In this document: positions 1-64,000 of the stretch, in pieces
Position numbering within the stretch: the stretch's first letter is position 1
How the letters are laid out: each line of letters starts with the position of its first letter
DNA from: Tanticharoenia sakaeratensis NBRC 103193
Lineage (GTDB): Bacteria > Pseudomonadota > Alphaproteobacteria > Acetobacterales > Acetobacteraceae
Assembly: GCF_000963885.1 (NCBI RefSeq)
Contig: NZ_BALE01000003.1
Span: 1-64,000, forward strand
DNA length: 64,000 nt
Direction: 5' to 3'
The notes under the pieces: generated by a model
Seen by the model: the letters and a program-made list of their open reading frames with translations, nothing else
Database searches by the model: none
What the model was told of the DNA's origin: nothing
Made by a program: the position numbers and the translations under genes

Positions 1-1
1 C

Positions 2-43
2 ACCGGCCCCCATGCATCGGCCGGCCGATGCATGGGGGCCGGT
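2..43. terminator. Perfect 42-bp palindrome, possible bidirectional terminator
   Basis: The two 21-base arms are exactly complementary with no spacer between them (positions 2-22 and 23-43). The palindrome lies 32 bp beyond the stop codon of the arylsulfotransferase-like gene. It holds two ATGCAT hexamers. There is no T-tract, so a factor-independent terminator is only an inference; as RNA it would form a stem of about 19 bp with a 4-base loop. Confidence 0.5.
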
Positions 44-75
44 CTCGCGTTCCTGACCGGCGCCGTGTCCGGGTC

Positions 76-1395
76 TCAGGGGCGGGGTTTTGGCGATCCC
101 GGCAGCCAGGAGGCAGGCACGGCCTGCGCACGATAGATCAGCGCCGCCGTCACGCGGGCGCCGCCGAAGGTCATGGGGCCCCGATAGGGGCTCATGTATT
201 CCCAGACGATTTCGCCTGATGGGGTGATCTGGAAGATGCGCCCGTTCATGCCTTCGTCGATTAGCGTGTTGCCGTTGGGCAGGCGCTGCGCGCTGCTGAC
301 GAACGAGCTGAAGAACGTCCAGGGCGGCAGGCCCGATTTCAGGGCGGTGTAATCCCATACGATCTGCCGCGTCGTCGGATTGATCTCGAGAACGCGCGAC
401 CCGCCATAGACGCCCAGCGGCACCCGGGGGAAACCCGCAGGGCCCTGATCGTCGAACAGCAGCAGATCGCCGGCGCCGGGCAGGCCTTGCGGGATCAGAT
501 GCGCGTCATGCTGGCCCGAGAGTTGATCGACGGGACGCGGGAGCATGTCGTGCGTGATGCGCCGGTCGGCATCGCGCGCGGGCTCGCCGAAATCCGGCCC
601 CATGCGCCAGACCACATGCCCGGTCCGGCGGTCGATGATCAGGACGACGTTCCCCTTGCGGGTATCGATCATGATGTTGTCGGGCGCGAACCGCGTGTCA
701 CCGGCATCGAACCAGCGATTGGGCCCGAGCGGCTGCATGTCGTTGATTTCGAGATAGCCCCACGGATCGGGCGTCCCGGTCGCGGTGGCATCCGTCAGGG
801 CTGCCATGCCGGAGGTCGAAAAGCCGAACTCCGCCAGATGATCGCCTGCGGTCCAGCGCCAGACGACATGGCCATCCGGCGCCCTGTCCTCGATCGCCTG
901 ATCATAGACGAAATGATTGGCAAGGGCTGCGATCCGGTGCGGAACGGCGACCAGCAGCAACGTGTCGCCGTTGGGGAGTCTGGCCCAGTCGTGGTTCTGC
1001 CGCAGGGGCGTGCCCGCCGTGCCCCATTGCCGCATCGCGTGGCCGTCCCAGTCGAATTCGGCAGCACTCTGATTGTTGGCCATCCCGGGCGCCATGCCGC
1101 TGATGGCGGCCGTCTGCAGCAGAACATGCCCTCTGGCACCACCCGTGAGCTTCGGGTCGATGATCGCCCCCGGCAGACCGGGATGCGGCCACTGGTGGAT
1201 GTCATGCCCGGCCATGTCGATCACATGGGTGCGGCCGTCAGGCGCGCTGAAGACGGTGAACGTATCGAAGGTCTTGCCCGGCCGGTCGATGGTGACACCC
1301 GTCGGATAGACGCTCGGTTCGGCATGGGCGGCTCCTGCGATTACCAAGGCCGCCGCCAATGCTGTCGAGCGCAGTCCGAACATCGTGTCCTTCAT
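76..1395 (-). CDS. Exported arylsulfotransferase (ASST)-like beta-propeller protein
   Basis: This 439-residue protein begins with a signal peptide (basic start, alanine-rich core, cleavage likely after AHA near residue 25). The rest has repeated Trp/Asp-rich blades with turns such as RLPNGNTL and RLPNGDTLL, as in the arylsulfotransferase family. A GQHDAHLIP segment carries a His that may match the family catalytic histidine. By homology it would move sulfate between phenolic compounds in the periplasm; the substrate is unknown, and a non-catalytic propeller is possible. It starts 37 bp after the TonB-like gene on the same strand, so the two are probably cotranscribed. An AGGAC lies just before the ATG. 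Confidence 0.75.
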   Translation of the reverse strand: MKDTMFGLRSTALAAALVIAGAAHAEPSVYPTGVTIDRPGKTFDTFTVFSAPDGRTHVIDMAGHDIHQWPHPGLPGAIIDPKLTGGARGHVLLQTAAISGMAPGMANNQSAAEFDWDGHAMRQWGTAGTPLRQNHDWARLPNGDTLLLVAVPHRIAALANHFVYDQAIEDRAPDGHVVWRWTAGDHLAEFGFSTSGMAALTDATATGTPDPWGYLEINDMQPLGPNRWFDAGDTRFAPDNIMIDTRKGNVVLIIDRRTGHVVWRMGPDFGEPARDADRRITHDMLPRPVDQLSGQHDAHLIPQGLPGAGDLLLFDDQGPAGFPRVPLGVYGGSRVLEINPTTRQIVWDYTALKSGLPPWTFFSSFVSSAQRLPNGNTLIDEGMNGRIFQITPSGEIVWEYMSPYRGPMTFGGARVTAALIYRAQAVPASWLPGSPKPRP

Positions 1396-1432
1396 GTCCT
1401 GAAGGGCCTCCCTTGTGCGAGCGATCCGACCC

Positions 1433-2557
1433 TCAGTGCCGGATCAGGATGTAATCGATCGTCAGATCGATATCGAAGTGGTCGCCCTTCATGTCCGGCG
1501 GCACCGGCGGCAGGGTCGCGCCCTGGAACATGCCGGTGGTCGCGGCGTCCAGCGAGTAGGAGCCGGACTGGCCGGTCATGCGCACCGACTTCACGTGGCC
1601 CGAGCGATCGAGGACGACATGAACGGAAGAGGGGCCTTCCTCGCCGTTCCGCGCCGCGTCTTCGGGGTAATACATGTGCGCGCGAATCCAGCGGTCGATC
1701 TCTTCGCCATAGTCGTCGGAGACGCCGCGGACGGAGTTGCGCGTCTGGTAGGGCGCGTTGATCTGACCGTTGCTGACCAGGGGGCCGAGCGACATGTCGA
1801 TCGGCCCGCCGGAACCGCCGGCGCGCCCGTGGCGACGGCGCGTCGGGGCCGGTGACTGGTCGAACGAGAGGTCCATCATGTTCGCGAACGGGTTGTTGCT
1901 CGCGACCTGCGAGCGTCTGCGCGCACCATGATGGGCATGGGTGGTGGACTGCGTGCCGCGCCCGGACTGCGGGGTCGCAGGTGTGACGGGCCGCTGTTCG
2001 GGCGTCGGCTGCGGCAGCTCGGCCGACGGCGCCTGCGGCACGGGCGGCGCGCTGGGCGTCTCGGGCGTGGGAGCAGCCGGCGTCGGGCGGCTTTCGCTCT
2101 GGGTCTCGTTCTGGTTCTGGTCGCTCTGCGTCTGTTCGGTGGCCTTGGGCGGGCTGGCGCCACCGCCCTGATCCTGCGAACGCGGCCCGCGCATGCCGCT
2201 TCGCGATGGCGGCGTGTCGAACACCATGTCGACCGGCGGGCCCGGTTCGCCCTGGGGCGTGCCGTGCGCATGATGCGCGCTGGCCCAGATCAGAGCGAGC
2301 AGCAGCAGGACGTGCAGCACGGACGAGACCGCGAGCACGGCCAGAATGCCCGGCTCCTCGATCGTCTGCGGCCGCACCATGGAAGTCGTGACCGAGCGAA
2401 GGCGCGGGCAGGATTCGGGACGCGGGACAAAGGTGGTGTCGAGTCGTTCGCGACCGCCCGGCAGAGCGGGCTGCGGCCGGGCGATATGGCGTACGGGCGC
2501 ATACAGCACCGGCTCGCGCCGTGCCTTGGGTTCCTGCGGCTTGCGGACCGCGCTCAT
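1433..2557 (-). CDS. TonB family energy-transducer-like protein
   Basis: The 374-residue protein has an unusually long cytoplasmic N-terminus of about 70 residues, one membrane helix at about 71-94, a long Pro/Glu/Gln/Ser-rich periplasmic linker, and a TonB-type C-terminal domain. That domain contains a YPEDAARNGEEG segment and ends in an IDLTIDYILIRH strand. TonB proteins pass proton-motive energy from ExbB/ExbD to outer-membrane receptors, but no exbB, exbD or receptor is nearby. An ATG 25 codons upstream (2632) is also open; I chose 2557 because residues before it are not family-like. Neither start has a clear ribosome site. It may energise an unlinked receptor. Confidence 0.75.
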   Translation of the reverse strand: MSAVRKPQEPKARREPVLYAPVRHIARPQPALPGGRERLDTTFVPRPESCPRLRSVTTSMVRPQTIEEPGILAVLAVSSVLHVLLLLALIWASAHHAHGTPQGEPGPPVDMVFDTPPSRSGMRGPRSQDQGGGASPPKATEQTQSDQNQNETQSESRPTPAAPTPETPSAPPVPQAPSAELPQPTPEQRPVTPATPQSGRGTQSTTHAHHGARRRSQVASNNPFANMMDLSFDQSPAPTRRRHGRAGGSGGPIDMSLGPLVSNGQINAPYQTRNSVRGVSDDYGEEIDRWIRAHMYYPEDAARNGEEGPSSVHVVLDRSGHVKSVRMTGQSGSYSLDAATTGMFQGATLPPVPPDMKGDHFDIDLTIDYILIRH

Positions 2558-2788
2558 GAAAGGTCGACCGCAGTCGGCAAGATCAGGTCGCTCTCGCTCG
2601 CCAAGACGCCAGGGCACATCGCAGCGGAGCATCGCCGCGAGCGGGACTATTGGAACAATGAAAACAGGTTATGCGTGTCAAAGCACATCATACGCAAGGG
2701 GAGGGTTGGGCAAACCGCAACGTTGTCCGGCCGCTATCGCGTTACGTGATGTAAACGACACGCAGAACGCCTGTTTTCGGATGCCGCA

Positions 2789-3472
2789 ATGCCCGTAGAA
2801 GACCCTCCCGCGCCCGGACGCCTGATCGCGCCGTCGCTTGACGATCTCCGCACTGCCTTCGCGCTCGACGCCGACGTCTGGGCGGCGATCGAACGGATCG
2901 GGCCCTGTCGCCTGCGCGGCGATGACGGTCTGGAGCCCTACGAGGCGTTGCTTCGCGCCATCGCCGGACAGCAGCTCCACGGTCGTGCCGCACGTGCCAT
3001 CTTCGGACGTCTGTGCGCGCTGACGGAAGACCGGATTCCCGGCCCCGCCGAGTTGCTGGCCCATGACGAGCAGACCCTGCGCGGCTGCGGTCTTTCGGGA
3101 GCCAAGATCGTGGCGATGCGCGGGGTCGCCGAGGCGAGGCTCGACGGGCGCGTGCCGAGTCGTGCCGAAGCTGACGAACTCGATGACGAGACGATCGTCC
3201 GGAAGCTCGTGACGTTGCGCGGTGTCGGTCGCTGGACCGTCGAGATGCTGCTGATGTTCACGCTCGGGCGCCCGGACGTGATGCCGGTGGACGATTTCGG
3301 CGTGCGGGAAGGATGGCGGCGCATCAAGGGCTATGACGCGCCCGTACGGCCGAAGGCGCTCGGGCTGGAGACGGCCATGTTCTCGCCCTGGCGTTCGGCC
3401 CTGGCCTGGTACTGCTGGCGCGCGTCGGAAGAAGGGAAGAAGGCAGCGGACGTTAATCCCCTGACCGGCTGA
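2789..3472 (+). CDS. DNA-3-methyladenine glycosylase (AlkA-like, HhH-GPD)
   Basis: This 227-residue protein belongs to the HhH-GPD superfamily of base-excision glycosylases that remove alkylated purines. The helix-hairpin-helix and catalytic region is clear: LRGVGRWTVEMLLMF followed by the conserved catalytic Asp in MPVDDFGVREG. An upstream AIAGQQLHGRAARAIF helix is typical of AlkA/Mag proteins. It lacks the extra N-terminal domain of E. coli AlkA, so it is a short form. It is divergent from the TonB-like gene (231-bp gap) and convergent with the hydrolase, whose stop lies 4 bp beyond. Confidence 0.88.
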   Translation: MPVEDPPAPGRLIAPSLDDLRTAFALDADVWAAIERIGPCRLRGDDGLEPYEALLRAIAGQQLHGRAARAIFGRLCALTEDRIPGPAELLAHDEQTLRGCGLSGAKIVAMRGVAEARLDGRVPSRAEADELDDETIVRKLVTLRGVGRWTVEMLLMFTLGRPDVMPVDDFGVREGWRRIKGYDAPVRPKALGLETAMFSPWRSALAWYCWRASEEGKKAADVNPLTG

Positions 3473-3476
3473 GGGA

Positions 3477-4289
3477 TCAGTTCTCGGTAAGAAACGCGTT
3501 CATGATCGCCGAGAACTTTCGCGGTTCCTCGACATGCAGCCAGTGTCCGGCTTCCTCGATTCGCATCGCCCGGCTGTTCGGGAAAAGCTGGCGCATGACC
3601 GGGCGGTGTTCCGGCCGCACATAGGGCGACTGACCGCCGCTGACGAACAGCGTCGGCCCCGGATAGACATGACCTTCGGGAATGTAGGGCCAGTTCTCGA
3701 TGTTGATCAGCGCATCGACGATCTGCGGCATCGCGATCGACCACCCCGGCTCGTCGCCGAGGCGGACATTCTGCAGCATCAGGTCACGCACGGCCCGTCC
3801 GGGAACGAGCGGCTCGAGCAGGGCCGCCGCCTGCGCACGGTCCATCGATGGAGGAAACCGGAGCCCCAGCATCGCGCGTGCGAAATCGGACTGGCCATGG
3901 CCGGTCCGCGCCGGTGCCATGTCGGCAATCAGAAGTCCGCTGACGGCCTCGGGATGGGTCAGCGCCACGATCATTGCCGTCTTGCCGCCCATGGAATGCC
4001 CGATGATCGTGGCGGGCAGGGCGTTATGATGCGCCAGTGTCTCGATAACGTCGGCCGCGAGCCCCGGATAGTCGATCGGTCCGTGCGGGCTGTCGCCATG
4101 TCCGCGCAGGTCGAGCGCCAGCGTGCGGCGCGTGCGGGCCGCCTGACGTTGCAGGAAGCCGAGATTCCGCGCGCGACCGAACAGGCCGTGGAGGAAGACG
4201 ACGGGCGTCGACGGAGGGCGCGCGCCGGGTGTTCCGCCGGGCGCGTCGACGGGTACGTCCGGTCCGCGTTCAATCACATGCAGAAGCAC
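3477..4289 (-). CDS. Alpha/beta-fold hydrolase (YbfF-like esterase)
   Basis: The product is a soluble serine hydrolase of about 270 residues. It has the oxyanion HGLFG motif, the nucleophile elbow GHSMGGK and a C-terminal catalytic His in EAGHWLHVEEP, giving the Ser-Asp-His triad of the fold. Its size fits YbfF-type esterases; the natural substrate is unknown. I place the start at GTG 4289, about 12 bases after a GGGAG, just before LLHVIERGP. An ATG at 4433 is open but would add 48 residues that look like untranslated leader. The gene is divergent from the ClC channel. Confidence 0.8.
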   Translation of the reverse strand: MLLHVIERGPDVPVDAPGGTPGARPPSTPVVFLHGLFGRARNLGFLQRQAARTRRTLALDLRGHGDSPHGPIDYPGLAADVIETLAHHNALPATIIGHSMGGKTAMIVALTHPEAVSGLLIADMAPARTGHGQSDFARAMLGLRFPPSMDRAQAAALLEPLVPGRAVRDLMLQNVRLGDEPGWSIAMPQIVDALINIENWPYIPEGHVYPGPTLFVSGGQSPYVRPEHRPVMRQLFPNSRAMRIEEAGHWLHVEEPRKFSAIMNAFLTEN

Positions 4290-4498
4290 GACGGCGCCTG
4301 TCTCCCTTCGGTTGCCGGCTGTCCGAAGCCGGCAGGCGTCATGGCAGTGCCGCACGGCCCCGTCGTTGTGGCGATCGGCGCGGGCGGCTAGGATCACATA
4401 AAGCGGCGTGTCCGCGATGCAAGCCATGGTCAATCCGGGAGTATCCGATCACACCGCCTCTCTCCCAGGTCCGAACGACTGATGCCGAGCGGCCTGAC

Positions 4499-6328
4499 AT
4501 GCCTTCGGGCCCGATGTCCGGGCGCGATCGCCGTGCCCGGATCCTGCATGCGCCGCGTCGCCTGCGCGCACTGGTTCGTGCGGACGAGATCTGGCTGACG
4601 GTCCTGGCCGGTTTCATCGGTGCTCTTGCGGGACTGTGTGTCGTCGTGATGACGCGGGTGACGCTGTTCGCCCATGAGGTCTTCTTTGCGATCGGCAACG
4701 GGGGGCGCCTGTCCGGACTGGACTGGGTGCCGCCGGAGCGTCTGTTGATCGTGCCGCCTCTGGGCGGGCTGGTGCTCGGCCTGTTCGGCGTCCTGGTGGC
4801 CCGGATCCTGCCCAGCCGTCCCATCGATCCGATCGAGGCCAATGCCCTGCATGGCGGACGCATGTCCGTGCGCGACAGTCTGATCGTCGCGACCCAGACC
4901 ATCATCTCGAATTCCGCCGGTGCCTCGATCGGCCTGGAAGCCGGTTTCACGCAGATCAGTTCGGCCTTCGCCTCGTGGTTCGGGCGGGTATTTCGTGTTC
5001 GGCGGGAAGATCTGCGGATCCTGGTTGCATGCGGGGCGGGCGGAGCGATCGGGGCTGCGTTCGGCGGTCCGGTGACGGGCGCGTTCTATGCGTTCGAGCT
5101 GGTGCTGGGCACGTACTCGCTGGCGCGTCTGTCGCCCGTTGCCATTGCGGCCGTTGCGGCCGTGGGTGTGCAGCGTCTGCTCGGTGGCGTGGCGCCCGCC
5201 GTTTCGGTTCCCCTGGGTGATCCGCTGACGCTGGAAGCCGTCGCGCCGGTCGTGGTGCTGGCGATCGGCTCAGCGCTGGTCGCGATCGGGATCATGTATT
5301 GCGTGACCGTGACCGAATCGTGGTTCAGGCGTCTGGTGAAGCCGGCGTGGCTGCGTCCTGCTGTCGGCGGGCTGATGGTGGGCATTCTGGCACTGGCGTC
5401 TCCATCGGTACTCTCGGCCGGTCATTCGGCAATGCGCGTCGTGTTCGACGGGGGACTGACGATCCGGTGGGCGCTGGCGCTGCTGCTGCTCAAATCGGTC
5501 GCGTCGTGTGTCTCGATCGGATCGGGATTTCGTGGCGGGCTCTTTTTTGCGTCTCTTTATCTGGGCGTGCTGGCAGGAGCGATTTTCGGCGACGGCCTTC
5601 AGGCCATCGGGATCGGCGGACTGTCGCCGGCGTCCTGTGCGCTGATCGGGATGAACGCGATGGCGGTCGCCGTCATTGGCAGTCCGATGACCATGATCGT
5701 CCTCACGCTCGAACTGACCGGGGATACGAGACTGACGGTTGCAGCCCTTCTGGCATGCGTCCTGTCGCAGCTCGTGACCCGCCGGCTCTTCGGCTATTCG
5801 TTTGCGACCTGGCGCTTTCACCTGCGGGGCGAGACGATCCGGTCGGCCGTGGACGTCGGCTGGATGCGCTCGCTCAATGTTCGTCGCATGATGCGCGGCG
5901 CCCCCAGCCTGCTGCCGCGCGACACCACGATTGCCCGCGCCCGCGCGGTCTTTCCCCTGGGCTCGGTGCCGCGCGTCGTGCTCGTTGCGGCAGAAAGCCG
6001 ATATGCCGGAATCCTCACGGTCTCCGATCTTCATGCGCCCGGATCGTCTCCCGATGCACCGGTCTCGACACTTGCGCATTACGAGGATGTGATGCTGACG
6101 CCACAGATGAACGTGCGGGAAGCCGTGACGACATTCGAGCGGGCGGAAGCCGATGCGCTGGCGGTCGTCGACGATGCGGAACGCCGCCGCGTGGTGGGGA
6201 TGCTCAGCGAACAGCACACGCTCAGGCGCTATGCCGAGGAACTGGATCGCACCCGCCGCGCTTTGGCGGGCGAGGGCGCGCAGGATGGCCCCGTTCAGAG
6301 TGCGTACGTGACGCCTGTCCAATCATAG
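4499..6328 (+). CDS. ClC-family chloride channel/antiporter with CBS-like tail
   Basis: The 609-residue protein has 10 or more membrane helices of the ClC fold. The second signature reads ASIGLEAGFTQ, keeping the gating Glu but with EAG in place of the common REGP, and the GxFxP region reads GSGFRGGLFFASL. The usual GSGIP anion motif is replaced by PIEANALHGGRM, so this is a divergent bacterial subgroup and ion choice cannot be assumed. The C-terminal 130 residues carry two CBS-like stretches (ILTVSDLHAPG and VVGMLSEQHTL). ATG 4499 was chosen because the reading frame upstream has no family character. Likely role: Cl-/H+ exchange or acid tolerance. Confidence 0.85.
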   Translation: MPSGPMSGRDRRARILHAPRRLRALVRADEIWLTVLAGFIGALAGLCVVVMTRVTLFAHEVFFAIGNGGRLSGLDWVPPERLLIVPPLGGLVLGLFGVLVARILPSRPIDPIEANALHGGRMSVRDSLIVATQTIISNSAGASIGLEAGFTQISSAFASWFGRVFRVRREDLRILVACGAGGAIGAAFGGPVTGAFYAFELVLGTYSLARLSPVAIAAVAAVGVQRLLGGVAPAVSVPLGDPLTLEAVAPVVVLAIGSALVAIGIMYCVTVTESWFRRLVKPAWLRPAVGGLMVGILALASPSVLSAGHSAMRVVFDGGLTIRWALALLLLKSVASCVSIGSGFRGGLFFASLYLGVLAGAIFGDGLQAIGIGGLSPASCALIGMNAMAVAVIGSPMTMIVLTLELTGDTRLTVAALLACVLSQLVTRRLFGYSFATWRFHLRGETIRSAVDVGWMRSLNVRRMMRGAPSLLPRDTTIARARAVFPLGSVPRVVLVAAESRYAGILTVSDLHAPGSSPDAPVSTLAHYEDVMLTPQMNVREAVTTFERAEADALAVVDDAERRRVVGMLSEQHTLRRYAEELDRTRRALAGEGAQDGPVQSAYVTPVQS

Positions 6329-6338
6329 TGTGTGTTGC

Positions 6339-6367
6339 TTGACACTGCGCGATGGCGCCGGTAGCAA
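6339..6367 (+). promoter_or_regulatory. Possible sigma-70 promoter of the atp operon
   Basis: A perfect TTGACA at 6339-6344 is followed after 17 bases by TAGCAA at 6362-6367, a weak -10 (3 of 6 matches). It lies between the ClC stop and the atpI start and would leave a leader of about 115 bases. This is only a sequence match. Confidence 0.3.
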
Positions 6368-6489
6368 GCGCCTGCACCAAGGGGCTTTCGTTTCGGGAGC
6401 CGTCGGGAGTGCTGAGGATCGTGGCGGAGAACGGGCCCAGAGACCGGCCGGGGACGCAGGCTTCTCAGTCCAGCTTCGAGGAACGGCTG

Positions 6490-6777
6490 ATGACGGCCGA
6501 ACGTCGGGCGGGAGTGAGTAGTCTCTCGGAAACGGGTGGAAATGCGGGACGCAAGGGGTCGGATGGCCTCTCGCGGCAGGATTTCACGGCTCTTGGTCTT
6601 GTGTTCCGTCTGGGAACCGAGCTTGTCTCGGCGCTGGTGGTGGGAGTGGCGATCGGCTATGGGCTGGATCGCTGGCTTGGACACCGGCCGCTGTTTCTGG
6701 TGACGTTCTCGCTGCTTGGCGGGGTGGCCGGCGTCATGAACGTCTGGCGCTTCGCCTCGAAAGCCGGACCGAACTGA
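6490..6777 (+). CDS. atpI: ATP synthase accessory protein AtpI
   Basis: This small membrane protein (95 residues) has two helices, the first with the Gly-rich GVAIGYGLDRWLG typical of AtpI, the second ending in NVWRFAS. AtpI helps assemble the c-ring of the F-type ATP synthase. The ATG at 6490 has a GAGGA seven bases upstream; an in-frame ATG at 6352 would add 46 residues without family similarity. It is the first gene of the Fo operon, 35 bp ahead of atpB. Confidence 0.85.
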   Translation: MTAERRAGVSSLSETGGNAGRKGSDGLSRQDFTALGLVFRLGTELVSALVVGVAIGYGLDRWLGHRPLFLVTFSLLGGVAGVMNVWRFASKAGPN

Positions 6778-6812
6778 CGACGTGTAGGCAATGATGCTTG
6801 GGGAGTGCCGAC

Positions 6813-7601
6813 TTGGCAGCCGGATCTACGATTGACGCGCTCGGCCAGTTCGAGCTGCATCCGGTTCTGGGGCAGGTCGGAGAGACCTTGCGCTTCAGCC
6901 AGTCCCCCCTGTTCATGATCATCGCCGTCGTGATCGTGCTGGCTTTTCTCTATCTCGGGATGCGCCCGGCGGCCGTCGTGCCCGGCCGACTGCAGGCCGC
7001 AGCCGAGCTTTCCTACGATTTCATTCACGACATGGCGATTGATACGATGGGCCCCGGCGGGGCCGCGTTCTTCCCCTTCGTGTTCGCGCTGTTCTTCTTC
7101 ATCCTGGCCGGCAATTACCTCGGCCTGATCCCGTTCTCCTTCACGTTTACGAGCCACATCATCGTCACGTTCTCGCTGGCGCTGCTCGTTTTCGCGGTGG
7201 CGATCGCGGCATCGCTGCGTCGCCAGGGACTGAAGTTCTTCGCGCATTTCATGCCCGAGGGCGCGCCGCTACTGATGGCGCCGCTCATCGTGCCGATCGA
7301 GATCCTGTCCTATCTGTCGCGTCCGGTCAGCCTGTCGATCCGGCTTTTTGCGAACATGATGGCCGGTCACGTGCTGTTCGAGGTGTTCGCCGGCTTCACG
7401 ATCATGCTGGGAGGCCTCGGTCTCGTCGGTCATGTTCTGGCGGTGGCGCCGATCGCGATCAACGTCGCGCTGACGGCGCTCGAATTGCTGGTTGGGGTTC
7501 TTCAGGCGTATGTGTTCGCCATCCTCACCTGCATCTATCTGCGGGAAGCTGTCGTCGATGACCACGACGACGATACCGCCCATAACCCTGTCTCCGCGTA
7601 A
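6813..7601 (+). CDS. atpB: F-type ATP synthase subunit a
   Basis: Subunit a forms the proton half-channels next to the c-ring in the inner membrane. The protein of 262 residues has five to six membrane helices, and the essential Arg is in [12 protein letters not shown]; the last helix region reads [13 protein letters not shown] as in other alphaproteobacteria. The best start is TTG 6813, preceded at 7 bases by GGGGAG; a TTG at 6798 in the same frame lacks such a site. The C-terminus is Asp-rich (VDDHDDD). atpE follows 13 bp later. Confidence 0.95.
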
Positions 7602-7614
7602 GGATTGCATCACA

Positions 7615-7839
7615 ATGGACGTCCAAGCCGCTCGTGAAATCGGCGCCGGTATTGCTGTCATCGCCCTGGCCGGCGTCGGCATTGGCCTTGGTAACATCTT
7701 CTCGACACTGGTGAGCTCGATCGCCCGCAACCCGGCGGCCCGCCCGCACGTGTTCGCACTCGGCATGCTCGGCTTCGCGCTGACGGAAGCGGTGGCACTC
7801 TTCGCGCTGCTGATCGCCTTCCTGATCCTGTTCGCCTGA
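7615..7839 (+). CDS. atpE: F-type ATP synthase subunit c
   Basis: The proton-carrying c-ring subunit is 74 residues long, a normal length, and forms a helical hairpin. The first helix is Gly-rich ([10 protein letters not shown]), the polar loop holds RNPAARP, and the second helix carries the proton-binding Glu58 in [14 protein letters not shown]. Glu rather than Asp, and no Na+-binding Gln signature, suggests proton coupling. The ATG has an AAGGA about 10 bases upstream. Confidence 0.96.
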
Positions 7840-7871
7840 TCCAGCAGGTACCGGCCGGAAATACCAGACGC

Positions 7872-8456
7872 ATGGCTATGTCCCGCATCCCGATGAACCG
7901 CGCGGCCGCGGCCCTGACCGTGGCGACGTTTGCACCGGCGGCGCACGCCGCGGGCATGCCGCAGCTGCAGTTCGACAACCCCCTGCTGCTTGGGCAGGTG
8001 GTCTGGGGTGCGATCATCTTCGCGGTTTTCTATGTCGTGCTCAGCCGTTCCGCGTTGCCCGCGGTGGCGCGCGTGCTGGCGCATCGCCGGGGGCGGATCG
8101 AGGGTGACCTCGAGATTGCCCGGCGGGCAAAGCAGGACGCCGATGCGGCTGTCGAGGATTTGCGTCGTGCACGGCACGATGCGGCTGTCGAGGCGCAGGC
8201 CAACGTCTCGAAAGTGGTCGCGGAAGCACGTGCTGCTGCCGAGGCCCAGACTCACGAGATGAATGCGCGGCTTGAGGCGCAAATTGCCGAAGCTGAAACC
8301 CGGATCGAGGCATCGCGCACCCAGGCACTCGGCACGCTGCGTGAAGCCGCGTCCGACACGGCCCGTGCGCTGGTGGACCGTCTGCTTGGACATCAGGCCG
8401 AGGGGCAGGACGTTGGACAGGCGGTGGCGGCCAATGCCGCGCGCCACGGTCTCTAA
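7872..8456 (+). CDS. atpF': F-type ATP synthase subunit b' (peripheral stalk)
   Basis: The 194-residue protein has an N-terminal signal-like stretch ending near HAA, one membrane helix (VVWGAIIFAVFYVVL), and a long Ala/Glu/Arg-rich coiled coil. This is the layout of the second b-type subunit found in photosynthetic and many alphaproteobacteria. Together with atpF it forms a heterodimeric stator linking Fo to F1. The membrane helix is followed by the LPAVARVLAHRRGRIEGDL stretch characteristic of b'. It sits between atpE and atpF with short gaps. Confidence 0.92.
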   Translation: MAMSRIPMNRAAAALTVATFAPAAHAAGMPQLQFDNPLLLGQVVWGAIIFAVFYVVLSRSALPAVARVLAHRRGRIEGDLEIARRAKQDADAAVEDLRRARHDAAVEAQANVSKVVAEARAAAEAQTHEMNARLEAQIAEAETRIEASRTQALGTLREAASDTARALVDRLLGHQAEGQDVGQAVAANAARHGL

Positions 8457-8474
8457 GGCACGCGCAGGAGAGAC

Positions 8475-9017
8475 ATGATGGTTTCGCACAGCCTGTTTGA
8501 CGAACCGCGCTTCTGGTCCGCCGTCGCGTTTGTCGTGTTCTTCCTGCTCTTCGGGCGCAAGCTCTGGGCAGCGATCACCAAGGTGCTCGACGAGCGTGCA
8601 GAGGGTGTCCGGCGGGACCTGGATGAAGCCGGCCGGCTTCGTCGGGAAGCCGAGCAGATGCTTGAGGCCGCGACCCGGGAGCGGGAACAGGCCCTGGCTG
8701 AAGCACGGGAAATGATCGAACGTTCGCGCGAGGAAGCAGCGTCCATTGCCGCAGCCGCGCGCCGCGAGGCGGAAGCCGTGGCCGCGCGTCGCGAGCAGAT
8801 GGCTCGCGACCGGATTGCTGCCGCGGAACGCGCTGCTGTGCGCGAGGTGCAGGATCTGGCGGCCGAGATCGCAGTTCAGGCAACGCGCGACGTCCTTGCA
8901 CATCATCTCGAAGGCAATCAGCCTGTCGGGCGCCGTGATGCGGATGTCCTGATCGATGATGCCCTGTCGGCTCTCCCTGGCGCTCTCACCCGCGCGACGC
9001 AGGCGCGCGCCGCCTGA
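8475..9017 (+). CDS. atpF: F-type ATP synthase subunit b
   Basis: This 180-residue peripheral-stalk subunit has one N-terminal membrane helix (FWSAVAFVVFFLLFG) and a long charged coiled coil rich in EAREMIERSREEA-type heptads. It ends the Fo operon. F1 genes (atpHAGDC) are not in the window, so the ATP synthase genes are split into two loci, as usual in alphaproteobacteria. The start has two consecutive ATG codons (8475 and 8478) after a GGAGAGAC. The stop is 2 bp before the next gene, a glycosyltransferase, which may share the transcript. Confidence 0.94.
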   Translation: MMVSHSLFDEPRFWSAVAFVVFFLLFGRKLWAAITKVLDERAEGVRRDLDEAGRLRREAEQMLEAATREREQALAEAREMIERSREEAASIAAAARREAEAVAARREQMARDRIAAAERAAVREVQDLAAEIAVQATRDVLAHHLEGNQPVGRRDADVLIDDALSALPGALTRATQARAA

Positions 9018-9019
9018 GC

Positions 9020-9820
9020 GTGGATTTGACTTCCCAGACAAACACGAGTGTGGCTGCCGGAACTCCGACAAGCGCCGGAGCGGCCCCTGCGGCCACACCT
9101 GTGCTTTCAGTGGTGATCGCCGTTGTCAACGAGGCCGAGAATATCGCCTCGGTGTGCGACGAGCTTGCAGCCTGCCTTCCCGAACTTCCCGATACCGAAA
9201 TCCTGTTCGTTGATGACGGGAGCACGGACGGCACGATTGCGGCTCTTAGGGCCGCGCGGGCCAAAGGCTTGCCGAACCTCCGAATCGTTGCGCACGACCG
9301 CCGTCTCGGCAAGTCGGCGGCTCTGAGGACCGGTGCCGAACATGCCCGCGGCCGCTGGATGGCGACCATGGATGGTGACGGACAGGACGATCCCAAGGCG
9401 TTCGTCGCCATGGTGGCTCGTGCCGAGGCCAGTCCCGAGGGCGTTGCGCCGCTCGTGGTCGGAGTTCGCCGCAAGCGGCGCGATCGCCTGTCACGGCGGA
9501 TCGCTACGCGTTTTGCGAACGGTCTGCGCCGGCGCCTTCTGCGTGATGGATGCCCCGACACCGGGGCGCCGATGAAGCTGTTCTCGCGCGCGGACTTCTT
9601 GCGTATCCCGCAGTTCGAGGGTGTGCACCGGTTTCTGCCGGCGCTGCTCGGCCATTATGGTGCAAGCCTGATCTGCATCGAGGTGCGTCATCGCCCGCGA
9701 CTGCATGGAACTTCGAAATACACGAACCTGAATCGCGCGCTGGTTGGCATTCGCGATCTGCTCGGCGTGATGTGGCTTCAGAATCGCACGCACCTGCCGC
9801 GGTCGGTTTCGGAACGGTAA
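9020..9820 (+). CDS. Glycosyltransferase family 2 (polyprenyl-phosphate sugar transferase-like)
   Basis: The 266-residue soluble GT-A protein resembles dolichol-phosphate mannose synthase and ArnC. The nucleotide-sugar region reads VVIAVVNEAENIASV and ILFVDDGSTDGT, followed by the DxD-like MDGDGQDDP and the acceptor-region GTSKYTNLNR. It lacks the C-terminal membrane helices of ArnC. The enzyme probably charges undecaprenyl phosphate with a sugar, which the GT39 protein encoded next would use. The GTG start is 2 bp after the atpF stop, suggesting cotranscription with the ATP synthase genes. Confidence 0.87.
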   Translation: MDLTSQTNTSVAAGTPTSAGAAPAATPVLSVVIAVVNEAENIASVCDELAACLPELPDTEILFVDDGSTDGTIAALRAARAKGLPNLRIVAHDRRLGKSAALRTGAEHARGRWMATMDGDGQDDPKAFVAMVARAEASPEGVAPLVVGVRRKRRDRLSRRIATRFANGLRRRLLRDGCPDTGAPMKLFSRADFLRIPQFEGVHRFLPALLGHYGASLICIEVRHRPRLHGTSKYTNLNRALVGIRDLLGVMWLQNRTHLPRSVSER

Positions 9821-9836
9821 GGTGGCCCTCGGCCCC

Positions 9837-11489
9837 ATGATTCGTCTCACAGCGCGCCATTATCTCGCCATCGCTCTGATTGCGTTTGCGACCCTGCTGC
9901 CCGGGCGTGCCAGCCTGCCGCCGCTGGACCGTGATGAGCCACGTTATATGGAGGCGACAGCGCAGATGCTGACGTCCCACGATTTCGTGGACGTCCGCTT
10001 TCTCGACCAGCCACGGTATCTGCAGCCAGCCGGGATCTACTGGCTGGAGGCGGTCTCGGTCGCCGTGCTCAAGGGCGGCCCTGTTCGAACAGCATGGCCA
10101 TATCGGGTTCCGTCCCTGATTGCGGCCACACTTGCCATCACGCTGACCGCCTGGCTCGGCGCTTCTCTGTTCGGGGCGCGTGCCGGGTTGCTGGCAGCGG
10201 GACTGCTGGATGCGTCCACGCTGCTGACAGCCGAAGGCCGGATGGCCACCATCGATTCAACGCTGCTGCTGGCCGTCATGGTCGTGCAGATTGCCTTGTG
10301 GCGTGCCTATCGCGACGGACGTGCCTGGAAGACGACGCCGATCGGATGGGCGCTTGCCTACTGGATCGGTATGGGCTGCGGCATGATGCTGAAGGGCCCG
10401 GTCATCCTGATTCCGGGCCTGCTGACGCCGCTGATGCTGTGGGCCTGGGACCGCGATCGTCGCTGGTGGCACAATCTTCGTCCGGCCTGGGGCTGGCTGT
10501 TGGCGCTGGCTGTCGTTCTGCCGTGGTGCGTAGCGATTGACGTCGTCAGTCATGGAACGTTCTTCTCGCGCGCGGTTGGCACCAATTTTCTCGGGAAGAT
10601 CGGACACGGGCAGCAGGCGCATGGTTCGCCGCCGGGATTTCACCTGCTGGTCTTCGCGATCGCGTTCTGGCCGGGGGCGGCGTTTGCCGCCTGGGCCGCG
10701 CCGGCCGTATGGACGCGGCGCGATCGCCCCGAAGTGCGTTTTCTGCTGTCCTGGATCGTGCCCCACTGGCTTGTGTTCGAACTGATTGCGACGAAGCTGC
10801 CGCACTACGTTCTGCCCACCTATCCGGCGATCGCAATCCTGACGGCGGCAGCACTCTGCACATGGCCGTGGCAGGTCGCGCGGCAACGATGGGCGCGTCT
10901 GCTGATCGGCGTTTATCTGGCTGTCGGAGCAGTGGCCGGACTTGCGTTCTGCGTGGCGGGGCCTGTGTTGCTGTGGCGCATCGAGCACATCATGTCGCCC
11001 CGCGCATTGCTGGCTGTCGTCGGCGCCGTGCCCCTGGTGGTCGCGGTATTCTGGCTGTGGCGGCAACGTGAGGGTGAACGTGCCGCGTGGAGCGCGATTG
11101 CCGCAGCCGTCGTGATCCATACCGGGCTGTTCGTTGCCGTCATTCCGCGACTGCAGACGATCTGGCTGGCGCCTCGAATCGCAACGATGTTCGCCGACTT
11201 CAAGCCATGTCCGAACAGTACGCTCGTATCGACGTCCTTCTCGGAGCCGAGCCTCGTCTTCCTCGTCGGCCAGGGCACCCATCTGCTCGGTCCGGACGCG
11301 GCCGCGACCTATCTCGGTGCCCACAGCCAATGCGCACTCGCGCTCGTCGACCGGCGGGATGGCCCCGCCTTCAGTGCCGCGATGGCCCGCCAGCATCTGA
11401 TGCCCGTGGAGTATGGCCGCATCGTCGGCGTCAATTACTCCAACGGGCATAAGCTCGACCTGGGGCTATATGCGCCAGTTGCGCAATAA
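9837..11489 (+). CDS. Glycosyltransferase family 39 (ArnT-like) membrane protein
   Basis: The 550-residue integral membrane protein has about 12 helices and the GT39/GT83 hallmark LDRDEPRYMEATAQM in the first periplasmic loop, whose acidic residues are catalytic in ArnT. It also has the MLKGPVIL and KLPHYVLPTYPA segments common in this family. It would transfer a sugar from an undecaprenyl-phosphate carrier to lipid A or another envelope acceptor. The start is uncertain: ATG 9837, or GTG 9822 one base after the preceding stop. Its 3' end overlaps the convergent RgpF-like gene by 24 bp. Confidence 0.88.
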   Translation: MIRLTARHYLAIALIAFATLLPGRASLPPLDRDEPRYMEATAQMLTSHDFVDVRFLDQPRYLQPAGIYWLEAVSVAVLKGGPVRTAWPYRVPSLIAATLAITLTAWLGASLFGARAGLLAAGLLDASTLLTAEGRMATIDSTLLLAVMVVQIALWRAYRDGRAWKTTPIGWALAYWIGMGCGMMLKGPVILIPGLLTPLMLWAWDRDRRWWHNLRPAWGWLLALAVVLPWCVAIDVVSHGTFFSRAVGTNFLGKIGHGQQAHGSPPGFHLLVFAIAFWPGAAFAAWAAPAVWTRRDRPEVRFLLSWIVPHWLVFELIATKLPHYVLPTYPAIAILTAAALCTWPWQVARQRWARLLIGVYLAVGAVAGLAFCVAGPVLLWRIEHIMSPRALLAVVGAVPLVVAVFWLWRQREGERAAWSAIAAAVVIHTGLFVAVIPRLQTIWLAPRIATMFADFKPCPNSTLVSTSFSEPSLVFLVGQGTHLLGPDAAATYLGAHSQCALALVDRRDGPAFSAAMARQHLMPVEYGRIVGVNYSNGHKLDLGLYAPVAQ

Positions 11490-12377
11490 CCCTGATCGCA
11501 TGAGCGCGCCGAACGCGGCCCGGCGATCCTCGCTGGCCAGTGCCTGAATGATGCGGGCACGCAGGCTTGCGTGCCGTGTGGCCGTGCGGCGCGGATTGCA
11601 CGCGAGATACGCCTCGATCCATGACGGATCGAACGGCGATCCCTGCGGCAGGGATCTGCGCCAGTAAGCCGCGGACCAGATCCCGCTCGGGTTGTCGCGC
11701 AGAAGTTCGGTCTTGATGAAGGGGGCCCGGCCGGAACGCAGGACCGTCAGCCAGTCCGTATGCATCGGGTTGACGGCCAGGAGCCGGGCCAGACCCCGTC
11801 GCCCTGACCACGAGGCGCCGATCCGAAGTCCGGAGGCCGCCATGGCGAGACCCAGACCCAATTCGCCGTGCAGCACGATCTCTTCCTTGGTCATGGCATC
11901 GAACGGTTGAGCAAAGACACGCTGAAGAGCGGGATGTGCCAGAGCTTCCGGCGTCAAAACGACAAACCATGACTGTAGATGACGTGTAATGGCCTGGGAT
12001 TCGACCATGCCCCAGATGTCGTACTGGCGCGCGCGCATCGTGTCGACAAGTGGTGGAAGGGGCGCGAAGGGACCGAAGACGCTGTCATTGGTCAGCAGGA
12101 TCTCGGATGCATCCCCGGCGCATCCTGCCGCAAGGAGCGCCTGCCAGGCGCCGAAATCCAGGCCCAGGTTGGGGCGGGGATGAAAAGTGACGTCGAGATC
12201 GGCAAGTCCGTCGCGCGCGCTTACGTCATTGTCGCGTCCGGACAGGGCAACATGCAACCGGTAGCCCGATTGCGCGATTTGACGGAGGAAAAACCGTGTG
12301 TGCGCGGGCAAAGCGCCCGTGCCGCCATGCTGCGCAAACAGACAAACCGGTCGGAGCGTGCGAGTTTTGTTTTCCAT
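11466..12377 (-). CDS. RgpF-like rhamnan/lipopolysaccharide synthesis protein
   Basis: This 303-residue protein resembles the rhamnan synthesis protein F family of polysaccharide glycosyltransferases. Diagnostic segments are VCLFAQHGGTG near the start, RPNLGLDFGAWQALL, ILLTNDSVFGPFAPL and the QSWFVVLTPEAL stretch. It is cytosolic, without membrane helices. It probably adds a sugar to a surface polysaccharide and belongs functionally with the GT2 and GT39 genes next to it, though it is on the opposite strand. The last 24 bp overlap the end of the ArnT-like gene tail to tail. Confidence 0.78.
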   Translation of the reverse strand: MENKTRTLRPVCLFAQHGGTGALPAHTRFFLRQIAQSGYRLHVALSGRDNDVSARDGLADLDVTFHPRPNLGLDFGAWQALLAAGCAGDASEILLTNDSVFGPFAPLPPLVDTMRARQYDIWGMVESQAITRHLQSWFVVLTPEALAHPALQRVFAQPFDAMTKEEIVLHGELGLGLAMAASGLRIGASWSGRRGLARLLAVNPMHTDWLTVLRSGRAPFIKTELLRDNPSGIWSAAYWRRSLPQGSPFDPSWIEAYLACNPRRTATRHASLRARIIQALASEDRRAAFGALMRSGLLRNWRI

Positions 12378-12517
12378 CGTCGCCTGATTACTCTAACGAT
12401 ATGAAGAAAGGGGGCGGAACCGCCCCGGGTCGCGGATATCGTTTCGATACCGTCCCGGGCGAGGCGGGGCCGGGTCCTTGAGACGACAGACCAAAACGTA
12501 GAATGGGACTTTTGCCG

Positions 12518-12787
12518 ATGAGCAAGGCATTCATCGCCGCCGTTATTCAGGATTCGATCAACTGCACAGGTGTCGCCGCCAATCAGGCCGCTGCCGATCT
12601 GATGGACGCGATCATTCTCGAACTCAAGCGCGAAGGCGGCTTCACGCTGCCGTCCTTCGGCACGTTCACCGTGCGCAAGACCAAGGCCCGCAAGGCTCTC
12701 AATCCCCGCACCGGCGAACCGGTGAAGGTCAAGGCGGGCAAGACCGTGCGCTTCAAGGCGAGCCCGAACCTGAAAAAGGCTGTCTGA
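12518..12787 (+). CDS. HU family DNA-binding protein
   Basis: An 89-residue nucleoid protein of the HU/IHF fold. The N-terminal helices start SKAFIAAVI, the beta region reads FTLPSFGTFTV, and the DNA-binding arm reads ARKALNPRTGEPVKV followed by VRFKASPNLK. GFGTF-type spacing and the NPRTGE arm match HU rather than IHF. I chose ATG 12518 over the in-frame ATG 12503 because HU proteins begin at this point. It is a single gene with its own terminator directly after it and a roughly 140-bp upstream region shared with the divergent RgpF-like gene. Confidence 0.92.
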   Translation: MSKAFIAAVIQDSINCTGVAANQAAADLMDAIILELKREGGFTLPSFGTFTVRKTKARKALNPRTGEPVKVKAGKTVRFKASPNLKKAV

Positions 12788-12801
12788 GACAGTATGTAAC
12801 G

Positions 12802-12831
12802 AAAATGGCCGGTTCTCGGACCGGCCATTTT
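12802..12831. terminator. Bidirectional intrinsic terminator (HU / tRNA-Gln)
   Basis: A perfect 12-bp stem (12802-12813 with 12820-12831) encloses a 6-base loop. The arm begins with AAAA and ends with TTTT, so it reads as a terminator on both strands. It is placed between the HU gene and the convergent tRNA-Gln. Confidence 0.88.
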
Positions 12832-12861
12832 CAGCGGTGACATCGGCAATTTCAGGAAATC

Positions 12862-12936
12862 TGGCTGGGGCGGGAGGGATCGAACCTCCGCATGGCGGAA
12901 TCAAAATCCGCTGCCTTACCGCTTGGCTACGCCCCA
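12862..12936 (-). tRNA. tRNA-Gln (UUG anticodon)
   Basis: Read on the minus strand, the 75-base sequence folds as a cloverleaf. The acceptor stem is TGGGGCG/CGCCCCA, the anticodon arm GCGGA-TTTTGAT-TCCGC gives anticodon TTG, and the T arm is GGAGG-TTCGATC-CCTCC. The 3' CCA is encoded (12862-12864). The U1:A72 pair is typical of tRNA-Gln. Confidence 0.96.
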
Positions 12937-13019
12937 CTGGATGACATTCATCCGCGAGGGCTTCGTATCCGACGGCGGGCGCGGCGTAAAGCCCGTCGTC
13001 GGGTCACGCCCTGCCGTTC

Positions 13020-13661
13020 TTACGCTTCGGGCTCGAGCGGGAGATCGGCCAGCCCGGCATGGGCCGGCATATCGATCGACGCTGCGTGGTCGGACGCTTT
13101 CAGGAATCCGAACCGTTCCGCCCGGTCCAACGCCTGATCGAGTGCTGCCATAGTGGCAGACAGATCCGGGCTGTCGTCGCGTTCCCAGGCGCGCAGCGTG
13201 TGCGTCCATACGCCGACAAGAGCATTGATCCTCACGATCCCGCCGAGACCATCCGTGTTGACGCCTGCAGCTTCGGCCATCCAGCGCATCGTATCGAGGG
13301 TCGCCAATCCCAGGAACGCGGTCAGGCCCGGATCATACGGCAGGGCGTGCAGAACGGCGCGCACGCCCTCGCGGTAATGCTGCAGCACGTCGAATCGCCG
13401 CATAAGCAGGTCGAAAAGACGCTCGCGCAGGGTTCCGGCACTTCCGTCGTCCCGCAGCGCACTTTCGTCGGCCATGCGGCCGAGGCGCAGCAGGAGGGCG
13501 GTCTTCATCGGAAAACGTGCGCGCACGGCATCCGGCGGCAGCCCGGCGTCCCGCGCCGCGTCCACCAGTGAAAGGCGACGCCAGCCACGGTTGGCGGCCT
13601 GATCCATCGCTGCGCGCAGCAGCGTCGAATCGAAATCTTCGTGATCGTGCGTCTCGGTCAT
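13020..13661 (-). CDS. TetR-like transcriptional regulator
   Basis: A 213-residue protein with a TetR-type N-terminal helix-turn-helix: LLRAAMDQAANRGWRRLSLVDAARDAG is the expected order, followed by an RARFPMKTALL helix. The C-terminal region is an all-helical ligand or dimer domain including LPYDPGLTAFLGLATLDTMRWM. This resembles the COQ9/RpsU-divergently-transcribed type seen in alphaproteobacteria, but I cannot separate these by eye. It is the last gene after proC (31-bp gap). Start ATG 13661 is preferred over 13676. Confidence 0.65.
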   Translation of the reverse strand: MTETHDHEDFDSTLLRAAMDQAANRGWRRLSLVDAARDAGLPPDAVRARFPMKTALLLRLGRMADESALRDDGSAGTLRERLFDLLMRRFDVLQHYREGVRAVLHALPYDPGLTAFLGLATLDTMRWMAEAAGVNTDGLGGIVRINALVGVWTHTLRAWERDDSPDLSATMAALDQALDRAERFGFLKASDHAASIDMPAHAGLADLPLEPEA

Positions 13662-13692
13662 CGTCTTTCCGATCAAGGCCCGTCAGGCCGTC

Positions 13693-14502
13693 TCATGTCG
13701 CCAGTTCGCGAGCGCGGGCCGTCGCAGCCGCAACGGCATCGCTCAGGGTACGCGGCCAGGCGTCGTCGCGCATCAGGATGTCCAACGCCCGCGCTGTCGT
13801 GCCGTTTGGAGAGGTCACGGCGCGCCGGAGATCGGCGGCATCCGTCGTGTCAGCCTCGAGAAGCGCCCCCGCGCCGGACACTGTGTGCCGGGCCAGCTTT
13901 CGTGCCAGATCGGGGGCGAGTCCCTGGGCGATGGCCGCTTTTTCCAGAAGCTCCGCCAGCAGGAAGACATAGGCCGGCCCGGAACCCGAAACAGCTGTCA
14001 CGGCGTCCATGTCGGATTCGCGATCCACGACGGCAACCGCGCCCACGGCATGAAGAAGCCATTTGCAGGCATCGCGTGCGGCCAGTGGCACCTCGGGGCC
14101 TGCGAACATGCCGCTGATGCCCTTGCCGATAGCCGCCGGCGTGTTGGGCATGGCACGGATGATACGGTCATGGCCGCAGATTTCGGCAAGGCCCGCCGTG
14201 GTGCGTCCGGCCATGACGGACAGGACGACGCTGCTGCGGATCCAGGGCACCAGCGCCTCGGCAACCGAGGCCGCCGCAGCGGGCTTGACGGCCAGCACCA
14301 CAAGATCGGGCCGGAAATCGGCGGGAATATCCTCAGGTGTTCGCGCAATGCGGTGCGGAGCGGGCAGGGGGGCTCGATGGCGGTCGAGCACCACGGAAGG
14401 TGCAAGACCGGCCTGCAGCCACCCGTCAAGCAGCGCGCCGCCAAGCTTGCCGCATCCGGCGAGGAGGACCGAGGGGCCTGTCGGTGAGGGAGACGGGCTC
14501 AC
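13693..14502 (-). CDS. proC: Pyrroline-5-carboxylate reductase
   Basis: ProC makes L-proline by NAD(P)H reduction of pyrroline-5-carboxylate. The 269-residue protein has the Rossmann loop LLAGCGKLGGALLDGWL, the substrate region AMPNTPAAIGKGISG and the family signature AVSGSGPAYVFLLAELLEKAA. The GTG start at 14502 overlaps the YbjN stop as GTGA, so translation is probably coupled; an earlier ATG at 14601 would overlap YbjN by 100 bp and is unlikely. proA is in the same window at 28960, but proB is not seen. Confidence 0.93.
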   Translation of the reverse strand: MSPSPSPTGPSVLLAGCGKLGGALLDGWLQAGLAPSVVLDRHRAPLPAPHRIARTPEDIPADFRPDLVVLAVKPAAAASVAEALVPWIRSSVVLSVMAGRTTAGLAEICGHDRIIRAMPNTPAAIGKGISGMFAGPEVPLAARDACKWLLHAVGAVAVVDRESDMDAVTAVSGSGPAYVFLLAELLEKAAIAQGLAPDLARKLARHTVSGAGALLEADTTDAADLRRAVTSPNGTTARALDILMRDDAWPRTLSDAVAAATARARELAT

Positions 14503-15005
14503 GCTTCCCCGGCGCAGTCCAGCATTGCTGCCTCGAGAGCTTCGGCCGGGCTTTTGCCGCCCCACAAAACGAACTGGAACGCGGGGTAGAAGCGTTCGCA
14601 CTCGTTGAGCGCGATGTCGATCATGTCCTCGAAGCCTTCCTGTGCGACCGAGGTTGCGCCACGAAGCAGGACGGCGTGGCGGAACACGGGCGTGAAGGTG
14701 TCCTGATCCAGACTAAAATGGCCGATCCACAGCCGCTCGTTCGCGAGCGCGATCAGTTCATACAGGGCGCGCCTGCGGGCGGCGGGCGCCTTGAGGTCCA
14801 GCGTGCAGGCGAAATGCAGGCCGGACAGCTCGCGCGACCAGGAGAAATAAAGGCCGTAGTCGCACCATTTGCCCGGCGCTTCGGCCGCCATTTCCGAATC
14901 GTTCCGGCGATCGAACGCCCATTCGTATCCGCCCACGATCTGTTCCATCAGATCAAGCGGATTGGTGTGTTCGGCGGGAGAGGAAGAGAGCGTGAGGGCA
15001 GGCAT
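14499..15005 (-). CDS. YbjN domain-containing protein
   Basis: The 168-residue acidic protein matches the YbjN family, which resembles the type III secretion chaperone fold and whose role is unclear (in E. coli YbjN affects motility and stress). Visible segments are CDYGLYFSWSRELSGLHFACTLDLK, broken here by family-like aromatic residues, and RLWIGHFSLDQD. It sits between ubiK and proC, an arrangement common in alphaproteobacteria, and overlaps proC by 4 bp. No catalytic residues are evident. Confidence 0.8.
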   Translation of the reverse strand: MPALTLSSSPAEHTNPLDLMEQIVGGYEWAFDRRNDSEMAAEAPGKWCDYGLYFSWSRELSGLHFACTLDLKAPAARRRALYELIALANERLWIGHFSLDQDTFTPVFRHAVLLRGATSVAQEGFEDMIDIALNECERFYPAFQFVLWGGKSPAEALEAAMLDCAGEA

Positions 15006-15198
15006 GCGAGACTCCCGAAAAGTCGTGGAGGCTGGCCCGTCACCAAAAGGCGCCGGGCGGCGCTCCTGATGTCTGCGAATCGCCGACGGTCCTGACGTCC
15101 ATCGCGAGCGACCGGGACGCTACGGCCGCGACGCCAAGCCTATGTTCGGATTTTCGTCCGTGCAAGTCGTGGCGCGGAACGACCGCGAGACCCTGCTC

Positions 15199-15504
15199 CT
15201 ACGGCGCTTCGGGCATGTCCGCGTCGGTCGCGTGACCCGAAGCATTCGCGGCCTCGAGTGTCGCGACACGGATCTCGAGCGCCGCGATGCGGGCTTCCGC
15301 GGCTTCCTGTCCCATGCGGGCGCGGGCAGCCAGTTCGCGCACCGCATCGAGTTCCTCACGGCGCACGACTTCGAGCGAGGCCAGCGTCTCGTCGATCCGC
15401 GAGCGGATCATGGCCTGGACTTCCTCGCGCATGCCGCTGAGGGCGGAATAGGCCCCTCCGGCAACGCCCGCGATATCGTCGAAGAAACGGGGCCGGTCGG
15501 TCAT
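15199..15504 (-). CDS. ubiK: Ubiquinone biosynthesis accessory factor UbiK
   Basis: The 101-residue protein has the short BMFP/YqiC fold: an N-terminal FFDDIAGVAGGAYSAL segment, a linker, and a C-terminal coiled coil starting VRREELDAVRELAARARM and continuing through ARIAALEIRVATLEA. UbiK works with UbiJ in the soluble ubiquinone complex, fitting a strongly respiratory bacterium. ATG 15504 has GGAG at 8 bases; ATG 15528 in frame is an alternative. It is divergent from hldD with a 124-bp gap. Confidence 0.8.
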   Translation of the reverse strand: MTDRPRFFDDIAGVAGGAYSALSGMREEVQAMIRSRIDETLASLEVVRREELDAVRELAARARMGQEAAEARIAALEIRVATLEAANASGHATDADMPEAP

Positions 15505-15628
15505 GTCGCTCACTCCATCATCGGCCATGGGACAAGACCCACGGCTGTCATCGTTCATAGCACACCCGGCAGGGGCAGGGTTCCCCGCCCCTTGGAGGCT
15601 TGCCGTCACGCCACTATAGCTTGTCTTC

Positions 15629-16609
15629 ATGATCATCGTCACCGGCGGGGCCGGATTCATTGGATCGTGCCTGCATGCGGCGCTGACGGAGCGCGGCGAA
15701 CGCTGCGTCATCGTGGACCGCCTGCGGGATGCGGACAAATGGCGCAATCTCGCGGCCCATGCGCCCGACGACATCATCGCGCCCGAGGCGCTGGACGATT
15801 TCCTGGCGCGCACGCCGAAGGTCAACGCCATCTTCCATCTCGGCGCCATCAGCAGCACCACCGCCCGCGACGGTGATCTGGTGTGGCAGAGCAACGTGGC
15901 GCTCTCCGCCAAGCTGTGGACATGGTGCGCCGACCACGACACGCGGTTCATCTATGCGTCGTCGGCTGCGACATATGGGGCGGCCGACGGGCCGGACGCG
16001 TTTTCCGATGCGCCCGGGAAGGTGGCGACCCTCCAGCCGCTCAATCTCTATGGCTGGTCCAAGCAGGTCTTCGATCTCAAGACCCTGCGCGCGGCCGGGA
16101 CCGGCACGCGCGTGCCGCGGCAGTGGGCCGGGCTGAAGTTCTTCAACGTTTATGGCCCCAACGAGTATCACAAGGGATCGATGATCTCGGTCGTGAAGGT
16201 CAAATACGACGAGGTGGCAAGCGGCGCGCCGGCCCGGCTGTTCCGGTCCGACCGCGCCGATCTGGCCGACGGGATGCAGGCACGCGACTTCATCTGGGTG
16301 GGTGATGTCGTGCGCGTGATGCTCTGGCTATACGACCATCCGGATGTGAGCGGCCTGTTCAACTGCGGCACCGGCGTTGCGCGGACCTATCTGGACCTCG
16401 CGCATGCGGTCTGTGATGCGGCGGGCCGGCCGCGGGACGTCGCGTTCGTCGACATGCCGCAGGCGTTGCGCGGGCAGTATCAGTCCTATACCTGCGCCGA
16501 CATGACGCGGCTGCGGGATGCGGGTTATGCCGAGCCCTTCACGACGCTGGAGGACGGGATCGGCCGTTACGTCCGCGACTACCTTGCGACCGGCCGTCCC
16601 TATCTCTGA
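15629..16609 (+). CDS. hldD: ADP-L-glycero-D-manno-heptose 6-epimerase
   Basis: HldD is the last step in making the heptose donor for the lipopolysaccharide inner core. The 326-residue extended short-chain dehydrogenase shows the NAD(P) loop VTGGAGFIGS, the SSAATYG stretch, the catalytic LYGWSK (Tyr-x-x-x-Lys), and the HldD-specific FNVYGPNEYHKGSMISVV and DFIWVGDVV segments. Length equals the family norm. It heads an envelope run hldD-lgt-pgeF-lipoprotein on the plus strand; lgt starts 33 bp later. Confidence 0.93.
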   Translation: MIIVTGGAGFIGSCLHAALTERGERCVIVDRLRDADKWRNLAAHAPDDIIAPEALDDFLARTPKVNAIFHLGAISSTTARDGDLVWQSNVALSAKLWTWCADHDTRFIYASSAATYGAADGPDAFSDAPGKVATLQPLNLYGWSKQVFDLKTLRAAGTGTRVPRQWAGLKFFNVYGPNEYHKGSMISVVKVKYDEVASGAPARLFRSDRADLADGMQARDFIWVGDVVRVMLWLYDHPDVSGLFNCGTGVARTYLDLAHAVCDAAGRPRDVAFVDMPQALRGQYQSYTCADMTRLRDAGYAEPFTTLEDGIGRYVRDYLATGRPYL

Positions 16610-16642
16610 CATTCACCTTCTGACAGGCAGACCAGATCCATC

Positions 16643-17485
16643 ATGACGCTTGCCGTGCTGCCGTTTCCGCAGATCGATCCCGTTGCGGTGCATATCGGGC
16701 ATTTCGGCATCCGCTGGTATGCGCTGGCCTATATCGTCTCCCTGACGGCGGGGTGGATGATCGCACGCAGGCTGTGCGCGCTGGTGCCGGTCGTCGCCAC
16801 CCGACTGCAGGTGGACGATTTCGCATCCTGGGCCGTGCTCGGCGTCGTGCTCGGTGGTCGCCTCGGCTACATTCTGTTCTATCAGCCGGCCTTCTATCTG
16901 AGCCATCCGCTCGAGATCATCATGGTCTCACATGGCGGAATGTCGTTTCATGGCGGAACGCTCGGCGTGATCGCCGCGATGGCGCTCTTTACGTGGAAGC
17001 ATCGGCTCAGCTTCCTGGGCTTCGCCGACCGGATCGTGACCATCGTGCCGATGGGGCTCGGCATCGGGCGTTGCGCCAATTTCGTCAATGGCGAGCTGTG
17101 GGGGCGTCCCGCATCGCCCGATCTGCCCTGGGCCATGGTCTTTCCGACCGGCGGGCCGATCCCGCGCCATCCCTCCGAACTCTACGAGGCGTTGACCGAA
17201 GGGCTGCTGCTTCTCTGCGTGATGCTGGTCGCAGCCTCACGACCGGCATTGCGCCAGCGCTTCGGCTTCCTGTCGGGGCTGTTCCTGTTCGGCTATGCGT
17301 GTGCGCGGTCCTTCTGCGAGTTGTTTCGCGAGCCGGACGCGTTCATCGGTTTCCTGCCGTTCGGCGTCACGATGGGGCAGGTGCTCTGTGTTCCCATGGC
17401 GCTCGCAGGCATCGGGCTGATGACATACGCCTTCCGGCGGCCGCCGATCCTCGTTCCCAGCGTGGTGCCCGCCGATGCCATCTGA
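16643..17485 (+). CDS. lgt: Phosphatidylglycerol-prolipoprotein diacylglyceryl transferase
   Basis: Lgt attaches diacylglycerol to the lipobox Cys of prolipoproteins at the inner membrane. The 280-residue protein has seven helices and the motifs SHGGMSFHGGTLG and the Lgt signature GRCANFVNGELWGRPA, including the essential Arg and His. FGIRWYALAYI near the N-terminus is also typical. Its end overlaps pgeF by 11 bp. Several lipoprotein substrates with clear lipoboxes are encoded in this window. Confidence 0.95.
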   Translation: MTLAVLPFPQIDPVAVHIGHFGIRWYALAYIVSLTAGWMIARRLCALVPVVATRLQVDDFASWAVLGVVLGGRLGYILFYQPAFYLSHPLEIIMVSHGGMSFHGGTLGVIAAMALFTWKHRLSFLGFADRIVTIVPMGLGIGRCANFVNGELWGRPASPDLPWAMVFPTGGPIPRHPSELYEALTEGLLLLCVMLVAASRPALRQRFGFLSGLFLFGYACARSFCELFREPDAFIGFLPFGVTMGQVLCVPMALAGIGLMTYAFRRPPILVPSVVPADAI

Positions 17486-18284
17486 TCCGACGCTTGCCGA
17501 CACGATGCTGCGCAGCGACGCGCTGCCGCTTCGTCACGGGTTCTGCACCCGGCAGGGGGGTGTGTCGCAGGCTCCATTCGACAGCCTCAACTGCTCGCTG
17601 AACTCGCGTGACGATCCCGCAGCCGTGGCCGAAAACCGTGCGCGCGTCGCGGCGGCCATGGGCGTGGCACCGGATCGCCTCCTCGGCCTGACCCAGACCC
17701 ATAGCGCCGACGTGGTGACCATCCGGCGCGGCGGCGCGGTCCCGGCCTGGCAGCCGGGGCAGGGGCCGCGCGCCGATGCGCTCGTGAGCGACGATTCGCG
17801 CGTGGCATTGGGCATCATCACGGCGGATTGTGCGCCTGTGCTCTTCGCGGATGCAGCACATGGCGTGGTCGGTGCCGCCCATGCGGGCTGGCGTGGGGCC
17901 GCAACCGGCGTGCTGGAGGCGACCGTCGAGGCCATGGTGGCACTCGGCGCAGAACGGGCCGACATCGCGGCATGCGTGGGCCCGTGCATCGCACAGGCCG
18001 GGTATGAAGTCGGGCCCGACATGCGTGATGCGGTTCTGGCCGAGGATCCAAAGGCGGCTGCATTTTTTGTCGATGCCGATCGGCCTGGCCATTTCCGGTT
18101 CGATCTTGCGGGTTTTTGTGTCGCCCGTCTGGGCACGGCCGGTATCGCCGCGCGCGCTCTTGGCGTGGACACGCTGACTGACGTCCGCCGTTTCTACAGT
18201 CATCGACGCCGCACATTGGCGGGCGGCGGCGAAATCGGTCACCAGATCTCTGTCATCCGTGCAGCGGACCAAGATGCTTCCTGA
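17475..18284 (+). CDS. pgeF: Peptidoglycan editing factor PgeF (laccase-domain protein)
   Basis: The 269-residue YfiH/DUF152 family protein hydrolyses misincorporated amino acids in peptidoglycan precursors. Metal-site motifs are visible: TQTHSADVV, RADALVSDD, TADCAPVLFAD and AAHAGWRGAATGVL, giving the His/Cys/His set. An FYSHRR element is near the C-terminus. It overlaps lgt by 11 bp and is followed by a lipoprotein gene, so all three appear to be one transcription unit. Confidence 0.92.
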   Translation: MPSDPTLADTMLRSDALPLRHGFCTRQGGVSQAPFDSLNCSLNSRDDPAAVAENRARVAAAMGVAPDRLLGLTQTHSADVVTIRRGGAVPAWQPGQGPRADALVSDDSRVALGIITADCAPVLFADAAHGVVGAAHAGWRGAATGVLEATVEAMVALGAERADIAACVGPCIAQAGYEVGPDMRDAVLAEDPKAAAFFVDADRPGHFRFDLAGFCVARLGTAGIAARALGVDTLTDVRRFYSHRRRTLAGGGEIGHQISVIRAADQDAS

Positions 18285-18285
18285 C

Positions 18286-19227
18286 ATGTTCTCCCGCCTG
18301 TCGCGCATCGCGACGTTCGCACTGGCCGTGCCGCTCGCAGGCTGCCTCGATGTGCCGCACCCGTTTTCCGATCCGGGAGCCGAGGCCCGCAAACTGGCGC
18401 TGTCGCCGCCGCCCGCGCGTCTGGACGTGCCGGTGCCGCCCGAGTCCCTGCTCGACAACGCCCGTGCCGGGACCTGGGCACAGGCGATGACCAGGGCGCT
18501 TCTGGACCAGGGCGTTCCGGCCGTTGCCCAGCCCGTGCGACCGGGCGACTGGTGGCTGAAAATGAGCGCGGTCTCGACGGGCGGCCAGATCGTGCCGCGC
18601 TATGCGGTCATGACGCCTCAGGGCAAGCTGCGTGGCACACAGGATGGTGACCCGATCGCCGCACAAGCCTGGTCGGAGGGGACGACCACCGTCCTCGACG
18701 GATCGGCCCGCCAGGTGGCGCCGGCCCTGGTCTCGATGCTGACCGGCATTCAGGCCGACATGATGAACCATGATCCCCATTCGCTGATGCACCGGCCGGC
18801 CAAGATCTACTTCAAGGGCGTGAGCGGCGCACCGGGAGATGGCAACCACAGCCTGGCCAACGCCTTCGTGAACTCGATCCGCGATCCGCAGGACATCCTC
18901 CAGAACAGCGCGAAAAGCGCGGATTACACCGTCTATACGACCGTGCGGATGAGCCCGGCCCCGCAGGGCGCCAATGCGAACCCGCAGCAGCATATCGAGA
19001 TCGTCTGGCATGTCGCCGATCCGCACGGAACCGAGGCAGGGGCCGCGACGCAGCTGCATGATGTCGATGCGCATTCGCTTGATGGTGCCTGGGGAGAAAC
19101 TGCGGATGCGGCGGCCCAGGAAGCGGCAGCCGGCGTGCGCCAGATCATCACGAACTACTCCGGCCGGGCCAATGCGCCGCTGCCGCCTTCAGGCGCGCCC
19201 AGGCCTGCCGCACCTTCGGCGGGCTGA
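18286..19227 (+). CDS. Putative lipoprotein of unknown function
   Basis: The 313-residue protein begins with a lipoprotein signal: a basic start, a hydrophobic core and lipobox LAGC near residue 20. I recognise no catalytic motif. The middle contains VPRYAVMTPQGKLRGTQDGDP and a region that could be two repeated alpha/beta halves; the C-terminus is Pro/Ala-rich (PLPPSGAPRP). The ATG lies one base after the pgeF stop; in-frame starts at 18274 and 18259 overlap pgeF. Context with lgt and pgeF suggests an envelope role, but that is inference only. Confidence 0.7.
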   Translation: MFSRLSRIATFALAVPLAGCLDVPHPFSDPGAEARKLALSPPPARLDVPVPPESLLDNARAGTWAQAMTRALLDQGVPAVAQPVRPGDWWLKMSAVSTGGQIVPRYAVMTPQGKLRGTQDGDPIAAQAWSEGTTTVLDGSARQVAPALVSMLTGIQADMMNHDPHSLMHRPAKIYFKGVSGAPGDGNHSLANAFVNSIRDPQDILQNSAKSADYTVYTTVRMSPAPQGANANPQQHIEIVWHVADPHGTEAGAATQLHDVDAHSLDGAWGETADAAAQEAAAGVRQIITNYSGRANAPLPPSGAPRPAAPSAG

Positions 19228-19458
19228 GGGCGCACCGGACTCCGGACAGCGTGTGATCGATGCAGGGCAGCGGCCCCGGCCATCCGGCGCGGGCCGGTCA
19301 TACGTGGTATTTTCCACGATCCTCGGTGCGGCTACTGCCGGGATGCGACTTTGACCGGATGACTTTGGCGGCCGAGATTGCTAGAAGGCCGCACGCAACC
19401 GTTGCGCGGGGCAATCTTTCCCTCATGCCCTGCGCGGATATCCGGTCCGGAGTCTTGC

Positions 19459-20391
19459 ATGAAGATCGTCGCCTGTAACAGCAACCTGCCCCTCGCGCAG
19501 GCCGTGGCGGAGGAGCTCCACCTCCCGCTGTGCAAGGTCACCGTCCGCCGGTTCGCCGATGCCGAGGTGTTCGTCGAAATTCACGAGAACGTGCGTGGCG
19601 AGGATGTCTTCGTCATCCAGAGCACCTGCTCCCCCACGAACGACAACCTCATGGAACTGCTCATCATGCTCGATGCGCTGCGCCGTGGGTCGGCGCGTCG
19701 TATCACGGCGGTGATGCCGTATTTCGGTTATGCCCGGCAGGACCGCAAATCCGGCCCCCGGACACCGATCAGTGCGAAGCTGGTTGCCAATCTTCTGGTC
19801 GAGGCCGGAGCGAACCGGATCCTGACGATGGATCTGCACGCGATGCAGATTCAGGGCTTCTTCGACATCCCCGTGGACAATCTCTACGCAGCGCCGCTGT
19901 TCGTGCGTGACATCCGCGCCCGTCTGCCGGGTGAGAGCCTGATGATCGTCTCGCCCGACGTGGGCGGCGTGGTGCGTGCCCGCCAGCTCGCGCAAAGGCT
20001 GAACACCGATCTCGCCATCATCGACAAGCGGCGTGAGCGGGCGGGCGTATCCGAGGTCATGAATGTAATTGGCGATGTCTCGGGACGGCATTGCGTGCTG
20101 GTGGACGACATCGTGGATTCCGGCGGCTCCCTGGTGAATGCGGCGGAAGCGTTGATCAGACGCGGTGCCGCGATGGTGGAAGCCTACGTGACCCATGGCG
20201 TCCTGACCGGCACGGCCGTCGAACGGATCGGCGCGTCTCCGATCACCATGCTGACCCTGACCGACAGCATCGCCAAGACGGAAGCCGTCCGCGCGGCGCA
20301 CAACATCCGACAGATCAGCATCGCGAACCTGCTGGCCCGCGCCATGAGCGCGGTGGCCGACGAAAGCTCGGTTTCCTCGCTGTTCGACTGA
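19459..20391 (+). CDS. prs: Ribose-phosphate pyrophosphokinase
   Basis: Prs makes PRPP from ribose 5-phosphate and ATP for nucleotide, His and Trp synthesis. The 310-residue enzyme has the [17 protein letters not shown] flexible-loop region, [18 protein letters not shown], and the PRPP-binding loop [13 protein letters not shown]. Length is normal. ATG 19459 has GGAG at 7 bases; an in-frame start at 19378 would add a non-family leader. Upstream of it is about 230 bp without a gene. Confidence 0.95.
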
Positions 20392-20502
20392 CGGCTGCCT
20401 GCGAAAGGGCGTCGTCCGGTCGTGGTCATATGCGAGCCGGTGCTGCCGGAGCGAAAATCCCAAGGAAGGCGCCGATTTTTCTCGAAAACTGGACCGTCCC
20501 TC

Positions 20503-21618
20503 ATGAAGGCTGACTGCTTCCGCGAGATTCCCGTCACCCGGGAGCCCGTATTCGAGACCCCGGACGACGAAAAAGCCTATTGGCAGGCGAATCCGGACGT
20601 AGCCTCTTGTGGATTGCCCGCAGCACAGCATTACCGTGAGCATGGCCGGCACGAAGGTCGCCTGCAGGCGATCAATCAGGAACAGGTCGCCGAACTTCGT
20701 GAAAGGAAGCTCCGGAAAATTGCGTTCAGGGAGCAGCCCGTCACGCCCCGGCATCACGGAGCAGCCGCCAACTTCATTACGGACGCTATCCGGCAGGAAT
20801 TTCATATCCCGCCGTTCCCGCCGATCTCGGCCCATAATTATGGCGGATATATATCGGGATTGCAGAAGGAGCATCCAGACTGGATGTTCCTGGACGTAGG
20901 TGCCGGCCTGCGGGACACCGTCAGCGACAGCATGGTGAACGCCGATATCTTCGATGCGCTCAGCACGGATGTCGTGTGTGTGGGGGAAAAACTGCCGTTC
21001 GAAGATGCGCAGTTCGACTTCGTATTATGTGCCGCGACACTGGAACATACGAAACGTCCTTGGGAAGTTGCGGCCGAGATCTGCCGTGTTCTGAAACCCG
21101 GTGGCATCGTGCGGATCGACTATCCGTTCCTGCAGCCCGTGCACGGATATCCATCGCATTATTTCAACGCGACTCCGGAAGGCAGTATCAGCCTTTTCGA
21201 GAAATGGTGTGAACTGCGCTACAGTATTGTGGAAAAGCATTTCCATCCCGTGCATTCGCTCCGATGGATGCTGAAGGAATGGAAGAACGGGTTGCCGAAT
21301 GCGGCCGGGGACCGCTTCGGCGGCATGACCGTGAATGATTTCCTGAGCGGCGACATCTCGCATCTGCTGATGCAGGATGTCTGCACCGATCTGGATCCCG
21401 CCGTCGAAAAGGTGATCTGCTCGGGCACGACGCTGGAGGCGGTGAAGAAGTCCGGCGATCATTATTATGCCAGCGAGAGGGAAGAGCGCCTGGCCGAGGT
21501 GGCGCAACAGCGTGCACGGGACATCGACACCATCAGGTCGTCCACGTCGTGGAAAATCACGGCACCTCTGCGTGCCGCCATTGCGGCAATGCGGGCGATC
21601 CGTTCGCGAAAACACTGA
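20503..21618 (+). CDS. Class I SAM-dependent methyltransferase, glycan-synthesis type
   Basis: A 371-residue protein with a methyltransferase type 11 core: motif I FLDVGAGLRD, then EKLPFEDAQFDFVLCAATLEHTK and RVLKPGGIVRIDYPF. The N-terminus has a short DUF-like YWQANPDVA...YREHGRHEGR segment found in sugar-transfer proteins, and the C-terminus ends in a STSWKITAPLRAA tail common in surface-polysaccharide glycosyltransferases. It probably methylates a glycan. The gene is richer in A/T and in CAT/AAA/TAT codons than its neighbours, which may reflect transfer. Start ATG 20503 lacks a strong ribosome site. Confidence 0.78.
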   Translation: MKADCFREIPVTREPVFETPDDEKAYWQANPDVASCGLPAAQHYREHGRHEGRLQAINQEQVAELRERKLRKIAFREQPVTPRHHGAAANFITDAIRQEFHIPPFPPISAHNYGGYISGLQKEHPDWMFLDVGAGLRDTVSDSMVNADIFDALSTDVVCVGEKLPFEDAQFDFVLCAATLEHTKRPWEVAAEICRVLKPGGIVRIDYPFLQPVHGYPSHYFNATPEGSISLFEKWCELRYSIVEKHFHPVHSLRWMLKEWKNGLPNAAGDRFGGMTVNDFLSGDISHLLMQDVCTDLDPAVEKVICSGTTLEAVKKSGDHYYASEREERLAEVAQQRARDIDTIRSSTSWKITAPLRAAIAAMRAIRSRKH

Positions 21619-21787
21619 AATCGCATTTATGCGCCCGGGTTCTGCAGGGCTCTGGACGCGGTGCGGCGGGGCGCTCCTCTCGGCATGAGTCGACCCGGGT
21701 GCGAGGCCGGCCAGGCAGTGCCCTCGCGTTGACCATCTGGGCCTGCTCCCTTTATGCCGGAGGCGACTGATCAACGAGGGACGGCAC

Positions 21788-22384
21788 ATGGCGCAGCTTC
21801 TGGCAAAGCCTTACTGGTATCTTCGCCACGGCGAGACCGACTGGAACAAGCAGGGGCTGAGCCAGGGGCGGACGGACATCGCACTGAACGAGACGGGGCT
21901 GGCCCAGGCCAGGAGCGCGGGCCTGCTTCTGGCGGAGCACTGGCGCGACGGGGCATTGCCCATCGCGCGGATTGTCTCCTCGCCGCTCTCCCGCGCTCTG
22001 GTGACGGCGGAAATCGCGCGCGATCAGATTGCAGCTCATGGTGGCCCCAGACTCGAGATCACGACAGACAGGGATCTTCAGGAAGTCTGTTTCGGCGAGC
22101 AGGAAGGCGAGCCGATGGGCAGCTGGTACGATCCGTGGATCGCAGGCGAGATGACTCCGGAGGGCGGCGAGAGCTTCGCCGAATTGCGTGATCGCGGCAC
22201 CGCGGCGCTGAACCGCGCGCTGGCGGGCGAGGGTGTGCCGCTGGTTGTTTGCCATGGTGCCATGTTCCGCGCGCTGCGTTCGGCTATGGGGCTGCCCGCC
22301 AATGTGCGTCTCGCCAATGCCGCGCCGTTGCGCGTCACGCCGCCCGAAAACGGCCGGGGCTGGGAGATCGAAACCTTCTCCTGA
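21788..22384 (+). CDS. Histidine phosphatase (phosphoglycerate mutase-like) family protein
   Basis: The 198-residue protein has the catalytic [11 protein letters not shown] motif at residues 14-24, an [14 protein letters not shown] helix and the second catalytic His in [11 protein letters not shown]. GpmB-like phosphatases act on small phosphate esters, and the substrate cannot be told from sequence. The start ATG 21788 has a weak site. It is 87 bp upstream of rplY, on the same strand. Confidence 0.85.
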
Positions 22385-22423
22385 CTTGCGTTTGGCCTGC
22401 GTTTCCGCTAAGGCGCGCCCTTC

Positions 22424-22449
22424 GCGCAGGCACCCCTGGAGGCCTGCGC
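22424..22449 (+). other. Hairpin upstream of rplY
   Basis: An 8-bp GC-rich inverted repeat (22424-22431 with 22442-22449) lies just before the rplY ribosome site. It may be a terminator for the phosphatase gene or a leader structure; there is no T-tract. Confidence 0.35.
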
Positions 22450-22470
22450 CGAACCAATCAGGAGCATACC

Positions 22471-23124
22471 GTGGCTAGTTTGACGACTCTCGAAGTCTCT
22501 TCGCGCGCGAAGGCTGGTAAGGGGGCAGCGCGCGCAACGAGACGTGCGGGTCTGGTTCCCGCCGTGATCTACGGCGCGAAGCAGGAACCCACCCTCATCT
22601 CGCTCGACCCGCGCCTCATCCACAAGGAGATGGTGCGTGGCGGCTGGAGCTCGCGCCTCTACGAACTCGGCACCGAAGGCGGCACGACGCGCGCGCTGAT
22701 GCGTGACGTGCAGCTGCATCCGGTCTCGGACGCACCGGTGCATGTCGACTTCCAGCGCCTCGCGCCGGGCGAGAAGGTGCACGTCACCGTCTCGATCGCC
22801 TTCACGGGCGAAGAGAGCGCGCCGGGCATCAAGCGTGGCGGCGTGCTGAACGTCATCCGTCACTCGGTCGACGTCATGGTGGATGCGGAGCACATTCCGG
22901 AGTCATTCACGGTCGACCTTTCGTCGCTCGACATCCATGACAACGTGCGTTGGGACGATCTGAAGGGCACGGAGCACGCAACGCCCGTCCTGCAGATCCC
23001 GAACTTCGTCGTGGCCACCGTCGCGCCGCCGACGGTCGATGCCGAGATGGAAGCCGAGGCCGCTGCCAAGGCCGCTGCCGCCGCCGAGGCTGCCGCCGCC
23101 AAGCCGGGCGCCAAGAAGAAGTAA
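22471..23124 (+). CDS. rplY: 50S ribosomal protein L25/general stress protein Ctc
   Basis: The 217-residue protein is the long CTC form of L25, which binds 5S rRNA. It shows [19 protein letters not shown] at the N-terminus and the HVDFQRL and [11 protein letters not shown] segments of the C-terminal TL5 domain. The tail is Ala/Lys-rich ([17 protein letters not shown]), usual in alphaproteobacteria. GTG 22471 has GGAG at 6 bases. It begins the conserved set rplY-pth-ychF. Confidence 0.94.
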
Positions 23125-23133
23125 GGTGCGTGG

Positions 23134-23168
23134 TCCTGCTGCCGGTGCTTCGTGTGCCGGCGGCAGGG
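23134..23168 (+). terminator. GC-rich hairpin after rplY
   Basis: A stem of about 14 bp including G-U pairs surrounds a TTCGT loop between rplY and pth. There is no T-tract, so it may attenuate rather than stop transcription into pth. Confidence 0.5.
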
Positions 23169-23197
23169 TCTGCCCGATTTGCACGAAAGACCGCTGA

Positions 23198-23776
23198 ATG
23201 TTGCTCTGGACCGGCCTTGGCAATCCCGAGCCGGGAATGAGTCGCCAGCGGCATAATATCGGCTTCATGGCCGTCGATCGCATTGCCGAGCGCTATCGGT
23301 TCTCGCCTTGGCGCAAGCGCTTCAAGGGCGAGACGGCCGAAGGCACGATCGACGGTCACAAGGTCCTGCTGCTCAAGCCGATGACGTATATGAACGCATC
23401 CGGCGACGCCGTTCAGCAGGCCGTCCGCTTCTACAGGATCGACACCGGCGACATCGTGGCGTTCCACGACGAGCTGGATCTCGCGCCCGGTCGTGTCCGC
23501 GTCAAGCGCGGCGGCGGGGCTGCGGGTCACAACGGATTGCGGTCGATGGACCGGCAGCTGGGTACGCCCGACTATTGGCGCGTGCGTCTCGGGATCGGCC
23601 ATCCAGGCCACAAGGACCGGGTGACCGGCCATGTGCTGGGTGATTTTGCAAAGGCCGAACAGGCCGATCTCGATCAATTGCTGGACGCCGTGGCCGATGC
23701 CGCACCGCTGCTGGCCGCGGGCCAGCCCGAACCATACATGACGAAAATAGCTTTGCTGCTCGGGGAGACGCGCTGA
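23198..23776 (+). CDS. pth: Peptidyl-tRNA hydrolase
   Basis: Pth recycles peptidyl-tRNA released from stalled ribosomes. The 192-residue enzyme has GLGNPEPGMSRQRHNIGFMAVD with the catalytic His, the MTYMNASGDAV element, the FHDELDLAPGRVRVKRGGGAAGHNG core split here by normal family residues, and the RLGIGHP motif. The stop overlaps the ychF start by one base (TGATG), so the two are translated in tandem. Confidence 0.95.
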   Translation: MLLWTGLGNPEPGMSRQRHNIGFMAVDRIAERYRFSPWRKRFKGETAEGTIDGHKVLLLKPMTYMNASGDAVQQAVRFYRIDTGDIVAFHDELDLAPGRVRVKRGGGAAGHNGLRSMDRQLGTPDYWRVRLGIGHPGHKDRVTGHVLGDFAKAEQADLDQLLDAVADAAPLLAAGQPEPYMTKIALLLGETR

Positions 23777-24870
23777 TGGGTTTCAACTGCGGGATCGTCG
23801 GCCTGCCGAATGTCGGCAAGTCCACGTTGTTCAATGCGCTCACCGAGACGGCGGCCGCACAGGCCGCCAATTATCCGTTCTGCACGATCGAGCCCAATGT
23901 CGGCCGCGTCGCGGTGCCGGACGCGCGTCTCGATACGCTGGCCCGGATCGGCAAGTCGCAGAAGACGGTGCCGACCAGTCTCGAATTCGTCGATATCGCG
24001 GGCCTCGTGCGCGGCGCCTCGCGCGGGGAGGGCCTGGGCAACCAGTTCCTCGGCAATATCCGTGAGGTCGATGCGATCATCCACGTCCTGCGCTGCTTCG
24101 AGGATGGCGACATCACCCATGTCGAAGGCAGTGTCGATCCGGTGCGCGATGCGGAGATCATCGAGACCGAGCTGATGCTGGCCGATCTGGAATCGCTGGA
24201 AAAGCGGGAGCCGCAGCTTACCAAGCGTGCGCGCGGCAACGACCGCGAGGCGCAAGCGCAACTGGCGCTGATCGGACCGATCATGGAGGCCCTTCGCGAA
24301 GGGCGTCCGGCGCGTACCGGCGTGCCGAAGGGCGAAGAGAAGGCCGCCGAACGCCTGCAGCTCATGACCACCAAGCCGGTGCTCTATGTCTGCAACGTCG
24401 AGGAAGCATCGGCGGCGACCGGCAATGCGCATTCGGAGGCCGTTCGCCGCCGTGCGGAAGCGGAAGGGGCCGGTGTCGTCGTCGTGTCTGCGGCGATCGA
24501 GGCGGAAGTCAGCCAGCTGCCGCAGGAAGACCGTGCCGAGTTTCTCGACGGTCTCGGCCTGTCCGACAGCGGACTCGATCGCGTCATTGCGGCGGGCTAT
24601 CGCCTGCTGGGCCTGCGCACTTACTTCACAGTGGGTCCGAAGGAAGCGCGCGCCTGGACCATCATTGCCGGCACGAAGGCGCCGCAGGCGGCGGCTGTCA
24701 TTCACAACGATTTCGAGCGCGGCTTCATTGCCTGCGAAACCATCGCGTTCGACGATTACGTCGCCTGCGAGGGCGAGGCCCGGGCGAAGGAAACCGGCAA
24801 GCTGCGCATCGAAGGCAAGGAATACGTGGTGCAGGACGGTGACGTGCTGCTGTTCCGCTTCAACGTCTGA
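23776..24870 (+). CDS. ychF: Redox-regulated ATPase YchF (OLA1-like)
   Basis: The 364-residue P-loop protein is an Obg-family member that prefers ATP. Motifs are G1 GLPNVGKSTLFNAL, the NYPFCTIEPNVG switch I, the DIAGLVRGAS switch II, and a C-terminal TGS domain ending LLFRFNV. A coiled-coil insertion carries EKREPQLTKRARG. YchF binds ribosomes and modulates translation and oxidative stress responses. The pair pth-ychF is conserved in many bacteria. Confidence 0.96.
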   Translation: MGFNCGIVGLPNVGKSTLFNALTETAAAQAANYPFCTIEPNVGRVAVPDARLDTLARIGKSQKTVPTSLEFVDIAGLVRGASRGEGLGNQFLGNIREVDAIIHVLRCFEDGDITHVEGSVDPVRDAEIIETELMLADLESLEKREPQLTKRARGNDREAQAQLALIGPIMEALREGRPARTGVPKGEEKAAERLQLMTTKPVLYVCNVEEASAATGNAHSEAVRRRAEAEGAGVVVVSAAIEAEVSQLPQEDRAEFLDGLGLSDSGLDRVIAAGYRLLGLRTYFTVGPKEARAWTIIAGTKAPQAAAVIHNDFERGFIACETIAFDDYVACEGEARAKETGKLRIEGKEYVVQDGDVLLFRFNV

Positions 24871-24876
24871 TCTGTC

Positions 24877-24899
24877 GTCCGGCCTGAAGCCAGCCGGAC
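24877..24899. terminator. Small hairpin between convergent ychF and 24909 gene
   Basis: A 7-bp GC-rich stem (24877-24883 with 24893-24899) and 9-base loop lie between two tail-to-tail genes. Its position suits a shared terminator, although no T-tract follows. Confidence 0.4.
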
Positions 24900-24908
24900 A
24901 CGGCGCCG

Positions 24909-25307
24909 TCACATGAGCGACGCCGGGTTGCGGGACCCGGCTTCGCGTGTCCTCCGTGCTGCGGCCTTTGCCGGTGCGCGGAGGACTTCGACCCGTGCAT
25001 TGTCATGCGGCAGGGGTGCTCCGTGTTCGGCTGCATAGTGTTCGGCGAATACCTGACGTTCCAGCCGCTCGCAATAATCGAGATAGCGGATCAGGGCACC
25101 CTCGGCTCGGGGCGTCGGCCCATGAACGCGCTTGTAGTGTTGCCAGAGGATGAGGACGTTGACCGACCAGGCATCGTAGGCGTGTTCGGTCACGCGCTTT
25201 CGGACGCGTGGCGGAAGCTGATCGAAAGCGTCCCACGCATTGCCCTCGTAATGGCGCCATACCTGATGGCGCAACGTGCGTTCGTTCGATCTGTCGTGGG
25301 CAGCCAT
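24909..25307 (-). CDS. Small basic protein of unknown function
   Basis: This 132-residue protein is not one I can name. It is helical, with aromatic-rich HQVWRHYEGNAWDAFDQLPP and AYDAWSVNVLILWQHY stretches, and ends in an Ala/Arg-rich tail (APAKAAARRTREAG). It has no signal peptide, membrane helix or metal motif. Similar short proteins with an LPPRVR turn occur in alphaproteobacteria as uncharacterised families. The start at ATG 25307 is a choice; the frame is open upstream. It is convergent with ychF. Confidence 0.55.
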   Translation of the reverse strand: MAAHDRSNERTLRHQVWRHYEGNAWDAFDQLPPRVRKRVTEHAYDAWSVNVLILWQHYKRVHGPTPRAEGALIRYLDYCERLERQVFAEHYAAEHGAPLPHDNARVEVLRAPAKAAARRTREAGSRNPASLM

Positions 25308-25478
25308 GCTGCTCTGCTTCTCCAGGACGGCGGTGTCGCGCCGAATGCGGCAGGCGCGGTCCAACAAGAAGAACGTTATAACATAGCACACAGAGGGCAG
25401 GAACCCGATGCGGACAGTTCGGCGTGATGGCGCTCGAGACGGGTCGCGCCCTGCTGCCGGACGAGTTAGCATCCTGCC

Positions 25479-26618
25479 ATGCGCAAGATCCTGATCGCCT
25501 GCGACAGCTTCAAGGAAAGTCTCTCGGCCTTCGAGGTCAACGCGGCCATAGAAGACGGCTTTCGTCACGTCTTTCCCGACGCCCGTTACGTGCTGCTGCC
25601 GATGGCGGACGGGGGCGAGGGGACGGCCGCCATCCTGTCCCGCACGACGGGCGGCATGCTGCACACGCGATCCGTCAGGGGGCCACTGGGCGCACCCGTC
25701 GCCGCGCATTTCGGCGTACTGGGAGACGGACGCACGGCGGTCGTGGAACTCGCGGAAGCGGCGGGCCTTGCGTTGATCCCTGAGGTCGCTCGCGATCCGC
25801 TGCTGGCTTCGACATATGGGGTGGGCGAACTGATCAGCGCGGCGCTCGATCTCGGGTGCAATCGGATCATCCTGGCACTCGGCGGCAGCGCCACGAACGA
25901 CGGGGGCGCTGGCATGGCCCAGGCGCTCGGCATTCGCTTTCATGATGCGGACGTCGTCGATCTTGCCCCGGGCGGCGTTCACCTGGCGACGTTGGCCGCG
26001 GTTGATCTCGAAACGCGCGACCGCCGTCTCGATGACGCCGTCATCGAAATCGCCTGTGATGTGCACAATCCACTTTGTGGCCCCGATGGCGCATCCGCAA
26101 TCTTCGGCCCGCAGAAAGGCGCTACACCTGCGATGGTGAGAATGCTGGATGACGCGTTGATGCGTTTCTCCACGTGCCTTGAGACCGCGACCGGAGTGAA
26201 TGTGCGGGATATGCCCGGCGGCGGTGCCGCAGGCGGCGCGGGTGCCGGAGGTGTTGCGTTACTGGGCGGTCGACTGCGGGCCGGAGTGGACATCGTGGCC
26301 GACACACTTGGCCTCGATGCACTACTGGACGGTGTGGACCTTGTCATCACGGGCGAAGGGCGACTGGATCATCAGACGATCCGCGGCAAGGTGCCGGTCG
26401 GGGTCGCGCGCCGGGCCAAGTCGCGCGGCATTCCGGTGATTGCGATTGCAGGTTCGCTGGGAACGGGATGCGATGAGGTGCATGCCCATGGGATCGACGC
26501 CGTGTTCGACGTCGTCCCGCGACCCGGAACGCTGGCCGATGCGCTGCGGGATGCGCGCGACAATCTCACGCGCACGGCCCGAAACGTGGCCGCGACCCTG
26601 GCAATCGGCGGCCGCTGA
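25479..26618 (+). CDS. Glycerate kinase (GarK/GlxK family)
   Basis: The 379-residue enzyme phosphorylates D-glycerate with ATP, giving 2-phosphoglycerate in this family. Signature segments are IACDSFKESLSAFEV at the N-terminus, MADGGEGT, the ALGGSATNDGGAGMAQALG loop, and VITGEGRLDHQT. Length matches the family. Its context with a serine/threonine dehydratase and an SDR hints at three-carbon acid use, but the genes are on opposite strands. The tail converges on the SDR gene 15 bp away. Confidence 0.9.
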   Translation: MRKILIACDSFKESLSAFEVNAAIEDGFRHVFPDARYVLLPMADGGEGTAAILSRTTGGMLHTRSVRGPLGAPVAAHFGVLGDGRTAVVELAEAAGLALIPEVARDPLLASTYGVGELISAALDLGCNRIILALGGSATNDGGAGMAQALGIRFHDADVVDLAPGGVHLATLAAVDLETRDRRLDDAVIEIACDVHNPLCGPDGASAIFGPQKGATPAMVRMLDDALMRFSTCLETATGVNVRDMPGGGAAGGAGAGGVALLGGRLRAGVDIVADTLGLDALLDGVDLVITGEGRLDHQTIRGKVPVGVARRAKSRGIPVIAIAGSLGTGCDEVHAHGIDAVFDVVPRPGTLADALRDARDNLTRTARNVAATLAIGGR

Positions 26619-26633
26619 TCGATCGTTGACCGA

Positions 26634-27524
26634 TCAGTAGATCGGCATGCCGCCGTCGACAGGCAGCAAGGCGCCGCTGGTGTAGCTGTTGTTCGGATCG
26701 GCAAGGTAGACATAGGCGCCTGCAAGCTCCGCCGGCTGACCCGGTCGGCCCATCGGTGCCTGGGAGCCGAATTTCTTGTGTTCCTCGGCCGGCATGCCAG
26801 TCGCAATGAACGGCGTCCAGATCGGCCCGGGCAGCACGGCGTTCACCCGAATTCCCTGTTCGACCAGCGATCCTGCAAGCGAAACCGTGAAGTTCGCGAT
26901 CGCGGCCTTGGTCATCGAATAGGGAATCAGGATCGGCATCGGCATCTTTGCATTCACCGACGACGTGTTGATGATCGAGGCGCCGGGCTTGAGATGCGGC
27001 AGCGCTGCCTTCGTGATGTAGAACATCGCATGGCAGTTGGTGTCGAAATGGCGACGCCACTCCTCGTCATCGATTTCAGTCAGGCTCTCGCGCGGATGCT
27101 GGAAGGCGGCGTTGTTGACCAGCGTGTCCAGTCGTCCGAATTCGGCCATCGTGCGCGCGACCAGCGCGCGACAATGGGCCGCGTCGCGGATATCGCCCGG
27201 CAGCAGCAGCACACGGCGGCCGACGCGCTCGATGCTGGCGGCGACATCACGCGCGTCCTCTTCCTCTGCCTCCAGATAGGCCAGAGCGATGTCCGAGCCT
27301 TCCTTTGCAAAAGCGATGGCGACGGCGCGGCCGATCCCGGAATCACCGCCCGTGATCAGCGAAACGTGGCCCGACAGGCGGCCGCTGCCGATATAGGTGT
27401 CCTCGCCGTAATTCGGCTCGGGACTCATGTCGCGTGAGAGGCCGGGGAAGTCCTGCGGCTGCGTTTCGAAAGGCGGCTGCGGATATCGGGTGCGTGGATC
27501 GGGGGTCTCGGCGGGCGGGCTCAT
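26634..27524 (-). CDS. Stress-type short-chain dehydrogenase (YdaD/YhxD-like SDR)
   Basis: The 296-residue SDR has the cofactor loop SLITGGDSGIGRAVAIA, NNAAFQHP, and the catalytic Tyr-x-x-x-Lys in IPYSMTKAAIANF with upstream NTSSVN. The Pro-rich N-terminal extension (RTRYPQPPFETQPQDFPG) is characteristic of the general stress protein 39/YghA subgroup. The start ATG 27524 has an AAGG 9 bases before. A possible stress-type promoter lies upstream at 27562-27587. Substrate unknown. Confidence 0.85.
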   Translation of the reverse strand: MSPPAETPDPRTRYPQPPFETQPQDFPGLSRDMSPEPNYGEDTYIGSGRLSGHVSLITGGDSGIGRAVAIAFAKEGSDIALAYLEAEEEDARDVAASIERVGRRVLLLPGDIRDAAHCRALVARTMAEFGRLDTLVNNAAFQHPRESLTEIDDEEWRRHFDTNCHAMFYITKAALPHLKPGASIINTSSVNAKMPMPILIPYSMTKAAIANFTVSLAGSLVEQGIRVNAVLPGPIWTPFIATGMPAEEHKKFGSQAPMGRPGQPAELAGAYVYLADPNNSYTSGALLPVDGGMPIY

Positions 27525-27561
27525 GAAGAGGCCTTTCAGAATCGAAGGGTTTGATCTTCCC

Positions 27562-27587
27562 AACGACAGGCCCACGCTCAGGGTTTT
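27562..27587 (-). promoter_or_regulatory. Possible AAAAC-N17-CGTT promoter of SDR gene
   Basis: On the minus strand AAAAC (27587-27583) and CGTT (27565-27562) are 17 bases apart, about 40 bases before the SDR start. It resembles the alphaproteobacterial EcfG pattern GGAAC-N16/17-CGTT, but with A replacing both G residues. A match of the same spacing precedes the YqjD-like gene. Confidence 0.25.
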
Positions 27588-27614
27588 CTTTCTGATTATG
27601 CCTTTGGCCGGACC

Positions 27615-28583
27615 TCAGGCTTCCTGAAGCAGGCGGACAAAACGCCCCATGTCCACATTGCCCCCTGACAGGATGATCCCGACACGCAGGCCCGAGACCT
27701 GAACCGCACCGGTCAATGCCGCCGCGGCGGCGAGGCAGCCGGTCGGCTCCACCACGATCTTCATGGTTCCCGCAAGGGCCCGCATCGTATCGACGAGCGC
27801 CGTATCCGGCACCGTCGCGATGGCGGAGACACGGTCCCGGATGATCGGAAAGGTCAGATCGCCGATGCGGGTCGTCTGCGCGCCGTCGGCGATCGTGCGC
27901 GGGACAGGGATCGTCTCGATCCGGCCTAGCGCCAGCGACCGTCGCATGTCGTCACCGGCCTGGGGTTCCACGCCCACGATGCGCGTCGCACGTGCGCGAT
28001 CACCCATTCCGCTGCTCGCGGCAAGCGCCGAGCCGGACAGGAGCCCGCCGCCGCCCGCCGGCGCCAGAAGCAGGTCGAGCGGACCGGTTTCCTCGAGCAG
28101 TTCGAGCGCTGCCGTGCCCTGACCTGCGATGATGTCGGGATGATCAAACGGAGGCAGCAGGGCGTAGCCGCGCTCGTCGGCGATCGTCTGCGCGCGGGCC
28201 TCGCGGCTCTCAGTATAGCGGTCATAGAAAATGACCTGTGCCCCGTAGCCCTCCGTCGCACGGCGCTTCGTCTCCGGCGCATCGCGCGGCATGACGATGA
28301 CGGCGGCAAGTCCTGCCTCGCGGGCCGCAAGGGCTACGGCCTGCGCATGATTGCCCGACGAATAGGCTACGATCCCGCGCACATGCCCCGGCAGGTTACG
28401 GACCGCATTGGTCGCGCCGCGAAACTTGAAGCTTCCGGTGCGCTGGAATGTCTCGGCCTTGAAGAACAGCGTCGCATCCACGCGCGCATCCACTCGGCGC
28501 GACGTCAGCACCGGTGTGCGATGAATGTGCGGAGCGATCCGGGCAGCGGCGTCGAGGACGTCGGAAAATTTCGGTATCGTCAT
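27615..28583 (-). CDS. Serine/threonine dehydratase (PLP fold type II)
   Basis: The 322-residue enzyme has the PLP lysine in QRTGSFKFRGATNAV, the SSGNHAQAVALAA cofactor/substrate loop, and the Gly-rich phosphate site APAGGGGLLSG. It would deaminate serine or threonine to pyruvate or 2-oxobutyrate; serine/threonine racemase is an alternative because the regulatory ACT domain of biosynthetic IlvA is absent. Start ATG 28583 or 28592, neither with a clear ribosome site. It precedes the SDR gene by 90 bp on the same strand. Confidence 0.88.
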   Translation of the reverse strand: MTIPKFSDVLDAAARIAPHIHRTPVLTSRRVDARVDATLFFKAETFQRTGSFKFRGATNAVRNLPGHVRGIVAYSSGNHAQAVALAAREAGLAAVIVMPRDAPETKRRATEGYGAQVIFYDRYTESREARAQTIADERGYALLPPFDHPDIIAGQGTAALELLEETGPLDLLLAPAGGGGLLSGSALAASSGMGDRARATRIVGVEPQAGDDMRRSLALGRIETIPVPRTIADGAQTTRIGDLTFPIIRDRVSAIATVPDTALVDTMRALAGTMKIVVEPTGCLAAAAALTGAVQVSGLRVGIILSGGNVDMGRFVRLLQEA

Positions 28584-28959
28584 GGATTGCATGATAGCTT
28601 GCGTGGGTTGGAGCGCAATGGAACCCGTGCCCGCATGCGGTGCGAAATCGGGCGTGCACAGCGGCCAGCCGGGACCGCCCTGGTGCTTGCCTGTGAGACG
28701 TCGCCCACCGGTTTCCCGGCCGGTTCGATCGAAATCTTTTGCGTGGAAAGCTCTTTTCCGCACGCCCGGAGACGGATGTCGGGCGGGTGGGTTGAGGGGG
28801 CATGACAGCCGCGGTGTGGGTGGGGTGGCTGGTGCAATTTGCCGTGTGGATTGCCCGGTGATCGTTGCCGGAACCGCGTCGGGCGGACATTGCGTCCGCG
28901 CGCGCGATAGCGCACGATCCGGGCCTCTTTGAAACCCGCGCGCCAGCAGGAGACGGACC
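28584..28959. other. 376-bp divergent intergenic region, no gene supported
   Basis: This gap lies between the dehydratase and proA, which are transcribed away from each other, so both promoters should be here. I see no convincing small ORF with a ribosome site, no RNA gene and no riboswitch. A G-rich stretch (GTGTGGGTGGGGTGG) lies at about 28814-28828. The proA ribosome site GGAGA is at about 28949. Confidence 0.6.
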
Positions 28960-30249
28960 ATGGATGCCCACGCCCCCGCCGACATGTCGGTTGTGATCGG
29001 CCCGTCGCCGGCCGACATGCTGCGCGACCAGACGGCCCGTGCCCGACTGGCGGCCCGTGCTCTTGCGATCGCTCCCGAAGCCGTGCGCAATCAGGCGCTG
29101 AATGCAGCGGCAGCCGCGCTGCGCGCAGATCAGGATGCAATCCTTGCAGCCAATGCCCGGGATCTGGATGCCTATACGGGATCGGGAGCCTTCCGTGATC
29201 GGCTGATGCTCAATCCTGTGCGGATCGAGGCGATGGCGGCCGGGCTCGAGGCCATCACGCGCCTGCCCGATCCGCTGGGCCGGATCGAGCGCGAATGGGA
29301 CCGTCCCAATGGTCTTCGCCTGCGCCGCGTTGCGGTGCCTGTGGGTGTGATCGGCATGATCTACGAGAGCCGCCCCAATGTCGGTGCCGATGCCGCGGGC
29401 CTGTGCATCAAGTCCGGCAATGCCGTGATCCTGCGCGGCGGTTCGGAGAGCGTGCATTCGGCGCGCGCGATCCAGTCGGCCATTGCGGAAGGTCTCGCCA
29501 CGGCCGGATTGCCGCAGGACTGCGTGCAGAATGCGCCGACGGCCGATCGCGCCTTTGTCGGTGCGATGCTTCAGGCGGCAGGCGAGATCGATCTCATCAT
29601 CCCGCGCGGCGGCAAGTCGCTGGTGGAACGCGTGCTGCGCGAGGCGCGCGTGCCGGTGCTCGCACATGCCGAAGGGCTCTGCCACACCTACATTCATGCG
29701 AGCGCCGATCCGGCGATGGCCCGTCGGGTGCTGGCGGATGCCAAGATGCGTCGGACCGGCATCTGTGGTGCGACGGAGACGCTGCTGATCGACGCGGAAA
29801 TTGCGCCCGCGCTCCTGCCGGTGCTGGTGGAGGATCTGCGCGCGCTGGGATGCGATTTCGTGGCCGACGCGCGGTCGCGCGCCATCGTGCCGGATCTGGC
29901 GCCTGCATCGGATGCAGATTTCGCGACCGAATGGCTGGATGCGAAATTGTCGATCGCCGTGGTTGATGGTGTCGATGCGGCCCTCGTGCATATCGCGCGC
30001 TTCGGCAGTCTGCATACCGAGGCCATCGTGGCCGAGGATGCGCAGGCAGCAGAGACGTTTATCAACGGCTGCGGCAGCGCGGTCGTGATGTGGAATGCAT
30101 CGACGCAGTTCTGTGACGGAGGCGAATTCGGCTTCGGTGCCGAAATCGGGATCGCGACAGGCAAACTGCATGCACGCGGGCCGGTGGGCCTCGAGCAGCT
30201 GACGACCTATCGCTACGAGGTGCGCGGAACGGGGCAGGTGCGCGGCTGA
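28960..30249 (+). CDS. proA: Glutamate-5-semialdehyde dehydrogenase
   Basis: ProA reduces gamma-glutamyl phosphate to the semialdehyde in proline synthesis. The 429-residue protein has the ALDH-superfamily catalytic Cys in RRTGICGATETLL, the VGVIGMIYESRPNVGADAA segment typical of ProA, LCIKSGNAVILRGGSE, and ending FGAEIGIATGKLHARGPVG. GGAGA lies 6 bases before the ATG. proB is not adjacent. It leads the run proA-nadD-rsfS-rlmH. Confidence 0.95.
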   Translation: MDAHAPADMSVVIGPSPADMLRDQTARARLAARALAIAPEAVRNQALNAAAAALRADQDAILAANARDLDAYTGSGAFRDRLMLNPVRIEAMAAGLEAITRLPDPLGRIEREWDRPNGLRLRRVAVPVGVIGMIYESRPNVGADAAGLCIKSGNAVILRGGSESVHSARAIQSAIAEGLATAGLPQDCVQNAPTADRAFVGAMLQAAGEIDLIIPRGGKSLVERVLREARVPVLAHAEGLCHTYIHASADPAMARRVLADAKMRRTGICGATETLLIDAEIAPALLPVLVEDLRALGCDFVADARSRAIVPDLAPASDADFATEWLDAKLSIAVVDGVDAALVHIARFGSLHTEAIVAEDAQAAETFINGCGSAVVMWNASTQFCDGGEFGFGAEIGIATGKLHARGPVGLEQLTTYRYEVRGTGQVRG

Positions 30250-30262
30250 GTGCACGGTTGAC

Positions 30263-30871
30263 GTGACGCGCGTCTTACCCGCTCACGGCGATGGACGCCG
30301 GGTGTCCGTCGGGCTTCTGGGCGGATCGTTCAATCCGGCCCATCGCGGACATCTCGATGTTGCGCGGCGGGCACTGGCGGATCTCGGTCTGGATGAGGTC
30401 TGGCTGCTGGTCTCGCCGGGCAATCCGCTGAAATCCCGGGATGGCATGGCGCCGTTCGCACAACGTCTGGAGAGTGCCCGCGCCCTGACCCGCGATCCGC
30501 GCATCATCGCAACCGACATCGAGGCGCGTCTTGGTCAGCGTTATACGGTGCGGACGGTTGCCCTCCTGAAGCGGCGTTTCCCGCGTGTCCGCTTCGTATG
30601 GCTGATGGGGGCCGACGGCCTCGTGCAGTTTCCGCGCTGGCGGCGCTGGCGACGGATCGCACATCTCGTCCCGATCGCGGTCCTGCCCAGGCCGGGCTTC
30701 ACCATGAAGGCGCTGCATGGCGCGGCCGCCAGCGTTTTGCGGCATGGGCGCGTCCCCGATGCGGCGGCGCGGCGTCTTGCCGCGCTGGGCGGTGGCCATT
30801 GGGCTTTCCTTCCGGGCCCGCAAGACGGTATATCCGCGACTGAACTGCGGGCACGCGCTGCCCGCGCCTGA
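30263..30871 (+). CDS. nadD: Nicotinate-nucleotide adenylyltransferase
   Basis: NadD makes deamido-NAD from nicotinate mononucleotide. The 202-residue nucleotidyltransferase has the HxGH motif within LLGGSFNPAHRGHLDVARRAL, the substrate region WLMGADGLVQFPRW, and the C-terminal ISATELRARA motif. The GTG at 30263 is 13 bp after proA; a second GTG lies 12 codons further, nearer the conserved core. The order nadD-rsfS-rlmH is widely conserved. Confidence 0.92.
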   Translation: MTRVLPAHGDGRRVSVGLLGGSFNPAHRGHLDVARRALADLGLDEVWLLVSPGNPLKSRDGMAPFAQRLESARALTRDPRIIATDIEARLGQRYTVRTVALLKRRFPRVRFVWLMGADGLVQFPRWRRWRRIAHLVPIAVLPRPGFTMKALHGAAASVLRHGRVPDAAARRLAALGGGHWAFLPGPQDGISATELRARAARA

Positions 30872-30896
30872 CATCATTCTCCACCGGAGTGTTCGT

Positions 30897-31445
30897 ATCA
30901 TCGCCAGAACGCCGTCCGATCCGCAGGCCAAGCCGCGCCGTCCGGGTGCCAAGACCGCCCGCAAGTCGCCCGAGCCCGTCCTCGCCGAAGCCGCAAAGGC
31001 GCCCGGCACACCGCGCAAGAAGGCGGCCGCTGCCGGCCCCCGTCGGCGCAAGCCCGCCGAGCGGGAGCCCGCCCTGCCGGAAGTGCTCGACCAGCATCTT
31101 GCCCTGATCCAGGACAGCCTCGCCGACGACAAGGCCGAGGATATCGTCGTGCTGGACCTGACGGGACGCGCGACGTTCGCGGACCGCATGGTCATCGCGA
31201 CCGGTCTCGCGGACCGGCAGATCGCCGCGATGGCGCAGCACCTCGAGCGCAAGCTGAACGAGGTGGGCGTAAAGCGCGTCCTTATCGAAGGTGCGAACGG
31301 ATCCGACTGGGTTCTGCTCGATACCGGCGACATCGTCGTGCATCTGTTCAAGCCGGACAGCCGCGTGCTTTACGGCCTCGAGCGGATGTGGGGCGCGGAT
31401 CTGGACGCGGCCGATGAGGCGGATGCAGAACCCGACGCGCCCTGA
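30897..31445 (+). CDS. rsfS: Ribosomal silencing factor RsfS, probable non-AUG start
   Basis: RsfS binds ribosomal protein L14 and blocks subunit joining in starvation. The core starts at PEVLDQHLALIQDSLADDKAED and contains FADRMVIATGLADRQIAAMA and DWVLLDTGDIVVHLF. Before it is a Lys/Arg/Ala/Pro-rich extension. No ATG, GTG or TTG occurs in frame between the end of nadD and GTG 31083. The best translational start is ATC 30897 (followed by another ATC), 7 bases after CGGAG. GTG 31083 would keep only the core; upstream starts would lie deep within nadD. Confidence 0.85.
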   Translation: MIARTPSDPQAKPRRPGAKTARKSPEPVLAEAAKAPGTPRKKAAAAGPRRRKPAEREPALPEVLDQHLALIQDSLADDKAEDIVVLDLTGRATFADRMVIATGLADRQIAAMAQHLERKLNEVGVKRVLIEGANGSDWVLLDTGDIVVHLFKPDSRVLYGLERMWGADLDAADEADAEPDAP

Positions 31446-31478
31446 CGGCGTGTCGGTTCCGGCTCGTCACGCGCGCCC

Positions 31479-31943
31479 GTGATACGGATTGCCGCGATCG
31501 GCCGAATGAAGTCCGGCCCGGAGCGCGAGCTGTTCGATCGCTACGCCGTGCGTGTGCGGCCGAAGCTTGATCTCGTCGAAATCCCCGATGCCCGTGGCGC
31601 CGTCGCCGAAGTGCGGCGTCGCGAAAGCGCCGCCCTGCTGGCGGCCTGTCCGGACAATGCCATCGTAGTGGCGCTGGACGAGGGCGGCCGGACGCCTGAC
31701 AGCATGGCATTCGCTGGGTTGCTTGACCGATGGATCGAGGCGGCGCGGCCACTGTGTTTCCTGATCGGCGGTGCGGAAGGTATGGATGCGAGCGTGATTG
31801 CGCGCGCTGACGCCACGCTCTCGCTCGGGCCCATGACATGGCCGCACATGATGGTCCGCGTCATGCTGGCCGAGCAGCTCTATCGCGCGCGGGCGATCAG
31901 CGCCGGACACCCCTATCATCGCGCCGCCCGGCCTCAGGACTGA
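31479..31943 (+). CDS. rlmH: 23S rRNA (pseudouridine-1915-N3)-methyltransferase
   Basis: The 154-residue SPOUT methyltransferase modifies helix 69 of 23S rRNA. It shows the [16 protein letters not shown] start, [13 protein letters not shown] (the SAM-binding knot) and the C-terminal [22 protein letters not shown], which normally ends with YH; here GHPYHRA is present. Start is GTG 31479, 33 bp after rsfS. It ends the proA-rlmH run. Confidence 0.93.
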
Positions 31944-32064
31944 GGGCATCCTGCCAAGGGAGCCAATTGCCGCCATTTGACGTGGATCAAGGAATCGCGA
32001 GCATCGAGCCCGTATCGTAGGGGCACGTCATTCAGCCGAATGACGGAAATGGGATTGCCCTGCG

Positions 32065-33903
32065 GTGTCTTTTCGTCCTTCGTCTTCGTCCTTCCGAACG
32101 TGCGGGCTTCTGGCCGGCGTTGCATTGTCGTTCGGGCTGGTTCACCCGGCCTGCGCCCAGTCCGACGACGACCGCGAACTCGCCGCCATCAAGGCCCAGA
32201 TGCGCCATCTCGAGGCCGAGGTGCAGGCGATCGAACGACGCCACGTTCAACGAGGATCTCCGCGGGGCCATGGCGCGGGACAGACGGCGGCGGCCGTGCC
32301 CGCCGTTGCGGGCGCCAGACGAAGCGCGGTCGCCGCCGCCACCGCGCAGCCGCCGCCTGACGTTCTGGATGTCCAGCAGGGTCTGGCGGGCCGCACTCCG
32401 CCTGCAGGCTGGGCACCCACCCGTACGCCGATTCCAACGGGGCCGCTCCAGTTTGCATCCTCCGTGCCGCATACCGCGGCCTCCAGCATGGACCTGACGT
32501 CATCCAGTCCACTGGCCATTACCCAGACCGCCGTGGACCAGCTTCCGCCGATCTTCAGTATCGGGAACGTCTCGGTCCGTCTGGGCGGCTTTATCGACTT
32601 TTCGAATATCTGGCGCAGCTCGAACATGACGAGCGGGCCTGCGACGGCCTGGAACAATTTTCCCTACGCCAACAGTCCCAATCATGGCCTTGATGAAGAG
32701 CGCATGTCCGCGCAGCTCAGTCGCTTCTCGGTGTTGCTCGAGAGCAATCCGACCAGGGCCGTGCGTCTGCAGGCCTATGTCGAGACCGATTTCGGTGGGT
32801 CGGCCGGAACCACGAACAGTGTTCAGATCAGCGGCTATACCCCGCGCCTGCGCCAGGGCTATTTCACCTTCACGAACAAGGACTGGGGCGTCCATCTCCT
32901 GATGGGGCAGGCGTGGAGCCTTGCGACGAACTACGCCAAGGGCATCGTCCCGCGTCAGGAACAGCTGCCGCCCGTGACGGACAACAACCAGATTCCGGGC
33001 ATCACCTTCACGCGGGTTCCGCAGATCCGGCTCGGCAAGGACTGGGGGAAGAAATACTGGCTCGGCCTTTCGATCGAGGATCCGCAGGCGACCGTTGCGT
33101 TCTCCTCCGCGCTGTCGTCGGGCGGGACGCTGCCGGCAGCCTACGGACAGACTGCAGGCACGCGGGTGTATTATGAAAACACGGGGGGCGTTCTTCTGAA
33201 TCCCAATTCGGAATATACCTACAACCCGGCGCCCGATGTCATTTTGAAGGGCGCGGTCGATACGTCGTTCGGGCATTACGAAGTGTTCGGCATGGGGCGC
33301 TGGTTTCGCTCGCTCGCCATGCTGCCGGGCGCCACGACGACACGAAAAAGCACGACTTTCGGCGGTGGCGTGGGTGGCGGCATGACATTGCCGATCACGT
33401 CCAAGGTGCAGCTGACCGGCAATGTGCTTGCCGGTCAGGGTATCGGGCGCTACGGCCCCTCGCTGCTGCCGGACACGACGTTTAAATCCAACGGATCCCT
33501 GACGCCGGTCCCGGAAATCATGGGATCGCTGGGCGTCATCGGGCATCCGACGAAATCGGTGCTGGTCTACAGCTATGGTGGCGTCGAGAGTGCGTCACGG
33601 CGGACCTACACTGGTGCGAACGGCGCGCAATATGGCTATGGCGTCGAAGACCAGAATCTTGGCGGCTGCGATGTCGAATTCGGCACCTGCAACGCCCAGA
33701 CGCGCACGCTTGCCGCGTTCACGACCGGCGGCTGGTGGCACTTTCTGGACGGTCACTACGGCAGCCTCATGGGCGGCCTGCAATACACCTATATCCGGAA
33801 ATTTGCCTTCCGCGGCAATGACGGTGAAGGAGACAGCGTCTACCCGCAGACGAGTGGCAACACCGTCTACGTGACCTTCCGATATTTCCCTTTCCAGCAA
33901 TGA
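32065..33903 (+). CDS. Outer-membrane porin (DcaP-like)
   Basis: The 612-residue protein has a signal peptide (hydrophobic core, ACAQ cleavage near residue 32), a short coiled coil ([17 protein letters not shown]), a Pro/Ala linker, and a beta-barrel with alternating aromatic strands ending [11 protein letters not shown]. The [13 protein letters not shown] strand and [15 protein letters not shown] segment resemble DcaP-type porins for organic acids. The GTG start is weakly supported. It lies 32 bp before pdc, so the transcript may run porin-pdc-MFS; the substrate is unknown. Confidence 0.75.
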
Positions 33904-33935
33904 CCGAAGGTTTCTTCGTTCAAAGGAGCATGCAC

Positions 33936-35660
33936 ATGTCCTATACTGTCGGCACCTACCTTGCCGAGCGCCTGTCCCAGATTGGCCTCAAGCATCACTT
34001 CGCGGTCGCAGGCGACTACAACCTCGTCCTGCTCGACCAGCTTCTGAAAAATCCGTCTTGCGAACAGGTCTATTGCTGCAACGAGCTGAACTGCGGCTTC
34101 GCGGCTGAAGGTTATGCGCGCGCCAACGGAGCCGCCGCAGCGGTCGTGACTTTCAATGTCGGTGCGTTCTCGGCCCTGAATGCGATCGGCGGCGCGAACG
34201 CGGAAAACCTGCCCGTCATCCTGATTTCCGGTTCTCCCAACTCCAACGATTATGGAAGCGGGCATATCCTGCACCACACGATCGGTATTCCGGATTACAA
34301 TTATCAGCTCGAAATCGCGGAAAAGCTCACCTGCGCTGCCGTTTCGATCACGTCGGCTCATGACGCGCCGGAGAAGATCGACCATGTGATCCGCACGGCC
34401 CTGCGCGAGAAAAAGCCCGGCTATATCGAAATCGCCTGCAACGTCTCGGGTCAGCCCTGCGCGGCGCCTGGGCCGATCAGCGCGGTCACCGGTCATGTGC
34501 CGAGCGATCGGGCAACGCTGCAGGCTGCGATCAAGGCGGTTGCAGCTTTCGTGGACGCACATGAAAAGCCTGCGCTGCTGATCGGCAGCAAGACACGGGC
34601 CGCCGGGGCGGAAGAGGCATCGGTCAAGCTTGCCGATGCACTGGGCTGTGTTGTGGCGACCATGGGGGCTGCGAAGAGCTTCTTCCCCGAAGATCATCCG
34701 AACTATGTCGGCACGTTCTGGGGAAGTGCGAGCTCGGCCGGCGTGCGCGAGATCTTCGACTGGACCGACAGCATCATTGCGGTCGCCCCGATCTTCAACG
34801 ACTACTCGACCGAAGGATGGACCGCGTGGCCGAAGGGCCCAAACGTGGCACTCCTCGACAAAAACGTCGTGAAAGTCGGTGATCAGAGCTTCGACAATAT
34901 CGCGTTGGCCGATCTGCTCGAAGGGCTTGCCGCCCATTATGCCGAGAAGCCGAAAAAGGATGCAACCGTCGTCGAGTTCGGCCGGATCCACGGCACGTCC
35001 GGCCCGGCAGACGCCCATGTTGCCCAGAAAAAATCCGAAATCGCGCGGACGGCCGCCGAGACGAAACTGACCCGCGCCGACATCCAGTCCGCAGTGCAAG
35101 GCCTCGTGACGCCCGAGACGACCATCTTCGCCGAGACCGGAGACAGCTGGTTCAACGTCATGCGCATGAAGCTGCCGCGCGGAGCGCGCGTGGAGCTTGA
35201 AATGCAGTGGGGTCATATCGGCTGGTCGGTGCCATCCATGTTCGGTTACGCCGTAGGCAGCCCGGAGCGTCGTCATATCCTGATGGTGGGCGATGGCTCG
35301 TTCCAGCTCACCGCGCAGGAAGTCGCCCAGATGACGCGCCGCAAGCTGCCGGTCATCATCTTCCTCATCAACAATGCGGGCTACACGATCGAGGTCGAGA
35401 TCCACGACGGTCCATACAACAACATCAAGAACTGGGACTACGCGGCCGTCATCGAGGGCTTCAATGCGCAGGACGGGAAGGGGCGCGGCCTGCGCGCAAC
35501 CACCCCGGCCGAGCTTGAGGCGGCAGTAAAGACGGCGCTCGGCAATACCGAGGGGCCGACACTGATCGAATGTGTCATCCCGCGTGACGACTGCACGAGC
35601 GAGCTGATCTCCTGGGGTCGCCACGTTGCGGCCGCGAATGCACGACCGCCCGCGCAATAA
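33936..35660 (+). CDS. pdc: Pyruvate decarboxylase
   Basis: This 574-residue thiamine-diphosphate enzyme turns pyruvate into acetaldehyde and CO2. Catalytic residues match known bacterial enzymes: Asp27 (AGDYN), Glu50 (CNELNCGF), the His113-His114 pair (ILHHTIG), and the ThDP/Mg motif GDGSFQL ... INNAGYTIE. The start ATG 33936 has AAGGAG at 7 bases; ATG 33930 is a near alternative. In acetic acid bacteria PDC handles pyruvate from lactate for conversion to acetate. A strong hairpin follows the gene. Confidence 0.96.
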
Positions 35661-35666
35661 GCCGCA

Positions 35667-35701
35667 GCCACGGCCATGCGGGTGAACCGCATGGCCGTGG
35701 C
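35667..35701 (+). terminator. Strong hairpin after pdc
   Basis: A perfect 15-bp stem (35667-35681 with 35687-35701) with a GTGAA loop lies 6 bp after the pdc stop and before the MFS gene. It lacks a T-tract, so partial termination or mRNA stabilisation is possible. Confidence 0.7.
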
Positions 35702-35728
35702 GCCACCCCGAACCCGAGCGGAGCCACC

Positions 35729-37027
35729 ATGTCGGCCTCGAATACCAATGTCAGCCCGATGCGGCAGACGACCCCGGCCAACGCCCAGGCCTCCCAGCCG
35801 CAGACCCTGCAGCCGCTCTACGTGCTGTCATGGTTCCTGTGCGCACTGTTCTATTTCTATCAATATGCGATCCGGTCGGCTCCCGGCATCATGCAGGATG
35901 AACTGACCCAGGCATGGGGCAACAGCCATCTCGGACTGATGATCGCGTCCTACTACATCGTCTATGCGCTCATGGCGCTTGCGATCGGCGTGCTGCTCGA
36001 TCGTTATGGCGCCCATACGACGATGCCGGTCGGGATCGCGGTGACAGCCGCCGGATGCCTCATCTTTGCTCAAGGCAGTGTTGCGGCGGGTATCGGCGGA
36101 TACATCATCCAGGCCGTCGGCGCGATCGGTGCGTTCGTCGGGTCGTCCTACGTTGCGGCGCGCTATCTGCCGGCCCGGACACTCGCTCTCTTCGTCGGAT
36201 TGACGCAGTGCCTCGGCATGGCAGGCGCTGCATTCGGCTCCAAGCCGACCCGTATCCTGATCGACCCGAAGGGGGCGTTCCATGTGCCGTGGCAGACCGT
36301 CTGGCTGGGCTTCGGCGTCATCGGTCTCGTGCTGGCCGTTGCGGTCTGGTTCATCATGCCGCGTGATTCGGGCGACAGCGCCGGGCATCATGGTCATCTG
36401 ACCATCGGCAATCTGCTGAAGCCTTTCCGGATCATCTTTTCCAATCCTCAGAGCTGGTATGCCGGGATCATCGGCGGCCTGCTGTTCGTGCCGACGACAA
36501 TCGGTGCGCTGGGCTGGGGTGCCTCCATGCTCAGTCGCGGCGAGCATACCACCATGGCCTTCGCCGCATCGGACGTCTCGATGGTGCCGATCGGCTGGGT
36601 GATCGGCTGTCCGCTGCTGGGGTGGATCTCCGACAGGATCGGTCGGCGCAAGCCCGTGATGCTGGGCGGTGCGGTAGTCCTGCTGGCGGCGTCGCTCTGC
36701 GCGCTCTACGTGCCGGTCGGCGTGATGCCGCGCTATTCGGTGGCGCTCGTCATGGGTATCGCATCAGGCGCTGCCATGATTCCGTTCTCGACCATGAAGG
36801 AAGTCAATCCGCCGGAGGTCAAGGGAACGGCTGCGGGCGTGATGAATTTCCTCGTCTTCGGGACGACCGGGATTCTGTCTCCCATGGTGTCGACCCTGAT
36901 GGGCGGAGGCGCCGATACGATGGAATCCTTCCACCGGGCCTTCCTGCCGCTCGTGATCGGCATCGTCGTTGCAATCTGCCTGTGTTTCGTCGTGCGCGAG
37001 ACGGGCTGGAAAGCCCAGCGTACCTGA
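35729..37027 (+). CDS. Major facilitator superfamily transporter
   Basis: The 432-residue protein has 12 predicted helices, a long polar N-terminus (about 28 residues) and MFS signatures LLDRYGAHT in loop 2-3 and GWISDRIGRRKPVM in loop 8-9. Similar proteins carry organic anions or sugars, and the substrate cannot be told here. GGAG is 6 bases before the ATG. Its place after pdc suggests transport of pyruvate, lactate or a related acid, which is inference only. Confidence 0.8.
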   Translation: MSASNTNVSPMRQTTPANAQASQPQTLQPLYVLSWFLCALFYFYQYAIRSAPGIMQDELTQAWGNSHLGLMIASYYIVYALMALAIGVLLDRYGAHTTMPVGIAVTAAGCLIFAQGSVAAGIGGYIIQAVGAIGAFVGSSYVAARYLPARTLALFVGLTQCLGMAGAAFGSKPTRILIDPKGAFHVPWQTVWLGFGVIGLVLAVAVWFIMPRDSGDSAGHHGHLTIGNLLKPFRIIFSNPQSWYAGIIGGLLFVPTTIGALGWGASMLSRGEHTTMAFAASDVSMVPIGWVIGCPLLGWISDRIGRRKPVMLGGAVVLLAASLCALYVPVGVMPRYSVALVMGIASGAAMIPFSTMKEVNPPEVKGTAAGVMNFLVFGTTGILSPMVSTLMGGGADTMESFHRAFLPLVIGIVVAICLCFVVRETGWKAQRT

Positions 37028-37037
37028 CGCCGGGTTG

Positions 37038-37065
37038 CGCCCCGGCCCGATATCGGGCCGGGGCG
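37038..37065. terminator. Perfect 28-bp palindrome between convergent genes
   Basis: Two 14-base arms are exactly complementary with no spacer (37038-37051 and 37052-37065), very GC-rich. It lies between the MFS stop and the end of the opposite lipoprotein gene and likely stops transcription from both sides. Confidence 0.7.
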
Positions 37066-37075
37066 TCCGCCTCGA

Positions 37076-37420
37076 TCAGTTGTCGACCAGCTGCCAGGCG
37101 CCGTTGACCTTCTTGAGATTCAGGTTCGCCGTGTGCGTGCCCTTCTTCGTGGTCGCCGTGACCGCGCAGGAATAGACGGCATTGTCTTTCGACGTGCAGT
37201 CGGCGTTGCTGATGTCGAGATCGGCGGGATCATACGGACCGCTGAACAGCCCCAGCGTGTTGGCCGATGCCTTCTCGTTCTGCGCCTGCATGTAGTTCTG
37301 GACGACCTGCTTGATATCGGCCTTGGTCGGCGCGCCCATCTGGCCGCATGCCGCAAGACCCAATGCCGTCGCAAATGCCATGGCACTCAGCGGACGAGCC
37401 AGGCGAGAAAAAATGATCAT
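37076..37420 (-). CDS. Small putative lipoprotein
   Basis: The 114-residue protein has a lipoprotein signal with lipobox LAAC near residue 25 and a mature part of about 90 residues. It contains a DIKQVVQNYMQAQNEKAS helix and C-terminal strands that read CAVTATTKKGTHTANL and NGAWQLVDN. The fold looks like a small NTF2 or lipoprotein-chaperone type domain, but no family is certain. Two Cys in the mature part (DCTSKD and YSCAV) could form a disulfide. Start ATG 37420. Confidence 0.6.
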   Translation of the reverse strand: MIIFSRLARPLSAMAFATALGLAACGQMGAPTKADIKQVVQNYMQAQNEKASANTLGLFSGPYDPADLDISNADCTSKDNAVYSCAVTATTKKGTHTANLNLKKVNGAWQLVDN

Positions 37421-37694
37421 GATGTGAATGCCCCGGAAATAACGGATCGAGGCCGTCAGAACGTGCCGTATCCGATTTGGTTCGTCCTGCCTTTTCAAGG
37501 GGTCGTTAGTAGCGGACGCGCATGGCGGGCGGACGACGTGCCAGCCCGGGACCATGCGCACATGGCTGACATGCGCCGCATATAATTGACACATTATGAC
37601 GCGAATTGTCTTCTTCTGAGAACAGTGTAGTCAATTCAGAGACGATGTTCGGGTCGCGGCAAGAAGATGCGTGATCCGGCGCGATGGAGGAAGC

Positions 37695-39233
37695 ATGCGG
37701 CTTCTGGCGGTCCATCCAAGCGCGCTGATGTATACACGTGTATTCCTGCGGCTGGAGCCTCTCGGCCTGGAACTCGTTGCCGGAGCGGCGCGACAGGCCG
37801 GACACGACGTCCGGATCATCGATCTCCAGGTCGAGACGCATCGCGATTTTCGCGTCCTGCTCGCGGATTTCAGTCCGGACGCGATCTGTTTTTCCGGCAA
37901 CTACCTCGCAAATGTCCCCGAGATCGTCGACCTTGCGAAAGAGACGAAGCTCCTATGCCCGAAAAGCTTCGTAGTCGTCGGCGGACACTCGGTTTCGTTC
38001 ATCGCGCAGGACGTCATGGGTCTGGCCGACGGGGCGATCGACTGCATCCTGCGCGGTGAGGGGGATGCAACCGTAGCGCTGTTGCTGAACGCCGTCGAAA
38101 GTGGTGCAAACCTGCTCGACGTGCCCGGCGTCATCACGGCGGATGGGGACGGGCCGCCTCCCATCTTCGTCAAAAGCCTCGATGATGTCCGACCTGCACG
38201 TGATCTTCTGAGGCACAGAAACAAATATTTCATCGGCACGCTCGATCCGGCTGCATCGATCGAGTTTGCCAGAGGGTGTCCGTGGGACTGCACCTTCTGC
38301 AGTGCCTGGACCTTTTACGGTCGGTCCTATCGTACGGCGGATCCGATGGTGATCGCCGACGAACTGGCGGCGATCAAGGAACCTGGAATCTTTATCGTCG
38401 ATGACGTGGCCTTCGTACATTCGGAACACGGCATGGCGATCGCGCATGAAATCAAGCGGCGCGGCATACGGAAGGAATACTATCTCGAGACCCGCGCCGA
38501 CGTGTTGCTGCGCAACAAGGAGGTCTTTCGCGTCTGGAAAGAAATCGGCCTGAGCTATATTTTTATCGGAATGGAAGCGGTTGACGAGGAGGGGCTCAAG
38601 CAGTTTCGCAAGCGCGTCTCGCTTGATGCGAATTTCGAGGCGCTCGAATATGCCCGATCGTTGGGCCTCATCGTCGCAATCAACATCATCGCCGATCCGT
38701 CGTGGACGCGCGCGCGTTTCGAGGCCGTCCGGCAGTGGTGCCTCGAAATTCCGGACATCGTGAATATATCCGTGACAACGCCTTATCCCGGCACTGAGAT
38801 CTGGCACAGCGAAGTGCGCCGGCTGACCACGCGGGACTACCGCCTGTTCGACATCCAGCACGCCGTGTTGCCGACGACCCTGCCGCTTGCGGAATTCTAC
38901 GAGGAACTGGTCAAGACCCAGCAGGTGCTCAACATGAAGCACATGGGCCGGCAGGCGCTACGGGACACGGCCGGGATCGCGGGACGCCTCCTGCTGCGAG
39001 GTCAGACCAATTTCCTCAAGATGCTCTGGAAATTCAATTCGGTCTTCAATCCGAAACTCCAGATGGCCGATCACGCCCGCACCCCGCGCTATGAAATGCC
39101 GATCCAGCCGGACGCCATCGCCAAGGTCGATCGGCGTGCGCTCTACGTCCACCAGCCGGCCGGGCGCCGCTCGCGCAGGATCGACGATGCAACGGAGCAC
39201 TTCGTGGACAAGACGCGCATGGGCGCGGGTTGA
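37695..39233 (+). CDS. hpnR: Hopanoid C-3 methylase HpnR (B12-binding radical SAM)
   Basis: The 512-residue protein is close in layout and N-terminal sequence (LLAVHPSALMY and FLRLEPLGLELVA) to HpnR, which adds a methyl group at C-3 of hopanoids. An N-terminal cobalamin-binding-like Rossmann domain is followed by the radical SAM Cys195-x3-Cys199-x2-Cys202 in RGCPWDCTFC. The C-terminal extension beyond residue 400 is family-specific. GGAGG precedes ATG 37695 at 6 bases. 3-Methylhopanoids are known in some acetic acid bacteria. No other hpn gene is in the window. Confidence 0.88.
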   Translation: MRLLAVHPSALMYTRVFLRLEPLGLELVAGAARQAGHDVRIIDLQVETHRDFRVLLADFSPDAICFSGNYLANVPEIVDLAKETKLLCPKSFVVVGGHSVSFIAQDVMGLADGAIDCILRGEGDATVALLLNAVESGANLLDVPGVITADGDGPPPIFVKSLDDVRPARDLLRHRNKYFIGTLDPAASIEFARGCPWDCTFCSAWTFYGRSYRTADPMVIADELAAIKEPGIFIVDDVAFVHSEHGMAIAHEIKRRGIRKEYYLETRADVLLRNKEVFRVWKEIGLSYIFIGMEAVDEEGLKQFRKRVSLDANFEALEYARSLGLIVAINIIADPSWTRARFEAVRQWCLEIPDIVNISVTTPYPGTEIWHSEVRRLTTRDYRLFDIQHAVLPTTLPLAEFYEELVKTQQVLNMKHMGRQALRDTAGIAGRLLLRGQTNFLKMLWKFNSVFNPKLQMADHARTPRYEMPIQPDAIAKVDRRALYVHQPAGRRSRRIDDATEHFVDKTRMGAG

Positions 39234-39265
39234 AGCGGCCATCAGACGGGGCTGCAAAGCGCTCC

Positions 39266-39348
39266 TGCGAGCTGCGGGACTCGAACCCGCACGTTCATTC
39301 GAACTCGAGATTTTAAGTCTCGTGCGTCTACCATTCCGCCAAGCTCGC
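39266..39348 (-). tRNA. tRNA-Leu (UAA anticodon)
   Basis: Read on the minus strand this 83-base sequence folds as a class II tRNA: acceptor GCGAGCT/AGCTCGC with discriminator A, D arm with TGGTAGACGCA, anticodon arm CGAGA-CTTAAAA-TCTCG (anticodon TAA), a long variable arm, and T arm GCGGG-TTCGAGT-CCCGC. The CCA end is not encoded, unlike the tRNA-Gln in this window. Confidence 0.95.
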
Positions 39349-39402
39349 ACAGCAGGGGCCGGTGGTTTGCTACCACGCGAGACCGGCGGCGCAAATGGTA
39401 TC

Positions 39403-40095
39403 TCAGGCAATCCTGAGCAGCGTGGCCCCCTCGCGTTTCAGCCAGCGCTCGGCAGCGTGGCGACGCGGCGCATAGCGATCGACGAGCGTCCAGAACGCCG
39501 CGCTATGGTCGAAGTGGCGCAGATGCGCGAGTTCGTGGACGATGACGTAATCCTGCACCTCGACCGGTGCCATGACGAGCCGCCAGCTCAGCATGATCCG
39601 GCCGTCTCTCGTGCAGCTGCCCCATCGCGACCGTGTATCGCGCAGGTCGAGGCGGGCTGGCGTCAGACCCATGTCGCCGGCCCGTGCGCGCAGCCGCGCA
39701 CCCAGGCGAGGCCTTGCCTCCGCGCGAAGAAAATCCATGACCCTGCGGGGCAGGAAGGCCACGTCACCACTGACGTTGAGGATTTCATCCTCGCGCCATA
39801 CCCCCCGGCGCGCATCCGGCACGGCACGAATGACAAGCGGGGCACCCTCGAGCGGCACTGTCTCGCCATCAGCCAGTCGCGGACTGTGGGCAAGCGTGCT
39901 CAGGCCGCGTTCGACCCATGCCGCATTCTGATGCAGCCAGGCCAGGCCGCTGGCCTCGCTCGCCTTGGGCGGCAGCGTGATGATGACGGTCGCGGTGCGC
40001 GGCTCCAGCCGCAGCGAAATCCGGCGTGCCCGGGGATGACGGCGCCAGGCGATCGAAACAGCCGTTCCGGCCATGCCCGCGTCCGGCCGCGGCAT
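39403..40095 (-). CDS. YgjP-like SprT-fold metallopeptidase
   Basis: This protein of about 230 residues has the zinc motif HELAHLRHFDHSAAFW (HExxH), RWGSCTRDGRIMLSWRLVMAP, and the DUF45 core pattern (RISLRLEP, VIITLPPKAS). YgjP-type enzymes are metal-dependent peptidases of unclear target. ATG 40095 starts 6 bp after the YcgN stop; a longer frame to 40179 overlaps YcgN by 79 bp. It is the last gene of the minus-strand ABC-like operon. Confidence 0.82.
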   Translation of the reverse strand: MPRPDAGMAGTAVSIAWRRHPRARRISLRLEPRTATVIITLPPKASEASGLAWLHQNAAWVERGLSTLAHSPRLADGETVPLEGAPLVIRAVPDARRGVWREDEILNVSGDVAFLPRRVMDFLRAEARPRLGARLRARAGDMGLTPARLDLRDTRSRWGSCTRDGRIMLSWRLVMAPVEVQDYVIVHELAHLRHFDHSAAFWTLVDRYAPRRHAAERWLKREGATLLRIA

Positions 40096-40100
40096 GCCGC

Positions 40101-40607
40101 TCAGGCCCGGCGCGGGCCGCGATGGCGGCGCACGGTGGGCTGCGCATGAGGGCGGGCGGCAGGCCAGGCGCCCGGCCATCCCACGACATGGTCTTCCAGC
40201 GGACCCGCCCGGCGCTCGCTGATTACGCGGTCACGCACCGAAGCGCCTGCATCATGTACGCTCCGGGGATCGCCACTGACCAGCGGATGCCAGTCCGGCA
40301 GGTCATGTCCTTCCTTCAACAGCCGGTAGGCGCAGCTCGGCGGCAGCCAGTCGATCTCGTCCAGCAGATCGGGCGTCAGGGCAACGCAGTCGGGCACCTT
40401 GCGGAAGCGTCCGGCATAATCGCTGCATTGGCACGAGTGCGTGTCGAGCAGGCGGCACGACACGTCCGTCCAGGCGAGTTCGTCGGTCTCGTCGTCGCGC
40501 AGCTTGTGCAGGCAGCAGCGACCGCAGCCATCGCACAATGATTCCCATTCGGCGCGGCTCATGTCGGCCAGCGCGGTCGTCTTCCAGAAAGGCCGTTCGT
40601 CAGTCAT
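40101..40607 (-). CDS. YcgN family cysteine-cluster protein
   Basis: The 168-residue protein has a Cys-rich metal site: C25, C28, C31 and C32 (CDGCGRCC), then C51, C59, C61 and C74. The next segment [26 protein letters not shown] is typical of YcgN (UPF0260). Such proteins may bind zinc or an iron-sulfur cluster; function is unknown. Its ATG overlaps the stop of the permease-like gene (ATGA), so it is likely co-translated. The C-terminus is Arg/Pro-rich. Confidence 0.85.
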
Positions 40608-41050
40608 CGCGTGTGAGTGATGACAGGGCCGGGCAAATGCAAGTCGCCCAGGACCGTTCCGCCCAATCCCGCTACCAGAGCCAGGACCGCGCCCAGCAGG
40701 ACCGGCGCGCCGTATGCCGGCCACCACAGGAGGCGCGCCCGGGCACGGGCGTCGGCGCCAAGTCCCGCTGCCGCACGTCGGAGATTTGGCGCAAGGCGCG
40801 CGCGTGCATGCAGGGGCGCCACCAACGCGAGCGGCGCAAGACACAGGCCTCGCAGCAGGGCCCGTCCCCACTCGGAGGATACATGGACCTCGGGCACCCA
40901 CCACAGCGCGGTCGCCAGACCGGGCAACAGCAGCAGCAGGACAAGGCCGCGCGCCATGTCGTCCGAAAGCATACGCAGGAGCGGCCAGAGCATCAGTGAT
41001 GTCAGGGCAGTGCCGCAGAGCGAGATCAGGGTCGCAAGCAGGATGGACAT
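40604..41050 (-). CDS. Truncated ABC-importer permease-like membrane protein
   Basis: Only 148 residues long, this protein has about four hydrophobic segments. Residues 92-111 match the EAA loop of ABC importer permeases in spacing: [20 protein letters not shown] keeps the Ala-Ala, the Leu-Gly and the Pro 13 residues after that Gly, but Arg replaces the usual Glu. A hydrophobic stretch [14 protein letters not shown] follows, as expected. Normal permeases have 260 or more residues. A start at 41092 would overlap the upstream gene. Coupled to YcgN by ATGA. Probably the membrane part of a degenerate importer. Confidence 0.6.
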
Positions 41051-41060
41051 GATCCGGTTC

Positions 41061-42176
41061 TCAGGGCCCGGCATCCGGCCCGAGCCAGGCACGGAAACGG
41101 GTCTGAAGCGATGAGAGATGCGCCTGCCAGAAATCGTCGTTGACCGGCAATGCCGGAATGCCTGTCAGAGGCGCCTGGCGCGAATCGTCATAATGCGGTG
41201 CATCGTTGCGCAGGACGGTTGCGATCCCCGTGGCCTGTCCCGGCGCGACGCCGCGGGGAATTGCCCAGAAGACGCCATCACGCAGGCTCTGGCGCCACTG
41301 CGCCACGAAGCCGGGCGCTGGCCGACCCGTTGGTGCATGAGCATCGGCGACGACAATCTCGGCGGCCGGCGCGCTCGTCATCAGGGCTGCCCCGTTCTGC
41401 ATGATCGACGCCGCATCCTGCGGCGTATGCCACCACACGATATAGGGGCGCAGCAGGTCGAGCCTGCGAAGCGCACGGGAGACACCATCGTCGGTGGCGA
41501 GCACGCCGTAGACGTCCTGCGGTGCCACGCCATCGGACATGAGGGCGATCTCGAGTGTCGAACGCGGATCCGCGCGCAGGCCACGCTTGCCCGGATGACG
41601 CGCGACATCCCAGAACGCACCCCAGTCGATAGCGGCCTCCGGCGTGTCGTGCAGACGGGAGCGGTCCCAGGCAAGAACGACGTCCATCTGGCCGCTGTCA
41701 TAGCCGCAGCGGTGCAGACCCGTGAGGTTCTGTCCCGGCTGGGGACTGCGGACCTGCACCAGCCCCTCGGCGCAGGCTTCGGCGAGCGTCGTCGCATCCA
41801 GCTGCACGGCAGCCCACGGCGGCGTACGGTCGCCGGTGTGTTTGCGCAGCGTCTCGATCGTGCCGTCCCAGTCGCGCAACGCATACGGAGCGTGCGGCGC
41901 CGGCTGGATCGCGCCGGACTCGAGGGCCGCGGGAAGGGTTGCAAACACCATGCGGGGCGGCGGCGGCACGCGGCGATGACGTGCGTGTGCCGTGGGCGTG
42001 CCGATGTGAGTGAACCAGTGCGCGATACGATGCGGCAGCGAGTCCGTGGCTGCCGCTGGCGTCGGAGCCGAGGCCAGCCACACACCGCACACGACGGCGC
42101 CGACTGCGCGAGCAAGTGTCGCGCGTCGGCTCTGGGGACGGGTCTGTCGGGACGGGCGAGGGGAGCTGCACGGCAT
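41061..42176 (-). CDS. Putative periplasmic solute-binding-like protein
   Basis: The 371-residue protein has an Arg-rich N-terminus and signal peptide (LARAVGAVVCGVWLASAPTPAAA). The mature part has a two-lobed solute-binding-like look: FATLPAALESGAI, WAAVQLDATTLAEACAEGLVQV, VVLAWDRSR, GKRGLRADPRSTLEIALMSDG (as in the binding proteins for iron/polyamines), and VFWAIPRGVAPGQA. It lies between the pseudo-ATPase (12 bp upstream) and the permease-like gene. I cannot name a ligand. The ATG has no clear ribosome site, so it may rely on coupling. Confidence 0.6.
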   Translation of the reverse strand: MPCSSPRPSRQTRPQSRRATLARAVGAVVCGVWLASAPTPAAATDSLPHRIAHWFTHIGTPTAHARHRRVPPPPRMVFATLPAALESGAIQPAPHAPYALRDWDGTIETLRKHTGDRTPPWAAVQLDATTLAEACAEGLVQVRSPQPGQNLTGLHRCGYDSGQMDVVLAWDRSRLHDTPEAAIDWGAFWDVARHPGKRGLRADPRSTLEIALMSDGVAPQDVYGVLATDDGVSRALRRLDLLRPYIVWWHTPQDAASIMQNGAALMTSAPAAEIVVADAHAPTGRPAPGFVAQWRQSLRDGVFWAIPRGVAPGQATGIATVLRNDAPHYDDSRQAPLTGIPALPVNDDFWQAHLSSLQTRFRAWLGPDAGP

Positions 42177-42188
42177 GGGGAAGCCGCA

Positions 42189-43307
42189 CTAATACATATC
42201 GGGGCGCATGGGGAAAGCGGTTGCATGGCCGGCCGCCCACGCCAACTGTGCGGGCGCGCCCGGTTTCAGGCCGGCATGAAGTTGCAGCGGAGCCCGGCGC
42301 ACCTCGACATCGACGCCGTCCGCCAGCCGAAAACGCAGGCGCACGTGGTCGCCAAGATGCATGCTGTCCTGAAGCACCGCCGTGATTGGCGCATCGTCTT
42401 CATCGAGGGCGAAGGCCGCCGCCCCAAAGACGGGCGAAATGCGGTCCGGCCGCACGCACAAAATGCACAGGCCATCGCTCTCAAGCCCGTCGGAGGCCAT
42501 CGCTTCCGCCACGCCCCCGCTTGGCAGACGCACCCGGGCCACGTCGTCGTCGATGCTCAATACGCGACCGGGCATCGCATTCGCGTCGCCGAACAGGGTC
42601 GCGACACGGTCATCCGCTGGGCGATCGAACAATCCCGATGCGGGCGCGCATTGCAGTAGATGGGCACCGGAAAACAACGCGATCGGCGCGCCGCAGCGCA
42701 AGGCCGTCTCACGGTCCGTCGTGGCCAGGACGAGATGCTGGGAAAGCGCCTGCCCGAGCATCGTGACCAGGCCCTGCGCCTGACGCTGCAGCGACGGTGA
42801 AAGGCCCGCAAACGGGTCGTCGAGCAGAAGGATGCGCGGGGCGCGGACGACGGCGCGTGCCAGCGCCACCCGCAGGCGCCCCAGGGTATCGAGACGGTCG
42901 ACTCTCATCGCCTCAAGACCGTCCAGCCCCATCAGGGCCGACGCCTTGCGACATGCCGCCTCCACGGCCCCCTTCGCGTCGCCCCGGGCACGGGCGGCGA
43001 ATGCGATGTTCTCGCCCACGCTCAGATGCGCAAACAGCGGATCGCGCGCGCTCACGAGACAGACAGGTCGATTTTCCGGCAGATGCCGGCTGATGTCCGT
43101 GCCATCCACATTGATCATGCCGTCGGCAACCGGCCGATGTCCCGCAAGTGCATCGAGCAGGGTCGACAGGATCGCCGGGTCGTCGCCCAGCAGGCACAGC
43201 GTCGTGGACGCGGTGTCACGTGTCGGAAGCATCAGCGACACGGGTGGATGGTCGGCTGTCAGACGCAGGTCGGTTACTGACAGCACGGGGACGAGGGGTG
43301 CCTTCAT
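42189..43307 (-). CDS. Degenerate PotA/FbpC-like ABC ATPase with TOBE domain
   Basis: A 372-residue protein with the length and order of a PotA-type importer ATPase, including a C-terminal TOBE region (CVRPDRISPVF ... LKPGAPAQLAW). The catalytic motifs are lost. Walker A is LLGDDPAILSTL with Leu47 in place of Lys. The Q-loop Gln is Ala87, the signature reads LDTLG instead of LSGGQ, the catalytic Glu is Asp164 (LLLDDPF), and the H-loop His is Thr197. Only the Walker B Asp163 remains. This looks like a pseudo-ATPase. First gene of the operon. Confidence 0.75.
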   Translation of the reverse strand: MKAPLVPVLSVTDLRLTADHPPVSLMLPTRDTASTTLCLLGDDPAILSTLLDALAGHRPVADGMINVDGTDISRHLPENRPVCLVSARDPLFAHLSVGENIAFAARARGDAKGAVEAACRKASALMGLDGLEAMRVDRLDTLGRLRVALARAVVRAPRILLLDDPFAGLSPSLQRQAQGLVTMLGQALSQHLVLATTDRETALRCGAPIALFSGAHLLQCAPASGLFDRPADDRVATLFGDANAMPGRVLSIDDDVARVRLPSGGVAEAMASDGLESDGLCILCVRPDRISPVFGAAAFALDEDDAPITAVLQDSMHLGDHVRLRFRLADGVDVEVRRAPLQLHAGLKPGAPAQLAWAAGHATAFPMRPDMY

Positions 43308-43363
43308 CGGGGGTATGTAACGGTGCCGGCGAAGGCAGGACCGGGACAGGAAAAGCGGGGCAT

Positions 43364-43389
43364 GAAACCTCGGGCGGTTCAGTAACGTT
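43364..43389 (+). promoter_or_regulatory. Possible GAAAC-N17-CGTT promoter of YqjD-like gene
   Basis: GAAAC (43364-43368) is followed after 17 bases by CGTT (43386-43389), with the YqjD-like start about 107 bases downstream. It differs by one base from the EcfG general-stress consensus GGAAC-N16/17-CGTT. A palindrome AGAACGTTCT lies nearby at 43405-43414. Confidence 0.25.
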
Positions 43390-43495
43390 TCAGACGAACG
43401 TGTCAGAACGTTCTCTGATAACGCCTCTGCCCCGCAGGTTCGAGCCCGCGTGGACAGGGACCAACGAACAGACACATGATACAGGAGGTTTTCAT

Positions 43496-43774
43496 ATGGG
43501 ACGAGGCACCGTGAAGGACGCAACGACTGCGGCCGCGGATTCCACACAGGCACAGATCGACAGTCTTCGTGACCAGGTCCAGCGCCTTCTGACCGAAACC
43601 ATCAGCCCGGCACTGATCGACGCGGCCGATCGCGCGGACCATGCCGTTGCCAATGCGCGTCAAATAACCGATCATCAGGTCGATAACGTTTCAACGCGCG
43701 TGCGTGCGCAACCGATCCTGGCCATCCTGATTTCGAGCGTGGTCGGGTTCCTGGCCGGTCGTTTCTCGAAGTAA
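43496..43774 (+). CDS. YqjD/ElaB-like membrane-anchored protein
   Basis: The 92-residue protein has a helical, Gln/Asp-rich N-terminal part (SLRDQVQRLLTET) and one C-terminal membrane helix (PILAILISSVVGFLAGRFS), the layout of the DUF883 family. In E. coli YqjD/ElaB tether ribosomes to the membrane in stationary phase under RpoS control. AGGAGGT is 6-7 bases before ATG 43496. It is divergent from the ABC-like operon and followed by a YqjE-like gene, as in the E. coli yqjDE pair. Confidence 0.85.
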   Translation: MGRGTVKDATTAAADSTQAQIDSLRDQVQRLLTETISPALIDAADRADHAVANARQITDHQVDNVSTRVRAQPILAILISSVVGFLAGRFSK

Positions 43775-43855
43775 GCCTGCACCGGTTCCGCCCGGGGCAA
43801 TGCGTATGCGCGCCATAAGAAAGGCGCCCGGTTCCCCGGGTGGAAGTCTACTGTA

Positions 43856-44287
43856 ATGAAGGTTACCGAACTCGGCCAATCCGTCCTTGAGGCGCAGGGC
43901 AAGATCCTGCAGCGCATGGCGCTGCGCATCGGCCGTCAGGTGGCCTATCTTGTCGTTGCGGCCGTGTTCGGTTTCTTTGCGATCATCAGCGGACACGGTC
44001 TGCTCTGGGCGCTGTTCGTCGATGCGTTCCATCTGTCCCATCTGTCTGCCGCAGCCATCGTCTTCGGCATCGACCTGCTGTTCGCAGTGATTTTCGTGCT
44101 GCTGGGACGGCGTACAATCCCCGATCCCGTCGAGATCGACGCGCGGATCCGCCGTGACCGGAAGATGGCCGCCTTCAAGCAGGCCGTCACGATCTCCGCT
44201 TTCACAAGCATTCTGCTCGGCCCTGTTGGCCGCTTTACCGGGCGTGCCGCGGGCAGCGGTCTGAAGAACATCTTCTCCCGCCGCTGA
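43856..44287 (+). CDS. YqjE-like membrane protein (holin superfamily III type)
   Basis: The 143-residue protein has two long hydrophobic helices (AYLVVAAVFGFFAIISGHG and AAAIVFGIDLLFAVIFVLLG) and a basic cytosolic tail. It resembles the Phage_holin_3_6/YqjE family, which also contains many host proteins unrelated to phage. Its place behind a YqjD-like gene supports the host role. I see no phage genes nearby. Function unknown; envelope stress is a guess. Confidence 0.75.
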   Translation: MKVTELGQSVLEAQGKILQRMALRIGRQVAYLVVAAVFGFFAIISGHGLLWALFVDAFHLSHLSAAAIVFGIDLLFAVIFVLLGRRTIPDPVEIDARIRRDRKMAAFKQAVTISAFTSILLGPVGRFTGRAAGSGLKNIFSRR

Positions 44288-44531
44288 GGCACTTCCTCGC
44301 GCCTGATCTGCATTCTGCGCATACCAAACGCGCGCGTAATAACTCCGCAACAGGCGTAGCCAGCCCGGAACCGACAGCGTAAGACCATGGAGCCGCTCCT
44401 GTTTCGGTTCGGGCGGCTGTTGGGCGTCGGGAGACTATGAACAGCGCGAGACACAAGGTGGGTGTGGGTGCGTATCGAGGCGCATACCTGATCCCGTCGT
44501 GGCAGTTTGATGATTTCGGAACGCATCACCG

Positions 44532-44726
44532 ATGCTGACTGAGGTCCATATTGCCGGCATTCTGATCGCGCCGATCGCGGTCTATGCCTTTGTCGCGGTT
44601 ATCGTCACCCTGATGCTCCGGTTCGTGTTGTGGTCCACCGGGATCCTCAACCTGTTCTGGCACCGTGCCCTGTTCGAGGTTGCGCTCTACAGCTGTGTGC
44701 TCTGTCTCCTGGTGCTGTATGTCTGA
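44532..44726 (+). CDS. AaeX-like DUF1656 membrane protein
   Basis: The 64-residue protein has two membrane helices and the conserved start EVHIAGILIAPIAVYAFVA of the DUF1656/AaeX family. Such proteins accompany AaeA-type fusion proteins and FUSC-family pumps that export aromatic acids. The HlyD-like gene starts 27 bp later. The upstream 244 bp hold no FUSC gene. Confidence 0.85.
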   Translation: MLTEVHIAGILIAPIAVYAFVAVIVTLMLRFVLWSTGILNLFWHRALFEVALYSCVLCLLVLYV

Positions 44727-44753
44727 AACCTCACTGGCGCAGATCGGCACGTC

Positions 44754-45671
44754 ATGCTGATCGACTTCCTTCGAAATTCGATGCGCGTCCTGCTGACGCT
44801 GGCGGTCGTCGGTATCGCCGGCTGGCTGGGGCTGGCCTTGTGGGACGCCTACATGATCTCGCCGTGGACGCGAGACGGTCGTGTGCGTGTTTATGTCGTC
44901 GATACGGCGCCCGAAGTGGCCGGCACCGTCGTCCGCGTGCCTGTCCGCGACAACCAGTACGTGCATCGCGGTGACCCGCTGTTCCAGCTTGACCCGGTGC
45001 GGTTCCGTCTCGCGATCGCCGAGGCGCAGGCGCGCCTGGCTGGCGCGCGTGAGGATCTGATGCTTCGCCGGAGCGACGCAAAACGCCGCGAAGGTCTTGG
45101 CGGCGCGGTCTCGGCGGAAGAACAGGAAGTCTTCAACTCCAATGCTGCCACCCAGGAAGCGGCCGTCGCCGCGGCGCAGGCCAGCCTCGATGTGGCAAAG
45201 CTGAACCTGCAGCGCTCGATCGTGTATTCGCCGGTCAACGGCTACGTCACGAACCTGAACCTGCGCGTCGGTGACTATGCGACTGCCGGTCAGGCCCGCC
45301 TTGCCGTGATCGATGCCGACAGCTTCTGGATCTACGCCTACTTCGAAGAGACGAAGATGTGGGGCGTGCATGTCAACGACGTCGCCCGCGTCAAGCTGAT
45401 GGGCTATCGCGACATCATTCCCGGTCATGTCATCAGCATCGCGCGCGGCATCAACGACCAGAACGGCGTGTCCGACCGGCTTGGCCTGCAGGACGTGAGC
45501 CCGATCTTCACCTGGGTTCGTCTTGCGCAGCGTATCCCTGTTCGCATTCATCTCGACCGCGTGCCTCCCGATGTGACGCTGGCCGCCGGCATGACCTGCA
45601 CGGTAACCGTCGGTCCCACATCGATCGGACGCCGGGGACGGCTGATCACCTGGCTGCAAGATCATCTCTGA
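44754..45671 (+). CDS. HlyD/AaeA-type membrane fusion protein
   Basis: The 305-residue protein has one N-terminal membrane helix, a biotinyl-lipoyl-like half-motif VRVPVRDNQYVHRGDPLFQLDPVRF (split by family residues), a short coiled coil and the second half VYSPVNGYVTNLNLRVGDYA. It bridges an inner-membrane pump to an outer-membrane channel. It overlaps neither gene but is 1 bp from the NodT gene. Most similar in size to AaeA/EmrA short forms. Confidence 0.88.
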   Translation: MLIDFLRNSMRVLLTLAVVGIAGWLGLALWDAYMISPWTRDGRVRVYVVDTAPEVAGTVVRVPVRDNQYVHRGDPLFQLDPVRFRLAIAEAQARLAGAREDLMLRRSDAKRREGLGGAVSAEEQEVFNSNAATQEAAVAAAQASLDVAKLNLQRSIVYSPVNGYVTNLNLRVGDYATAGQARLAVIDADSFWIYAYFEETKMWGVHVNDVARVKLMGYRDIIPGHVISIARGINDQNGVSDRLGLQDVSPIFTWVRLAQRIPVRIHLDRVPPDVTLAAGMTCTVTVGPTSIGRRGRLITWLQDHL

Positions 45672-45672
45672 C

Positions 45673-47208
45673 ATGGGTGACGGCAGTCGAAATTCCAAAG
45701 CGGGGTCACGTTCGCGACGGTTGACCGCGATCCTCCTCGCAGGCGTCCTCGCAGGGTGCACTGTTGGTCCGCAGTACAAGCCGGATCAGTTTGCGGTCCC
45801 TGCAGGCTTCACCGACGCGCCGCACGCTGCGACGCCAGAGGAAATCGCGCGCACCAATGCAGAAATGCAGGACTGGTGGGCTCAGTTCCATGATGCGGAG
45901 CTCAATGCGCTCGTGCGGGCCGCGATCGCGGGTAATTACAATCTGAAGATCGCCGACCAGCGTATCGTCGCCGAGCACCAGATGCGTCAGGAGACAGCGT
46001 CTGCCTGGTATCCGCAGGTCGATGCCATGACGGGCGGCGGCGACGACCGCTATTCGGTCAACATCGACAACTGGCCGCTGCGTCCCGGCAATCCGGCCAA
46101 TCGGCCGGAAGCATCCGTCCTGACTTATGGCGCGCGCGCCTCGTGGGAAATCGACGTGTTCGGGCGCATCCGGCGCGAAGTCGAGGCAAGCGAACGCGCC
46201 ATCGACGAATCCATCGAAGCGCGCCGTGGCGTTCTGGTCACCATGCTGGCGGATCTCGCCGGCGATTACATGGACATGCGCGCGACGCAGGCGCGTCTCG
46301 AGATCGCCCGGCACAACGTCCGGGTCGCACAGGATGCGTTGTCGCTGACGCAGCGCCTGTTCGCCCATGGCGTCGGCAACAACCTGCAGGTCTCGCAGGC
46401 GCAGACGGAATACGATTCCGAAATTGCCCGGCTCGAACCGCTTCAGGCTCATTTCGACCGCGATGCCCATGCGATCGCGGTTCTGACCGGGCAGCCGCCG
46501 GGCGCGCTGGAAGAAGCCCTTGCCGCGCCGTCGCCGCTTCCGGTGATGCCGCCGTTCCCGCAGACCCTGCCGTCGATCGTGGTGGCTAACCGGCCGGATA
46601 TTCGCGAGGCCGAGCGCGCCTATGCCGAAGATACGGCGCGCATCGGCGTGGCCGTCGCCCAGCTCTATCCGAATTTCAGTGTGCCGCTGACATTCAATCC
46701 GCAGGCGTCGGCCGCCTATCAGGCGTTCCAGCTTGGCGGCATGAGCTGGCAGTTCCTGATGCTCGCATCCATGCCGCTGATCCATGGCGGCCGCCTGACG
46801 GCGCAGATCGCCCGCGCCCGGGCGACCGCCGAGGCAAGCCGGCTGCATTATCGCCAGACTGTCCTGCACGGCTTCCAGGAAGTGGAAGACGCTATGAGCG
46901 ACTGGCAGCATGATACGCAGCTGGTGGCACGTCTCGACCGCGCCTCGGCGGATGCGACCCTGACCAACCAGCGCGCAACCCGTCTGTATGGCGCCGGTCT
47001 GACCGACTTCCTCAACGTGCTGTCGAGCGAGCGCACGCTGCTGGACGTGCAGGACCGTCTTGCGCAGGCGCACCAGGCGCAGCTGCGTGATGCCGTCACG
47101 CTCTATACTGCGATCGGTGCCGGATGGCAGGGACGCGCCCTGCGCGACACGCATCTGCCGGTCGACCAGAGCCAGCAGAACATTCTGGCCAAGGCGTTCA
47201 GCCGATGA
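45673..47208 (+). CDS. NodT-family outer-membrane efflux lipoprotein
   Basis: The 511-residue protein has a signal with lipobox LAGC (Cys29) followed by TVGPQYKPD, the usual NodT/OprM start, and two repeated TolC-like halves with long helices (ALVRAAIAGNYNLKIADQRI, NNLQVSQAQTEYDSEIA). It forms the outer-membrane channel of the AaeX-AaeA set. A strong hairpin follows at 47214. Confidence 0.92.
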   Translation: MGDGSRNSKAGSRSRRLTAILLAGVLAGCTVGPQYKPDQFAVPAGFTDAPHAATPEEIARTNAEMQDWWAQFHDAELNALVRAAIAGNYNLKIADQRIVAEHQMRQETASAWYPQVDAMTGGGDDRYSVNIDNWPLRPGNPANRPEASVLTYGARASWEIDVFGRIRREVEASERAIDESIEARRGVLVTMLADLAGDYMDMRATQARLEIARHNVRVAQDALSLTQRLFAHGVGNNLQVSQAQTEYDSEIARLEPLQAHFDRDAHAIAVLTGQPPGALEEALAAPSPLPVMPPFPQTLPSIVVANRPDIREAERAYAEDTARIGVAVAQLYPNFSVPLTFNPQASAAYQAFQLGGMSWQFLMLASMPLIHGGRLTAQIARARATAEASRLHYRQTVLHGFQEVEDAMSDWQHDTQLVARLDRASADATLTNQRATRLYGAGLTDFLNVLSSERTLLDVQDRLAQAHQAQLRDAVTLYTAIGAGWQGRALRDTHLPVDQSQQNILAKAFSR

Positions 47209-47213
47209 GATCC

Positions 47214-47245
47214 GGTGTCAGGTCCGCCAATCCGGACCTGACACC
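47214..47245 (+). terminator. Terminator-like hairpin after NodT gene
   Basis: A perfect 13-bp stem (47214-47226 with 47233-47245) with a 6-base loop begins 6 bp after the stop codon. No T-tract follows. Confidence 0.7.
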
Positions 47246-47350
47246 GCCGTTCGTCATGAGACGCCGTATGCCGTTGCCTGCATGGCCAGAAAAACGATTG
47301 ACCTTCCGGGTATCCGACCACACTTCTTTTCATGAGGAGTGACAACAACG

Positions 47351-47512
47351 ATGGCGAATGACGGACATCCCGCTGAGGATTTTCTGGCACCCAGACTTGA
47401 TGACCTGCTGCAGCAGGCAAAGGGCGCGGGCTTCCCGCGCGAGGTTTCGACGGCCGTCCTGCTGGACCTGCTTCAGCGCGACGCGGAGCAAGAGGTGAGT
47501 AATCCGGCGTGA
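47351..47512 (+). CDS. 53-residue ORF coupled to DnaJ-like gene
   Basis: This short ORF begins ATG 47351, with GGAG about 12 bases upstream, and ends in GTGA at 47509-47512, so its stop overlaps the start of the DnaJ-like gene. The product is acidic and mostly helical: DGHPAEDFLAPRLDDLLQQA and then VSTAVLLDLLQRDAEQE. It has a Leu-rich amphipathic segment. I know no family; the tight overlap and good helix-forming composition argue for a real protein, perhaps a regulator or partner of the cochaperone. Confidence 0.5.
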   Translation: MANDGHPAEDFLAPRLDDLLQQAKGAGFPREVSTAVLLDLLQRDAEQEVSNPA

Positions 47513-48453
47513 GTAGCGATCCTTATGAAACGCTTGGGGTCGCGCGCGGTGCGAGCGATGATGACATCAAACGCGCCTATCGATCCCTTGCCAAGAAATA
47601 CCATCCCGATCGCAACAAGGGCGATACCCAGGCCGAAGAGCGGTTCAAGGCCGTCGGCGCGGCCTATGGCATCCTTGGTGATAGCGAAAAGCGGGCCCGT
47701 TTCGATCGCGGCGAGATCGACGCGAACGGGCAGGAGAGGGCGCCCTTCGGTGCGGGCTTCGGCGGAGGCGGTGCCTATGCCGGCGGCGGCGGACCACGTG
47801 GCGGCTTCGGTGGATTCGAGGGCGCCAGCGAGGAAGACCTCGGTGCCTTCTTCTCCGACATGTTCTCCGGTGGTTTCCAGGGCGATTTCCAGCCCGGCGG
47901 TGCGGCAGGGCGTCGCACGCCGCGACGCGGCGCGGACCGCTCGTTTCGCCTGACGGTTCCGTTCGTCGACGCCGTGCTCGGCACGACGTCCCGTGTGACC
48001 CTGCCGGATGGCGGGACGCTGGACGTCCGGATCCCGCCGGGGATCGAGGAAGGGCAGACGTTGCGTCTGCGCGGCAAGGGATCGCCGGGTCGGAAAGGAC
48101 CGCAGGGGGAAGGGCCGCCGGGCGACGCCCTGATCGAGGTATCCATTGCGCCCGACGCGCGGTTCACGCGCGATGGCACAACGGTCCGCGCGACGGTTGC
48201 CATCGATCTTCGGACGGCCGTGCTGGGCGGCAAGCTGACCGTGCCGACGCCCAAGGGCGATGTCACGATGACGGTCCCGCGTCATTCGGATACCGGCAGG
48301 GTGCTGCGTCTGGCCGGACGTGGCGTCAGCGCGCATGGCAGCGCGCCGGCCGGCGATCTGCTGGTGACGCTCGAAATTCACCTGGGCAAGGTCGATCCGA
48401 AGCTCGAGGCGTTCCTGGCCGGAGAAACCGAGGCAGCCCAGAAGGCCGGTTGA
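47509..48453 (+). CDS. DnaJ/CbpA-like cochaperone
   Basis: The 314-residue protein has an N-terminal J domain (KKYHPDRNKGD with HPD at residues 32-34), a Gly/Phe-rich linker (GAGFGGGGAYAGGGGPRGGFGGFEG, split by usual residues) and two C-terminal beta domains. It lacks the four zinc-finger Cys repeats of DnaJ, so it is a CbpA-type J protein that drives a DnaK. The GTG start is coupled to the 53-residue ORF. Two hairpins follow. Confidence 0.9.
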   Translation: MSSDPYETLGVARGASDDDIKRAYRSLAKKYHPDRNKGDTQAEERFKAVGAAYGILGDSEKRARFDRGEIDANGQERAPFGAGFGGGGAYAGGGGPRGGFGGFEGASEEDLGAFFSDMFSGGFQGDFQPGGAAGRRTPRRGADRSFRLTVPFVDAVLGTTSRVTLPDGGTLDVRIPPGIEEGQTLRLRGKGSPGRKGPQGEGPPGDALIEVSIAPDARFTRDGTTVRATVAIDLRTAVLGGKLTVPTPKGDVTMTVPRHSDTGRVLRLAGRGVSAHGSAPAGDLLVTLEIHLGKVDPKLEAFLAGETEAAQKAG

Positions 48454-48459
48454 CACCGG

Positions 48460-48480
48460 GCCCGATCGGACTGATCGGGC
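48460..48480 (+). terminator. Hairpin after cochaperone gene
   Basis: An 8-bp perfect stem (48460-48467 with 48473-48480) with a GGACT loop lies 6 bp after the stop. A second hairpin follows. Confidence 0.55.
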
Positions 48481-48511
48481 GTCCACGGGCAGGGGCGCGG
48501 TTGGCGAAGTC

Positions 48512-48534
48512 CGCCTCCGGTGATACCGGAGGCG
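48512..48534 (+). terminator. Second hairpin, before POT transporter
   Basis: A perfect 9-bp stem (48512-48520 with 48526-48534) with a TGATA loop is followed by ATCTTT, a short T-rich run, making it the better intrinsic terminator of the two. Confidence 0.6.
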
Positions 48535-48562
48535 ATCTTTCCCGATCGTCTGAGAGTTCCTG

Positions 48563-50098
48563 ATGACCGTGCCCCTCGTCCACGCTCGGCCGGATGACGT
48601 TGTCGATACGGTTCCACCCGGCGCGTCGCCGGCGCGGCGTCAGGCCTTCGGCGTTGTTCTTGCGATCGAGTTCTGGGAACGCTTCGGCTTCTACGGCATG
48701 CAGGCGATCCTGCTGTTGTATCTCGTCCAGCACCTTCACATGGACGAGCACACCGGCAATCTGATGCTCGGCGCCTTCGGTATGGCCGTCTATGTCATGC
48801 CGGCGATCGGCGGCATGGTGGGCGACCGCTTTCTGGGCGCACGTCGGGCCGTATCCTGCGGCGCAGCGACGATGGCGATGGGCTATGCAGCGCTTGGCGC
48901 GAGCGTTCAGGCGGCGTCTCTCCTCTTTCCGGCCCTGGCGCTGATTGCGGTCGGAAACGGCCTGTTCAAGCCCAATGCCGGCAATCTCGTCCGCGCGATC
49001 TTCGATCGTGACGATGCCGGTCTCGATGCCGCCTTCACGTTGTACTACATGGCCGTGAACGTGGGCGCTGCAATTTCCATGCTGCTGACGCCATGGCTGC
49101 AGGACCACTATGGTGCGCCAACGGCGTTCTACGCGTGTGCGCTCGGGCTTGCGGTCGGCCTTCTTTACGCGACCATCAGGCGTCGCCTGCTGGACATGGC
49201 CACGAATTCGGCAGACCAGCGGCATGTCCCGGCCTCCCGAATGGGCACCATGGCTGCAGGGTTTCTTCTGCTCGTGGTGCTCGTGGCCGTCGTGCTGGCC
49301 GTGCCGACGTTATCGGCGGGATGCGTCGTGCTTGCCGCCATCGGACTGACAGGCGGCTGGATCGCTCTGCATCGTGTCGCTCAGGCGACCGAACGGGCAG
49401 GGCTGCTTCTGGCTTACATCCTGTCCGTGCAGAGCGCGCTCTACTTCCTGTTCTATCAGCAGATGATGACGTCGCTGACCCTGTTCGCGCTGCATGCCGT
49501 CGACGGAACATTCCGGATTGGCGGCCATGTCCTGTTCTCGATGTCGGCGGCCCAGTTCGAATCGTTCAACTCGTTCTGGATCATGGGAGCCAGCCCGATC
49601 CTGGCGGCGCTGTATGCCTGGGCGGGACGACAGGGGCGTGATCTGTCGCTTGCCGTGAAGGTCAGCATCGGTTTTGCGCTGGTCGCAGCGGCTTTCGCAG
49701 TCTGGTGGCAGGCCGCCCTGCATGCGCCCGATCATGGTGCGGGACGGGTGTCGCCATGGAGCATGGTCGTGGGATACGGGTTCCTGTCGATCGGGGAACT
49801 CCTGATCGGTGGCCTCGGGCTGGCGGTGATCGCGCGTTACGTGCCCGAGCGGTTCAGCGGCTTCATGATGGGCGCGCTCTACCTGCTCTGGGGGCTTGCG
49901 ATGTATGTCGGCAGCATGATGGCCAACGAAGCGGCCAGCAGTCCGGCCTCCCGGTCGGTCGAGACGGCGGCCGCATTCGTGCCGCTGTTCTTTCATCTCT
50001 TCGTCATTGCCCTTGTCATCGCAGCCGTGGTCGGTGCCCTGCTGCCAGTCTGCAAGCGCCTTGATCGACTTCACGGAAGTGTGATCGATCACCTGTAA
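48563..50098 (+). CDS. POT-family proton/oligopeptide symporter
   Basis: The 511-residue protein has 12-14 helices and the proton-coupled peptide transporter signatures: FWERFGFYGMQAILLLYLV in helix 1 (ExxERFxYY type) and VGNGLFKPNAGNLV in the following helices, plus FTLYYMAVNVGA. It imports di- and tripeptides. Start ATG 48563 is near the conserved N-terminus. Confidence 0.92.
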   Translation: MTVPLVHARPDDVVDTVPPGASPARRQAFGVVLAIEFWERFGFYGMQAILLLYLVQHLHMDEHTGNLMLGAFGMAVYVMPAIGGMVGDRFLGARRAVSCGAATMAMGYAALGASVQAASLLFPALALIAVGNGLFKPNAGNLVRAIFDRDDAGLDAAFTLYYMAVNVGAAISMLLTPWLQDHYGAPTAFYACALGLAVGLLYATIRRRLLDMATNSADQRHVPASRMGTMAAGFLLLVVLVAVVLAVPTLSAGCVVLAAIGLTGGWIALHRVAQATERAGLLLAYILSVQSALYFLFYQQMMTSLTLFALHAVDGTFRIGGHVLFSMSAAQFESFNSFWIMGASPILAALYAWAGRQGRDLSLAVKVSIGFALVAAAFAVWWQAALHAPDHGAGRVSPWSMVVGYGFLSIGELLIGGLGLAVIARYVPERFSGFMMGALYLLWGLAMYVGSMMANEAASSPASRSVETAAAFVPLFFHLFVIALVIAAVVGALLPVCKRLDRLHGSVIDHL

Positions 50099-50274
50099 AG
50101 GTTTCATTCACGAGGTTGCGAGCTCCATGTCGCGCTGGTAATGGGGCAGCAAGGTTCACAGGCGAACACAAGCCAGGCACGGCCTTGTCGATGTTGCTCT
50201 GAAGCTGTCCGGCAGCGCCGCGTGTGTTCATGACAAATCTCGATATTTCCTGAATCTGCTACGGGAGACGCAAG

Positions 50275-51852
50275 GTTTTTACGCAACAGATATGGCGCCC
50301 CGCGCCCTGGATCGTTACGCTGGCGACCACCGCATGTCTTTATGCGTCTCCCCTTTATGCCCAGAGCACGTCGACGCCGTCATCGTCCCAGAACCGTGAC
50401 CGGCAGTTTCTGGGACAGGCAACGCACGTCACTCCGGGCACACCCGCCAAGGCTGTATCGGCCCCAACCATTCCCGACATGTCCAACGGTGATCCGTATG
50501 ACCGGATCGGTCCGATGGAGGGCACTCGCATCAGCACGGCAAAACCGCCGCCCGTGCCGGATACTCCGTTCTTTCCGTCCAGTTTCGATGCGTGGCTTCA
50601 TCAGGGCACGATGACCGGTGACTGGGGCGGATTGCGCACGCGGCTGCAGAACGAAGGCATCGCGATTCAGGGGCATTACCTTGAGGACAGCGCGGGCAAT
50701 CCGGTCGGCGGCAAGTCCAAGGACGTCCGGTATGCGCATGAGTTTGGCCTCGGCGCGGATATCAACACCGCCAAGCTGCTGGGCACCGATCTCGGTGTCG
50801 TCCATGCGCTCATCACGGAACGTGCGGGTCTGGGCCTGGGGGCGACGCTGCCGGCACTCGACAGCCCGCAGGAAATCTTCGGTTCCGGCGAGACCGTGCG
50901 TATCACGCGTCTGTCGATCGAAAAGCAGATCACCAAATATGCCGATGTCGAACTCGGTGAGATCAATACCGAAAACGATTTCGGCCAGTCCACGATGCAC
51001 TGGGGCATGAACCTGTATTGCCAGTTCGAATCGAATGCGATCTGCGGCATGCCGCAGGCACTGGCGATCAATTCGGGCTATGGCTATTACCCGACGGCTC
51101 ATCCGGGTGCCTATCTCAAGCTGTATCCCGCCGGGAACGACCGGTATCTGGTGTCGGCCGGTATCTATAACGTCGATCCCGCCATTGCGAATACTCACAA
51201 CGGGTTCCAGCTCGGACTCCATAACTCGACGGGTGTCTACCTGCCATTCCAGCTCGGCTGGCATGGCGGCGGCACGGACTCCTCGGGGACCCTGCCGACC
51301 AACCTGAAAATCGGCGGCTACTGGGACACGTCGGAAGTTGCGAACATGTATTCGCACCTTCAGTCGTTCGAGCCTGCTACGGCGCCGCAGCTCGTCAATC
51401 TGCCGATCGAACAGATCCGCGGTCGTTACGGTGGGTGGTTCGAAGGAGACCAGATGCTGGAGCGCGATGCGGGCGATCCCAATCGTTCCACGGTCGCCTT
51501 CATGTCCATCATCTGGGGTGATCCGCGGACGTCCGAAGCGCCGTACTTCGTCACCGCCGGCATCGTGCGCAAAGGCACGTTCTGGAATCGCCCCCAGGAT
51601 ACGATCAGCCTCGGCGGCAAGATCCTGATCGTGAACCGCCAGTTGACGAACTACGTCGCCGAACTGCAGCAGCAGGGCTTCCGGGGGCTCGTCAAGCCGA
51701 GCGACGAAAACATGCTGGAAGCCAATTACGGCTGGCGTCCGTCGCCGTGGCTGACGGTGCGGCCCGGCGCGCAGTATATCTGGCACCCCGGCGGCACCAA
51801 TCTTTACAAGAATGCCCTGTTGCTGGACTTCGAGTGCGGCATCACGTTCTGA
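50275..51852 (+). CDS. OprB-like carbohydrate porin lacking a canonical start codon
   Basis: The barrel sequence is clear: TGDWGGLRTRLQNEGI, VELGEINTENDFG, and the ending NALLLDFECGITF, as in OprB porins. In frame upstream of the first ATG (50479) there is an intact signal peptide (QIWRPAPWIVTLATTAC and YAQ cleavage site), which is needed for export. The only codons between the TGA at 50251 and this signal are non-canonical. GTT 50275 stands 7 bases after GGGAG and is one base from GTG. ACG 50281 and ATA 50290 are alternatives. Starting at 50479 removes the signal. Confidence 0.78.
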   Translation, partial: VFTQQIWRPAPWIVTLATTACLYASPLYAQSTSTPSSSQNRDRQFLGQATHVTPGTPAKAVSAPTIPDMSNGDPYDRIGPMEGTRISTAKPPPVPDTPFFPSSFDAWLHQGTMTGDWGGLRTRLQNEGIAIQGHYLEDSAGNPVGGKSKDVRYAHEFGLGADINTAKLLGTDLGVVHALITERAGLGLGATLPALDSPQEIFGSGETVRITRLSIEKQITKYADVELGEINTENDFGQSTMHWGMNLYCQFESNAICGMPQALAINSGYGYYPTAHPGAYLKLYPAGNDRYLVSAGIYNVDPAIANTHNGFQLGLHNSTGVYLPFQLGWHGGGTDSSGTLPTNLKIGGYWDTSEVANMYSHLQSFEPATAPQLVNLPIEQIRGRYGGWFEGDQMLERDAGDPNRSTVAFMSIIWGDPRTSEAPYFVTAGIVRKGTFWNRPQDTISLGGKILIVNRQLTNYVAELQQQGFRGLVKPSDENMLEANYGWRPSPWLTVRPGAQYIWHPGGTNLYKNALLLDFECGITF

Positions 51853-51861
51853 TGCCGTTCC

Positions 51862-51884
51862 ATGTCAGGCTTCTTGCCTGACAT
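51862..51884 (+). terminator. Hairpin after first OprB porin
   Basis: A 9-bp perfect stem (51862-51870 with 51876-51884) with a TTCTT loop follows the stop by 9 bp. The region 51885-52124 to the next gene holds nothing recognisable. Confidence 0.6.
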
Positions 51885-52124
51885 CCCGCTTCGGAAATTT
51901 CCAGCGCTCTTTCATGCCGATTACGGCGCTGGTTTCGGGCACTGTCTCGAACGCTCTGCCGGACGGCTCTCTTGAGAGGCGCTCCCACCTCGTACTCGAA
52001 AGCCGTTACGGCAACGCGCGCGGGACAATTCGTCCAGCACGCGGTTGAGGCTTTCGGGTGAGAGCGGGTCTGAAGAGCCGACCTTCCAGACACTCTTCCG
52101 CCCGATTCTCAGGTAAACGCGCGT

Positions 52125-53588
52125 TCAGAGCACCGAAGTGATCTGAACGCCAAGGACAGCAGCGTCATGGAACGTCGTCGTCGCGTCCGGACGCTGGATG
52201 TACTGAAAGTCAGGCTGCACGGCCGTCGCGCGGGCCACGTGCATGCTGTAGAACAGCTCATACGTGTTCTCGTGCGACTGGACGCCGTAGACCGTGCCCC
52301 ACTGGTTCGCGATGTAGGGTTGGCCAAGCGCCTGCGACATTTCCTGCTGCAGTGCCACCGTATGGCTCATGTCGAAGTGCTGCCACATGATGCCCACGGT
52401 ATCGAGCGGCCGCCCCCACGCCTTGCCCGTCTCGATCATGCCGGCCCATGTGTGATCGCGCATCGCCACGATACGTCCGTCGCTATACATCGCGCCGGCC
52501 AGCAGGATGAGACCGTTGGTCTGACCATCGCCGTTGCGGATCAGCATCTGGTCGCCCTGGATCCAAAGGTTGTTCTGTCCGGTGATGTTACGCGCGGGCA
52601 GCCCGCTGAGCTGGTAAGAGCCGCCATACATGTCCGAGTACTGGTCCGGATAGCGCGAGTTATCGTAGGAGTAGCCGAGCTTGTAGTGCCCGACGAGCTT
52701 GTTGCGTCCAAACGACGGGAGCCAGCCGAGCTCGACCGGGGTCGAAAGCTTGCCAAGGCCCGACTGGGCCCAGGACCAGCCCGAAATGCCACCATTGAAG
52801 CTGTGCGGGCTGACGGCGAAGAGCGCACCCATGATGTAGGTGGTCGGCGTCGGCATGACGCGCGCCACCACGCCGAGGTTGCCCGACGGCCAGTCGCGCG
52901 TGCCGGGCGTATATTTGTCCGGCGCGGGATTGCCGCAGATCGCAACATTCATGAAGTCGCAGAACAGCGGGGAGGCGGCAAAGAAGCTGCCGGGCGGGAT
53001 CCAGCCCGCGCTGATGTCGATCCGGTTGTGGTAGAACGCGCTTTCGCCCCACATCGCGACGAGATGCGCCACCACGTTACCGCGCGCGCCATAGATTTCC
53101 TGAACGCCCGCGATCTGGTCGCCGAAATTGCGGCTCACATTGTCGCCGTGGCCGTTGACGATGATCGTGTGGGTCCAGAACGACGGAATGCCGGCAAGCT
53201 TGTCCCAGTCCACGTCCATCTCGACGCCGACCTGGCCTGCGTCCGAATAGGCACGCTGCTTGCCGCCAGTGACGTTGCCGGCGAATTCCTCGTTCACGGC
53301 CGCCAGCAGATGGATGCCATGCTTGAGAAGCCAGGGCTGGATGCCGCCCCAGTCTCCGAACAGATGCTGGCTTCCCATCGGGGCTGCGAAGAACGGGCCC
53401 GGATCGACGATCTGGCGCGCGCTCTGTGCGGCGGTCCCTTCCTGCACGTTGCCGGCCGTTTCGGAAGAGCTTGTCGTGCCGGTCGCATTCGTTCCAGGAC
53501 TGTTGGCGTCCTGGGCATGTGCGGGGTGGCTGGCAAGGCCGAGCAGGAAGACCAAAAGAACGGCCCAGCCTCTTCGAAAAACAGTCAT
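52125..53588 (-). CDS. OprB-family carbohydrate porin
   Basis: The 487-residue protein has a signal peptide (LLVFLLGLASHPAHAQ), a low-complexity Thr/Ser segment, then the OprB start FGDWGGIQPWLLKHGIHL and strands typical of the family. OprB barrels let glucose and related carbohydrates through the outer membrane, which would serve periplasmic sugar oxidation. It is convergent with the other OprB gene (272 bp between). Start ATG 53588; upstream is shared with moaB, transcribed the other way. Confidence 0.88.
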   Translation of the reverse strand: MTVFRRGWAVLLVFLLGLASHPAHAQDANSPGTNATGTTSSSETAGNVQEGTAAQSARQIVDPGPFFAAPMGSQHLFGDWGGIQPWLLKHGIHLLAAVNEEFAGNVTGGKQRAYSDAGQVGVEMDVDWDKLAGIPSFWTHTIIVNGHGDNVSRNFGDQIAGVQEIYGARGNVVAHLVAMWGESAFYHNRIDISAGWIPPGSFFAASPLFCDFMNVAICGNPAPDKYTPGTRDWPSGNLGVVARVMPTPTTYIMGALFAVSPHSFNGGISGWSWAQSGLGKLSTPVELGWLPSFGRNKLVGHYKLGYSYDNSRYPDQYSDMYGGSYQLSGLPARNITGQNNLWIQGDQMLIRNGDGQTNGLILLAGAMYSDGRIVAMRDHTWAGMIETGKAWGRPLDTVGIMWQHFDMSHTVALQQEMSQALGQPYIANQWGTVYGVQSHENTYELFYSMHVARATAVQPDFQYIQRPDATTTFHDAAVLGVQITSVL

Positions 53589-53775
53589 TAGTGGTATCGC
53601 ATCCCGTTGTAATTCCTTTGTTTTCCTGTGGGCCGGCGTCGCCGCGGGCTGACAGGCGCCTTGTCTTCCGCAGGGCAAAGCGCATCAGGCGTCCGGGTGT
53701 TCCATCAGCGTAACATCCACCGCACCGGAACGGCGGGCGATTGACGGACCAGGGGCGGGGTGATCCGATAGGCGT

Positions 53776-54306
53776 ATGAGCGACCCTAACACGCCTGTGC
53801 CTTTTCGTCCGGTGCGGATTGCCGTTCTGACGGTATCCGATACGCGGGATCCCTCAACTGACGCATCAGGCGATATCCTGGCGGCACGGATCACGGATGC
53901 AGGTCATATCCTGGCTGACCGGACGCTGGTGCCCGATGATATCGGTGCGATCACGGGCATTCTGCAGGGCTGGATCGACGACGCGTCGATCGACGTCGTC
54001 ATCAGCACGGGCGGCACCGGGGTCACGGGTCGCGACGTGACGCCGGAAGCATTTGCACGCGTGATCGAAAAGGACATTCCGGGCTTCGGCGAGCTGTTCC
54101 GCATGCTGTCCTATGCGAAGATAGGCACATCGACGATCCAGTCGCGCGCAATGGCAGGCGTCGCCCGCGGCACCTATCTGTTCGCGCTGCCGGGATCGCG
54201 CGGTGCGGTGAAGGACGGTTGGGACGACATCCTGTGCCAACAGCTCGACAGCCGGCACAAGCCCTGCAACTTCGTGGATCTGATGCCGCGCCTGCAGGAG
54301 CGGTGA
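53776..54306 (+). CDS. moaB: Molybdenum cofactor biosynthesis protein B
   Basis: The 176-residue MoaB/MogA-like protein adenylylates molybdopterin or has a related role. Motifs are VLTVSDTRDPSTDASG, the Gly-rich VVISTGGTGVTGRDVTPEA and FALPGSRGAVKDGWDDIL. No other Mo-cofactor gene is in the window. It starts 188 bp from the divergent porin. Confidence 0.9.
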   Translation: MSDPNTPVPFRPVRIAVLTVSDTRDPSTDASGDILAARITDAGHILADRTLVPDDIGAITGILQGWIDDASIDVVISTGGTGVTGRDVTPEAFARVIEKDIPGFGELFRMLSYAKIGTSTIQSRAMAGVARGTYLFALPGSRGAVKDGWDDILCQQLDSRHKPCNFVDLMPRLQER

Positions 54307-54370
54307 CGGCTTGGCACGCGGTGTTGTGCGTGCATGATGGCGGCCGAAACGATTCCAGGGAGCATTCGTC

Positions 54371-55009
54371 TTGGCACAAGACCATCTGCGCGCACGTCTG
54401 CGCACGCTGCTGATCGCCGGCACGGCCGGCCTCATTCCGTCCATGGCGATCATCGCCTCGGCGCCCATGCCGCAGGCCCATGCGGCAGCGTCGAACAATT
54501 CGTCGTTTCGACTGAGCTCGTTCACCGTCAACGGCAACCAGCAGGTTCCGACGGACGCCATCACGTCGGCGCTTCCCTACCATGTCGGTGATGTTCTGAC
54601 GCGCAATCAGATCAACGCGGGCCTGCAGAAGGTCGTCGACGTCTACCAGCAGAAGAACGTCGGTGCGAATTTCAAGACGCGGATGAAGTTCCTGAACAAG
54701 ACCGTCGCCGTCGAGCTCGACATCACGGAGCAGGCGCCCGGCGCGCCGGGCGCCACACAGGTGCAGGCGCTTCTGCTCGACAAGCTGGTGTTCGATGGCA
54801 ACCGCAAGCCGTCAGCAGCGGATCTGACGACGGCCTCCGGTCTGACGGTCGGCCAGACCCTGACCAGCGAACAGGTCAACGCCGCGACCCAGAAGATCTC
54901 TGACTATTACAAGAAGATCGGGATCAGCGCCCAGATCCAGCCGTCTGCCGATTATCCGAACAAGGACAATCACGTCGTGCTGACCTACAAGATCACCGAA
55001 CAGCATTGA
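54371..55009 (+). CDS. Free-standing exported two-POTRA protein
   Basis: The 212-residue protein has a signal peptide (cleavage after AHA near residue 39) and two POTRA-like repeats at about 47-121 and 132-211. Each begins with a FTVNGNQQVPTDAI or LVFDGNRKPSAADL strand-turn-helix and ends with a VELDITE or LTYKITE strand. There is no beta-barrel as in BamA, TamA or FhaC, and the gene ends at residue 212. The start is TTG 54371, after CCAGGGAG about 9 bases upstream. It may be a soluble periplasmic adaptor. Confidence 0.75.
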   Translation: MAQDHLRARLRTLLIAGTAGLIPSMAIIASAPMPQAHAAASNNSSFRLSSFTVNGNQQVPTDAITSALPYHVGDVLTRNQINAGLQKVVDVYQQKNVGANFKTRMKFLNKTVAVELDITEQAPGAPGATQVQALLLDKLVFDGNRKPSAADLTTASGLTVGQTLTSEQVNAATQKISDYYKKIGISAQIQPSADYPNKDNHVVLTYKITEQH

Positions 55010-55015
55010 TGTTCA

Positions 55016-55043
55016 GGGGCGCGTGCCGATGGTGGCGCGCCCC
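55016..55043. terminator. Hairpin between convergent POTRA and DUF1643 genes
   Basis: An 8-bp GC-rich stem (55016-55023 with 55036-55043) with a 12-base loop lies between tail-to-tail genes, followed by AACTTTC on the plus strand. Confidence 0.55.
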
Positions 55044-55058
55044 AACTTTCCTGCGGTG

Positions 55059-55628
55059 TCAGGCGAGCTGATCGCGTGACAGCGGCTGGGGCGTCAGGGT
55101 GCCCGGAAGATAGAGCGGGTGTTCCGGGCGGCCGCTGCGGCTCAGGCGCAGGACGTGCAGTTCGACGCCTGCGTCGAACAGGGTCCGGGCGACCTCTGTG
55201 CCACGCGCCCTGAGCGTCTTGTGGTGTGGAGCACCGTAAGCCAGCACGACGAGCGCCGATGCTCTCGCCATGTCGAGCAGCGCGCGGTCGTTGCCGGGCC
55301 CGATCGGGTCTTCGACCTCTAACAGTCGTTTCTGGTCGGTGCAGCGATAGGCGAAGGTGTTGCCGACGAACATCGCGCCGTAACCCCACGCACGAGCGTA
55401 GCGCTGGCATTTGGCCACTGTCCTGTCATCACCGTATTCGGTCGCGACCGAAGGATTCATCATCAGCCACATGACGGCGGGCTTCGTCTCGTCCCAGACC
55501 CGGTGCAACGTGTAGCGGTAACAGTCGCCCGGGCCGTCATAGGTCGCGTGGCTGACGACGTCGTCACTCAGGCGCAGGGCACGCGACGCACCGACATGGT
55601 GCGGCGCAAACATGTCGGACTGGGTCAT
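55059..55628 (-). CDS. DUF1643 domain-containing protein
   Basis: The 189-residue protein matches DUF1643, an uncharacterised family found in many bacteria and phages. Typical features are YRYTLHRVWDETKPAVMWLMMNPS, the DDRTVAKCQRYARAWGYG helix and VGNTFAYRCTD. The active role is unknown. Its start is 7 bp after the peroxiredoxin stop on the same strand, so the two likely share a transcript. Confidence 0.85.
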   Translation of the reverse strand: MTQSDMFAPHHVGASRALRLSDDVVSHATYDGPGDCYRYTLHRVWDETKPAVMWLMMNPSVATEYGDDRTVAKCQRYARAWGYGAMFVGNTFAYRCTDQKRLLEVEDPIGPGNDRALLDMARASALVVLAYGAPHHKTLRARGTEVARTLFDAGVELHVLRLSRSGRPEHPLYLPGTLTPQPLSRDQLA

Positions 55629-55635
55629 CGGACGT

Positions 55636-56187
55636 TCAGGGCGCGGATTTAAGCGCCTTCACGGCTGCAAGCGTCTTCGCGACATGCTCGTCCGGCGACA
55701 TCGCCGCATAGCTGAAAGCGACCTTGCCGGAGGGCGCGATCACGTAGGACACGCGCGTCGCCATGTTCATGATGGGCATCTTGGCGTCATAGGAGCGCGT
55801 AATTTTGCCATCCGGGTCGGCGGCGACAGCGAACTTGCTGCGGCAATCGCTGACCGAGAACTTGTCGAGTTTGGCAATGCCATCCATCGACACACCGACC
55901 ACCGTTGCACCCAGGGCCTGGTATTGCGGCATAGCCTCCGCAAAATCATGCGCTTCGATAGTGCAGCCGCGCGTGAAGGCGGCCGGGTAAAAATAGAGAA
56001 CGACCGGCCCCTGCTTGAGCGCGTCAGCGAGCGAAAACTGGAATTCTTTGCCGCCGAGACTGGCGGGCGCGTTGAATGACGGTGCACTTGTGCCCTGCGG
56101 CAGGGCGGCGTGCGCCAGGGGCGCGGCCCCGGCCAGCAGTGCGAGCGCCATGACCGGGCGGGCACGGAAGAAACGTCGGTCGGTCAT
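55636..56187 (-). CDS. Exported peroxiredoxin (AhpC/Bcp type)
   Basis: The 183-residue protein has an N-terminal signal (VMALALLAGAAPLAHA) and a thioredoxin-fold peroxiredoxin domain with the peroxidatic Cys75 in FTRGCTIEAHDF (Thr and Cys as in the TxxC motif) and a possible resolving Cys115 in SDCRSKFA. It would remove peroxides in the periplasm, where membrane dehydrogenases generate them. It lies between the transglycosylase (29 bp upstream) and DUF1643. Confidence 0.87.
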   Translation of the reverse strand: MTDRRFFRARPVMALALLAGAAPLAHAALPQGTSAPSFNAPASLGGKEFQFSLADALKQGPVVLYFYPAAFTRGCTIEAHDFAEAMPQYQALGATVVGVSMDGIAKLDKFSVSDCRSKFAVAADPDGKITRSYDAKMPIMNMATRVSYVIAPSGKVAFSYAAMSPDEHVAKTLAAVKALKSAP

Positions 56188-56216
56188 GGCTATCTCCGCC
56201 AGAATGTCAGGCGTTG

Positions 56217-57635
56217 TCAGGTAGGCGATACGACAACGCAGGGACTGTTATGGCCCAGCCGGCGGCAGGCGGCGACCGCATCGTCATGCGAAAGACCTGT
56301 CAGGCGGGCACGATAGAGTTGTGCCCGGCCGGTCCGGACAGGCGCGACCTGTGAATGGGCTGCAGCCAGGGCGAGCGATGCATGTGCATGGCCTGCGGCC
56401 TGCGTAGCCTGCGCTGCCGAATTGAAGGCGCCGACCTGGATCGACCATTGCCCCGGATGCGACAGCGCCGTGTTGGTGCGCAGAAGCGGGGAAGACTCGG
56501 CCATCGCCGGCGTCACGAGGTGGAAACCGTAATGGGCGGGATGGGACAGCGTCGCCATGGCGGGCTGGGCTGCAATCGGAGCCGCCGCCGGAATTGGCTG
56601 CGCAGAAGCGCGTGCCCCTGAAACCCAGGCCGGACGCACGGGTTCGGCCTGCGGCGCGGGGGAAGCCTGCGCGTCATCCGAGGAATCGGACGCATCGGCA
56701 ACCTGCGTCGGGGCTGGCGACGATGTGCCGCGCGCGGCCCAGGCCGCGGCCACGGCGTTATGCTCGGGCGCCGGGGCAGGGGAAACCGGCTGCCATGACT
56801 TGGCATAGCCGGGTGTGGCGACCGGCACGTCAGGCGCTTCGGCGACCTGCACGGGCTGGCCCTGATCGTCATTGTTCACGCGCTGATGAGCCCAGGCCGC
56901 GCGAATGTTGCGCGTCGCATCGGTCGTCTGGGCCGATGCATACATGATCGCGTGCGTGTCGTGCTGGGCTACCATCAGGTCGGCCGCTGAACGATTGGAC
57001 GGCCAGATGCCCACGATCTGGGGTCCGATCGCCGCGACATAGCGACGGGTCTCCCGAGGAAGCGCGCGGTTCTGGCGAAGATAACGATCAAGCATGCCGG
57101 GGCCGTCATTGTAGGCAGCGAGGAAGCCCGGAGAGCCATAGATGTCATACATCTGACGGATGTATGCGGTGCCTGCGAGAATGTTGTCGCGCGGATCGAA
57201 GGCGTCTTCGCCGAGGCCATACTGGGCCCGCATGTCGTCATAGGTCGGCGGCATCAGCTGCATCAGGCCCATCGCGCCCGGCACCGAGGTTACGAACGAT
57301 CCGTCCGATGCGAACAGTCGGCCGCCCGATTCGCGATCCATGACCGCACGGATCCATGCGTCCGGCACATCGAAGCGCTTGGACGCTTCCTCGATATACG
57401 GACCCCACGGGTCATCGGCGGGACCCGGCGGCGCGTAATATGATTTCGCATGGGAGCGATAGGTTGCGGCTTCCTGCGTCACGGGAACGGCCGTGGGTGT
57501 CGGAACGCCCGACGCACAGGCGGCAAGCCCGGCGAGAGCCCCGATGCCGGCCAGTCCCCGCAGACGCATCAACAGCCGCGCACGGACCCTGCGGGCTTCG
57601 GGTGACATACGCGTCGCAGAGCGTGAGCAGGGCAT
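56217..57635 (-). CDS. Lytic transglycosylase with C-terminal SPOR domain
   Basis: The 472-residue lipoprotein has lipobox LAAC near residue 40 and a Slt/MltC-type catalytic domain: Glu102 in IRAVMDRESGGR, GAMGLMQLMPPTY, and LAAYNDGPG. A long Pro/Ala-rich linker follows, then a SPOR-like domain (GQWSIQVGAFNSAAQA ... RARLTGLSHDDA) that binds denuded glycan strands at the septum. It cleaves peptidoglycan. Start uncertain: ATG 57635 or 57608; the frame is open to 57740. Confidence 0.87.
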   Translation of the reverse strand: MPCSRSATRMSPEARRVRARLLMRLRGLAGIGALAGLAACASGVPTPTAVPVTQEAATYRSHAKSYYAPPGPADDPWGPYIEEASKRFDVPDAWIRAVMDRESGGRLFASDGSFVTSVPGAMGLMQLMPPTYDDMRAQYGLGEDAFDPRDNILAGTAYIRQMYDIYGSPGFLAAYNDGPGMLDRYLRQNRALPRETRRYVAAIGPQIVGIWPSNRSAADLMVAQHDTHAIMYASAQTTDATRNIRAAWAHQRVNNDDQGQPVQVAEAPDVPVATPGYAKSWQPVSPAPAPEHNAVAAAWAARGTSSPAPTQVADASDSSDDAQASPAPQAEPVRPAWVSGARASAQPIPAAAPIAAQPAMATLSHPAHYGFHLVTPAMAESSPLLRTNTALSHPGQWSIQVGAFNSAAQATQAAGHAHASLALAAAHSQVAPVRTGRAQLYRARLTGLSHDDAVAACRRLGHNSPCVVVSPT

Positions 57636-57674
57636 TTCGGCTTCTACCTGACGGATGAACGCACCTGGGATCCG

Positions 57675-57875
57675 GTGCGCGTTTTGGACTCGATGTTCAA
57701 CCTGATCGACAAATACGGCAGAACTTTGGGAACGGCGCACGCAACGGACCCGTCAGTGAAGACCATTCCCGTCCGGACGCAGTTCCTGTTTGAAACGTAC
57801 ACGAACAAATTCCTCCAAATCGTTAATGACGCATCAGATTTTTGGCAAGCCCGTCTCGATCGCGAGACGGCATGA
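57675..57875 (+). CDS. Possible small protein (66 residues)
   Basis: The frame from GTG 57675 (or ATG 57693) encodes a plausible soluble peptide with MFNLIDKYGRTLGTAHA, a TIPVRTQFLFETYTNKFLQ helix and NDASDFWQARLD. Codon use has more A/T at third positions than its neighbours. A competing frame runs on the minus strand. I know no family, and the ribosome site (GGGA) is weak. It lies between divergent transglycosylase and ABC export genes. Confidence 0.35.
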   Translation: MRVLDSMFNLIDKYGRTLGTAHATDPSVKTIPVRTQFLFETYTNKFLQIVNDASDFWQARLDRETA

Positions 57876-57923
57876 CGCAAGGCCGCCATTGCAGCCCGAA
57901 AGACGATCGGGTAGGCGAGCGCG

Positions 57924-58814
57924 ATGACTGTCCCTGCCCCAGGTCAAGCGCCCCAGCGTCGGGAGGCGGGTGTCGCACCGCCTGGCCCGTCCGGCGCCAC
58001 GCCCGCAGCACGTGTGCCGGGCCTGCGCAGCATGGCTCGCGCCATGGCGGACCTTCGCGGGGCGCTCGGTCTCTGGCGATTCGCCTGTGCGCTCGGTTGG
58101 CTCGATGTCCGGCTGCGCTATCGCGGCTCGGCGCTCGGACCGCTCTGGATCACGCTGTCATCGGCGATCATGGTGGCATCCATGGGGCTGATCTACGGCC
58201 GGCTGTTCCATCAAGACCTTGCGCGATATCTGCCGTTTCTCGCGCTGTCGCTGACACTCTGGCAGGTCGGCCTGTCCGGCATCCTTCAGGATGCGTGCAC
58301 CTGCTTCACGGATGCCGAGGGCGCGATCCGGTCGATGCGCACGCCGTATGCCGTGCAGGCGCTGCGTGTCATCGTGCGCAATGCGATCGTGTTCGCGCAC
58401 AATATCGTCGTGCCCTTCGCGGTCTTCGCGATCTTTCATGCGTGGCCGGGGGTGGTGGCGCTGGCAAGCGTGCCGGGTGTCGTGGTCTGGCTGCTCGACG
58501 GCTTTGCGGCCTGCCTCCTGCTGGGGGCGATCTGCGCCCGCTTCCGGGATGTGCCGCCGATCGTGGGATCGGTCCTGCAGATCGCCTTCTACGTGACGCC
58601 GATCATCTGGCGCCCGGAGCAGTTGGGCCACGGGGCATCGTGGCTCATGCTGAACCCGTTCTACCCGCTCCTCGAGATCGTTCGCGCGCCATTGCTGGGT
58701 GCAATGCCCGGTGCCGTGGTCTGGGGCGAGGCGCTTGCATTGAGTTGCGTGTTCTGTGCGGTCTCTCTCGTGGCTTTCGCGCGTGTGCGGGCGCGCCTGT
58801 CATTCTGGGTGTGA
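57924..58814 (+). CDS. ABC-2 type polysaccharide export permease (Wzm-like)
   Basis: The 296-residue protein has six helices of the ABC-2 export family. Diagnostic parts are LDVRLRYRGSALGPLWITLS, LTLWQVGLSGI and FYVTPIIWRPEQL, as in Wzm/KpsM/TagG permeases that move lipid-linked glycans. The stop lies 5 bp before the ATPase start. The N-terminus is Pro/Ala-rich. The partner is the Wzt-like ATPase encoded next. Confidence 0.9.
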   Translation: MTVPAPGQAPQRREAGVAPPGPSGATPAARVPGLRSMARAMADLRGALGLWRFACALGWLDVRLRYRGSALGPLWITLSSAIMVASMGLIYGRLFHQDLARYLPFLALSLTLWQVGLSGILQDACTCFTDAEGAIRSMRTPYAVQALRVIVRNAIVFAHNIVVPFAVFAIFHAWPGVVALASVPGVVVWLLDGFAACLLLGAICARFRDVPPIVGSVLQIAFYVTPIIWRPEQLGHGASWLMLNPFYPLLEIVRAPLLGAMPGAVVWGEALALSCVFCAVSLVAFARVRARLSFWV

Positions 58815-58819
58815 CGCCG

Positions 58820-59635
58820 ATGACCACCCACATCACCCTGCGGGATTATTCCCTGGCGTTCCCGGTCTTCAAGGGCAGCGCGCGCTCCCTGAAGAAGACG
58901 ATCGTGCGTCAGGCGCGCTCGTCGCTTGCGCCGGTGCGCGAGGCGTCGGTTGGCGGCGTCCTGCATGGCGCGGCAGGCGGAGGCGACACGGTCGTGGTGC
59001 AGGCGATCGACCGTCTGTCGCTCGATATCGGGGCCGGCGAACGCGTGGGCCTTGTCGGGCACAACGGGGCCGGGAAGTCGACCATGCTCCGGGCTCTTGC
59101 GGGCATTTACGAGTCCGCGGACGGTCTGCTCCAGGTCCAGGGTCATGTTCATGCCCTGCTGGACCCGCAATCCGGCATGAATCCCGAGCTGTCCGGCCGA
59201 GAGAATGTCCGGCTGTTTGCCTGCCGCCTTCAATATGACCGCGCACGGACAACGGCGCTTGAACGCGATGTCGAGGCGTTCGCGGAACTGGGCGCGTTTT
59301 TCGACCTGCCGGTTCGGCTCTACTCGTCGGGCATGACGGTCAGGATCGGGTTCGCGCTGGCAACCGCGCCGCGGCCCGAGATCCTTCTGATGGACGAATG
59401 GTTCCTGGCAGGCGATCAGCATTTTCAGGACAAGGCGCGTGCCCGTCTGGAGGATCTGATCGACAGCGCCGACATCCTGGTGCTGACGTCCCATTCCCTG
59501 CCGATCCTGCGGCGGTGGTGTACGCGCGTCATCTGGATGGAAGCGGGCCGAATCCGGTTCGATGGGCCGCCCGGCGACGTGCTGGACGCCTATGAGGCCA
59601 GTCAGAACATTCGGGCTGTCGACTTCTCGCCCTGA
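58820..59635 (+). CDS. Polysaccharide export ABC ATPase (Wzt-like)
   Basis: The 271-residue ATPase has Walker A GHNGAGKST (residues 80-88), the signature YSSGMTVRI in place of LSGGQ, as normal for Wzt/KpsT, Walker B EILLMDEWF, and an N-terminal extension of about 55 residues. It powers export of O-antigen or another glycan with the adjacent permease. It has no C-terminal carbohydrate-binding domain, so export may not be tied to a terminal modification. Tail-to-tail with the AI-2E transporter. Confidence 0.92.
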   Translation: MTTHITLRDYSLAFPVFKGSARSLKKTIVRQARSSLAPVREASVGGVLHGAAGGGDTVVVQAIDRLSLDIGAGERVGLVGHNGAGKSTMLRALAGIYESADGLLQVQGHVHALLDPQSGMNPELSGRENVRLFACRLQYDRARTTALERDVEAFAELGAFFDLPVRLYSSGMTVRIGFALATAPRPEILLMDEWFLAGDQHFQDKARARLEDLIDSADILVLTSHSLPILRRWCTRVIWMEAGRIRFDGPPGDVLDAYEASQNIRAVDFSP

Positions 59636-59667
59636 AGCACGGGGGTGCTGCGGGGCGAGACGGACCG

Positions 59668-60774
59668 TCAGCCCCGCGCGCCGAGCATTCCCGGACGCGA
59701 CATGATCCGCCACAGCAGGTGGGTCACCGCCATCAGTGCCGGTCCGACGAACAGGCCGATCAGGCCCCATGTTTCAAGCCCTCCCAGGATGCCCAGCAGC
59801 ACCCAGACAAACGGCAGCTTGGTCGAACCGCCGATTAGGACCGGGCGGACGAAATGATCGGCCAGAAACAGCACGACCATGCCAAAGACACCGACCGCGA
59901 TCGCGGCGCCTACCGTTCCCTTGGCGAGGAGAAGCAGCACGGCGATGGCGACGGCAACCGAGCCGAGCATCGGAATCATGGATGCGATCGCCGTGAGGAT
60001 GCCCAGCAGCAGGGGCTGGGGCGCACCTGCGATCACGTAGGAGATCGTGATCAGCACGCCTTCACCAAGGCCGACGAGAACGAGCCCCGCCATCGACCCG
60101 CGCACCGATCCGACGATCTGGCGCATGACGCTCTCGCCGCGCGCCCCGAACAGGCGATGGCTGGCGATCAGGCAGTGATCGGTCAGATGACGGCCGCTGC
60201 GGAGCAGGAAGAACAGGATCAGGAGCGAGAAGACGAACAGGACGGTGCCGTTCGCCATCTCATGTCCGATCCGCCGCGCCATCCCCAGCGTGCGGTCCGC
60301 GCCGACCTTGTGCAGCATGTTGTGCTCGCCCTGCGGGTCGGCGAGATTCTGCTGCCACCAGTGCGAAACCTGCGCACTGCCGTAAGGGAGCTTGCCGACC
60401 CAGGCCGGTTCGGGTGTTCCGTTGGCCTGGGCATTGTCCACCCATGCATGGGCGGCCTCGGCCTCGTTGGCGACTTCGACACCGATCGCGCCGATCGGGA
60501 TCAGGAAGATCAGCAGGATTGCGAACACGATGCCGAGCGGTGCCACCGTATCGGCGTGGCGTCGAGGCAGGCGGGCCTTGATCCAGCTCTGGATCGGCCA
60601 GCAGACGGTAGCCAGGATCGCGCCCCAGACCACGGCCTCGCGAAACCGGCCGAGGGTGAAGATGGTCAGCGCAATGAAAGCAAGCGCCATGACGAGCTGG
60701 GCGCGGAGCTGGAAACCGGGGCCGAAATGATGGGGGCGGGATTCGTGGTCAGGGGCAGGCGTTAGGTCGGTCAT
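59668..60774 (-). CDS. AI-2E family transporter
   Basis: The 368-residue protein belongs to the AI-2E/PerM family with seven to eight helices. Features are FREAVVWGAILATVCWPI near the N-terminus, a periplasmic domain, and conserved IASMIPMLGSVAVAI and LGGLETWGLIGLFVGP near the end. Members include small-molecule exporters and Na+/H+ antiporters, so autoinducer export is not assured. GGGAG is 5 bases before ATG 60774. A weak inverted repeat (59650-59677) overlaps its stop. Confidence 0.88.
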   Translation of the reverse strand: MTDLTPAPDHESRPHHFGPGFQLRAQLVMALAFIALTIFTLGRFREAVVWGAILATVCWPIQSWIKARLPRRHADTVAPLGIVFAILLIFLIPIGAIGVEVANEAEAAHAWVDNAQANGTPEPAWVGKLPYGSAQVSHWWQQNLADPQGEHNMLHKVGADRTLGMARRIGHEMANGTVLFVFSLLILFFLLRSGRHLTDHCLIASHRLFGARGESVMRQIVGSVRGSMAGLVLVGLGEGVLITISYVIAGAPQPLLLGILTAIASMIPMLGSVAVAIAVLLLLAKGTVGAAIAVGVFGMVVLFLADHFVRPVLIGGSTKLPFVWVLLGILGGLETWGLIGLFVGPALMAVTHLLWRIMSRPGMLGARG

Positions 60775-60929
60775 TCCGTCTCCCGGGTCTTCGTGTCCGG
60801 CAGCAACGCCGCAGGACATGCTTTTGTTCAGATCGGCCTGATCGCGCGAACGTGTACGACATACGGTTTCGAACTGCGACCGCGCATGGTGTTTGTCCCA
60901 GGACAACATGAATGCGAAGGAGGGGTGCA

Positions 60930-61526
60930 ATGCGCCGACGCGACTTCAATGCCATGGTGGGAGCCCTCGGTCTCCGCCTGGCCGAGAATGGTCACGCCGT
61001 CGCGGCAGACGGGTCCGGCGACGGCCGTGTCGAGAGTTTTCTCCTGCCGCAGCATGAGTGGGTTCCGAACAATCCTCATCTGCCGGTAATCCTGTATCGC
61101 GCGGCCATGCCCACGGGCGGCGACGATCCGGCGGCGGCGCATGAGGCGTTATTCACCCGCAACGGCTGGCCGCCGCAATGGCGCAACGGCGTGTATCCGT
61201 TTCATCATTATCATACTGAAGGGCATGAGGTGCTCGGGTTTGCGGCGGGGTCGGCGAAACTGATGCTGGGCGGCCCGGGCGGCCGGGAGGTGGTAGTACA
61301 GGGTGGCGATATCGTGTTGCTGCCAGCCGGCACCGGCCACATGAATCTGGGTTCCGACGATGCGTTCTCGGTCGTGGGCGCCTATCCGCCGGGCCAGAGC
61401 TTCGACATCGTGCGCGATGCTCCCGACGCGGCCCAGCGTGCGCGGCTGCTCTCGCTGCCTTTTCCCGATAGCGATCCGGTGGCGGGTCGCCCCGGACCGG
61501 TGACGCGACTGTGGCACTCCACCTGA
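60930..61526 (+). CDS. Cupin domain protein
   Basis: The 198-residue protein has the cupin metal motif [19 protein letters not shown] (two His then His/Glu) and the second part [15 protein letters not shown], so it likely binds a metal. AAGGAGG lies 6 bases before ATG 60930. The N-terminus [15 protein letters not shown] looks like a weak Tat signal but has no clear cleavage site. Function is not predictable; it may bind small sugars. It starts a plus-strand run to the right edge. Confidence 0.8.
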
Positions 61527-61541
61527 ACAAAAGGATTTTCC

Positions 61542-62249
61542 ATGCGGGGATTTACACGACGCGCGGTGTGCGCGGCGGCACTTGGTGCGGCGTTTCTGCC
61601 CGGTGCACATGCTGCTGACGGCATGCGGATCGGGATTATCGGGGCGGGGCATGTCGGCACGACGCTTGGTCGCCTGTGGGCGCAGGCGGGTGACCACGTG
61701 ATGCTGTCGGCCAAGGATCTGTCGGACGCGCAGGCTGCGGCATCGTCGCTTGGGCCGAACGCATCCGCGGGAACGACGGCGCAGGCGGCGGCTTTCGGTG
61801 ATGTCGTGGTGCTCGCCGTGCCTTACGGCGCAATTCCGTTGCTCGGGCCTGCCCTGAATCCTGCCGTGGCCGGAAAGACGGTTCTTGATGCGACCAATCC
61901 CTATCCGTTTCGCGACGGCGCGATTGCCGGTGTCGCCGGACGCGACGGGGCAGGCATCACTACGCAGCGCTATTTTCCTTCGGCGCACGTCGTGCGCGCG
62001 TTCAATTCGATCGACATGAGCAGCGTGGAAGGGCAGGCCCATCGCGCGGCGCCGCTGCTGGCCGTGCCGGTGGCCGGAGATGATCCCGCCAGTGTGCAGA
62101 CGGTCGAACGACTGGTTCGGGATGCCGGATTCGAACCCGTGCGGGCGGGCGGTTTGCGTGACGCCATGCAGTTTCAGCCTGGCCATATCGGCTTCGAACT
62201 GGAAGACGACGCAGTCAGCCTGCGCCGGGACCTCCATCTCAACCCCTGA
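61542..62249 (+). CDS. Exported NADP-binding F420 reductase-like protein
   Basis: The 235-residue protein contains a typical NADPH-dependent F420 reductase-family Rossmann core: GIIGAGHVGTTLGRLWAQAG, VVVLAVPYGAIPLL, DATNPYPFRDG, VVRAFNSIDMSSVEG and VAGDDPAS. A signal with twin Arg (FTRRAVCAAALGAAFLPGAHA) precedes it. Export of a nicotinamide cofactor enzyme is unusual and implies Tat transport of the folded protein. AAGGA is 7 bases before the ATG. It may reduce a quinone or imine, or may bind a cofactor other than NADP. Confidence 0.82.
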   Translation: MRGFTRRAVCAAALGAAFLPGAHAADGMRIGIIGAGHVGTTLGRLWAQAGDHVMLSAKDLSDAQAAASSLGPNASAGTTAQAAAFGDVVVLAVPYGAIPLLGPALNPAVAGKTVLDATNPYPFRDGAIAGVAGRDGAGITTQRYFPSAHVVRAFNSIDMSSVEGQAHRAAPLLAVPVAGDDPASVQTVERLVRDAGFEPVRAGGLRDAMQFQPGHIGFELEDDAVSLRRDLHLNP

Positions 62250-62400
62250 TATGTTGCCAAATCGTATCAGTTTGTCTGTCACCAAATCGTGAACACGTGT
62301 GTTGGGAAAGTGCCGGCCGGGCCGGTGCGCAGGGCTTGGCCACATTTTGAAATGGGTGTTAGTAGCCGGGCACGGTCACGGAAGGTTTCGGCGCGACACG

Positions 62401-62928
62401 ATGAGATGCTGGAAATTAAAAACAAGTTTAGTATTTATGTCGATACTGAGCGCCCTGGCAGTCACGACTGATCGTTTCTCTATCGCATTGGCAGCCGAGG
62501 GGCCGGCTTCGGTCGGTCAACACAAAATGACCCTGTCCCTGTCTCTCGATGACGCGCGCCGCATGGCCGCGGCCGCCGAAACGCATGCGCGCCAGAACGG
62601 CACGAGCGTGGTCGTCACGATCCTCGATGCCGGCGGGCATGTGATCCTGACGGAGCGCATGGAAGGCGCGCAGCTTGCGAGCCTCGCTCTGGCGCAGCGC
62701 AAGGCCGTCAGCGCCATCTATTACAAGCGCCCGTCACGCGCTTTCGAGCAGGCGCTGGCCGGCGGCCGGACGGCTGTCCTCGCGCTGCCCGATGCCATGC
62801 CCGCAGGCGGCGGCATTCCGCTCATGCAGGATGGCGTGGTCTATGGCGCAATCGGCGTCAGCGGCGGCAACAATGATCAGGACCAGGCTGCGGCGGAGGC
62901 GGGGGTCGCGGCTCTCGCCCGGCCGTGA
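62401..62928 (+). CDS. HbpS/GlcG-family heme-binding-like periplasmic protein
   Basis: The 175-residue protein has a signal peptide (LVFMSILSALAVTTD) and a GlcG/HbpS domain: LSLDDARRMAAAAETHA, VVVTILDAGGHVILTERMEGAQ, and the ending GIPLMQDGVVYGAIGVSGGNNDQD. This fold binds heme or small ligands and is common beside oxidoreductase genes. The start ATG 62401 lacks a strong site. The following dehydrogenase gene begins 26 bp after, or overlaps at GTG 62925. Confidence 0.87.
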   Translation: MRCWKLKTSLVFMSILSALAVTTDRFSIALAAEGPASVGQHKMTLSLSLDDARRMAAAAETHARQNGTSVVVTILDAGGHVILTERMEGAQLASLALAQRKAVSAIYYKRPSRAFEQALAGGRTAVLALPDAMPAGGGIPLMQDGVVYGAIGVSGGNNDQDQAAAEAGVAALARP

Positions 62929-62954
62929 TCGTCAGGAAATTGGAAGAGCAGGAC

Positions 62955-63605
62955 ATGATGGATCGGGACGGGACGGCGCAGGATCATACAGGGGACGCGC
63001 CTGATGCCGGCGTGACGCGCCGCGTCGTGCTGACGGGCGCGGGTGCTACGACCATGGCGGCTGTTTTCGCCGATGCACGCCCTGCGAAAGCGATCGGTTC
63101 GGAACAGGAGATGTTCTTCGATATCTCCCGTGCCGTGACCGGTCGTTCGGATCTCAATCCGCAGACCGCCGGCCGCCTGTTGATCGCAATGAAGCAGATG
63201 TATGCGGGTTACAGCGACGTGCTGACGGCATTGTCCCAGGCCGTGTCGGGCGGCGGAACGCCGAAGGATATTCTCGCGCGCGCCGAGCAGGCGAATGTGG
63301 CGCCCGCCATGCATCAGCTGATCGCGGCCTGGTATATGGGATCGGCGAAGAACGTCATGCATGCGCCGATGGTCTCCTATTACGACGCGCTGATGTATCG
63401 CCCGACGCGCGATGCCCTGCCGGTGCCGACCTACTGCTTCGCCGAACCGGGCTGGTGGACCCAGGATCCGCCGCAGCTCGGCATTCCGGCCGTGGCCCCG
63501 AAGGCGGCTCCGCCGTCGCCTCCGCCGCCTGTCGCGGTGGAGACGAAGCCGCCGCCGACCACACACGTCCTGCCGAACAAGCCCGTCCATCATCAGGAGC
63601 ACTGA
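62955..63605 (+). CDS. FAD sugar/sorbitol dehydrogenase small subunit
   Basis: The 216-residue protein has a Tat signal with Arg22-Arg23 (TRRVVLTGAGATTMAAV) and the FAD-SLDH type domain (ISRAVTGRSDLNPQTAGRL, APAMHQLIAAWYMG, YYDALMYRPTRDALPVPTYC, then GWWTQDPP). A Pro-rich tail (APPSPPPPVAVETKPPP) follows. It pairs with the GMC large subunit encoded next and a cytochrome c subunit beyond the window to oxidise sorbitol or a related polyol at the periplasmic side. Start 62955 or 62958. Confidence 0.87.
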   Translation: MMDRDGTAQDHTGDAPDAGVTRRVVLTGAGATTMAAVFADARPAKAIGSEQEMFFDISRAVTGRSDLNPQTAGRLLIAMKQMYAGYSDVLTALSQAVSGGGTPKDILARAEQANVAPAMHQLIAAWYMGSAKNVMHAPMVSYYDALMYRPTRDALPVPTYCFAEPGWWTQDPPQLGIPAVAPKAAPPSPPPPVAVETKPPPTTHVLPNKPVHHQEH

Positions 63606-63609
63606 AGCG

Positions 63610-64000
63610 TTGTCGTCCCGCCCCGTATTCACGTCCAGTGGCGACGTCTCGGCCGATGTCGTCGTCATCGGATCGGGCGTCGTCGGCGCCCTGGTTGCCC
63701 ACCAGCTTGCTTCCGCCGGTCATTCCGTCGTCATTCTCGAGGCGGGCCTCAGGCTGCCGCGTTCCGAGTTCGTCGAGCGCTGGCGCAACATGGCGTATTT
63801 CAACCGCCTGCACAGCGATTTTCAGGGATTGTATCCGCAGTCCGAACTGGCCCCCGCGCCGCTTTATTTCCCGCCCAACAAATATGTCGGCCTGAACGGT
63901 CCGAACGGATCGGCCTTCCAGCAGGGCTATCTGCGGACGGTCGGCGGCACGACCTGGCACTGGGCGGCATCGTGCTGGCGCCATCTGCCCGTCGATTTCC
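63610..64000 (+). CDS. GMC-family FAD dehydrogenase large subunit (partial, window edge)
   Basis: The frame runs past the end of the window. It begins TTG 63610, 4 bp after the small-subunit stop, with GGAG about 11 bases upstream. The first 130 residues hold the FAD Rossmann loop VVVIGSGVVGALVAHQLASAG, ending in ILEAGLRLPRSEF, and then TVGGTTWHWAASCWRHLP. This is typical of gluconate/sorbitol dehydrogenases (GMC oxidoreductases). It is the catalytic subunit of the complex; substrate is unproven. Confidence 0.92.
   Translation, partial: MSSRPVFTSSGDVSADVVVIGSGVVGALVAHQLASAGHSVVILEAGLRLPRSEFVERWRNMAYFNRLHSDFQGLYPQSELAPAPLYFPPNKYVGLNGPNGSAFQQGYLRTVGGTTWHWAASCWRHLPVDF

Follow-up and report, generated by a model that had tools for sequence, protein, structure and literature searches.

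The window analysed here is a 64,000-nucleotide stretch of the genome of Tanticharoenia sakaeratensis NBRC 103193, in which a gene on the forward strand encodes a short protein with two POTRA domains. The gene, its parts and its nearest upstream neighbours are as follows:

50479..51852, + strand: the other OprB porin gene in the block (Pfam, tree)
52125..53678, - strand: OprB porin gene, a neighbour in several genera (Pfam, locus contexts, tree)
53776..54306, + strand: molybdopterin-binding (MoaB-like) gene, directly upstream (Pfam MoCF_biosynth)
54357..54362, + strand: AGGGAG, a likely ribosome-binding site about 8 nt 5' of the TTG
54371..55009, + strand: whole double-POTRA gene, 212 aa, TTG start, TGA stop (open reading frame, translation, Pfam)
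54371..54484, + strand: signal-peptide-like N-terminus, residues 1-38, ending in AHA (by eye)
54503..54733, + strand: POTRA domain 1, residues 45-121 (AlphaFold2 strands and helices; PF07244 at 54509-54730)
54734..54769, + strand: Ala/Pro-rich linker of 12 aa joining the POTRAs (AlphaFold2 block of low pLDDT, 63)
54770..55003, + strand: POTRA domain 2, residues 134-211 (AlphaFold2; PF07244 at 54782-55000)

The MoCF_biosynth-domain gene at 53776..54306 is presumably MoaB, and is named as such below. The OprB genes at 50479-53678 are convergent, and the genome holds ten OprB matches in all. The gene next downstream of the double-POTRA gene encodes a DUF1643 protein (Pfam) and lies on the opposite strand. 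A promoter scan gave one weak site resembling a sigma-70 promoter (54311-54338), where 0.3 would be expected. The position, strand and content of 54371-55009 agree with the initial annotation, which had described the gene as coding for only a signal and two POTRA repeats: residues 1-38 of the 212 resemble a Sec signal when read by eye, similar N-termini occur in the aligned relatives, and the stop codon follows immediately after the second POTRA. Since the protein contains no Cys, it is not a lipoprotein, and judging by its sequence it is probably secreted to the periplasm.

Among the Pfam models, PF07244 (POTRA) matched two separate stretches of the window protein, with E = 2e-18 and 67.3 bits (cut-off 21.3), and it matched all 21 rows of the family alignment, that is, the window protein and 20 relatives. 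This alignment was drawn from 26 loci; L023 and L031 were left out, and L022, L024 and L030 also stand outside it (contig-end cuts or second copies). The only other model above its cut-off was PF08479 (ShlB-type POTRA), which scored 27.5 bits over the same region, barely above the cut-off of 24 and far more weakly than PF07244. The FtsQ-type POTRA model, PF08478, reached 20.7 bits in the window protein, under its cut-off of 23; the relatives fit it better, 19 of the 21 rows matching at E <= 0.01 (best 2.4e-08); two further Pfam matches were at chance level. Neither the FtsQ C-terminal domain (E <= 10) nor the barrel domain PF01103 was found by Pfam in the window protein, the NCBIfam BamA equivalog TIGR03303 gave 43.2 bits where its cut-off is 297.15, and phmmer against the PDB sequences returned nothing significant (best E = 0.1).

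An AlphaFold2 model built on the 21-row alignment had a mean pLDDT of 84.3 and a pTM of 0.53, with 142 residues at or above 90. It comprises two beta-alpha-alpha-beta-beta units, at residues 45-121 and 134-211, in which most 10-residue blocks have a pLDDT of about 90 or higher, the low values being found in the N-terminus and the linker. The fold and the PF07244 match above its curated cut-off place the protein among the POTRA proteins, and the different fold that the initial annotation had allowed for was not predicted. The top two Foldseek matches were E. coli BamA and its POTRA1-2 tandem, with whole-chain TM-scores of 0.33 and 0.35, and among the 50 structure matches listed these scores were only 0.30-0.39. 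Similarly, VIA-align ranked BamA residues ~24-173 first, with Z values reaching 13.1 and an rmsd of 10.6 across the POTRA pair; the top row (Z 13.1) belongs to a BAM-SurA complex. POTRA4-5 rows (Z at most 11.6) and TamA rows (10.5) came close behind. With the predicted model as query, the structure search does not strongly single out BamA POTRA1-2. When fitted as a single POTRA, residues 134-212 superposed on the BamA POTRA 4c4v at 1.5 A over 75 residues (VIA-align). The Ala/Pro-rich linker is 8-12 aa long in 20 of the 21 family rows (3 aa in L059), compared to 3 aa between POTRA1 and POTRA2 in the BamA of the own genome and likewise 3 aa in each of the six BamA rows listed, and with this greater length the two POTRAs are probably set flexibly.

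Relatives of the protein, which the initial annotation had left to an orthologue search, were found as stand-alone matches in 23 of the 150 genomes of the family sample (own genome included), with open frames that measure 174-391 aa and are in some cases truncated at the end of a contig. In total, 27 of these 150 genomes gave a match, the sole match in the remaining four (G015, G028, G060 and G132) being a BamA-sized frame. When the alignment served as query, matches at E <= 2.3e-52 came from 51 of the 200 genomes of the order sample, again including the own genome, and lay in open frames of 211-404 aa; the next match stood at 1.5e-15. In the class sample of 289 genomes, 49 matched at E <= 1e-9, a threshold that weaker relatives might escape; at this threshold no stand-alone relative was found outside the Acetobacteraceae, all such frames being longer than 750 aa and BamA-sized. 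The holders among the GTDB contigs (18 loci) were Asaia, Swaminathania, Acidomonas, Brytella, Acetobacter, Gluconacetobacter diazotrophicus and Ameyamaea, in a search so narrow that the lack of a genus from this list says nothing; the G. diazotrophicus strain PA1 5 carries the gene at L089. The window protein as a lone query found no relative in the first genome-contig scan, tblastn found no match in the plasmid collection, and the genus-level sample consisted of the own genome alone. The double-POTRA protein thus represents a genuine family, inherited among the acetic acid bacteria and their kin.

Some members depart from the common form. Three genomes have two matches each (L022/L031 in G079, L024/L030 in G080 and L023/L029 in G144), which suggests paralogues, and a divergent subgroup (L055-L058) carries a charged C-terminal tail of 13-21 aa after the second POTRA. 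In five genomes of about 2 Mb from genus g41, short signal-bearing proteins of 135-175 aa contain a single POTRA that is closest to POTRA2 of the family (L094, 4675-5088; L095, 4907-5434; L096; L097; L098); in L095, a Ser/Asn-rich stretch takes the place of POTRA1.

The origin of the two domains was assessed by profile comparison in global mode (21 family rows, 20 BamAs and 14 TamAs) and by a domain tree. The profiles of POTRA1 and POTRA2 of the family scored 112 against each other. POTRA2 scored 89 against BamA POTRA2 (P2), and POTRA1 scored 62 against BamA P2 and 43 against BamA P1, while scores against the TamA POTRAs were at most 35 in either mode. Compared as pairs, the family tandem aligned to BamA P1-P2 with a score of 124, the best of six pairs. 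In the domain tree (169 rows, 81 columns), a quick search from which 5 of the 14 TamA P2 rows (on length), the TamA P1 set and the single POTRA L096 (near-identical to L094) were omitted, the 42 family POTRAs grouped with four single ones in one set (SH-aLRT 96), which joined BamA P2 and P3 at a support of 87; POTRA2 of the family was not a single clade (3 changes).

At the sequence level, kinship points to BamA POTRA2 rather than to the TamA POTRAs. Plain descent from BamA P1-P2 in series was considered and rejected: since the two family POTRAs are closer to each other than POTRA1 is to either BamA P1 or P2, a P2-type domain duplicated in tandem is the better fit. The simplest reading, though not a certain one, would be that one BamA-POTRA2-type domain was copied out and then duplicated.

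With respect to a barrel, 58 loci were inspected: that of the window, 56 further loci with two POTRAs and one with a single POTRA. Both POTRAs were present in 57 of them, L186 having only the second, and at most 19 aa were found C-terminal to the last POTRA; in none of the 58 did the reading frame run on into a barrel, as it might have done in relatives according to the initial annotation. The MoaB-like gene upstream and the opposite-strand DUF1643 gene downstream leave no room for one. A frameshift or assembly break that hides a barrel was rejected in view of the open frame, the opposite-strand neighbour and the like ends of the 58 loci. Only its short length would favour the view that the gene is the remnant of a duplicated bamA in decay, or that a frameshift or mis-assembly conceals its barrel. 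Against this stand the consistent ends, the strand of the next gene, the appearance of the two POTRAs as mutual duplicates and the substitution pattern, and we regard it as extremely improbable. The dN/dS ratios (NG86, mature part), calculated for 131 pairs at 60-98% identity, had a median of 0.22 over the 95 pairs with dS < 1.5, which are not independent of each other; the highest value for a single pair was 0.98 (L051/L054). The gene therefore looks constrained, that is, under purifying selection and not decaying, and the POTRA fold and the lack of a barrel in the 58 loci support the initial view of a soluble, signal-bearing POTRA pair rather than a broken BamA.

Within the own genome, PF07244 also matches an 828-aa frame with five POTRAs (BamA), a 733-aa Omp85 frame with two matches, which we take to be TamA, and, under the cut-off, a 408-aa FtsQ-like frame, presumably FtsQ itself. 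The genome encodes two Omp85 barrel proteins, both located away from 54371-55009, and at least two PF01103 barrels were found in each of the 15 genomes checked (15/15), so that the double-POTRA protein supplements a normal Omp85 set and is no substitute for BamA.

The protein shares with BamA the POTRA fold, PF07244 and a tandem pair, E. coli BamA POTRA1-2 (2v9h, 2qcz) coming first by structure and BamA POTRA2 closest by profile. It differs in having two POTRAs and no barrel where BamA has five and a barrel, in the longer linker, and in that both of its POTRAs resemble BamA P2 more than P1. TamA likewise has POTRA domains, but also a barrel, and the profile scores towards it are low. The TpsB proteins such as FhaC also carry two POTRAs, with the marginal PF08479 match as a possible further likeness; their barrel C-terminal to the two POTRAs is, however, absent from the window protein, in which PF07244 is the strong match. 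With FtsQ/DivIB the protein has in common a POTRA without an outer-membrane barrel and the PF08478 matches, whereas it has two POTRAs, no match to an FtsQ domain and, by eye, a cleavable-looking signal instead of an anchor. A 2014 survey gives FtsQ as the only POTRA protein outside the Omp85 superfamily (PMC4104836); the POTRA proteins of PMC10434195 are TpsB and the two P. aeruginosa proteins of PMC8959810 are named by domain only. Among the papers listed from the open-licence PubMed Central literature, none describes a barrel-less POTRA family, and for POTRA proteins in acetic acid bacteria or their relatives the one listed deals with a BamB (PMC11302035).

The reading we favour, albeit tentatively, is that the pair may be a periplasmic accessory of outer-membrane protein assembly, which would bind SurA or unfolded outer-membrane proteins by beta-augmentation. 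A BamA-POTRA2-type domain would have left its Omp85 context in the Acetobacteraceae, gained a signal peptide and duplicated in tandem, and the free pair would remain soluble in the periplasm. There, its exposed edge strands could bind partners by beta-augmentation, as BamA POTRA1 does with SurA in E. coli. In this way the pair might hold or relay unfolded outer-membrane proteins, for which the abundant OprB porins would be the obvious clients, or it might instead help SurA to dock at BAM. A periplasmic helper is favoured because E. coli BamA POTRA-1 binds SurA via an edge strand by beta-augmentation (PMC11366764), and because free POTRAs should keep such strands. The frequent OprB neighbours described below also count for this reading. 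Against it count the origin of that linkage in a single block, the 30 loci that lack it, the uneven OprB numbers of g31 and g54, the loss of the gene at L173 and the structure search, which does not strongly prefer POTRA1-2. A further point against it is that the known E. coli SurA site lies on POTRA1, while the family is closest to POTRA2. The secretion of the pair, its partner, its client and the direction of its effect are what we infer here, and the chaperone or adaptor role for BAM or TAM proposed at the outset is a plausible suggestion.

An OprB gene lies within 3 kb of the double-POTRA gene in 28 of the 58 loci (and 5-6.5 kb away in two more), which raises the possibility of an assembly factor dedicated to OprB porins and encoded beside its client. 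Two settings are common. In the window type, the domains of which were checked by Pfam in the window, a POT transporter, the OprBs, the POTRA gene, DUF1643, a peroxiredoxin, a transglycosylase and ABC-2 genes occur together; in the other, MoaB and DJ-1 lie beside the double-POTRA gene. Orthologous OprBs adjoin the gene in both of these wider contexts: in a tree of 41 sequences, 12 neighbouring minus-strand OprBs from the two settings fell into one clade (support 100). In genus g31, moreover, the OprB number was 8.0 with the gene (n = 10) and 4.9 without (n = 16), with p = 0.001 uncorrected for relatedness or genome size. On the other hand, genus g54 showed no clear excess (7.2 with the gene, n = 13, against 6.4 without, n = 5; p = 0.39, equally uncorrected), genome size also differs between holders and non-holders (p = 0.03 in g31 and 0.002 in g54), and in one set of the per-genome counts 9 means at least 9. 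In 30 of the 58 loci the gene has no OprB closer than 3 kb, nor was one found in the stretch inspected at L041, L043, L044, L147, L148 and L183 (Asaia, Acidomonas). The linkage may also be passive inheritance; MoaB is linked too (MoaB-like gene at most 2 kb upstream in 18 of the 58 loci, 16 of which have a DJ-1 gene in between), and the single clade of neighbouring OprBs indicates one inherited block and thus no independent evidence for function. The same clade also holds the OprB of the gene-less L173 and two non-neighbouring OprBs. At L173 (G174), the OprB-OprB-DUF1643 block is whole and the POTRA gene is gone, a 150-bp AT-rich gap (11228-11378) containing no credible remnant of it (best tblastn E = 0.21); since both OprBs are retained there, the gene is dispensable in that genome. 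In two other gene-less g31 genomes (L172 and L174) the other block genes are absent as well, which makes them uninformative as empty sites, and the L172 OprBs sit outside the neighbour clade. A role dedicated to OprB is, in light of this, unlikely.

It is somewhat less doubtful that the protein is a periplasmic peptide- or protein-binding scaffold without a part in outer-membrane protein assembly, in which POTRA acts, much like that of FtsQ, simply as a general-purpose binding module, serving for example periplasmic dehydrogenases, peptidoglycan enzymes or polysaccharide export; even so, we consider this rather unlikely. POTRA does occur in FtsQ (PMC4104836), the FtsQ-type model matches most family rows, and genes for an SLT/SPOR lytic transglycosylase and for ABC-2 export lie downstream in the window-type loci. 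The MoaB/DJ-1 loci, however, lack these neighbours, no model matches more strongly than PF07244, and the kinship is to BamA POTRA2, in a comparison that comprised the family, BamA and TamA. The same neighbours bear on the polysaccharide export that had been suggested alongside the BAM/TAM role: only the genes for an ABC-2 transporter, some 3 kb downstream, speak for it, and as they are missing from MoaB/DJ-1 loci such as L047, L049 and L163, it is the weaker option. Finally, the likeness to the docking part of BamA without the inserting part would also suit a decoy role, in which the pair would vie with BamA for SurA or BamB and thereby damp the assembly of the outer membrane, under stress for instance. 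Retention and moderate constraint fit a helper and a decoy alike, and we regard the decoy as improbable. As a working picture of the favoured helper, which is possible rather than probable, the POTRA modules may have been freed from the Omp85 barrel to act in the periplasm, with a flexible tether, as a bivalent chaperone or as an adaptor for SurA/BAM, an invention of the Acetobacteraceae that would have shrunk to a single POTRA in one small-genome genus.

POTRA domains are regarded as the periplasmic arms of Omp85 insertases, and are otherwise placed in FtsQ. If the favoured reading is true, a conserved exported protein consisting of POTRAs only would show this docking module working on its own, and it would offer a natural separation-of-function tool for the partners of POTRA2-type domains. 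Acetic acid bacteria rely on porins and periplasmic oxidation, so that an extra assembly factor in these organisms would be of practical interest.
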